In this document: positions 1 to 34,403 of the stretch, one piece after another | Position numbering within the stretch: the stretch's first letter is position 1 | Layout: each line of letters begins with the position of its first letter | Source: Paramuribaculum sp. | Lineage (GTDB): Bacteria; Bacteroidota; Bacteroidia; Bacteroidales; Muribaculaceae | Assembly (NCBI GenBank): GCA_029060545.1 | Contig: JAIDTT010000036.1 | Coordinates: 1 to 34,403, forward strand | Direction: 5' to 3' | DNA: 34,403 nucleotides | The notes under the pieces: model-generated | Database searches by the model: none | What the model saw: the letters and a program-made list of their open reading frames with translations, nothing else | Told to the model about the DNA's origin: nothing | Made by a program: the position numbers and the translations under genes

Positions 1-173
1 CCTTGATTTTCTTCATCTGCGCCTGCGCTTCCTTGGGATGCTCCCAGAAATCGGGCACATGAGTGCGCAGTTCCTCTTCTTCTACCTGAATTTTCTTACT
101 GTCGATGTCAAAGATACCTCCTCAACGCCAGCTTGCGTTCAAAAGTCTCTTTTAATTGTTCCTGTGTAATCAT
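1..173 (-). CDS. prfB: Peptide chain release factor 2, N-terminal part (cut by window edge)
   Basis: RF2 recognises UGA and UAA stop codons and triggers peptide release. Only the first ~57 codons are here. The ATG lies at 171-173. Frame 0 reads MITQEQLKETFERKLALRRYL and then meets an in-frame TGA at 108-110 (codon 22). Shifting +1 there continues as DIDSKKIQVEEEELR, then a stretch ending PDFWEHPKEAQAQMKKIK, which matches the start of RF2 proteins. The sequence before the TGA is the known RF2 frameshift site, so the gene is intact, not a pseudogene. It lies 26 bp downstream of the acyl-CoA synthetase gene on the same strand, and I see no promoter in that gap, so co-transcription is likely. A gene finder that ignores the shift would miss it or call it broken. 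Confidence 0.9.
108..122 (-). promoter_or_regulatory. prfB: Programmed +1 frameshift site of prfB
   Basis: On the minus strand the site reads AGGAGG-TAT-CTT-TGA-C. It has an internal Shine-Dalgarno-like hexamer (117-122) three bases before the slippery CTT codon, followed by the RF2-dependent stop TGA and a C, which is the weakest termination context. The E. coli prfB site has the same order (AGGGGG TAT CTT TGA C). Low RF2 is expected to stall termination at this codon and favour slippage, giving autoregulation. Confidence 0.9.
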
Positions 174-199
174 AATTGGTCAATTATTCTCTATATGTG

Positions 200-2005
200 T
201 TATGCGTACATAGCATCTATTTCGCGGGCATAGTGAGAATTGATCACCTTTCGCTTGATTTTAAGCGTGTTGGTGAGTTCGCCTGCTTCCATTGTGAAAG
301 CGCGGGGCAGCAGAGTAAACTTCTTGATACGCTCGAATCCAGCAAATGATTCCTGGAGCTTGTCGATACGTTCCTGTATCATGGTGCGGATGTCGATATT
401 GCGTAGCAAGTCCTCGATGTTCTGATACTGTATGTGCTTCTTGCGGGCATATTCTTTCAGCGCCTCGAAGGCAGGGATGATGATGGCGGTCACATACTTG
501 CGCTTGTCGCCAATCACGGCTACCTGGTCGATATACTTGTCTTCGCCCAGACGGCTCTCGAGAGCCTGCGGAGCTATATACTTGCCGTTTGAAGTCTTGA
601 AAAGATCCTTGATGCGTTCGGTGAGCACGAGATTGCCCTCGGCGTCGATATATCCTGCATCGCCGGTGCGGAACCAACCATCGGCGGTAAAGGCTTCTTC
701 GGTGGCTTCCGGCTTATTGTAGTAGCCTCGCATCACTGTGGCACCCTTCACCAATATTTCGTTTTCCTCGCCGATCTTTACCTGAATGCCGGGCAGGGTA
801 GTGCCTACGGAACCGATCACAAAGTCGGTATCGGGATAGCAGGTCACTGTAGCGGTAGTCTCGCTCAATCCGTAGCCTATGATTATGTCAATACCGCAGC
901 TCTGGAGAAATTCTACGATATTGGCTGAGAGGGGAGCACCTGCGGTGGGGAACATCTTGCCGTTGGGGATGCCGATGGCTCTACGCATCGGGGCAAATAC
1001 CTTCTTGTCGAAGAAGCGGTAGCGCCATTCGAGCAAACGGGGTATGGGTAGCCCGAGACGCTTGTAGTGGAGGTTGCGTAGTCGGCCGCAGGTGAGTGCT
1101 CGTGTAGCGATCCATTTGCGGATACCTTTCATCTCCGATAGCTTCTCCTGCACACTGGTATAGACCTTTTCCCAGAAGCGGGGTACCGAACACATACATG
1201 TAGGCTTCACCTCGCGTAGGGAACGCTGGATATCGTGCGGATCATTATTGATGGCTACGCGCATACCGCTGTACAGACAGAAGTATGTCCATGCCTTTTC
1301 GAAGATATGGCTGAGCGGGAGGAAGCAGATCGAGGTGTCGGAGTCGTTTAGTTGGGTGAGGCGCTCGCGGTGTATCTCCATTGCTGTGTTGAAGCAGGAA
1401 TGGGGGAGTACTGCGCCTTTAGGCTCGCCGGTGGTGCCTGAAGTATATATTATTGTGGCTATATCCTCGGCCTCGGAAGCACCGGTGCGTCGGTCGACTT
1501 CGGCTATTGTAGCTTCGCCGGCTTTTTCGCCAAGGGCGATGAGAGAGGAGAATGGCATCGTGGTGGTGTCGCCCTCCTGCAACTGCACTTCGTCCATAGT
1601 CACGATCTGACGCAATGAGGGACACTTGTCGGCCACAGTGCGGACGAGATCGTATTGAGCCTGTGTGCCTACAAAGAGTATATGGCATGAAGCATCGTTG
1701 ACGATATATGCCACTTGGTCGGCTGTCGATGTGGAATATATAGGAATCGGCACCATACGATTGGCGTAGGCGGCGAAGTCTGTGATAAGTATTTCCGGAC
1801 GGTTTGCCGAGAAGATGGCTATATGGTCAGATTCCTTGTAGCCGAGGATCTCGAATGCGCGAGCCACGCTGTCGACCTTATGACGTAGGTCAGACCAAGA
1901 TGTGGGCTCCCACGTCTCTGTGCCGGTAGCTTTATATGAATAAGCCTCGCGGTCGCCGTATTTCTCGGCTTGGCGATGGATAAGATTCGTCAAAATATTG
2001 GCCAT
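200..2005 (-). CDS. Long-chain acyl-CoA synthetase (AMP-forming), COG1022 type
   Basis: Adenylate-forming enzyme that activates fatty acids to acyl-CoA through an acyl-AMP. The P-loop-like A3 motif YTSGTTGEPKG is at residues 187-197, followed by GYGLSETTA, the TGD motif, and ERIKDLFKTSNGKYIAP near the C-terminus, which carries the hinge and catalytic Lys region. The length (601 aa) fits the family. The frame is open upstream to a TTG at 2033-2035, but that codon lies inside the -7 promoter element, so the ATG at 2003-2005 (MANILTN) is the likely start. The product is probably cytoplasmic or peripheral to the membrane. Chain-length preference cannot be read from the sequence. prfB follows 26 bp downstream. 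Confidence 0.87.
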   Translation of the reverse strand: MANILTNLIHRQAEKYGDREAYSYKATGTETWEPTSWSDLRHKVDSVARAFEILGYKESDHIAIFSANRPEILITDFAAYANRMVPIPIYSTSTADQVAYIVNDASCHILFVGTQAQYDLVRTVADKCPSLRQIVTMDEVQLQEGDTTTMPFSSLIALGEKAGEATIAEVDRRTGASEAEDIATIIYTSGTTGEPKGAVLPHSCFNTAMEIHRERLTQLNDSDTSICFLPLSHIFEKAWTYFCLYSGMRVAINNDPHDIQRSLREVKPTCMCSVPRFWEKVYTSVQEKLSEMKGIRKWIATRALTCGRLRNLHYKRLGLPIPRLLEWRYRFFDKKVFAPMRRAIGIPNGKMFPTAGAPLSANIVEFLQSCGIDIIIGYGLSETTATVTCYPDTDFVIGSVGTTLPGIQVKIGEENEILVKGATVMRGYYNKPEATEEAFTADGWFRTGDAGYIDAEGNLVLTERIKDLFKTSNGKYIAPQALESRLGEDKYIDQVAVIGDKRKYVTAIIIPAFEALKEYARKKHIQYQNIEDLLRNIDIRTMIQERIDKLQESFAGFERIKKFTLLPRAFTMEAGELTNTLKIKRKVINSHYAREIDAMYA

Positions 2006-2032
2006 AACGGTGAATTTTGATTCTGTATTGGA

Positions 2033-2040
2033 CAAAGGTA
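2033..2040 (-). promoter_or_regulatory. Bacteroidetes -7 promoter element for the acyl-CoA synthetase/prfB unit
   Basis: TACCTTTG on the minus strand matches TAnnTTTG. A TTA lies about 20 bases upstream, near the expected -33 TTG. The predicted transcript starts at about 2028, giving a leader of roughly 20-25 nt to the ATG at 2005. Further upstream, at 2063-2076, a 5-bp stem (ACGCC/GGCGT) and, at 2091-2136, an 8-bp inverted repeat (GTTAACAT/ATGTTAAC) fill the gap to the next gene; neither is a convincing terminator. Confidence 0.65.
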
Positions 2041-2131
2041 GCCCAATTCACTTTAATATCTAACGCCTGACGGCGTCAAATCGACGTAGAGTTAACATCT
2101 GTTGTCATACCGCGATGAATATTAACCTATG

Positions 2132-3112
2132 TTAACTCTTTGGCCGCTTTTCTGCAAACCATTTCAAGGCAAGCTGGCTTCCGCCATGGCCTGTAAGGCG
2201 ATTTACAATATATATGAGGCCCATTCTCATTCCGGTCTTTATAGATAGCTTCTCATTTTCTATGGGTCGGAGTATAATCTTGGCCGCTTGCTTATCGCCT
2301 TCACGTCGGTAAAGAGATGCTAATATTAGGCGTCGGCAGTGAAGAATGCGTTTGAGATATTCGTGCTCGCTTGCAGCCACGACGCGGTCGATTTCGTCAA
2401 GCGCCTTGGCGTGATGCTCGGCGCGGCCACTCATTGAGGTACCTGTGAGAGATTCGTCGGTTGGGTGTATCCACACGGTAGGATCACCTTCCATACGGCG
2501 CGTTTTCACGTCGGGCTGAAGTAGTAGTCGTATACCGAGCTCGAGATCTACCCACATTTGCAACTCCTCATTCCATCCGCCGGCTGCACGGAGCAGTTCC
2601 GTCCTGATGGTACATCGCTGAGTTGATAGTGGACAGTGCAGTATCTGGAGGGTTTTAAGGTCGTGATGGCGGTGGCTCGTCACAGATGTCCAGCCGTCGG
2701 GGTCGATGGTGGCTGCATCGTAATAGAGTATATCTGTGTCCGGGCGTTCGCACAGGGCGGAGGCGATGCGTTCAAGATGGGTGGGAAGCATCTCGTCGTC
2801 GGAATCGAAGAAGAGCACGTAGGGAGTGGTGACTTGAGCCAGACCATAGTTGCGCGCAGTCGAAGCGCCGGGATTGGGGCAGTCAAGCACCTCGATGCTA
2901 AGTGCGTCGGTACGGTGGCGGTCGGCCCAACGGGTCACGACGTCGAGGGTGTTGTCGGTCGATGCGCTATTCACGATTATCAGCCGGAATGGACGCAGTG
3001 TCTGAGCCGTAATGCTGTCGAGGGTACGCACCACGAGCACCGGACGGTTGCGTACCGGTACTACCACCGTCAACTGCGGTGCGTCATTTACCGACGTGAG
3101 TTCGGCACTCAT
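2132..3112 (-). CDS. Family 2 glycosyltransferase
   Basis: GT-A fold glycosyltransferase of 326 aa. The N-terminus has LTVVVPVRNRPVLVVRTLDSI, followed by VNSASTDNTLDVV (nucleotide-binding Asp) and the FFDSDDEML segment with a DxD-like metal/UDP-sugar site. The C-terminal third (after about residue 230) is basic and helical with no membrane segment. The start ATG overlaps the stop of the preceding lipoprotein gene as ATGA (3109-3112), so the two are translationally coupled. Donor and acceptor sugars cannot be told from the sequence. A role in surface glycan synthesis is inference. Confidence 0.88.
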   Translation of the reverse strand: MSAELTSVNDAPQLTVVVPVRNRPVLVVRTLDSITAQTLRPFRLIIVNSASTDNTLDVVTRWADRHRTDALSIEVLDCPNPGASTARNYGLAQVTTPYVLFFDSDDEMLPTHLERIASALCERPDTDILYYDAATIDPDGWTSVTSHRHHDLKTLQILHCPLSTQRCTIRTELLRAAGGWNEELQMWVDLELGIRLLLQPDVKTRRMEGDPTVWIHPTDESLTGTSMSGRAEHHAKALDEIDRVVAASEHEYLKRILHCRRLILASLYRREGDKQAAKIILRPIENEKLSIKTGMRMGLIYIVNRLTGHGGSQLALKWFAEKRPKS

Positions 3113-4221
3113 TGACCGAGAAGCTGACCGAGTTTGCGGGTGAGTTCCTCTACGTTTGCGGGGCGATTCACGATAGTACTTCCCGAAATGATGAATATGG
3201 CGGGAACGGTGGGTACATTGTATGAGGTGACATATTCAGACACGGGGCCATTGTAGACTGTCACCCACGGGAGATTACGCGCAGCCTGACGCCATTCGAA
3301 GTTGTCGGACTGAGCTGCCTTGTCTACTCCCACCTGGTAAATTTCCATGCCTGCGGCGTGGTATTTGTCGTAAAGCTTCCGGAGTTCTATGTTGAGCGGC
3401 GCAGAGAAGTCCTGAGTATAGCTTGTGAAGTTGAGTACTACCACCTTGTTCTTATCGGCCACGTCGGATAGCTTCACTTTGGTGCCGTCGGCATTGGGCA
3501 GTTCGATGTCGATAAGGCCGACTTCGGGAGCGGCGATGGTGTCACGGTTGGTCGATAGACGTTTCATATTGCTAAGGTAGCGGTCCGATAGCATGTGGCA
3601 GCGCGGGTCGTCGGGTCGGTTTTCGTTGAATGCGTGGGCCACGGCACCGATGATTCGCAGGTCGCGCTTGTCGTTGATGTTGAGCAAAGGAGTGCCGTAG
3701 ATCGACTTGTTGGCTATATAATATGCTACGATGCCAGCGGGATTGGTAAGTACGATGTCGGCCAGTTGACGCTTGAATGTAGTGGCTGTGTCAAGTGCGC
3801 TGACCCCATACTTGCCTACAAATGCGTTGATCAGACTATCGACTGATACCATCTGCCGTGAGGACTCTGAACCTGTGAGTTTGTATGTGCGGTCAAAATC
3901 TATGGCTGAGCCCTCGAAGTTAAGGTCGTCGATGCTATCAATGGGGAAGTAGACCGACTTGCCGCTGTAATTGAGGCGATATATCTCGGGATATGCTGGG
4001 GCGGAACCTGTGGCGGTAAAAGAGCCGTTGGAGTCGAGCTGCAGAGTGTCGATCACAAACCAGCCGCCAAGCTTGTTCTGTCCTTCGAGTACTACGTATG
4101 AGGGGGAATCTGCAGATGCATCGGATATTTTACCTTTGAGTTTCCATTCGGCATCTGAGCTGCACGAAATTACGGTCAGCGCTGTGGCTACCGTCAGGAG
4201 GATGTAGTGGATATTGCGCAT
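3109..4221 (-). CDS. DUF4369/TlpA-like lipoprotein lacking the CxxC active site
   Basis: Start set at the ATG at 4219-4221 (MRNIHYILL), because the promoter lies just upstream at 4258-4265; this gives 370 aa. The signal peptide ends in a lipobox (TVISC, Cys20), so it is an envelope lipoprotein. Residues ~25-125 look like DUF4369, a beta-rich domain common in Bacteroidetes. The C-terminal ~140 residues follow the TlpA/thioredoxin pattern (VVVLNFTSY..., EIYQVGVD, NVPTVPAIFII with the cis-Pro). The usual WCxxC is replaced by SYTQDFS, and the only other Cys is in RCHML. It therefore cannot act as a dithiol oxidoreductase. A binding or chaperone-like role is possible but not shown. It is coupled to the GT2 gene. 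Confidence 0.8.
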   Translation of the reverse strand: MRNIHYILLTVATALTVISCSSDAEWKLKGKISDASADSPSYVVLEGQNKLGGWFVIDTLQLDSNGSFTATGSAPAYPEIYRLNYSGKSVYFPIDSIDDLNFEGSAIDFDRTYKLTGSESSRQMVSVDSLINAFVGKYGVSALDTATTFKRQLADIVLTNPAGIVAYYIANKSIYGTPLLNINDKRDLRIIGAVAHAFNENRPDDPRCHMLSDRYLSNMKRLSTNRDTIAAPEVGLIDIELPNADGTKVKLSDVADKNKVVVLNFTSYTQDFSAPLNIELRKLYDKYHAAGMEIYQVGVDKAAQSDNFEWRQAARNLPWVTVYNGPVSEYVTSYNVPTVPAIFIISGSTIVNRPANVEELTRKLGQLLGQ

Positions 4222-4257
4222 TTTTATTGATTGGTTGTTCGTAATTGATAGCTTTGG

Positions 4258-4265
4258 CAAAGGTA
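4258..4265 (-). promoter_or_regulatory. -7 promoter element for the TlpA-like/GT2 unit
   Basis: TACCTTTG on the minus strand, about 37 bases before the ATG at 4221. The -33 position has only TTC, so the match is partial. The terminator of the upstream M23 gene ends about 25 bases before it, which supports a new transcription unit starting here. Confidence 0.6.
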
Positions 4266-4288
4266 GCATAAATTCTCGAATAAATGAA

Positions 4289-4319
4289 GAGGCTTCTGCC
4301 CGGGATAGGGAGAAGCCTC
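4289..4319 (-). terminator. Rho-independent terminator after the M23 peptidase gene
   Basis: A perfect 9-bp stem GAGGCTTCT/AGAAGCCTC with a 13-nt loop is followed on the minus strand by the T-rich TTCATTTATT. It lies 26 bp beyond the M23 stop codon. Confidence 0.75.
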
Positions 4320-4344
4320 GAAGTTATCCAAAACTCTGCTTTTG

Positions 4345-5175
4345 TTATTTCTTCTTCTTGGAGCCTCTGCGCTTGGAAGCTTTAGCTGATTTTTTGCCTT
4401 TGCGCTTCGATGATGTAGCTTTGTGCTTCTTGGCGGGACGTGCGCTAAGAGCCTTTTCACAATTAGCTTTATTGAATGTAAACACGTCGCGATGTGTCAC
4501 ATAGTTGTCGAAGTCAATAATGTCGGCGGGATTGATGGCGATACCCATATAGCGGGTTTCGAAGTGGAGGTGCGGACCGGTGGAGCGGCCTGTCGAACCG
4601 CCGAGAGCGATGAGCTCGCCGGCATGTACATACTGGTCTTTCTTGGCGATGATGCGCGAGCAGTGACCATATATTGTCTCAAGACCGTTATCGTGGCGGA
4701 TCACTACGTAATAACCGTAGCCACCGCGGTCGAAGCTCGTGATACGTACGCGTCCGTCGAATGCGGCCACGATCGAATCGCCTGTGCGGAGGTTGAGGTC
4801 AACGCCCTTGTGCATACGGCCGAAGCGGGCACGATAGCCGAAAGCGGAAGTAAGGCGACCACGGACGGGAGCCACATAGCCCGTTACGTCTATATCCTTG
4901 ATCGAGGGAATGGGGAGACCTGCGTAAGCGCCGTTGACCGACTGAGAGTCCCAGTTGTAGTTGAAGAGCTCGGAGTTGTCGATCTGAATCTTCGGACCTG
5001 CATTTCGCATAGCGGCCATACCGAGAGCAGCGGCGTTGCCGGTCGGCTTTTGGTTAGCGATAAGGGTGTTGTGCTGGTTGGTGTGCTGGATGGGGAGTTG
5101 CGTCTGAGCCTGTACAGAGCATATCGAAGCTGCGAGAGCTAAGAGAGAGGTGGCGATTTTCTTGGTGAGGAGCAT
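4345..5175 (-). CDS. M23 (LytM-type) metallopeptidase with Lys-rich C-terminal tail
   Basis: Probable peptidoglycan endopeptidase, or an activator of cell-wall hydrolysis, exported to the periplasm. The signal peptide is MLLTKKIATSLLALAASICSVQA (AxA-like cleavage near residue 23). The M23 domain spans about residues 105-225. Zinc ligands are visible as H122-x3-D126 (MHKGVDL) and H204 of HLHFE, with H202 as the partner catalytic His, so the site looks complete and active. The last ~35 residues are strongly basic (KKHKATSSKRKGKK...KKKK). It follows ndk by 36 bp with no visible promoter between them, so it is probably co-transcribed. The basic tail could bind anionic wall or membrane polymers (inference). 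Confidence 0.88.
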   Translation of the reverse strand: MLLTKKIATSLLALAASICSVQAQTQLPIQHTNQHNTLIANQKPTGNAAALGMAAMRNAGPKIQIDNSELFNYNWDSQSVNGAYAGLPIPSIKDIDVTGYVAPVRGRLTSAFGYRARFGRMHKGVDLNLRTGDSIVAAFDGRVRITSFDRGGYGYYVVIRHDNGLETIYGHCSRIIAKKDQYVHAGELIALGGSTGRSTGPHLHFETRYMGIAINPADIIDFDNYVTHRDVFTFNKANCEKALSARPAKKHKATSSKRKGKKSAKASKRRGSKKKK

Positions 5176-5211
5176 TAAGGCTGTGATTTTATTGGTTTGG
5201 GAGAAGTGAGC

Positions 5212-5673
5212 TTATTTACCGTCAGGGGAATAGAGGTGAGGGGTGATCAGCGGTGTCCACTCACAGATCTCTTCGGGCGTGAAGAAACGCTTCACTTCCA
5301 CTTCCGCATCCTCGAGGGAGGAGGAGGCGTGGATTACGTTTTCCTGACCTGACATGCTGAAGTCGCCGCGGATAGTGCCGGGAAGTGCCTCGCGAGAGTT
5401 GGTGGCGCCGGTAAGCAGGCGTACTACCTTTACGGCATCAACTCCTTCAAGTACCATAAGTACTACGGGCGATGCTGTCATCGAATCCAGAATGAAGGGG
5501 AAGAATGGACGATCTACCAAATGTGCATAATGCTCACGTAGGATTGCCTCGCTCAGACGAGCCATTTTCATAGCCACAATGGTGAGACCCTTGCGCTCGA
5601 AGCGAGAGAGAATCTCGCCGATAAGTCCGCGCTGTACGGCCGACGGCTTAAAGATTACAAGCGTTTTTTCCAT
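5212..5673 (-). CDS. ndk: Nucleoside diphosphate kinase
   Basis: Transfers the gamma-phosphate from ATP to NDPs through a phospho-histidine. The protein is 153 aa, about the size of Bacteroidales NDKs. It begins EKTLVIFKPSAVQRGLIGEI, with Lys9 in the KP motif; the usual KPDA is KPSA here. The catalytic His is H115 in ENVIHASSS, where most NDKs have NxIHGSD. The PGTIRGDFS segment that contacts phosphate is present. It is the first gene of a unit with the M23 peptidase and has a strong promoter. Confidence 0.93.
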   Translation of the reverse strand: MEKTLVIFKPSAVQRGLIGEILSRFERKGLTIVAMKMARLSEAILREHYAHLVDRPFFPFILDSMTASPVVLMVLEGVDAVKVVRLLTGATNSREALPGTIRGDFSMSGQENVIHASSSLEDAEVEVKRFFTPEEICEWTPLITPHLYSPDGK

Positions 5674-5725
5674 GAGTTGCAGGTTGGTTTTTAAGATTTA
5701 ATTACTTTTTCCGTTGACGGATGTT

Positions 5726-5755
5726 CAAAGATACAAAATCAATCCGAGTAGCCAA
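5726..5755 (-). promoter_or_regulatory. Promoter of ndk (-33 TTG, 19-bp spacer, -7 TATCTTTG)
   Basis: On the minus strand TTG is at 5753-5755 and TATCTTTG at 5726-5733, with exactly 19 bases between. This is a textbook Bacteroidetes housekeeping promoter. The leader is about 45-50 nt. Confidence 0.75.
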
Positions 5756-5957
5756 AATATTAAAGAATATAAAAATCCATAATGGGTGGTTGTAACGTCT
5801 TTGTATTATGTAATTGGTTGTAGAATAGTTGAATATGATGAATATTAAAAAACGTGAAATTACGATTAAGATTGTTTACGCCAATTTTCAAAGTGTAAAT
5901 AAATGCAAAATAATGTATTTATTTGTGGGGATAAATTAACAATTGGCTTTCTCGGTA
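5756..5957. other. AT-rich intergenic region after recG
   Basis: I see no gene here. An AT-only inverted repeat (AAATAAAT at 5897-5904 and ATTTATTT at 5917-5924) lies 34 bp past the recG stop and may help end the recG transcript. It lacks a GC-rich stem, so I do not call it a terminator with confidence. Confidence 0.4.
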
Positions 5958-8060
5958 TCAGCTTATACGCCCCCAGTCGATGGTCTTGTTGAATAATGCG
6001 TTGAGCTCATGTAGGAGTGTTGCGTTGTCGGGCGACGTGAGTTCCGGGTCATTCTCAAGCACGAGTTCGGCGCTCTTACGTGCCAGTGAAAGCAGGGGAC
6101 CATCGGTGGCGAGTGAGGCTATGTGCAGATCGATCGGCAGACCCGACTGCGCGGTGCCTTCGATATCGCCCGGGCCGCGCATCTTGAGATCGGCTTCTGC
6201 CACCACGAAGCCGTCGGTGGTGGAGGTCATAATCTGGAGGCGTTCGCGGGTCTCTTTCGCTATGGCGGCTTTCGACATAAGAATACAATAGCTCTGGTCG
6301 CCACCACGGCCTACACGTCCGCGCAACTGATGTAGCTGGGAGAGTCCGAACCGTTCGGCATTTTCAATCACCATAGTGGTGGCGTTGGGCACATTTACAC
6401 CTACCTCGATCACGGTGGTCGCCACGAGAATTTTCGCTTCGCCGGATGCAAACAGATTCATCTGCGCATCCTTTTCGGCCGGCTTCATTTTTCCGTGTAC
6501 GTAGGCTATGCGGTAGTCGCGGTATATGTCGCATATCGATTCGTAGCCCTCTTCGAGGCTGCGTAGGTCGAGTTTTTCGTTCTCTTTGATAAGTGGATAC
6601 ACGATGTAGACCTGCCGCCCTTCGCGCAGTTGTCGCGAGATCATCCGGTACACGTCCATTCGGTGCGATTCGTAGCGGAGCATAGTCTGCACCGGCTTGC
6701 GCCCGGGCGGAAGTTCATCGATCACCGAGACTTCCAGGTCGCCGTAGAGCGTCATGGCAAGCGTGCGGGGAATCGGTGTGGCCGTCATTACGAGCACATG
6801 TGGCGGTATGGAATTTTTGCTCCACATCTTAGCTCGCTGCGCCACTCCAAAGCGGTGCTGCTCGTCGATCACAGCCATACCGAGTGAGGCGAACTGCACA
6901 TTATCTTCGATTACGGCATGGGTGCCTACAAGGATGTGGAGCGAGCCGTCGAGAAGTTGCGAGTGTATGATGTCGCGCTCCCGCTTAGGTGTGGAGCCGG
7001 TGAGCAGCTTGATGTTGATTCCTGCCGGAGCGGCGAGTTTGGTAAGTGTCTCGAAATGCTGTGTGGCAAGGATTTCAGTAGGTGCAAGAAGGCAGGCCTG
7101 ACATCCGTTGTCGAGGGCTATCAGCATTGTCATAAGCGCCACGAGTGTCTTGCCGCTGCCCACATCGCCCTGTAGCAGACGATTCATCTGTCGTCCGGTG
7201 TTCATATCCGCACGAATCTCCTTGATCACCCGTTTCTGTGCACCCGTGAGCGGGAAGGGGAGGAAGCGCTCGTAGAAGGAGTGGAAGAAGTGGCCGACTT
7301 TCGTAAACCGCCGTCCGCTCAGTGCGGCAGCGCGGCGTCTGGAGTAGCGGAGTATGTTGAGCTGCAGGAAGAAAAGCTCCTCAAATTTTAATCGGTTGCG
7401 GGCTCGCTTAACACGGTCGGCCGAGGTCGGATTGTGTACCTCGCGTAGAGCCTCGACTTTCGACATAAGCCCCAGGCGGTTCACGATACCGCGCGGCAGC
7501 GTTTCGGCTATGTTGGCAAAATCGGAGGTCTCCATCACGGCCGACACCATATTATATATCGCGCGCGAGTTGATGGAGCGGTTGCGCAACTTTTCAGTGA
7601 GGGGATATACTCCCCGGAGTGGTATGGCAGCTATTGCAGCCGAAGGATCGTCGATTTCGGGATGTACCATGCTCCAGCGGCCGCTAAATTCCGACGGCCG
7701 TCCGAATAGCACGTAGGTGGTCTGTGTGCGGTAAGTTTCACGAATCCATTTCAGACGACGAAACCATACCACTTCCATCGTGCCCGTGCCGTCGGAGAAA
7801 AGTCCGATATATCGTTCCTTGGCTCCTTCGCCTGCTGAAGAGAAGCTGACGAAGCGGCCACGAACCTGTACCACCGGCATCTCTCCGCGGAAGTCGCGTA
7901 TCGAATATATCTGACTGCGGTCGAGATAGTGCGACGGGAAGTGCTGAAGCAGATCGTAGGCAGTCGATAGCCCGAGCTCATTTTCCAGCAGCTCTGCTCG
8001 TCTCGGGCCTATCCCCTTGACGTATTTCAGCGACGTGGCACGCAGCCTGTCAATGCTCAT
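5958..8060 (-). CDS. recG: ATP-dependent DNA helicase RecG
   Basis: Branch-migrating helicase that remodels stalled forks and Holliday junctions in the cytoplasm. The N-terminal wedge/OB domain covers about residues 1-180. Helicase motif I is GDVGSGKT (K304), motif II is DEQH (D399-H402), then MTATPIPRTLAMTLYGDL, and in the second RecA fold VIEVGVNVPNATTMVIENAERFGLSQLHQLRGRVGR. The TRG-like C-terminal region follows. At 700 aa it is full length. It is the last gene of the parE-coaD-ctpA-ispD-recG unit and overlaps ispD by 11 bp, so its translation probably depends on ispD. Confidence 0.96.
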   Translation of the reverse strand: MSIDRLRATSLKYVKGIGPRRAELLENELGLSTAYDLLQHFPSHYLDRSQIYSIRDFRGEMPVVQVRGRFVSFSSAGEGAKERYIGLFSDGTGTMEVVWFRRLKWIRETYRTQTTYVLFGRPSEFSGRWSMVHPEIDDPSAAIAAIPLRGVYPLTEKLRNRSINSRAIYNMVSAVMETSDFANIAETLPRGIVNRLGLMSKVEALREVHNPTSADRVKRARNRLKFEELFFLQLNILRYSRRRAAALSGRRFTKVGHFFHSFYERFLPFPLTGAQKRVIKEIRADMNTGRQMNRLLQGDVGSGKTLVALMTMLIALDNGCQACLLAPTEILATQHFETLTKLAAPAGINIKLLTGSTPKRERDIIHSQLLDGSLHILVGTHAVIEDNVQFASLGMAVIDEQHRFGVAQRAKMWSKNSIPPHVLVMTATPIPRTLAMTLYGDLEVSVIDELPPGRKPVQTMLRYESHRMDVYRMISRQLREGRQVYIVYPLIKENEKLDLRSLEEGYESICDIYRDYRIAYVHGKMKPAEKDAQMNLFASGEAKILVATTVIEVGVNVPNATTMVIENAERFGLSQLHQLRGRVGRGGDQSYCILMSKAAIAKETRERLQIMTSTTDGFVVAEADLKMRGPGDIEGTAQSGLPIDLHIASLATDGPLLSLARKSAELVLENDPELTSPDNATLLHELNALFNKTIDWGRIS

Positions 8061-8757
8061 TGGCGAGGATATAGCGGATTGCGGCCAGATCGGCCGGATG
8101 GGTGAGCTTAATTGTGTTTACACTTCCTTCAACCATAGCGATAGAGTCAGGATAGAGGGCTTCCACCACAGATGCATCGTCGGTGAAGGTATCGCGGTAT
8201 GGCTGTCGGTATGCCTGCTCGATTATCGCGCGGGGGAAAGCTTGTGGCGTCTGGACGGCACGGAATGCGGAGCGGTCGATAGCGCGCGAACCTCCATTGC
8301 CGGCTATACGGAGTGAATCACTCACCGGCACTACCGGAACGGCACCTCGAGCGCCACGGCTTACGGCTTCGAGCAATCGGTCGGTCACCGCTGCGTCGAC
8401 AAGCGGGCGCGCCGCATCATGGACCATCACAGTAGTGACATCATCAGTGACGACTTTGAGAGCATGATGCACCGATTCCCAACGCGTGGCTCCACCTTTC
8501 GTGAGGGTGATACCGGAGCTGTCGAAGTCGGGATGAGCCGCCGCCAGTTCATGCCACATATCGAAGTATGCGCTATGCAGGGCGATGATGATTTTGGATC
8601 CGGGCATTGCTTGGCGAATGCGCTCCACGGCAAGCATCAGCATAGGGCGTCCGTCGATGTCGACAAACTGCTTAGGCCGGTCGCCGCCGAAGCGTCGGCC
8701 CTCACCGGCAGCTACTATTATTACTGCCGTCGACGTATGTGCTGCTTCTCGTCTCAC
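8050..8757 (-). CDS. ispD: 2-C-methyl-D-erythritol 4-phosphate cytidylyltransferase
   Basis: Third step of the MEP isoprenoid pathway: MEP plus CTP gives CDP-ME. The N-terminal nucleotidyltransferase motif is VIIVAAGEGRRFGGDRPKQF, followed by VMVHDAARPLV and VQTPQAFPR. The length (235 aa) is typical. The likely start is GTG at 8755-8757, overlapping the S41 peptidase stop by 4 bp (GTGA), and the gene end overlaps recG by 11 bp. The next in-frame starts would cut into the VAAGEG motif, which supports the GTG. The pathway partner dxr is also in this window at 25738, in another operon. Confidence 0.94.
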   Translation of the reverse strand: MRREAAHTSTAVIIVAAGEGRRFGGDRPKQFVDIDGRPMLMLAVERIRQAMPGSKIIIALHSAYFDMWHELAAAHPDFDSSGITLTKGGATRWESVHHALKVVTDDVTTVMVHDAARPLVDAAVTDRLLEAVSRGARGAVPVVPVSDSLRIAGNGGSRAIDRSAFRAVQTPQAFPRAIIEQAYRQPYRDTFTDDASVVEALYPDSIAMVEGSVNTIKLTHPADLAAIRYILANEH

Positions 8758-10349
8758 TCTTGGACCGGGGCTTGGAGAAGCGATCGGTAGGCTGCGGGAT
8801 CAGTGATGATGCGCAATGCCTCACGGAAGATCTCATCGGAGGGATTGAATACCATCCGGAATGTGTCTTCCGTGAATATGTCGCGGCCTATCAGTGCTTT
8901 GATGTTGGTGCATATAATGTCGCGCGAGCGGGCAAACTCGTCAGCGTCGAAATCAAGCCCTTCGCTTTGCGCCATCTTGTTGAAGTCGTCGAGCATCTGT
9001 TCGGTGACCTGGAATTTCTCGGCATACGCTTCTGGGGTCTTGTAGAGCTTCTTGATCTTGCTTCGGTTGGCATCGACATAAGCGATAGCATACTTATTGA
9101 TGACACCGCGGGCTATCACGTCGCGAAGATACGTGGAGTACGATGAGGTGTCGGCCGGTACGAATACGTCGGGGAGAATACCGCCGCCGCCATACACGCT
9201 TCGTCCGGTAGTAATGGTATTGAATCGTTCGGCAGTGTTGAGGTGGATGCTGTCGGCCGATGTCAGTTCTCCCGAAGCGTAGCGGTCGTAGATGTCGGCA
9301 TGATACTGCTCGTCGTTGCCCTTTACGTAGGGCTTCTGGATGCAACGTCCCGAGGGTGTGTAGTAGCGGGCGATGGTGAGGCGTATCATAGAGCCGTCGG
9401 AAAAGGGGAATGGACGCTGCACAAGACCCTTGCCGAATGTGCGACGACCCACAATCACGCCACGGTCATGGTCTTGCAGCGCGCCGGCTAAAATCTCTGA
9501 GGCGGAGGCTGAATAGCGGTCGACCATCACTACTACGCGGTCGATATCCGTGTCGGGGTTATGCGAATTGGTGTAGCGCTGCGTAGGCACCTGATCGCCC
9601 CGGGTGGTTACGATCACGCTTTCGCGGGGGAGGAAGAGGCTTGCCAGATCGGTGGCCGATGTTAGGTAGCCGCCGCCATTGCTCGTGAGGTCAATGATAA
9701 GGTGACGCATCCCTTTCTTCTTGAGCTTCTTTATGGCTTCGTTAAATTCGTCGGGTGTAGTCTCGGCGAAGCGGCTTACCTCGATGAAGCCAACCTCGGG
9801 AGCGGCCATATATGCTGCCGCAATGCTATGGATCGGAATATCGTCGCGGGTGATGGTGAAGTCGATCAACTCCGGATTATTGCCGCGCTTCACACCGATG
9901 CGCACCTTCGAACCCTTGGGGCCGCGCAGACGCTTGATGATGTCGTTGTTGCCCATCTTCACGCCGGCCACCACCGAGTCGTTGATGGTGATTATGCGGT
10001 CGCCGGGTAGGACGCCGGCACGTGCGCATGGCGCTCCGGCTATCGCCTCGATGACGTAAAGCGTATCGGTGAGCATATTGAACTGTATGCCTACGCCGGA
10101 GAAGTTGCCCTGTAGAGGCTCGTTGAGAGCGCGGGTCTCTTCGGCGTTGGAATATTGCGAGTGCGGGTCGAGCTGACGGAGCATCGAGATCAAGGCTTGC
10201 TCGGTGATGGAGTCGATGTCAACCTTATCCACATAGTAGCGGTCGATAATCTGAGCCGTCTGGGCGAGTTTCTTGATCGAGGCCGACTGAGCCGATGCGC
10301 ATAAGGCGAAGGTGAGTATCACCAGAAGTGAGGAGAATATTCTTTTCAT
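8754..10349 (-). CDS. C-terminal processing protease, S41 family (CtpA/Prc-like)
   Basis: Envelope serine protease that trims or degrades periplasmic proteins. A signal peptide (MKRIFSSLLVILTFALCASA) is followed by a PDZ domain at about residues 85-170. The S41 core has YSASASEI with catalytic S282 and FGKG with catalytic K307; the 25-residue Ser-Lys spacing equals that of E. coli Prc (S430/K455). An Asp in LQDHDRG sits where Prc has its third key residue. The C-terminal ~150 residues are helical. The gene lies 26 bp after coaD and overlaps ispD by 4 bp. Confidence 0.93.
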   Translation of the reverse strand: MKRIFSSLLVILTFALCASAQSASIKKLAQTAQIIDRYYVDKVDIDSITEQALISMLRQLDPHSQYSNAEETRALNEPLQGNFSGVGIQFNMLTDTLYVIEAIAGAPCARAGVLPGDRIITINDSVVAGVKMGNNDIIKRLRGPKGSKVRIGVKRGNNPELIDFTITRDDIPIHSIAAAYMAAPEVGFIEVSRFAETTPDEFNEAIKKLKKKGMRHLIIDLTSNGGGYLTSATDLASLFLPRESVIVTTRGDQVPTQRYTNSHNPDTDIDRVVVMVDRYSASASEILAGALQDHDRGVIVGRRTFGKGLVQRPFPFSDGSMIRLTIARYYTPSGRCIQKPYVKGNDEQYHADIYDRYASGELTSADSIHLNTAERFNTITTGRSVYGGGGILPDVFVPADTSSYSTYLRDVIARGVINKYAIAYVDANRSKIKKLYKTPEAYAEKFQVTEQMLDDFNKMAQSEGLDFDADEFARSRDIICTNIKALIGRDIFTEDTFRMVFNPSDEIFREALRIITDPAAYRSLLQAPVQE

Positions 10350-10375
10350 AGAGTAGTCAGTTGAGTATAATTATT

Positions 10376-10819
10376 TCAAGGTATAAAAGGAGTGATCTCT
10401 TTGCCGAATGAAGCGAGTTCGCGTACCATCGACGAACTTATCATTGCCAACTCGGGGCGGGCCGGGAGTATCACGGTGTCGATATCGGGAGCGAGAAGCC
10501 GGTTGATATCGGCCATAGAGCGCTCATAGTCGAAGTCGGCGGCAGTACGGGCACCGCGCAGCAGTGCGGTAGCGCCGAAGTGTCGGGCGGCATCTACGGT
10601 GAGCCCCGACCACTCGGCTATCTCCACACGTCCGTCGGCGGCAAGTTGTTTCAGCGGCGGGCAGGTGCGTAGGTCGTCAATGGCGGAGGAGCCGGGTTTC
10701 GACACATTGATACCTTTCACCAATACAACGCGGTCGAAGATGGCAAGTCCGCGGCGCAGTATATCGAGGTGGCCGATCGTAAACGGATTGAATGAGCCGG
10801 TGAAGATTGCGGTAGCCAT
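10376..10819 (-). CDS. coaD: Phosphopantetheine adenylyltransferase
   Basis: Penultimate step of coenzyme A synthesis: 4'-phosphopantetheine plus ATP gives dephospho-CoA. The TGSFNPFTIGH motif (T7-H17) carries the (T/H)xGH nucleotide-binding signature, with H17 matching the catalytic His of the family. RGARTAADFDYE and SSSMVREL are further family motifs. At 147 aa it is slightly short but complete. It begins 6 bp after parE and is the second gene of that unit. Confidence 0.95.
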   Translation of the reverse strand: MATAIFTGSFNPFTIGHLDILRRGLAIFDRVVLVKGINVSKPGSSAIDDLRTCPPLKQLAADGRVEIAEWSGLTVDAARHFGATALLRGARTAADFDYERSMADINRLLAPDIDTVILPARPELAMISSSMVRELASFGKEITPFIP

Positions 10820-10825
10820 ACTGGA

Positions 10826-12778
10826 TTATCCGATTTGAGAGTCATCCTCTACCACGAGGTTGTCGATAATGAAGTTCTGGCGCTCTATTGAGTTCTTACC
10901 CATATAGAAGCGGAGCAGTTCGGCCACACAGTCCTCCTTGTGAAGTGATACTCTGTCGGCACGCATCTTTTCGCCTATAAATCCGCGGAATTCCTCCGGG
11001 GAGATTTCGCCGAGACCTTTGAATCGTGTGATTTCGGCATTGGTGCCAAGCGAGTTGATGGCACGAATGCGCTCTTCGTCGGAGTAGCAGTAGTATGTCT
11101 CGTCGTCGGGCGCCGCTTTCTTTATCTTGCCGGAGCGCTTCGCCGTCTTTTTGTTGCGTACGCGGAAGAGGGGAGTCTGGAGGATATATACGTGGCCGGT
11201 CTTGACCAGATCGGGATAAAACTGAAGGAAGAAGCAGAGCAGGAGCATACGGATGTGCATACCGTCGACGTCGGCATCGGTGGCTATGATCACCTTGTTG
11301 TAGCGCAGATTGTCGATCGACTCCTCGATGTTGAGTGCAGCCTGCAGAAGATTGAATTCCTCATTTTCATATACCATCTTCTTGGTCTTGCCGTAGGTAT
11401 TCTTCGGCTTTCCGCGGAGGGAAAATACAGCCTGAGTCTCCACATTGCGTATCTTGGTGATGGAGCCGGCCGCCGAGTCGCCCTCGGTGATGAATATCGA
11501 CGATGCCATACGCTTTTCCTCCGGCGCACGAGCATCGGTGAGATGCACTCGACAGTCGAGCAGCTTCTTGTTGTGAACCGAGATTTTCTTAGCCTGTTCG
11601 CGCGCCTTCTTGGTTACGCCGGCCATAGCCTTGCGTTCACGCTCACTCTCCTGCACTTTCTTAAGTATCACATCCGCTATGTCGAGATTGCGGTGGAGAT
11701 AGTTGTCGAGTTCGCGTTTGAGGAAGTCGCCGATAAATTTTGCTACCGTGGGGCCGTTTGGACCTACCTCACGGGAGCCGAGCTTGATCTTGGTCTGTGA
11801 TTCAAATTCCGGCTCTTCAACTTTGATAGCCACGGCGCAGACTATACCGTTGCGGATATCGGAGTATTCGAGCGATGCGCGGCCGAAGTAATCCTTGAAC
11901 GTACGGCTAACAGCTTCCTTGAATGCAGTGAGGTGTGTGCCGCCCTGGGTGGTGTACTGGCCGTTGACGAATGAGTAGTACTCCTCGCCATACTGGTTGG
12001 CGTGAGTGATGGCTATCTCGATGTCGTCGCCTTTGAGGTGAATGATCGGATATAGCGGATCATTGGTCATGTAATCCTTCAGCAGATCGAGCAGACCGCC
12101 ACGCGAGAAAAATTTCTTGTCGTTGAACTCGATTGTGAGGCCGGTGTTGAGGTATGAGTAGTTTTTCAGCAGCGGCACGATGAATTCCTCGCGGAAACGG
12201 TAGTCGCGGAAGAGATTGTTGTCGGGGGTGAACTGCACGAATGTGCCGTTGGGCTCATCTGTGGGGAATGGCTCTGTGGCCTCCACAAGATCACCTCCGG
12301 TGAATACGGCACGGCGCTTGAAGCCGTCGCGTACACTTTCGATGATAAAATCGGATGAGAGAGCGTTGACGGCCTTGATACCTACACCGTTGAGGCCTAC
12401 CGATTTTTTGAACACAGCAGAGTCGTATTTCGCGCCGGTGTTCATCTTCGACGACGCATCGACCAGACTTCCCAGCGGAATGCCGCGGCCGTAGTCGCGC
12501 ACGGTCACGGTAACCGGAGTCATCGTCACCTTTATCATCTTACCGAATCCCATCATGAATTCGTCGATGGAATTATCGAGTACCTCCTTGATCAGCACAT
12601 ATATACCGTCGTCGGAAGCCGAGCCGTCGCCGAGTTTGCCGATGTACATGCCTGGGCGGAGGCGGATATGCTGATTCCAGGCAAGCGTGCGTATGGCGTC
12701 CTCGCTATACTGTACCTGACCTGTATTAATGTCGGAGGTGAATTCTTGCGGTGTGTCGGTGGTGGGGTCGTTGCTCAT
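10826..12778 (-). CDS. parE: DNA topoisomerase IV subunit B
   Basis: ATPase subunit of a type IIA topoisomerase that decatenates chromosomes, working with ParC (not in the window). The start is set at the ATG at 12776-12778 ([10 protein letters not shown], 650 aa), because the -7 promoter element at 12803-12810 lies within the longer open frame. The GHKL ATPase is seen as [19 protein letters not shown] and GVNGVGIKA-like LNGVGIKAV. The TOPRIM domain has EGDSAAG (E432) and [17 protein letters not shown] is present near the end. The order parE-coaD-S41 protease is, as I recall, common in Bacteroidales, which favours ParE over GyrB. Confidence 0.9.
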
Positions 12779-12802
12779 TTCGGGATAGGTGAATATATCC
12801 CC

Positions 12803-12833
12803 CAAAGTTACAAAAAATCCACCGATTTCACAA
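12803..12833 (-). promoter_or_regulatory. Promoter of the parE-coaD-ctpA-ispD-recG unit
   Basis: On the minus strand TTG is at 12831-12833, then a 20-bp spacer, then TAACTTTG at 12803-12810. The -33 element sits inside the last codons of the upstream glycosyltransferase gene (stop at 12828-12830), so the promoter is embedded in that gene's end. Confidence 0.72.
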
Positions 12834-13772
12834 ATTGAGCAGCCGGAGCACATATCCTCTCAGCCCCAATGATATACCGCATTCACTCACGGCGCGTGCC
12901 ACCTCGCGCTTTACTTCGCGTGAGTTACTGTGGCGTGCCTGTCCGAGAGCATAGGTGAGGTGGTGGCGGAGGGAGTCGGCTACAAGGCGTAGGGGGATGC
13001 CATAGTAGAGGGCAAGTCGGCGGCAGGCAAGCGATGCGCGAGCCGAAAATATGGCGCGGCGTCCGGCATCGGAATCGTTGGATATCGACGCATGCCCTAC
13101 GGAGTAGGCAAGCGACGGCCGGTGGTCGTAGATGATGGTGCCAGCAGCTGCGAGCGCAAGCATTATGGATGTATCCTCGAAACCGAAGTGAGGGTTGCAT
13201 ATCACGTCGCGCCGCTGGGCTAATGCGTCGGTGACTACGCTTGCGCGGTAAAGTACCGTCGACAGGTGCATTGCCGCCGGCCGCCTACGCCGCAGCAGGG
13301 CGAGCATAAATTCGTGGGATGCCGCTGATTCTGCCGGTATATCGCGCCCGAATCCGGCGCGCTCGCGGATGGTGTGATCCGGGTGGACTTCCATCCAAGG
13401 TGAATAGATGGCTACTGCTTCTGCGTGGCTCTCGAGAGCGCGGAATTTATTGTCGAGCGTGTCGGTACCGAGCCAATAGTCATCGTCGGCGCAGTCGGTG
13501 ATATATCGTCCGCGGCATTGTGACAAAGCATCAAAATAGTTGACGGCCACTCCGCGGTTGCGATCGGAGGTCAGCAGTCGTATCGTATCAGGATATCGGG
13601 TGGCAAAGTCTTCGGCCACAGCGAGAGTTCCATCGGTCGAAGCATCGTCGGATATGATGATTTCCACACGCGCGGCCGTCTGCTGTCGGAGAAGTGACTG
13701 CAGCGCGCGGCCGAGAGTGGCGGCACTGTTGTAGGTCGGAACTATAACCGATATGTCGGTGGTAGCGCTCAT
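12828..13772 (-). CDS. Family 2 glycosyltransferase
   Basis: GT-A glycosyltransferase of 314 aa when started at the ATG at 13770-13772 ([16 protein letters not shown]). The open frame extends upstream, but those residues are not GT-like and overlap the GT4 gene. Motifs are [31 protein letters not shown] and TDCADDDYW, the last being a DDD-like metal site. There are no membrane segments. The start overlaps the GT4 stop as ATGA (13769-13772), so the two enzymes are coupled and probably act on the same glycan. Sugar specificity is unknown. Confidence 0.86.
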
Positions 13773-14989
13773 TGCAGATGCTCGGATACGAATTGTTGGC
13801 GCAGAGCCGGGGCATTGTAATGTTCGTGCCAGCGGGTGTACGCTCCTTCGCGCAATCGCGCCGTACGCTGGTTGCTGTCGAGATAGGGCAGCAGGCCTCT
13901 CACAAATTCTTCCGTAGTGGAGTCGGGGGCAAGCAACAGACCGCAATCATCATCGACTATTTCCGGCACTCCGCCTACTTCCGTAGCTATGGCCGGTATA
14001 CCGTAGGCCATAGCCTCACAGATGCTTATCGGGCGCCCTCCCTCCGAATCGCTCAGGAGCATAATCCAGTCGATCGGTTCGGAGAATAATACGCGCTGCA
14101 CTGCCGGGTTAGGCATTGCTCCTCGCAGTTCCACGCTGAGATTCGGTTCCGCCACTTCCGCTACTTTAGCGCGTAGGTCGGACATCAGCGGGCCGTCGCC
14201 GATATGAATCCATCGGATTTGTGTTGAGGGGCGGGCTACAGCGAGTTTGCGCAGCATCTCGAGATTGCGGGCTACACCCTTACCCGGATATACGCGCGCT
14301 ACCGACAGAAAGGTGAGTGCACGGTCGGCCGACGAGTGGCCGGTGGCCATTTCATCGGGGTACAATTTCACGCAGCCAAGTGGGGCAGTGCTGATTTTTC
14401 CGGAATGCTCGGGAAATATTTCGCGCAGATAATCCGCTGCATCATCGGAAGCGCAATACACTCCCGCCGACTCTCCGATGGCGATACTCCGCGGCTTCAT
14501 GGCACGCCGGGTATATACATCGTGGCCGTGAGCGCGGTTCACGTAGCGCAGGTGCGGGAGGCGATTGCGGAGTCTACCCAAGGCTGCCGCCGGAAAGTCG
14601 AGCCAGAATGTCTCGATTACGGTTTGCTGAAGGTCGATGCCTCGCTTCTCTATCCATCGGCTGAAGAAGCGTTCGAATGCCATCGAAGCGGCTGTGAAAG
14701 TAAGATTAGTGTATGATCGCGGCGAGCCGCAGAAGCGCCACATGCCGGGAGTGAACAGGTAGGCCAACCGACGCCATTTGTGCCGCCACATCGGGGACAC
14801 GACCCAGTCGTAGCAGATCTCCACATTGGCCGGAAGCACGACAGCGTCAGCCGGGCTTATCGAAGTGGTCGGCATCACTATCACACGCCCGAACGCCTCT
14901 GAAAGAGCCTCGATCTCAGGCACGACGAAAGCGCCCTCGGTGATAGCTCCGAGAGGGAACGCGTCGGTAATGAGTATAGCCGTAGTCAT
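13769..14989 (-). CDS. Family 4 glycosyltransferase
   Basis: GT-B retaining glycosyltransferase of 406 aa. The C-terminal Rossmann half holds the family signature SDSEGGRPISICEAMAYGIPAIATEVGGVPEIVDD, including the ExxxxxxE-like donor-binding segment. Earlier, LTFLSVARVYPGKGVARNLEML is the usual beta-strand and loop at the domain border. The N-terminal half is the acceptor domain. It lies 72 bp after the phosphohexomutase gene, with a GC-rich hairpin between, and is coupled to the following GT2. Likely cytoplasmic or membrane-associated glycan assembly (inference). Confidence 0.88.
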   Translation of the reverse strand: MTTAILITDAFPLGAITEGAFVVPEIEALSEAFGRVIVMPTTSISPADAVVLPANVEICYDWVVSPMWRHKWRRLAYLFTPGMWRFCGSPRSYTNLTFTAASMAFERFFSRWIEKRGIDLQQTVIETFWLDFPAAALGRLRNRLPHLRYVNRAHGHDVYTRRAMKPRSIAIGESAGVYCASDDAADYLREIFPEHSGKISTAPLGCVKLYPDEMATGHSSADRALTFLSVARVYPGKGVARNLEMLRKLAVARPSTQIRWIHIGDGPLMSDLRAKVAEVAEPNLSVELRGAMPNPAVQRVLFSEPIDWIMLLSDSEGGRPISICEAMAYGIPAIATEVGGVPEIVDDDCGLLLAPDSTTEEFVRGLLPYLDSNQRTARLREGAYTRWHEHYNAPALRQQFVSEHLQ

Positions 14990-15006
14990 ACGCGGAGGTT
15001 AAATTT

Positions 15007-15036
15007 GCGGCCGCCCACCGAGCGGGGAGCGGCCGC
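15007..15036 (-). terminator. GC-rich hairpin between phosphohexomutase and GT4 genes
   Basis: GCGGCCGC occurs at 15007-15014 and 15029-15036 and, being its own reverse complement, forms an 8-bp stem with a 14-nt loop. On the minus strand AAATTTAA follows. The U-tract is poor, so it may attenuate rather than stop transcription into the glycosyltransferases. No other promoter for them is visible. Confidence 0.5.
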
Positions 15037-15061
15037 GTATATCAATTCAGAAAATAGAGTA

Positions 15062-16819
15062 TCAGGCGATGCCGAGGTGCTTCTTGATCAGTTCGATCTT
15101 AGCGAGAGCATCGGCGTTGGCTTTGTCGTAGTCGACAGCCGATTCAAGTTTGCCGTGAACCTCGATATAGAATTTGATCTTGGGCTCGGTACCTGAAGGA
15201 CGGATGCTCACCTTAGTGCCGTCGGCAGTGAAATACTGGAGCACGTTGGAAGTAGTGGGCATATCCATCTTCTCTATGGTGCCGTCGGTTACGTTGCGGC
15301 AGGTGAGAGCCTCATAGTCCTTGATGGTCACCACGGGGCTGCCTGCAAGTTCCTTCTGCGGATTTTCGCGGAACGACTTCATCATAGCCTGGATCTCTTC
15401 GGCACCCGACTTGCCCGTGCGTACCACCGAGATACCCTCCTCGTGGGAGTAGCCGTAGGTCATGTAGATATTCTGGAGCATAGTGAGGAAGTCCATACCC
15501 TTCTCCTTGGCCCACGCTGCGGCTTCGGCCATAAGGGAGATGGCGCTCACGGCATCCTTGTCGCGGCAGAAGTCCTCGGCAAGGAAGCCGTAGCTCTCTT
15601 CGCCGCCGCCGAGATAGCGGTTGGTGCCTTCGTTGTCGCGGATCACGGCTGCGATCCACTTGAAGCCGGTGTAGCAGTCGTACATGGTGATATTGTTCTT
15701 GTCGGCGATCGACTTGATGGTCTCGGTCGTAACGATGGTCTTTACGATATATTCTTTACCGGTCAGACGGCCGAGTTCGGCGTTGCGGGTCATGATGTAG
15801 TTGAGGAGGATCATCACGATCTGGTTGCCGTTGAGCAGCACGTATTCGCCGTTGGCGTCGCGCATCACGCAGCCGATGCGGTCGGCGTCGGGGTCAGAAG
15901 CCATCACCAGGTCGGCGCCCACTTCCTTAGCCTTGGCGATAGCCATAGCCATGGCCGGTGGATTCTCCGGGTTGGGGGATGCTACGGTGGGGAAGTCGCC
16001 GGAGGTGATATCCTGCTCGGGCACGTGGATGATGTTCTCGAAACCGTAATTGCGGAGCGACTCGGGGATGAGGTGTACGCCTGTGCCGTGGATCGGGGTG
16101 TACACGATCTTCATATCCTTGTTCTTCTCTACAGCCTCGGGGCTGAGTTGCAGACCCTTGATCGCTTTGAGGAATGCTTCGTCGATGTCGCGGCCGATGA
16201 TCTGGATCTTCGACTTGTCGCCGTCGAAGCGGATCGACTCTACACCCTTGATGCGGTTCACGTGGTCGATGATATTGGTGTCGTGGGGAGCGATGATCTG
16301 TGCACCGTCCTCCCAGTAAGCCTTATAGCCGTTGTATTCCTTCGGGTTGTGGGAAGCGGTGATGTTGACGCCGCTCTGGCATCCTAGGTGACGGATAGCG
16401 AAGGAGAGTTCGGGGGTGGGACGGAAGCTGTCGAAGAGATAAGCCTTGATGCCGTTAGCCGAGAAAATATTGGCTACGATTTCGGCGAAGCGGCGCGAAT
16501 TGTTGCGTACGTCGTGACCTACCACTACGCTGATTTCAGGAAGATCCTTGAAAGCTTCTTTAAGGTAGTTGGCCAGACCCTGAGTGGCCGCGCCAACGGT
16601 ATAGATATTCATGCGGTTGGAGCCTGCGCCCATAATGCCGCGGAGGCCGCCGGTGCCGAATTCGAGATCTTTGTAGAAGGATTCGATGAGCAGAGTGGGA
16701 TCCTCGTCGTCGAGCATAGCCTGCACCTCTTTGCGGGTAGCTTCATCGTAGCCTTCGCCAAGCCATACCTGAGCTTTGGCCGTCACGGTTTTCAACAGTT
16801 CGTCGTTGTTATTTTCCAT
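15062..16819 (-). CDS. Alpha-D-phosphohexomutase (phosphoglucomutase/phosphomannomutase)
   Basis: Interconverts hexose 1- and 6-phosphates, feeding nucleotide-sugar and storage pathways. The four domains are marked by FGTGGLRGIMGAGSNRMN near the start, the catalytic phosphoserine loop TASHNP (S156), the metal loop SDPDADRIG, the sugar loop GGEESYGF and the phosphate-binding RPSGTEPKIKFY near the C-terminus. The length (585 aa) fits the PgmB-like bacterial group. The GGEESYGF loop suggests phosphoglucomutase activity at least in part, but glucose versus mannose cannot be settled here. It has its own promoter and precedes two glycosyltransferases. Confidence 0.92.
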   Translation of the reverse strand: MENNNDELLKTVTAKAQVWLGEGYDEATRKEVQAMLDDEDPTLLIESFYKDLEFGTGGLRGIMGAGSNRMNIYTVGAATQGLANYLKEAFKDLPEISVVVGHDVRNNSRRFAEIVANIFSANGIKAYLFDSFRPTPELSFAIRHLGCQSGVNITASHNPKEYNGYKAYWEDGAQIIAPHDTNIIDHVNRIKGVESIRFDGDKSKIQIIGRDIDEAFLKAIKGLQLSPEAVEKNKDMKIVYTPIHGTGVHLIPESLRNYGFENIIHVPEQDITSGDFPTVASPNPENPPAMAMAIAKAKEVGADLVMASDPDADRIGCVMRDANGEYVLLNGNQIVMILLNYIMTRNAELGRLTGKEYIVKTIVTTETIKSIADKNNITMYDCYTGFKWIAAVIRDNEGTNRYLGGGEESYGFLAEDFCRDKDAVSAISLMAEAAAWAKEKGMDFLTMLQNIYMTYGYSHEEGISVVRTGKSGAEEIQAMMKSFRENPQKELAGSPVVTIKDYEALTCRNVTDGTIEKMDMPTTSNVLQYFTADGTKVSIRPSGTEPKIKFYIEVHGKLESAVDYDKANADALAKIELIKKHLGIA

Positions 16820-16864
16820 ATTGTAAAATTTAAGGATAGTTAGATACTTGATTTTGGATACTTA

Positions 16865-16894
16865 CAAATTTACTCTTTTATTCTTTAACAACAA
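16865..16894 (-). promoter_or_regulatory. Promoter of the phosphohexomutase gene
   Basis: On the minus strand TTG (16892-16894), a 19-bp spacer and TAAATTTG (16865-16872) form a full -33/-7 pair. The leader is about 40 nt. The surrounding 16820-16939 is AT-rich and otherwise empty. Confidence 0.7.
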
Positions 16895-16939
16895 AAAAAT
16901 CTTAGAAAAGTAAGAACCGCAATTAATAATATTTTGGTC

Positions 16940-17275
16940 TTAGCGGAGCGAGGAGAGGGCGTCGAGGAGCGACTGCACTCGGGTGCGCATCTCCTTTAGG
17001 CGAGCAATGGTCTGGTGACGCTGTTCGATGCCGTGCGGATTCACGCGGAGCTGCTCCTGAGCCGCCTTGAGGCTAAGTCCGCGTTCCTTCACCAGAAAGT
17101 GGATCATCGCTATCTTGTCGATGTCGGCCGGAGTGTAGAAGCGGGTGCCCTTGTCGTTGCGCTTGGGCTTGATCACAGTGAAGTTCTTTTCCCAGAAGCG
17201 AAGCGTAGATGCCGGTAGATTGAGGATGTCGGCCACCTCGGATATCTTGTAATATTTCTTGTCGAGCGGATCCAT
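16940..17275 (-). CDS. MerR-type transcriptional regulator, DNA-binding domain only
   Basis: A 111-aa protein started at the ATG at 17273-17275 (MDPLDKKYYKISEVADIL); the longer open frame would run through the promoter. The winged-helix core is YYKISEVADILNLPASTLRFWEKNF, with GTRFYTPADIDKIAMI as the wing. A helical segment follows (LVKERGLSLKAAQEQL and a final coiled-coil-like stretch), which normally dimerises MerR proteins. There is no effector-binding domain, so no inducer can be proposed. It is divergent from alaS with overlapping promoters, so autoregulation could also affect alaS (inference). Confidence 0.88.
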   Translation of the reverse strand: MDPLDKKYYKISEVADILNLPASTLRFWEKNFTVIKPKRNDKGTRFYTPADIDKIAMIHFLVKERGLSLKAAQEQLRVNPHGIEQRHQTIARLKEMRTRVQSLLDALSSLR

Positions 17276-17281
17276 ATATGG

Positions 17282-17312
17282 TTGCAAAAATAAGCAAAAA
17301 CCACTAATTTTG
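17282..17312 (+). promoter_or_regulatory. Promoter of alaS
   Basis: On the plus strand TTG is at 17282-17284 and TAATTTTG at 17305-17312, with a 20-bp spacer. The TTG lies right beside and partly under the opposing merR -7 element, so RNA polymerase cannot occupy both at once. The leader is about 45 nt. Confidence 0.65.
17285..17292 (-). promoter_or_regulatory. -7 element of the merR-type gene
   Basis: TATTTTTG on the minus strand matches TAnnTTTG. No good TTG is seen at -33. The predicted start point is only about 6 nt before the ATG, so the transcript would have almost no leader. Confidence 0.5.
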
Positions 17313-17362
17313 CACATTATCTAACAAGCAATTCACGAGTAATTTAACTACATCACACTAAT

Positions 17363-19987
17363 ATGCTTACAGCAAAAGAGATACGTGAGTCGTTCAAAAA
17401 CTTTTTTGAATCGAAACAACATCACATCGTGCCCTCTGCGCCGATGGTGATCAAAGATGACCCGACGCTGATGTTTACCAACGCCGGCATGAATCAGTTT
17501 AAAGACATTATCCTCGGCAACAAGGCTGCCAAATACAAGCGTGTAGCCGACTCGCAGAAATGTCTGCGAGTGAGTGGCAAGCACAACGACCTCGAAGAGG
17601 TGGGTATGGACACATACCATCACACCATGTTTGAGATGCTCGGCAACTGGAGCTTCGGCGACTATTTCAAGAAGGAAGCCATCGACTGGGCTTGGGAATA
17701 TCTCGTGGATGTACTCAAACTCGACCCCAAACGTCTGTATGCTACCGTATTCGAAGGGTCTGAAGCCGAAGGTCTCGGCCGCGATGATGAAGCTGCAGGT
17801 TACTGGGAGAGCCATTTGCCGGCCGACCATATCATCAACGGCAACAAGCACGACAACTTCTGGGAGATGGGCGATACAGGTCCCTGCGGCCCCTGCTCCG
17901 AGATCCATATCGACCTTCGCTCCGACGCCGAGCGTGCCGAGAAGCCCGGACGCGATCTGGTCAACCACGATCATCCGCAGGTAATCGAGATCTGGAACCT
18001 CGTGTTCATGCAATACAACCGCAAGGCCGACGGCTCGCTCGAGCCGCTCCCCGCGAAGGTAATCGACACCGGTATGGGCTTTGAGCGCCTCTGTATGGCT
18101 CTGCAGGGTAAGACGTCCAACTACGACACCGACGTGTTCACACCTCTTATATCTAAGATCGCCGAACTGTCGGGCAAGCCCTACGGACAGGATCCGAAGG
18201 TCGACATTGCCGAGCGCGTGATCGCCGACCATGTGCGCACCATCGCCTTCTCCATCGCCGACTCTCAGCTCCCCGGCAATGCCAAGGCCGGCTATGTGAT
18301 TCGCCGAATCCTGCGTCGCGCCGTGCGCTATGCATACACCTTCCTCGGTCAGAAGCAGGCCTTCATGTATCGGCTTATCGATACCCTTATCGAAAGCATG
18401 GGCGAGGCCTATCCCGAACTTCCCGCACAGCGCGAACTGATAATGCGTGTGATCAAGGAGGAGGAGGATGCTTTCCTCCGCACGCTCGAAAATGGTATCC
18501 GCATGCTTGAATCCGCCATGCAGGCTGCCAAGCAGAAGGGGTCCAATGAAATCTCCGGCAAGGAAGCATTCGTGCTCTACGACACCTACGGTTTCCCGCT
18601 CGACCTCACACAGCTCATCCTCAAGGAGGCCGGTATGACTCTCGATCAGGCCGGATTCGACAAGGAGATGGCTGCGCAGAAGGAGCGTGCCCGCAATGCT
18701 GCCGCCGTAGAGACCGACGACTGGACCACTCTCGCCGAGGGTGAGACCGAATTTGTAGGTTATGATCACACTTCCTGCACTGCCCGAATACTCCGCTACC
18801 GCAAGGTGAAGCAGAAGAAGGGCGAATACTTCCAGGTTGTCCTCGACCACACCCCCTTCTACGCCGAAATGGGCGGTCAGGTAGGCGATCGTGGCACACT
18901 TACATCCGACGTCGACGGCTCCGTGACAGAGATATATGATACCAAGCGCGAAAATGGTCAGACCGTACACCTTGTAGCCACGCTCCCCGCTATTGTCGAC
19001 GGTGCTTTCACTGCCACTATAGATGAGAAAGCCCGACTTGCTACATCGTGCAATCACTCTGCCACACACCTTCTCCATCAGGCGCTCCGTCAGGTGCTCG
19101 GCACACACGTGGAGCAGAAAGGCTCATTTGTGTCACCCGAACTTCTCCGTTTCGACTTCTCCCACTTCCAGAAGCTTACCCCCGAAGAGATACGCGAGGT
19201 CGAGCGAGTAGCCAATGCTAATGTACGTCGTGCCATTCCGCTTTGCGAAAACCGTGCCGTACCCATTGCCGAGGCACGCGAGATGGGCGCCATGGCTCTC
19301 TTCGGTGAGAAGTATGGCGAGGAGGTGCGCGTGATCAAGTTCGACGACTCCGTAGAACTCTGTGGCGGTACACACGTGGCCAACACCGGTAACATCGGTA
19401 TGATACGCATTATCTCCGAAAGCAGCATCGCCGCCGGAATCCGACGTATCGAAGCCATCACGGCCGAGCGCGTTGAGGATGCCGTCGACGAAATGACCCG
19501 TACACTCCACGAAATCGGCTCGATGCTCAATAATGCTCCTGATATCCTCGGCGCTCTCAAGCGTTCGATCGCCGAGAATGCCGAACTCCACAAAGAAGTG
19601 GAGGAATACTTCCGCGAGCGCATCAAGAATCTTGCCGACGATCTGCTCTCCAAAGCGCAGGTATCCGGTGATATAAAACTCGTCACACTCACAGGCATCC
19701 GTGTGCCCGACGTAGTGAAAAACGTAGCCTTTGCCGTGCGCGCGGCTTCTCCCGAAGCTACAGCCTTCGTAGGTGCTACAGTCGATGTGAGCGGCAAGCC
19801 CCTGCTCACGGTGATGCTCACCGATGATGTTGTGGCCCGCGACCTTAATGCTTCACAGCTTGTGCGCGAAGCTGCCCGGAAGATCAAGGGCGGCGGCGGT
19901 GGTCAGCCCGGATTCGCTCAGGCCGGCGGCAAGGATGCAAGTGGCATCTCCGAAGCCTTTGAGGCTCTTGTATCAGCAATCAAATAA
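17363..19987 (+). CDS. alaS: Alanine-tRNA ligase
   Basis: Charges tRNA-Ala. The protein has 874 aa, almost the length of the E. coli enzyme (876). Class II motifs lie in the N-terminal third ([34 protein letters not shown]). The editing domain has the zinc ligands H565 and H569 (NHSATHLLH), C667 and H671 (CGGTH), within one residue of their E. coli positions. The C-terminal oligomerisation/C-Ala part ends in [14 protein letters not shown]. The gene is complete and monocistronic, with a divergent MerR-type gene upstream and a bidirectional terminator downstream. Confidence 0.97.
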
Positions 19988-20007
19988 ACAAGTACTCATA
20001 ACAAATG

Positions 20008-20037
20008 AAAAGGCTGAACCGTGAGGCTCAGCCTTTT
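20008..20037. terminator. Bidirectional terminator between alaS and galK
   Basis: A perfect 10-bp stem AAAAGGCTGA/TCAGCCTTTT with a 10-nt loop is followed by TATTTTC on the plus strand and preceded by bases that read as T-rich on the minus strand. It serves both convergent genes. Confidence 0.85.
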
Positions 20038-20062
20038 TATTTTCAATAAAGCTAAAACGCGC

Positions 20063-21193
20063 TTAGAGGCGACGTGCGCCGTCAGATACGATCACGGGGT
20101 AGATCATCGGTTCGTGGCCGTAGCGCTCATTGAATTTCTCCTTTACTGTGGCGATGAAGTCGTCGTAGAGCTCATCCTTCACGAGATTTACGGTACAGCC
20201 GCCGAAGCCGCCGCCCATAATGCGCGAGCCGGTCACGCCGCATTCGCGAGCCACATTGTTGAGATAGTCGAGTTCCTCACACGATACTTCGTAGAGCTTC
20301 GACATACCTTCGTGAGTGCCGTACATGCAGCGGCCTACGGTATCGTAGTCGCCGCGGTTGAGGGCATCGCATACGTCGAGCACGCGCTGCTTCTCTTCGA
20401 TCACGTACTTGGCGCGCTTATAGTCCTCCTCGGAGATCTGGTCGCGTGCTGCGTCGAGCATAGCCATGTCGGCATCGCGGAGAGTCTCCACACCGAGAGT
20501 CTTGGCCACGCGTTCGCAGGATTCGCGACGTTTGTTGTAGGGGGAGTCCACCAGTTCGTGCTTCACGCGGGAGTCAACAAGCACGAGCTTGTAGCCGTCG
20601 AGCTTGAAGGGGAAGTACTCGAATTCGCCAGAGCGGCAGTCGAGGCGCATCAGGTTGTCTTTCTTGCCGTGTACGGAGGCAAACTGGTCCATGATGCCGC
20701 AGTTCACACCGCAGTAGTTGTGCTCGGTGCTCTGGCCGATCTTGGCAAGCTCCATCTTGGAGAACTTGTTGTCGTTGAAAAGCTCGTTGAGAGCGTTGGC
20801 AAAGCAGCTTTCGAGAGCTGCGCTCGACGAAAGGCCGGCGCCCAGAGGCACGTTGCCGGCAAATACGGCGTCGAAGCCTTCTACATTGCCGCCACGCTTG
20901 ATGATCTCACGGCATACGCCGAAGATATAGCGAGCCCACTGCTGCTTGGGGGCATCTTCCTCGTTGAGGCCGAATTCGGCGTAATCGTCAATGTCGATCG
21001 AATATACACGCACCTTATCGGTGCCGTTGGGAAGGATTTCAGCCATGATCACTTTGTCGATGGCGCCGGGGAATACGAATCCGCCGTTGTAATCGGTATG
21101 CTCGCCGATGAGGTTGAAACGTCCGGGAGCTACGAAGAGGATGCCTTTCTTGCCGAAGCGCGACAGAAAGTGCTCGTTGATTTTGTCTTTCAT
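20063..21193 (-). CDS. galK: Galactokinase
   Basis: Phosphorylates galactose to galactose 1-phosphate (Leloir pathway). This GHMP kinase has the galactokinase signature GRFNLIGEHTDYNGG near the N-terminus, the ATP loop PLGAGLSSSAALE, and the C-terminal MGGGFGGCTVNLV. The length of 376 aa is typical. No galT, galE or galactose transporter is in the window. It lies 25 bp after the thioredoxin lipoprotein gene on the same strand with no visible promoter of its own, so it may be co-transcribed with that gene. Confidence 0.95.
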   Translation of the reverse strand: MKDKINEHFLSRFGKKGILFVAPGRFNLIGEHTDYNGGFVFPGAIDKVIMAEILPNGTDKVRVYSIDIDDYAEFGLNEEDAPKQQWARYIFGVCREIIKRGGNVEGFDAVFAGNVPLGAGLSSSAALESCFANALNELFNDNKFSKMELAKIGQSTEHNYCGVNCGIMDQFASVHGKKDNLMRLDCRSGEFEYFPFKLDGYKLVLVDSRVKHELVDSPYNKRRESCERVAKTLGVETLRDADMAMLDAARDQISEEDYKRAKYVIEEKQRVLDVCDALNRGDYDTVGRCMYGTHEGMSKLYEVSCEELDYLNNVARECGVTGSRIMGGGFGGCTVNLVKDELYDDFIATVKEKFNERYGHEPMIYPVIVSDGARRL

Positions 21194-21218
21194 GCTTTTA
21201 AGTTGATATAAAGTAATA

Positions 21219-21728
21219 TTATTTGAGTACGGATTTCAGATAAGCTGTGAATTCGGCTTTGGTCATATAGCCGGTCTTGAAGATGGGTTTCTTGCCGGGG
21301 AGGATCACCACTACCGTGGGGATCGAAGATATGCCGAGTTTCTGAGCCAGATCGCCGTTGGCATCTACATCGGCTGCATAGAATTCAGCCTTGGCCGACA
21401 TCTCGCCTGCTACCTCATGGTACACGGGCTTGAACTTCATGCAGGGGCCGCACCATGTAGCCCAGCAGTCGATCACTACGGGCTTCTTCGAAGCCTTGGG
21501 AAGCTGATTGTTGGTGATGTCCTTCACCGCGTCCTTTTTCTTGGGGGCTTCAGCCGGAGCGGCTTCGGGAGCCTCGGTCTCGGCTGCCGCTACGGTTTCG
21601 GCGGGCACCTGAGATTCAGCTACTGTCGGTTCGGCAGTGGTTGCGGGTTCGGGCTGAGGAGTGGAGGTGGCATTGCTGCACGATGCTATCGCTAAGGCAG
21701 CAGCGGCAAAGAGATAGTTGAGTTTCAT
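21219..21728 (-). CDS. Thioredoxin-fold lipoprotein
   Basis: The start is set at the ATG at 21726-21728 (MKLNYLFAAA), downstream of the promoter, giving 169 aa. The lipobox is AIASC (C17), placing it in the envelope. Residues ~20-65 are a low-complexity Ala/Glu/Pro/Thr linker. The thioredoxin domain follows with WATWCGPC (C93, C96) and the cis-Pro in SSIPTVVV, so it should be redox active. Likely a periplasmic or outer-membrane-tethered disulfide reductase; its partner is unknown. It is followed by galK, with no obvious functional link. Confidence 0.88.
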   Translation of the reverse strand: MKLNYLFAAAALAIASCSNATSTPQPEPATTAEPTVAESQVPAETVAAAETEAPEAAPAEAPKKKDAVKDITNNQLPKASKKPVVIDCWATWCGPCMKFKPVYHEVAGEMSAKAEFYAADVDANGDLAQKLGISSIPTVVVILPGKKPIFKTGYMTKAEFTAYLKSVLK

Positions 21729-21769
21729 AATCTGATGTATGCTTGTGAAATTATTATAGTCTGATATGG

Positions 21770-21777
21770 CAAATTTA
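21770..21777 (-). promoter_or_regulatory. -7 element for the thioredoxin lipoprotein gene
   Basis: TAAATTTG on the minus strand, about 42 bases before the ATG. The -33 region has no TTG at the ideal spacing. Confidence 0.5.
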
Positions 21778-21828
21778 CGCAAAAGATATTCAATAACCTA
21801 TCCCTTTGGCATTTTTTTAGATATAAAA

Positions 21829-21861
21829 AGAGCGACCCGCACACTTGGTGTACGAGTCGCT
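21829..21861 (-). terminator. Terminator after the mini-lipoprotein gene
   Basis: On the minus strand AGCGAC pairs with GTCGCT, with further imperfect pairing inward (CG and ACAC/GTGT), and is followed by CTTTTTATATC. It lies 27 bp past the stop at 21888. Confidence 0.72.
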
Positions 21862-21887
21862 ATGCTTTTGTATTGCTGTATGCTTAA

Positions 21888-22091
21888 TTATTCAGCAACA
21901 ACTGCGCTGTCAGCAGCAACGGTGTCAGCAGCAACGGTGTCAGCAGCAACAGTGTCAACAGCGTTGGTGTCGCAGCATTCCTTAGCGCAGGAATCGCTAT
22001 CAGCAACTTCAGCCTTAGCAGCTTCGTTACCACCGCAAGCGAACATAGATACGCTCATAACAACAGCAAGAGATAAAAATAACTTTTTCAT
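21888..22091 (-). CDS. Small lipoprotein with DTVAA repeats
   Basis: A 67-aa predicted lipoprotein. MKKLFLSLAVVMSVSMFAC is a signal peptide ending at lipobox Cys19, followed by GGNEAAKAEVADSDS. Three more Cys form a CAKECC cluster (C35, C39, C40). The tail is DTVAADTVAADTVAADSAVVAE, a tandem pentapeptide repeat. The mature part is acidic and probably disordered. It stands alone with a strong promoter and a terminator, so it is a real expressed unit. I do not recognise a named family. Small abundant envelope lipoproteins of this style occur in Bacteroidetes. Confidence 0.78.
   Translation of the reverse strand: MKKLFLSLAVVMSVSMFACGGNEAAKAEVADSDSCAKECCDTNAVDTVAADTVAADTVAADSAVVAE
21910..21969. 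repeat. 15-bp tandem repeat inside the small lipoprotein gene
   Basis: TCAGCAGCAACGGTG occurs at 21910-21924 and 21925-21939, with one change at 21940-21954 and a degraded fourth copy at 21955-21969. Each unit encodes one DTVAA pentapeptide, so copy-number change keeps the frame. Confidence 0.85.
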
Positions 22092-22145
22092 TTCGTTTTG
22101 TGATTTAGATTAAATAAAACAATATTTTTAGCTTCAAAAACGCCA

Positions 22146-22175
22146 CAAAGGTAATACCTTTTTTTGATACCGCAA
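22146..22175 (-). promoter_or_regulatory. Promoter of the small lipoprotein gene
   Basis: On the minus strand TTG (22173-22175), a 19-bp spacer and TACCTTTG (22146-22153) form a full consensus pair. The leader is about 50 nt. The rest of 22176-22293 is AT-rich sequence after the sulP stop, with no clear terminator. Confidence 0.75.
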
Positions 22176-22293
22176 GCATTTTTTTGCTTTTTTTTGTTGC
22201 AGGCGAATTTTTTTGTGAAAAAATCGAAAAATTTGTGTAGAAAATCGCGGTTTATTAACATTTGGCTGCTGCCCGAGATACAACACCTATATA

Positions 22294-24003
22294 TTATATG
22301 TGTATAGGCTCCGCGCCGCGGCGCGCGATCTCGTTGGCCATCTTCACGGCCTTCGATATATGGTTGCAGATATGGTCATGCCCGATGAGTTTGTCTACCC
22401 CTGCGTTTTCGAGCGTATGAGCTACGCGTTCATTCACACCGGAGAGTACGATCTCTATACCATCGTTCTGCGACGACTTGATGAGTATCTCGAGGTTGTG
22501 GATAGCGGTGGCATCGATAAAGGGTACTTTACGCATACGCAGGATACGTACCACCGGCTTACGCTTCATCGAGGCGCGCATAAGCTCGTCAAACTTAGTA
22601 GCCACACCGAAGAAGAAGGGGCCGTCGATTTCGTAGACCTCCACTCCTTTGTCCACATCGAGTACCTCGTGGGCTGTGGAGTCGGTGCCTGCTGTAGCAT
22701 CGAGTTGCTCGGAATACACACGGATTTCGGTGTTTTCAGTCACACGTCGCAGGAAGAGGATGATAGCCAGCAGCAGGCCGATCTCAATTGCGATGGTGAG
22801 ATCGAAGACCACGGTAAGCAGGAAAGTGACGGCAAGCACTGTGATGTCGCCCTTCGGATTGTGGAGCATACCGCGCACCGTGCGCCAGCCGCTCATATTG
22901 TAGCTTACTACAATCAGCACGGCAGCAAGGCAGGCCATCGGCACCATATTGATAAGCGGCATAGCGAAGAGGAATACGATCAGCAACACTATAGCGTGGA
23001 TGATACCGGCCACCGGTGTGCGTCCGCCGTTGGTGATATTGGTCATCGTGCGGGCTATGGCGCCGGTCACGGGAATACCGTTGAAGAAGGGTACAACGAG
23101 ATTGGCCGCGCCCTGGCCGATCAGCTCGGTATTGGTATTGGTGCGCGAGCCGGTGATACCGTCGGCCACAGTAGCCGACAGTAACGACTCTATAGCTCCG
23201 AGCATCGCGATGGTGAAGGCCGATGGTAGAAGGTCGTTGATAGTCTGCATGCTCAACTCGAACCCGTGAGGCTGCGGAATGTCGGTTGAGAGATTACCGA
23301 AGCGGTCGCCGATCGTAGTGACGTGGAATTCAGGCCATATCATACCGGCACCCCATACGGCTGCCGTCATCACTATAATAGCGATAAGCGCGCCGGGCAG
23401 TTTCTTCGATATCAGGGGCACCACCACAATCAGCAGCAGCGATGCCACGCCTACGATCACCGTCGGCGTATCGATATTTGCAATAGAGCGAAGATACACA
23501 CCCCATTTGCTGATGAAATCCGAAGGCACATCGGTGAGGCCAAGCCCGAGGAAATCGTTGATCTGTGTCGAAAAGATCGTTAGCGCGATACCGGATGTGA
23601 AGCCGATTACCACCGGGTATGGGATAAATTTTATCACCGTACCGAGGTGGAATAGCCCCATCAATATAAGTATCAGACCGGCCATGGCAGTGGCTATGTA
23701 CAGGCCTTCAAGCCCGTAGCTCGCAATGATGCCGGCCACGATCACTATGAAAGCACCCGTCGGACCACCGATCTGCACCGAGCAGCCACCGAGAGCCGAC
23801 ACGAGGAAGCCGCCGATGATGGCAGTCACCAAACCCACCGTGGGACTTACCCCCGACGCTATGGCAAATGCGATGGCGAGCGGCAGAGCCACGATACCCA
23901 CTACGATACCGGCTATAAGGTCGGCCTTGAATTTTGCTGACGAATAGTGCGTGAGAGCCGAAAAGAGCTTCGGCTTGAATTGGATTGGTCCTGAAAGATT
24001 CAT
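22294..24003 (-). CDS. SulP-family anion transporter with STAS domain
   Basis: Inner-membrane transporter of the SLC26/SulP family (sulfate, bicarbonate or similar anions), 569 aa. Residues ~25-410 are strongly hydrophobic with many membrane segments, including LIAGIVVGIVALPLAIAFAIASG and the SulP-type QIGGPTGAFIVIVAG. A cytoplasmic STAS domain covers about residues 440-555 (VEVYEIDGPFFFGVATKF ... RMRKVPFIDATAIHNLEILIK). The substrate cannot be read from the sequence, and no carbonic anhydrase or sulfur-assimilation gene is adjacent. A three-dyad array overlaps its promoter, so it is probably regulated. Confidence 0.92.
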   Translation of the reverse strand: MNLSGPIQFKPKLFSALTHYSSAKFKADLIAGIVVGIVALPLAIAFAIASGVSPTVGLVTAIIGGFLVSALGGCSVQIGGPTGAFIVIVAGIIASYGLEGLYIATAMAGLILILMGLFHLGTVIKFIPYPVVIGFTSGIALTIFSTQINDFLGLGLTDVPSDFISKWGVYLRSIANIDTPTVIVGVASLLLIVVVPLISKKLPGALIAIIVMTAAVWGAGMIWPEFHVTTIGDRFGNLSTDIPQPHGFELSMQTINDLLPSAFTIAMLGAIESLLSATVADGITGSRTNTNTELIGQGAANLVVPFFNGIPVTGAIARTMTNITNGGRTPVAGIIHAIVLLIVFLFAMPLINMVPMACLAAVLIVVSYNMSGWRTVRGMLHNPKGDITVLAVTFLLTVVFDLTIAIEIGLLLAIILFLRRVTENTEIRVYSEQLDATAGTDSTAHEVLDVDKGVEVYEIDGPFFFGVATKFDELMRASMKRKPVVRILRMRKVPFIDATAIHNLEILIKSSQNDGIEIVLSGVNERVAHTLENAGVDKLIGHDHICNHISKAVKMANEIARRGAEPIHI

Positions 24004-24105
24004 ACCTTAAAAAGTATTGTACCTGAAAAAACGAAACTATTTTGAAAACCTATATATATGTGATTCGGAAGCGTTCACACGCGCCGATACCTTAGAATTC
24101 GCCTG

Positions 24106-24113
24106 CAAAGTTA
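24106..24113 (-). promoter_or_regulatory. -7 element of sulP-type gene
   Basis: TAACTTTG on the minus strand. It would give a leader of about 95 nt. There is no TTG at -33; that region is occupied by the first of three dyads, which suggests dependence on, or blocking by, a bound regulator. Confidence 0.6.
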
Positions 24114-24120
24114 CAAAAAA

Positions 24121-24198
24121 ATGGTCTCTTTAGAGATCATTTCGGTAAAATGATTTCTATAGAGATCATATTGCCGAAGTGATTTCTGTAGAGATCAC
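24121..24198. repeat. Three 20-bp imperfect dyads at 29-bp spacing (putative operator array)
   Basis: Dyads at 24121-24140, 24150-24169 and 24179-24198 share the core TCT-nn-AGAGATCA flanked by TGAT-type arms. Each is self-complementary apart from the centre and one to three positions. Start-to-start distance is exactly 29 bp both times, with 9-bp spacers of unlike sequence. The array lies directly upstream of the sulP -7 element. The regulator is unknown. Confidence 0.7.
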
Positions 24199-24220
24199 TT
24201 TTGTGCGGAAAAAGAAAGAA

Positions 24221-24252
24221 GGAGACTGCGCTGCTTCTGCAGCACAGCCTCC
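24221..24252 (-). terminator. Terminator after the OmpA-family gene
   Basis: On the minus strand GGAGGCTGTGCTGC pairs with GCAGCGCAGTCTCC over 14 positions with two mismatches and a four-base loop, followed by TTCTTTCTTTTTCC. It lies about 38 bp past the stop. Confidence 0.8.
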
Positions 24253-24290
24253 GGTAATTATAGAGAGTAGAATTTGGGGGTGCGGGATGT

Positions 24291-25502
24291 CTACTTGGCG
24301 CCGAAGATTACGATGCGGTTCCAGTTGTTGGTGCCGTAAGGCTGCGTTGCGCTGCCATAAGCCTGAGTGTCGAGGCGGTCGGCGGAGATACCGTAGTTGT
24401 TGACGAGGGCTTTCTTCACGGCCTGAGCACGGCGCTCGGAAAGGTTCTGGTTGTAAGCGGCTGTACCGGTGTCGCGGTCAGCGTAGCCAGCTATGGTGAT
24501 CTTCAGGTCCGGATTAGCCTTGAGGTACTGAGCCACGTTGTACACATTCACCATTTCTTCGCCGGAAATCACGTCGGAATTGATATCGAAGCGCACGGTA
24601 GTAAGGAGGGCGTTTTCAGTAACCTGTACTTCAGCTTCTTCCACTTCGGGGCAGGGGAGTTGGGCGTTAGCTACTGCGAGAGCTGCTGCAGTGGCTGCGA
24701 GTTCGCCGCGGAGATCATTGACCTGATTGTTGAGATTGTTGATATAGCCTAAGTAGTCGCAAGCATTGTATTTCTGGAAGTCACGGCCACCGATGTTGAA
24801 GCTCAGACCGCCGATAGCAGTTACGTTAGCCTCGATAGGCTTGCCCTGAGTGTAGTTGTTGAAGTTGTCGCCGTAAAACTGTGCGCGTGCTTCAGCGAAG
24901 AAATCGACATATTCACAGAGGCGGAAGCGGAGCTGGAAGCCTGCCGATACTGGTACCATCCACTGCGATTTGCGGGTGCCGTCGAGATTGGCTTCGCGGT
25001 CGTTGCCCGGCAGTCCCTTGTAGTCCCATACGTATGTACCGCCCACACCTACAAAGGGGATAAATGAAAATACACGGTCGGGATTTACTCCGCAGCAGGA
25101 GGTGGTCATATCCCACATAAGGTCGGCGTTGACTGTTGCCATCTGGGCTTTGTTCTTGGCCATGAAGTCCCAGCGCATCTTGCCATACATACCCGACAGG
25201 CGCACTCCGAGATAGGGGCTGAACCAGTGGCCTGCACCTATATTATATACCGGGGTATAGTGGCGTTCGGCTTTGCCCATATCTTCGGGCAGACCTTTTT
25301 CTACGAAAGGTGTCTGAATACCCGCGCCGAGTTGCACGAACCAGTTGTCGCGCCACGACGATGTATAGTGATCCTTGCAGTCCACTGCCTGATCTACTGT
25401 TACGATAGTTTCCTCAACTACCACTGTGTCTTGTGCCTTGACGGCGGGAGCTGCAAGTGCGAATACGCTAAGAGCTGCTGCAGAAAGTAAGTGCATTTTC
25501 AT
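24291..25502 (-). CDS. OmpA-family outer membrane protein
   Basis: 403 aa with a signal peptide (MKMHLLSAAALSVFALAAPAVKA). Residues ~45-235 alternate in a beta-barrel manner and end in a segment typical of an eight-strand barrel. Residues ~250-280 form a short linker (NNLNNQVNDLRGELAATAAALA) that may be coiled coil. The OmpA C-terminal peptidoglycan-binding domain covers ~295-403, with VRFDINSDVIS, AGYADRDTG and NQNLSERRAQAVKKAL. It likely anchors the outer membrane to the wall. No consensus promoter is clear in the 235-bp gap to dxr, which also holds a small leader hairpin (GCTCC/GGAGC, 25570-25587). Confidence 0.9.
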   Translation of the reverse strand: MKMHLLSAAALSVFALAAPAVKAQDTVVVEETIVTVDQAVDCKDHYTSSWRDNWFVQLGAGIQTPFVEKGLPEDMGKAERHYTPVYNIGAGHWFSPYLGVRLSGMYGKMRWDFMAKNKAQMATVNADLMWDMTTSCCGVNPDRVFSFIPFVGVGGTYVWDYKGLPGNDREANLDGTRKSQWMVPVSAGFQLRFRLCEYVDFFAEARAQFYGDNFNNYTQGKPIEANVTAIGGLSFNIGGRDFQKYNACDYLGYINNLNNQVNDLRGELAATAAALAVANAQLPCPEVEEAEVQVTENALLTTVRFDINSDVISGEEMVNVYNVAQYLKANPDLKITIAGYADRDTGTAAYNQNLSERRAQAVKKALVNNYGISADRLDTQAYGSATQPYGTNNWNRIVIFGAK

Positions 25503-25700
25503 CTTGAAAAGGTTTTAGAAGGAGATTTTTGATTTGATTTGATAGAAACGACTTTTTTAATTCCCTCATGCTCCTTGCTTGTGGAGCTGAGTTGCAATTA
25601 TAACATCAGGTAGTTTTGTAATGTTCCAAAAAAAATCAAAAAAAAATTCACATCGTTGGCTTTCATGCAGATTCAGTGAGCCGATTAAGTAAAAATTGGC

Positions 25701-25708
25701 TATCTTTG
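25701..25708 (+). promoter_or_regulatory. -7 element upstream of dxr
   Basis: TATCTTTG on the plus strand, 29 bases before the ATG at 25738. No TTG is found at the ideal -33 distance. It fixes the dxr start, because the longer open frame begins upstream of this element. Confidence 0.6.
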
Positions 25709-25737
25709 CATTTCCAACAAAAAAGCAAGGAATAATA

Positions 25738-26955
25738 ATGTCACTACATACATCAGCCAACCATACCGACCATTCACCCAGACGTATAGCCGTGCTCGGC
25801 TCGACCGGCTCGATCGGTACGCAGACCCTCGACATTATCTCCTCGCATCCCGATCGTTTTGCAGCCGAGGTGCTTGTGGCAGGCCGTAATGTGGATATGC
25901 TCATAGAGCAATCCCGCCGCTTCCGCCCCTCTCTGGCCGTGATAGCCGACGAATCTAAGTATGCCGCTTTGCGCGATGCCCTTGCTCCGCTTGGCATCTC
26001 CACAGCTGCCGGAGCTACTGCCGTAGCCGAAGCCATGACATTGCCGCAGATCGATACAGTCCTCACGGCCACTGTCGGTTATAGTGGACTTGCCCCCACT
26101 ATCAGTGCTATCCGTGCCGGTAAGGACATTGCGCTCGCCAACAAGGAGACGCTCGTCGTAGCCGGTGACCTCATCACCCGGATGCTCGCCGCTTCGCCAT
26201 CCGGACTCTACCCCGTAGATTCCGAGCATAGCGCTATCCGGCAGTGTCTTATCGGAGAAGACCCGGCTCGCGTTAGCCGACTCATCATTACAGCCTCCGG
26301 CGGACCCTTCCGCAATATGACGCTTGCGCAGATGCGTACCGCCACCGTCGAGCAGGCGCTTTCACACCCCAACTGGCACATGGGTGCCAAGATCACCATC
26401 GATTCCGCTACGATGATCAACAAAGCATTCGAGATCATCGAAGCCCGCTGGCTCTTCGGCGTCGCTCCCGATAAGATAGTGCCGGTCGTACATCCGCAAT
26501 CGATCATACACTCTATGGTAGAGTTTGTCGACGGCGCCGTCAAAGCCCAGCTCGGCACACCCGATATGCGCCTTCCCATCAGCTTTGCGCTCGCAGCCGA
26601 CGCCCGCCTGCATTCCGATCGTCCTGCGTTGCGGCTTAGCGATATGTCGGAGCTCACGTTCACCGAGCCCGACTACCGGCGCTTCCCCTGTCTTTCTCTG
26701 GCATCCTACGCACTCGACCGCGGCGGCAATACTGCATGTATCATCAATGCTGCCAACGAGGTAGGCGTCGCTGCATTCCTCGATCGCCGCATCGCGTTCA
26801 CTGATATTTATAATCTTATCCGTCATACCCTCGATCATATCGACTACGTGGCCTCGCCCGACTACGCTGACTATGTGGCTACCAACGATGCCGCCGTCGA
26901 GTTCGCTCGTGCAGCGGTGGCCGGGGGCGACATACCTTCATATTACAACGATTAA
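25738..26955 (+). CDS. dxr: 1-deoxy-D-xylulose 5-phosphate reductoisomerase
   Basis: Converts DXP to MEP with NADPH, the committed step of the MEP pathway. The start ATG at 25738 gives 405 aa; the frame is open further upstream but contains the promoter. The NADPH-binding loop GSTGSIG is at residues 21-27. ANKETLVVAG, the metal-binding VDSEHSAIRQC, the substrate loop ITASGGPFR, and TMINKAFEIIEARWLF are all present. It heads a plus-strand unit and is followed by rseP after 15 bp. The next-but-one pathway enzyme, ispD, is at 8050-8757. Confidence 0.96.
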   Translation: MSLHTSANHTDHSPRRIAVLGSTGSIGTQTLDIISSHPDRFAAEVLVAGRNVDMLIEQSRRFRPSLAVIADESKYAALRDALAPLGISTAAGATAVAEAMTLPQIDTVLTATVGYSGLAPTISAIRAGKDIALANKETLVVAGDLITRMLAASPSGLYPVDSEHSAIRQCLIGEDPARVSRLIITASGGPFRNMTLAQMRTATVEQALSHPNWHMGAKITIDSATMINKAFEIIEARWLFGVAPDKIVPVVHPQSIIHSMVEFVDGAVKAQLGTPDMRLPISFALAADARLHSDRPALRLSDMSELTFTEPDYRRFPCLSLASYALDRGGNTACIINAANEVGVAAFLDRRIAFTDIYNLIRHTLDHIDYVASPDYADYVATNDAAVEFARAAVAGGDIPSYYND

Positions 26956-26970
26956 CACCACACCCCTCAA

Positions 26971-28341
26971 ATGGAGACATTTTTTATCAAAGCCGTACAA
27001 CTTATAGCAGCCCTCGCCTTTCTGGTGATCGTCCACGAATTCGGTCACTATATCATCGCGCGCGCTTTCGGCATCAAGGTAGAGAAGTTCTACCTCTTTT
27101 TCAACCCCTGGTTCAGCCTCTTCAAGTGGAAACCCAAGCCCTCCAAGAAGCCCAAACTCGATAAGGACGGCAATCCCAAAGCTACGTGGCGCGACACCGA
27201 GTACGGCATTGGCTGGCTCCCGCTCGGCGGATATGTGAAGATCGCCGGCATGATCGACGAGTCGATGGACAAGGAGCAGATGAAGCAGCCCGAGCAGCCG
27301 TGGGAATTCCGCTCCCGTCCGGCCTATCAGCGCCTGTCGGTTATGCTTGCTGGCGTGGTGTTCAACTTCATTCTCGCCATTGCCATCTATGCCGGCATCG
27401 CCTTCTACTGGGGTCGTGAATACATTCCGCTCGAAACGGCCTACGAAGGTATGGACTTCTCGCCTGCTGCGCTCGAAGCCGGTTTCCGCAATGGCGACGT
27501 GATTCTCGAAGCCGACGGTAAGCCCATCGATATGTCCGACAATACAGCCATGTATCACGTGGCTGACGCACGCACCGTGCGTGTGCTGCGCGACTATAAG
27601 GACACCGTGGATATCACTCTCCCCGCCGACTTTATCTTTATGGTGAGCAAAAACCGCGCCTTTATGTCATATCGCATGCCGGCCATCGTCGATAAGGTAC
27701 AGGGCGGTACCGCCGCAGCCGAGGCCGGCCTGAAGCCCGGCGACCGTATCGTGGGCGTCGGAGGCTTCCCCACTCCATCCTATACCGAACTTACTCAGGA
27801 GTTGCAGAAAGTCGCCGGCCGAAAGGTACTACTGTCGATTGAGCGCGGCGATTCACTCATTGAAGTATCAGCTAAGCCGTCGAAGGCAGGCAAACTCGGA
27901 TTCCAGCTCAAGCCAATCACCGAACTGTATCCTACCGAGCGCGTGAAATATAGCTTCCTCGGCTCATTCCCTGCCGGATGGGAAATCGGCACATCCACAC
28001 TCACTACCTACGTAAGCTCCTTGCGCCATCTCTTCTCTGCCGAGGGGGCAAAGAGCATTGGCGGCTTCGGTGCCATCGGCAGCATGTTCCCCGACCGATG
28101 GAATTGGCTAAGCTTCTGGGAGATCACCGCATTCCTATCCGTAGTGCTCGCATTCATGAACATCATTCCCATCCCCGGTCTCGACGGTGGTCACGCCTTC
28201 TTCGTGCTGGCCGAGATGATCACACGCCGCAAGCCGAGTGAGAAATTCATCGAATACGCTCAGTATGCCGGTATGATGTTTCTCATACTTCTCCTTCTCT
28301 ATGCCAACGGTGCCGACATCGTCCGCGCCATAATGAACTGA
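26971..28341 (+). CDS. rseP: RIP metalloprotease, site-2 protease family (M50)
   Basis: Intramembrane zinc protease that cleaves membrane-bound anti-sigma factors and leftover signal peptides. The zinc motif HEFGH is at residues 22-26 in the first membrane segment, and the second motif NIIPIPGLDGGH carries D405 in the third. One clear PDZ domain (GGTAAAEAGLKPGDRIVGVGG) and a preceding degenerate one lie in between. At 456 aa it is of usual length. It is tightly placed after dxr, an order also seen in other bacteria where the two genes are often neighbours. Confidence 0.94.
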   Translation: METFFIKAVQLIAALAFLVIVHEFGHYIIARAFGIKVEKFYLFFNPWFSLFKWKPKPSKKPKLDKDGNPKATWRDTEYGIGWLPLGGYVKIAGMIDESMDKEQMKQPEQPWEFRSRPAYQRLSVMLAGVVFNFILAIAIYAGIAFYWGREYIPLETAYEGMDFSPAALEAGFRNGDVILEADGKPIDMSDNTAMYHVADARTVRVLRDYKDTVDITLPADFIFMVSKNRAFMSYRMPAIVDKVQGGTAAAEAGLKPGDRIVGVGGFPTPSYTELTQELQKVAGRKVLLSIERGDSLIEVSAKPSKAGKLGFQLKPITELYPTERVKYSFLGSFPAGWEIGTSTLTTYVSSLRHLFSAEGAKSIGGFGAIGSMFPDRWNWLSFWEITAFLSVVLAFMNIIPIPGLDGGHAFFVLAEMITRRKPSEKFIEYAQYAGMMFLILLLLYANGADIVRAIMN

Positions 28342-28348
28342 TCCCCCT

Positions 28349-29533
28349 ATGGAATATCCCGAAATAGTATTGCATCGCGGCAAGGAAGAGTCGCTGCTGA
28401 GATTCCACCCCTGGGTATTTTCAGGCGCTATCCGCCATTTGCCCAAGGGTATCGAAGAGGGCGACCTCGTCAAAGTATTTGCCGCCGACGGCCGTATGCT
28501 CGGCATAGGCCACTATCAGATTGGATCTATTGCCGTGCGTATACTCACATGGGCCGATGAGGCTGTCGATGCTTCATTCTACGCCCGCCGCCTCGACGAC
28601 GCTTTCCGTATGCGCCGATCCATCGGTATAGTCAATGCCGATACCGACGCCTATCGCCTTGTACATGGCGAGGGCGACTTCCTCCCCGGACTTATCGTCG
28701 ACGTCTACGGCCCCACCGCTGTGGTGCAGGCTCATTCGCCCGGTATGCACTTCGCCCGCCTCGATATCGCCCGCAGCCTTGTAGAGCTCCCCGATGCCGG
28801 CATCACGAGCGTATATTATAAGTCCGAGACCACACTTCCGTATAAGGCTCAGCTCGATCCGACCAACGAATATCTCATCGGCGACTTTTCCGGTGATGTG
28901 GCTATGGAGCAGGGGCTTAAATTCCATGTCGACTGGCTCCGCGGTCAGAAGACCGGATTTTTCGTCGATCAGCGCGACAACCGTATGCTCCTGCAGCGCT
29001 ATTCGGCCGATCGGAAGGTGCTCAATATGTTCTGCTACACCGGTGGCTTCTCCGTCTACGCTCTGCGTGGAGGCGCTCGGGAAGTGTGCTCCGTCGATAG
29101 TTCGGCCAAAGCCATCGCCCTCACAGAGGCCAATGTCGAGCTCAATTTCCCGGGAGCTCCCAACCATAATGCTGTAGCCGTGGATGCCTTTGAGTATCTG
29201 GCCGATATGGAGAAGGGGCGCTTCGATCTCATCGTGCTCGACCCGCCCGCTTTTGCCAAGCATCGCGGAGCCATAAAGAATGCGCTCCGGGGCTATCAGC
29301 GCCTCAATGCGCGTGCTTTCGAGAAGATAGCTCCCCGCGGTGTGCTATTCACCTTCTCATGTTCGCAGGCCATCACTAAAGAGCAGTTCAGGCTCGCTGT
29401 ATTCTCAGCTGCCGCACAGAGCGGTCGCCGCGTGAGGATACTCCATCAGCTCACCCAACCCGCCGATCATCCTATCAACATCTACCATCCCGAAGGCGAA
29501 TACCTCAAGGGACTGGTGCTATATGTCGAATAA
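28349..29533 (+). CDS. Class I SAM-dependent rRNA methyltransferase, RlmI-like
   Basis: Probable 23S rRNA m5C methyltransferase (RlmI modifies C1962 in E. coli), 394 aa. A PUA domain lies at about residues 1-80 (HRGKEESLLRFHPWVFSGAI). The middle has KTGFFVDQRDNR, then the SAM-binding VLNMFCYTGGFSVYALRGGA, and the catalytic-type motif DPPAFAKHR with D298. FTFSCSQAIT near the end contains the Cys expected for m5C chemistry. It starts 7 bp after rseP and is followed 17 bp later by the DPP III gene. The exact target base is inferred from family. Confidence 0.88.
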   Translation: MEYPEIVLHRGKEESLLRFHPWVFSGAIRHLPKGIEEGDLVKVFAADGRMLGIGHYQIGSIAVRILTWADEAVDASFYARRLDDAFRMRRSIGIVNADTDAYRLVHGEGDFLPGLIVDVYGPTAVVQAHSPGMHFARLDIARSLVELPDAGITSVYYKSETTLPYKAQLDPTNEYLIGDFSGDVAMEQGLKFHVDWLRGQKTGFFVDQRDNRMLLQRYSADRKVLNMFCYTGGFSVYALRGGAREVCSVDSSAKAIALTEANVELNFPGAPNHNAVAVDAFEYLADMEKGRFDLIVLDPPAFAKHRGAIKNALRGYQRLNARAFEKIAPRGVLFTFSCSQAITKEQFRLAVFSAAAQSGRRVRILHQLTQPADHPINIYHPEGEYLKGLVLYVE

Positions 29534-29550
29534 TACAATATCAATCCGCA

Positions 29551-31608
29551 ATGTCAAAGATAAAACACGCCATCATGGCCACAACACTTTCACTCTCCGC
29601 CATGGCAGCTTCGGCCGACGCCAATCCCACGTTCAACTATAATGTCGACCGCTTCGCCGATATCGAAGTGCTCCGCTATAAAGTACCCGGATTTGAGGAG
29701 CTGACCCCCAATCAGCGCCTGCTCGTCTACTATCTCACCGAAGCCGCCATCGCCGGACGCGATATCCTCTGGGATCAGAATAGCCGCTACGGCCTCGAGC
29801 TTCGCCAGCTTCTCGAATATATCTACACACACTTCGACGGCGACCGCTCGTCGGCCGACTTCAAGGCTTTCGAGCAATATCTCAAGCAGGTATGGTTCGG
29901 CAACGGCGTGTATCATCACTACTCGATGGATAAGTTCACTCCCGGCTTCTCGCGCGACTTCTTCGTAGGCGAGCTCGCCAAGGTGCCCGTAGCTCATCAG
30001 GGTAAGAATACCGCCGACATTATCCGTCTGATCTTCGACCCGCAGTTCCTCCCCAAGAAGGTCAATCAGGCCGATGGCGTAGATCTCATCGTCACTTCCG
30101 CAGGCAATCTCTACGGCCCCGGCGTCACTCAGCAGGAAGTGGAGGACTATTACAATTCACTCAAGGACACCACCGATACTACTCCCATATCCTACGGCCT
30201 CAACACCCGCGTGGTGAAGGAAAACGGTAAGATCGTGGAGCAGACCTACCGCCTCGGCGGTCTCTATTCCGACGCCATAGCCCGCATCATCGACAATCTC
30301 ACCAAGGCGCTCCCTTACGCCGAGAATGATACCCAGCGCGAAGTCATCCAAAAACTCATCTCCTACTATAAGTCGGGCGACCTCAAGGAATTCGACGACT
30401 ATTCTATAGCGTGGGTAAGCGATCTCGCTTCGCAGGTCGACTTTATCAACGGATTTATCGAAAGCTACGACGATCCACTCGGCATGACAGGCAACTGGGA
30501 GTCCATCGTCAACTTCAAGAATATCCCTGCCAGCCACCGCACCGAAGTGATCTCCGACAATGCCCAGTGGTTTGAGGATCACTCTCCCGTCGATCCCCGC
30601 TTCCGCAAGGATAAGGTACGCGGCGTTTCCGCCAAGGTTATCACCGCTGCTATCCTCGCCGGCGACTCCTATCCAGCCACCCCCATAGGCATCAATCTAC
30701 CCAATGCCAACTGGATCCGTGCAGCCCACGGCTCCAAGTCGGTCACCATCGAGAACATCACCGAAGCCTACGATGCCGCATCCCACGGCGATGGCTTCAA
30801 TGAAGAATTTGTGCCCGATGCCGCTACCCGCGAGCTGATGGATAAGTATCTCTTCATCACCGACAATCTCCATACCGACCTCCACGAATGTCTCGGCCAC
30901 GGCTCCGGACGTCTCCTCCCCGGTGTTGACCCCGACGCCCTTAAAGCCCACGGCTCCACCCTTGAAGAAGCCCGCGCCGATCTCTTCGCCCTTTATTATC
31001 TGGCCGATCCCAAGCTCGTGGAACTCGGACTGCTCGATTCGCCCGAAGCCTACAAAGCCGAATACTATAAGTATATGCTCAACGGCCTCATGACCCAACT
31101 CATGCGTATTGAGCCCGGTAAGGATATCGAGGAAGCCCACATGCGCAATCGCAAGCTCATTGCCGAATGGGCGCTCCGCGCTGGCGCACCGCAGAACGTG
31201 GTCGAACTGAAGAAGCACGATGGCAAGACCTACGTCGTGATCAACGACTACGAAGCGCTCCGCGGTCTCTTCGGTCAGCTCCTTGCCGAGATTCAGCGCA
31301 TCAAGAGCGAGGGCGACTACGAAGCCGGCCGTCAGCTCGTTGAGGAATACGCCGTGAAGGTCGATCCCACCCTCCATCAGGAAGTGCTCGACCGCTACAG
31401 CCACCTCTCCATCGCTCCCTATAAGGGATTCGTCAACCCCGTCTACACTCTCGTGACCGATGCCGAAGGTCAGCCCGTGGATGTCACTATCAGCTATACG
31501 GAGGACTATCCATCGCAGATGCTTCGCTATAGCCGCGACTATTCGCCCCTCACCGCTAAGAAATGTTGCAAGAAGAGTTCGCATCACGGTTGCTCGAAAG
31601 CGCAGTAA
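29551..31608 (+). CDS. Dipeptidyl peptidase III (M49 family), exported
   Basis: Zinc exopeptidase removing dipeptides from peptide N-termini; 685 aa. The M49 signature HEXXGH is HECLGH at residues 445-450, and the second zinc motif is EEARAD at 472-477, the same form as the characterised Bacteroides thetaiotaomicron enzyme. The N-terminus ([24 protein letters not shown]) looks like a cleavable signal peptide, so the site of action is the periplasm. The last residues are Cys/His/Lys-rich ([16 protein letters not shown]) and are encoded where the gene overlaps recR by 46 bp. The gene is complete. Confidence 0.93.
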
Positions 31609-32195
31609 CCGAGCTGTCGCGACTGCCCGGCGTAGGACGTAAGACCGCTCTGCGCCTGGCTCTGCACCTCCTCCGTCGCGACGAGGCTCAGAGCGTGGCG
31701 CTCGGCGAGGCCATTATCGACCTCCGCAGAAATATCCGCTATTGTACCCGGTGCCACAACATCTCCGAGACCGAGACCTGTGCTATATGCTCATCACCAT
31801 CGCGCACGGCGTCAACGGTGTGCGTTGTCGAGAACGTATCGGATGTGATGGCAGTGGAGCGCACCCGCCAGTATCAGGGTGTCTACCATGTGCTCGGGGG
31901 GGTCATCTCGCCGATGGATGGAATAGGACCCGACACACTTGAGATCGATTCGCTCGTGGAGCGTGTGGAGCAGGGTGGTATCGACGAGGTCATCCTCGCA
32001 CTGCCCGCCACGATGGAGGGCGACACCACCAACTTCTACATCTTCCGCAAACTTGCTCCGTTTACCGATCTCAAGATCACCCAGCTCGCTCGTGGCGTAG
32101 CCGTAGGCAACGAACTCGAATATACCGACGAGATCACCCTCGGGCGCAGTATTCTACACCGCACATTGTTCTCCGACTCATTCAACAAACGATGA
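31563..32195 (+). CDS. recR: Recombination protein RecR
   Basis: Works with RecO (and RecF) to load RecA on gapped DNA. The helix-hairpin-helix [18 protein letters not shown] lies near residues 20-37. The zinc finger is C61-x2-C64 and C73-x2-C76. The TOPRIM region ([21 protein letters not shown]) and the Walker-B-like C-terminus ([26 protein letters not shown]) follow. The length of 210 aa is normal. The ATG at 31563 gives an N-terminus ([22 protein letters not shown]) that fits the family, so the 46-bp overlap with the DPP III gene is real. The stop overlaps the next start as ATGA. Confidence 0.95.
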
Positions 32196-32707
32196 TATCC
32201 GACGTCAACATCTATCTGCGGGCCCCCGAGCCCGCAGACCTATCCACGATGTATGCCGTGGAAAACGACCGCACGCTCTGGCAGAGCAGCGCCGTGCGTG
32301 CGCCGATGTCGATGTATAAGCTCCGTCAGTTTGTCGAAGCCTACGATGCCAATGTGCTCGCCACCGATAGCGGTCGCTTTACCATCTGCCGTCGCTCAGA
32401 TGACGCGCTGCTCGGCTTCATCGACTACTTCGAACTCGACACCCTCAATCGTCGCACCGGCATCGGGTTAGTGATCCTCGAAGAGTATCGGGCGCAAGGC
32501 TATGGAGCAGCGAGCATAGAGTTGTTGGCCGAATATCTCGGCAAAGAACTCGGATTACACTCCCTATGGGCCGTCATCGCGCAGGACAATCAGGCATCGC
32601 GCGCCACCTTCGAATCCGCCCGCTTCACCACCTCCGGCCGTCTGCGCAGCTGGATTCGCACCGGCACCACCTACACCGACGCCCTCCTCTACCAGCGCCT
32701 CCTATAA
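32192..32707 (+). CDS. GNAT-family N-acetyltransferase (RimJ/RimL or SpeG-like)
   Basis: 171 aa. The order of strands and motifs fits acetyl-CoA-dependent N-acetyltransferases: [20 protein letters not shown] at the start, [23 protein letters not shown] for beta-strands 2-4, the acetyl-CoA loop [18 protein letters not shown] (R/QxxGxG/A type), and [19 protein letters not shown] near the end. The substrate could be a ribosomal protein N-terminus or a polyamine and cannot be settled. Coupled to recR through a 4-bp overlap (32192-32195), it is the last gene of the dxr unit. Confidence 0.87.
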
Positions 32708-32746
32708 TAATCGAGGCATAGATAAAATTTTTTTGAAAAATATGTG

Positions 32747-32776
32747 TTAGGCCGGCCAATCCCGGCCTTAACTTTG
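32747..32776 (+). promoter_or_regulatory. Promoter of repeat-element copy 1
   Basis: TAACTTTG at 32769-32776, with TTA at 32747-32749 at a 19-bp spacing and an A/T-tract UP-like block just upstream. The spacer is nearly one inverted repeat (AGGCCGG/CCGGCCT around CCAATC, 32749-32768), which could be an operator or a stem. Confidence 0.6.
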
Positions 32777-32779
32777 TCC

Positions 32780-32880
32780 ACATAAACCCAAACAACCGAC
32801 GCATTGCGTCAGCCAGGATCGGAGGCTTGTAGGGAAGATTTTCAAATCTTCCGCCTGTAGCGCCTGCCTCCGTCCCCCTC
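32780..32880 (+). ncRNA. Predicted structured RNA, copy 1
   Basis: After the promoter comes TGCGTCAGCCAGGA, then a stem: GGA (32816-32818), one bulged base, CGGAGGC (32820-32826), pairing with GCCTCCG (32866-32872) and TCC (32873-32875). Inside sits a second hairpin, GGAAGATT/AATCTTCC (32833-32852). No protein start or long frame follows the promoter on this strand. The ends are guesses, and no named RNA family is claimed. Confidence 0.45.
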
Positions 32881-32961
32881 AAATCCGCGACTGCTGCATC
32901 TTCCGCGTCAACGACCTTGAAGTATTCTTGTGAAATGTCCTCATAATCCAGATATTATCAC

Positions 32962-32969
32962 TACCTTTG
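32962..32969 (+). promoter_or_regulatory. -7 element directly before the serine hydrolase gene
   Basis: TACCTTTG ends four bases before the ATG at 32974, so the transcript should begin at or next to the start codon. There is no TTG at -33. Confidence 0.55.
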
Positions 32970-32973
32970 TATT

Positions 32974-34113
32974 ATGAAAAGGCTCGCATACATACTCATT
33001 TCGTTAGTGTTTATTCTTACAAGTTGCACCACATTCAGGTCTATCAAATGTGGAAATCCGTCAACTGACACATATCTAAATTTTGCGCTTGATACAATAT
33101 CAGCAAAAGAAAATCCCAAAGAGGTACTGATTTTCGACTCTAACCATTATCGTTATTTTGAAGACTCAAAATTTTCAGGAGGTCTTTTTAACGGAGAAAC
33201 CATTGGAGAATATTTTTCGCGTGTTAGAGGCAATGGTGCGCTACTGATAGTTCGCAATGATACTATTCTTCTCGAAAAATATTATGGTAATTTCTCAAAA
33301 CTCTCACCGTCCAATATATTCTCTATAAGTAAAGCCGTAACTGCGTTGTTGTGTGGGATTGCCGTAGACGAGGGATATATCTCAATTTCTGAACCTATAA
33401 CGAAATATATTCCTGAGCTGAATAATGCAGACTCAATGTTTCAGAAGCTCACAATTGAGCATCTTCTTGATATGCGAACCGGTCTTGATTTTCAGGAAAG
33501 TTATGGCTGGAATCCATTATCAAAAATGGCTAAGTTATACTACGGCAATAACGTAGTCAATCAATTCAAAAAACTGCATTTCAAGTCTGAGCCCGGAACA
33601 TCACATTATTATAATTCTATGGCAACCGCATTGTTAGGGGTTGTTATTGAAAGAGCTGTTGGTGTACCTTTTTCACAGTACTTGCAAGAAAAAGTATGGA
33701 AACCGCTTGATATGGAAACCGATGCTTTTATTTCTCTTGATGACTCCAAACACCGACAGGCAAAAGCCTATGGCGGTTTAGTGTCTAACGTAAGGGATTT
33801 GGCAAAAATCGGTCGTCTATATATAAATAAAGGCACTCATAATAATCAACGTATTGTAAGCGAGGAATGGATAGATCGTTCTACTCATTCATCTCTTGAG
33901 AACGAAGCATACTCATTCGGTTGGAACAATATCATTATAAGAGTAAACGGTAAAGATATTGTTACTCCACGATTTTTTGCATTAGGATTATTTGGTCAAG
34001 TATTATTTTGCGACCCGGAACAGAATTTGATTTTTGTTACTCTTGGAGAAAAGAAAGGCTCCGAATATCATCTCCTATTCGATGATTTTTGTAATTTAAT
34101 CTCACAGGAATAA
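32974..34113 (+). CDS. Serine beta-lactamase-like hydrolase lipoprotein (PF00144 type)
   Basis: A 379-aa envelope lipoprotein. The signal peptide is MKRLAYILISLVFILTSC with the lipobox Cys18. The fold is that of class C beta-lactamases, esterases and DD-peptidases. The nucleophile motif SxxK is S117-I-S-K120, the second motif YxN is Y212-Y-N214, and the third (KTG/HxG-like) position appears as ALGLFGQ, without the usual His or Lys. True beta-lactamase activity is therefore unproven, and esterase or D-amino-acid peptidase activity is as likely. The gene is strikingly AT-rich with A/T-ending codons, unlike the GC-rich genes before it, which suggests recent transfer. It lies between two copies of a repeated element. 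Confidence 0.85.
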   Translation: MKRLAYILISLVFILTSCTTFRSIKCGNPSTDTYLNFALDTISAKENPKEVLIFDSNHYRYFEDSKFSGGLFNGETIGEYFSRVRGNGALLIVRNDTILLEKYYGNFSKLSPSNIFSISKAVTALLCGIAVDEGYISISEPITKYIPELNNADSMFQKLTIEHLLDMRTGLDFQESYGWNPLSKMAKLYYGNNVVNQFKKLHFKSEPGTSHYYNSMATALLGVVIERAVGVPFSQYLQEKVWKPLDMETDAFISLDDSKHRQAKAYGGLVSNVRDLAKIGRLYINKGTHNNQRIVSEEWIDRSTHSSLENEAYSFGWNNIIIRVNGKDIVTPRFFALGLFGQVLFCDPEQNLIFVTLGEKKGSEYHLLFDDFCNLISQE

Positions 34114-34142
34114 GCGTCTTTTCGCAACCGTCATAAGGTCCA

Positions 34143-34150
34143 TAACTTTG
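34143..34150 (+). promoter_or_regulatory. -7-like element before a 31-codon frame
   Basis: TAACTTTG on the plus strand, 19 bases before an ATG at 34170. The -33 region has TTC rather than TTG. Confidence 0.4.
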
Positions 34151-34169
34151 AGCCAATAAACTCAATGTT

Positions 34170-34265
34170 ATGGACTTCTCTTTTTCCGACCTTAATTTTA
34201 ACTCCGTAGCAACCCTGCCCGGCTTCGAGGCTCGCGTAGCTTTCACCTCAATCGTCGCTCATTGA
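34170..34265 (+). CDS. Possible 31-aa small protein
   Basis: The frame begins MDFSFSDLNFNSVATLPGFE and ends at a TGA at 34263-34265. A -7-like element precedes it at a fitting distance, and its stop touches the start of repeat-element copy 2. The peptide has no membrane segment or signal peptide and matches no family I know. It could equally be chance sequence in a non-coding leader. Confidence 0.3.
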   Translation: MDFSFSDLNFNSVATLPGFEARVAFTSIVAH

Positions 34266-34289
34266 TGAAATTTTTTTTAAAAATATGTG

Positions 34290-34319
34290 TTCCCCCACCC
34301 CAAACCCCTCGTACCTTTG
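34290..34319 (+). promoter_or_regulatory. Promoter of repeat-element copy 2
   Basis: TACCTTTG at 34312-34319 with TTC at 34290-34292, a 19-bp spacing exactly as in copy 1, and the same A/T-tract block upstream. Confidence 0.6.
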
Positions 34320-34322
34320 CAC

Positions 34323-34403
34323 CATCAAAGCAAAGGAATCACTGCGTTAGCCGGGAACGGAAGCTTCAGCGCCGCAGGCGCCTGCTTCCGTCCACCCTCA
34401 AAA
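34323..34403 (+). ncRNA. Predicted structured RNA, copy 2
   Basis: GGA (34354-34356), one bulged base and CGGAAGC (34358-34364) pair with GCTTCCG (34384-34390) and TCC (34391-34393). The inner hairpin is GCGCC-GCA-GGCGC (34369-34381), unlike that of copy 1. Against copy 1 the outer stem shows one compensatory change (A-T here, G-C there). The 3' end may lie beyond the window. Confidence 0.45.

Follow-up and report, generated by a model that had tools for sequence, protein, structure and literature searches.

In REP/BIME-RAYT (TnpA-REP) systems, hairpins are dispersed in extragenic DNA, some of them in tandem, and are linked to one small protein. According to the accessible part of one source, there is generally one full-length tnpA-REP gene per REP type (PMC6006769). 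The pneumococcal BOX repeat, boxA-(boxB)n-boxC, consists of variable tandem modules between fixed ends and is predicted to form RNA stem-loops (PMC3049150), and in TnpB elements a pseudoknotted structured RNA, the omega RNA, overlaps both the 3' end of the gene and the right end of the element (PMC10097598); both descriptions follow the accessible text of these papers. The repeats analysed in this study share features with all three. Similar to REP/BIME-RAYT, they include dispersed extragenic palindromic repeats, some in tandem, and one small linked protein, here called p237. Different from REP/RAYT, however, p237 had no Y1 HUH transposase match in Pfam or NCBIfam, and the gene itself is multi-copy. 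Similar to BOX as described in the accessible text, the present element is a composite repeat with variable tandem modules and fixed ends, a likeness of plan; no encoded protein is described for BOX in that text (PMC3049150), whereas the present element has a gene and a predicted 3' pseudoknot. That pseudoknot lies over the 3' end of the gene and the right end, as the accessible text describes for the IS200/IS605 TnpB omega RNA. However, p237 had no RuvC nuclease match. Finally, p237 is homologous, by sequence profile, to the N-terminal ATPase core of the phage terminase large subunit (TerL, gp17-type). Different from TerL, the present protein is ~240 amino acid residues long, multi-copy, and without a recognisable Walker A or a C-terminal nuclease. 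Features are thus held in common with REP/RAYT, BOX and TnpB omega RNA, as far as the accessible sources describe them, and of the defining features of REP/RAYT and TnpB that were checked only some were found. No nameable element type fits the arrangement, and no Rfam, Pfam or NCBIfam family fits. In the literature covered, mostly outside subscription journals and in part as partial text, nothing on these repeats was found in print.

The window, which is the whole stretch of DNA analysed (34,403 nucleotides), is the entire contig C40 of a 2.10-Mb genome in 109 contigs. Its features relevant to this study are as follows.

32725 to 32748, + strand: left-end A/T tract and TGTGTT (-33 region) of copy 1, from sequence, with flanks compared by eye
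32749 to 32768, + strand: promoter spacer of copy 1, GGCCGG...CCGGCC class, one of two spacer classes among 31 distinct promoters
32769 to 32776, + strand: -7 element of copy 1, TAACTTTG, from sequence and promoter comparison
32805 to 32883, + strand: hairpin unit of copy 1 with the TGCGTCAGCC box and CCTCAAA end, from fold and genome matches
32816-32826 with 32866-32875, + strand: stem arms of copy 1, with a 29-nt inner hairpin module in the loop
32884 to 32933, + strand: gene A, end of a small prophage gene (last ~15 codons plus stop), outside the element, from comparison with other genomes
32974 to 34113, + strand: PF00144 serine hydrolase gene, outside the element, with its own TACCTTTG at 32962-32969
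34170 to 34262, + strand: gene B, start of a portal-like prophage gene (first ~30 codons), outside the element (PHROG portal, E 3.7e-5)
34268 to 34291, + strand: left-end A/T tract and TGTGTT of copy 2, from sequence and promoter comparison
34292 to 34311, + strand: promoter spacer of copy 2, CCCCCACCCC class, from promoter comparison
34312 to 34319, + strand: -7 element of copy 2, TACCTTTG, from sequence and promoter comparison
34343 to 34402, + strand: hairpin unit of copy 2 with TGCGTTAGCC and CCTCAAA, from fold, genome matches and unit alignment
34354-34364 with 34384-34393, + strand: stem arms of the copy 2 hairpin unit

A first-pass annotation, made from the sequence of the window, had described two direct copies of a promoter-driven structured RNA 1.54 kb apart. 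Our results confirmed that the two copies are real. They lie 1543 bp apart at 32717-32776 and 34260-34319, and their 22-nt core, with up to 3 mismatches, had two matches in the window versus 0.01 expected by chance and 43 in the genome versus one in the reversed control. The parts that it listed are all present. The A/T blocks are identical at 26 of 28 positions, the promoter boxes TGTGTT and TAnnTTTG are 20 nt apart in either copy (19 nt counted to the preceding base), and the TGCGTYAGCC boxes are at 32805-32814 in copy 1 and 34343-34352 in copy 2. The 10-bp stem has a one-base bulge and a pair that changes in a compensatory way (G-C/A-T), and the CCTCAAA ends are at 32877-32883 and 34396-34402. 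The differences in spacer and inner hairpin are also real and can be put more exactly: the spacers represent two recurrent classes, and the inner hairpin is a 29-nt loop module. The RNA fold z-scores of copies 1 and 2 were -4.01 and -2.25. Both copies belong to the A/T-tract left-end type, among whose copies the sequence upstream of the A/T block varies when compared by eye. Copy 1 has neither p237 nor a right end downstream. Copy 2 runs to the contig end (34,403), with a possible remainder beyond, and contig C74 of the sister genome G022 closes with a left end like that of copy 2.

Further copies, whose absence from the genome was to count against the first-pass reading, were numerous. Besides the 43 core matches, searching the genome with the DNA of copy 2 yielded 54 matches at E ≤ 10, of which 50 had E ≤ 1e-3 and many were near contig ends. 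In many copies p237 starts downstream of the hairpins, and past p237 the copies read in this genome have a fixed right end followed by unrelated genes. At E ≤ 0.01, p237 had 34 genome matches: the two in contigs C56 and C88 are full length, and the rest are partial and mostly at contig ends. A 28-nt right-end pattern had 42 matches in this genome, 10 in G022 and none in the reversed control. The anatomy, as read in C56, C88 and relatives, is an A/T-tract left end, the TGTGTT-20-TAnnTTTG promoter, at least one hairpin unit, p237 and the right end. Thus, the statement that no protein start follows the copies is wrong as a rule: p237 follows many of them, and the ATG of the hydrolase lies ~90 nt after copy 1. 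Taken together with the results below, these data show a dispersed element with a fixed plan and ~40 copies, a TerL-related protein under selection and a right end with a covarying predicted pseudoknot, and both copies in the window are left ends of this ~1-kb element, not free-standing small RNAs. The right ends also bear on the assembly. In 38 of the 42, a contig end is reached within 1 kb on the body side of the element, so that the element would account for the fragmentation of the genome into many contigs.

The copy in C76 has its promoter and hairpin joined straight to the right end, with the gene gone. Simple repeats of the ATCGTGCAT/TTGTGCAT type occur before p237 and again before the right end in L061, L063, L066, L070 and L089, and recombination between such repeats could delete p237 as at C76. 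In addition, a second set of dispersed hairpin modules (GACATCGCTTCGCGATGT, GGGATGCACC..GGTGCATCC) often follows the right end (L009, L026, L091, L100 and L115), so that these intergenic regions look mosaic.

Among the loci of this genome with TGTGTT and TAnnTTTG, 31 distinct promoters were found; 29 have a spacing of 20 nt and the other 2 one of 19 nt, and their spacers included the two recurrent classes. Forty hairpin units were aligned on a 15-bp structure, in which standard pairs filled 90.2% of cells, versus 31–45% when the structure was slid by 1–3 columns and 85.9% in shuffles. Of the five units of the 29-nt-insert type, window copy 1 alone is included in this alignment, L085:1522 was left out because no 3' arm was detected, and MAFFT placement gives three rows a falsely unpaired look in the inner helix. 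Two stem pairs changed repeatedly on both sides among the 40 units: one is G-C in 35, A-U in 4 and G-U in 1, and the other is C-G in 18, G-C in 17 and broken in 5. The covariation score of 0.097 was reached by 0 of 500 shuffles, whereas 98 of 500 had at least as many as the 3 pairs seen here to be altered on both sides. The refuting conditions on further copies and covariation that the first-pass annotation had set thus turned out in its favour. Some hairpin units are in tandem, ~73 bp apart. Units were also found without promoter or gene, so that the hairpin looks like a separate, REP-like repeat. The inner hairpin of copy 1 is the 29-nt module within the loop and was seen in four other units; this module (TTGTAGGGAAGATTTTCAAATCTTCCGCC) is at 32827-32855 of the window, and the other loops are those of L099, L107, L112 and L044.

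No match to p237 was found in Pfam, NCBIfam or PDB sequences, its PHROG matches were at chance level only, and the domain searches revealed no recombinase, nuclease or reverse transcriptase in it. Relatives were found stepwise, with the one in G016 at 52% identity, then six loci in G072, then a six-row profile. At E ≤ 1e-3, this profile matched 25 of 225 genomes of the host's family (≥90% complete). In 13 of these 25, from five genera, small frames were found at E ≤ 1e-8, several genomes having multiple copies (e.g., G064, G180, G193 and G072). The remaining matches were weak or in frames of TerL length (e.g., G262, G278, G292, G300 and G308). The matches in G042 (frames of 352–535 amino acid residues) and the weakest rows were left uncounted. 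Weak matches in G085, G082 and G036 were discarded as relatives, as they were in unrelated frames or had internal stops. Up to 12 candidates per genome were scored in the family search and 7 in the order-wide search, so absences from either are not firm.

A profile of 16 diverse small members (A3) was compared with a profile of five terminases from relatives (A4), which itself matches T4 gp17 structures at 6.7e-17. The two aligned by hhalign with a probability of 96.3 and an E-value of 1.8e-9 over the TerL ATPase core, the alignment covering TerL columns 118–295 only. Moreover, the A3 profile, which contains no TerL, matched 16 of 392 genomes of the order, namely that of the host and 15 others (three in the same family). 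In all 15 others the match was in frames of 605–729 amino acid residues with KARQxGxST (15 of 15), and all six of the long frames tested match terminase PHROGs. The matches outside the host's family were all in frames of TerL length. The long TerL proteins scanned had nothing above Pfam or NCBIfam cut-offs. No sequence recognisable as the Walker A of TerL, KARQWGGST, is present in the alignment of the 16 small proteins, which, with mostly 210–255 amino acid residues, are too short to include the C-terminal RNase H-like nuclease domain. In a PHROG scan of eight proteins, matches were obtained for the TerL control and, among the seven relatives, for L186 alone (to phrog_2074, of unknown function, at 3.8e-5). 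An exact 19-base pattern had no match in viral contigs, and tblastn of the relative L167 found no match in phages. The AlphaFold models had a mean pLDDT of 73 for p237 and 79 for a relative. The p237 model matched P-loop NTPases weakly, with a best E-value of 2.4e-3 and none at E ≤ 1e-3, the viral library included, and the model of the relative had 8 P-loop NTPase matches at E ≤ 1e-3, the best at 1.8e-4. By profile comparison, p237 thus resembles the TerL ATPase core without a recognisable Walker A.

The mean dN/dS within genomes was 0.06–0.32 in nine genomes. Copies that are truncated or bear stops or N-runs (e.g., L187, L198, L202, L204-L206, L237 and L252) are omitted from these averages, and diverged pairs are given apart. 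The copies of C56 and C88 had a dN/dS of 0.03 at a dS of 0.22. Among the diverged pairs, dN/dS was 0.63 for L242/L243, both inside G187, and 0.58 for p237 versus the protein of G016, while L240/L241 had a dS of 1.86 and a dN of 0.42. Judged by these substitution rates, p237 is under selection and many copies are old.

The right ends of ten further genomes have the order GCGG, loop, CCGC, spacer, strand, an AAG-like stretch and a TTGACAT-like motif. This pattern fits 34 of 39 loci, the five without a right end found being L202, L204, L248, L252 and L253. In controls, it fitted 1.1 loci on average and at most 6 over 100 shuffles, as well as 2 of 39 reversed and 1 of 39 upstream windows; it also matches 13 of 39 opposite-strand windows. 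The loop can pair with the downstream strand to form a helix 2, the strands of which are GCCGTGC/GCACGGC in G193, G187 and G186, GCTGC/GCAGC in G180, G064 and G171, GCCATG/CATGGC in G024 and G023, and TCGTGC/GCACGA in the genome of the window; just 3 contiguous pairs can form in G157 and G072. Since MAFFT misplaced the strands of G023 and G024 in an alignment of the right ends, helix 2 was tested by comparing the pairing of matched strands with that of mismatched ones. One representative was taken per genome, for 11 genomes, and the longest pairings of matched strands summed to 63 bp, a total reached by 1 of 20,000 reshuffled pairings, relatedness ignored. The right ends of otherwise diverged elements are thus predicted to share an H-type pseudoknot whose helix 2 covaries between genomes. 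A UAG stop abuts the first helix in the host genome, G193, G187 and G157. In G186, G180 and G064, however, the frame continues through the pseudoknot and ends at the UGA of the TTGACAT-like motif, so that conservation there could be partly coding. At the gathering threshold, Rfam had no match in the window, and for 10 right-end loci at E ≤ 5 it gave two tRNAs and sX5 (E 3, below the gathering score), none of which fits. A possible likeness of the right end to the pistol ribozyme was not borne out by the Rfam search.

A shared unit of ~0.8–1.15 kb was found in G180 (7 copies), G072 and G193. The ends of the element could be set against unrelated flanks in these three genomes and in that of the window, and right ends also in seven further genomes. 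Terminators of neighbouring genes were seen by eye close to many element ends. G180 has its own, unrelated tandem hairpin units, located upstream of the -7 box, and such hairpins are absent from G072 and most G193 copies read. As far as sequence comparison goes, these results show the same plan, carried by mostly unrelated sequence, in several genera of the host's family. Two further observations concern single copies. After one G193 right end, sequence like a second left end is present at ~1777-1815 of L205 (element orientation), as if in tandem, and a repeated GGGGCGGGGGATATGG sequence stands on both sides of the G016 copy (L117, 1318 and 2328).

Eight of the 10 right ends of G022 are at the same places as in G000, the genome of the window, and within-genome dS was 0.17–0.38 in 8 of 9 genomes; thus, movement looks rare. 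At one site, the insertion in contig C4 of G022, the matching place in G000 lies inside contig C19 and is without the element. In G022, a bin of 63% completeness with extra sequence there, the left flank of this site could not be located, so this comparison, the one site on which presence/absence rests, is one-sided, covering the right flank only. Comparison of the gene order next to the C56 copy across 34 genomes of the genus revealed no clean empty site, and G022 shares the C56 insertion. No terminal inverted repeats or target-site duplication, the marks of a classical insertion sequence or MITE, were made out by eye at the ends in this genome, G180 and G193. We infer that the element moves and that p237 acts on its right end.

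On balance, we lean towards a dispersed ~1-kb self-propagating element, the p237 of which recognises its own right end. A transcript from the left-end promoter would encode p237. The protein would be a nucleic-acid-binding P-loop relic that recognises the pseudoknot at which its own message ends, or that fold in single-stranded DNA, and carries the right end to new locations, many of them next to gene terminators. The enzyme for cutting or copying would be supplied from elsewhere in the cell, or be present in a form so far unrecognised. The hairpin units would be a second, REP-like repeat that multiplies within the leader and tunes p237 expression. If this is true, the element would be of a type without a recognised recombinase, in which a phage packaging motor has been recruited for another role. 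The proposed partnership between a small protein and the pseudoknot at its own 3' end lends itself to direct testing. A bolder proposal can only be put forward tentatively, as a possibility that we rather doubt: a new class of bacterial mobile element, in one gut family so far, in which the sole protein, a domesticated terminase ATPase core without its nucleotide-binding motif, reads the covarying pseudoknot that ends its own transcript or single-stranded DNA, perhaps guided by the adjoining flank, to place copies.

Purifying selection in most compared pairs, the old copies and the 8 of 10 sites common to sister genomes would also suit a host gene family, in which multi-copy TerL-like proteins serve a cell function, for example as decoy subunits against phage packaging, with their own promoter and structured leader and tail. 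The TerL sequence link, including the match of L186 to a phage PHROG, is consistent with such a family as well. However, ~40 right ends are scattered beside unrelated genes, the C76 copy keeps the left part and the right end without the gene, one site is present in one genome and absent from the other, and the versions differ strongly between species, all of which render a host family unlikely. A retroposon, whose RNA would be reverse-transcribed in trans by an enzyme that recognises the 3' pseudoknot, with p237 as an RNA-binding partner, is quite unlikely: neither poly(A) nor a target duplication was seen by eye and the left ends are not visibly 5'-truncated, whereas the left-end promoter, the conserved structured 3' end, the precise right ends and the variable tandem units leftward are what speaks for it.

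The two readings that came from the first-pass annotation fared worse than the description behind them. Its multi-copy, promoter-like and structured character with some covariation stood, and the constant spacing of the promoter-like sites, the covarying stem and a copy 1 without p237 downstream are all consistent with a stand-alone small RNA. However, many copies have p237 downstream of the hairpins, some hairpin units lack the TAnnTTTG promoter, and G072 and most G193 copies read keep the plan without such hairpins. As the hairpins in many copies form the leader of an element that codes for a protein, a stand-alone small RNA is not supported and is very improbable. The suggestion that the copies are the boundaries of a cassette carrying the hydrolase drew on their flanking of that gene at 1.54 kb. 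Scraps of prophage genes, however, separate both copies from the hydrolase, which has its own TAnnTTTG, and no hydrolase is beside the other copies read. In G022, the interval from the acetyltransferase gene to the second copy is occupied by other DNA, and both copy 1 and the hydrolase are thus missing. With these results, cassette boundaries are not supported; the idea has next to no probability and is held refuted for the window. Lying between scraps of prophage genes, the hydrolase is cargo without relation to the element, and genes A and B adjoin each other in G024.

Two minor observations concern these scraps. The first comes from 32884-34262 of the window and from L320, L321 and L322: in G021, a different stretch of ~1.7 kb is found between the same pieces of genes A and B, and portal-start scraps recur in other genomes. 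An inverted repeat (15 nt, 93%) surrounds the start of the portal scrap at 34138-34175 and recurs, with letters changed, in other genomes (L319, L320 and L322-L325).
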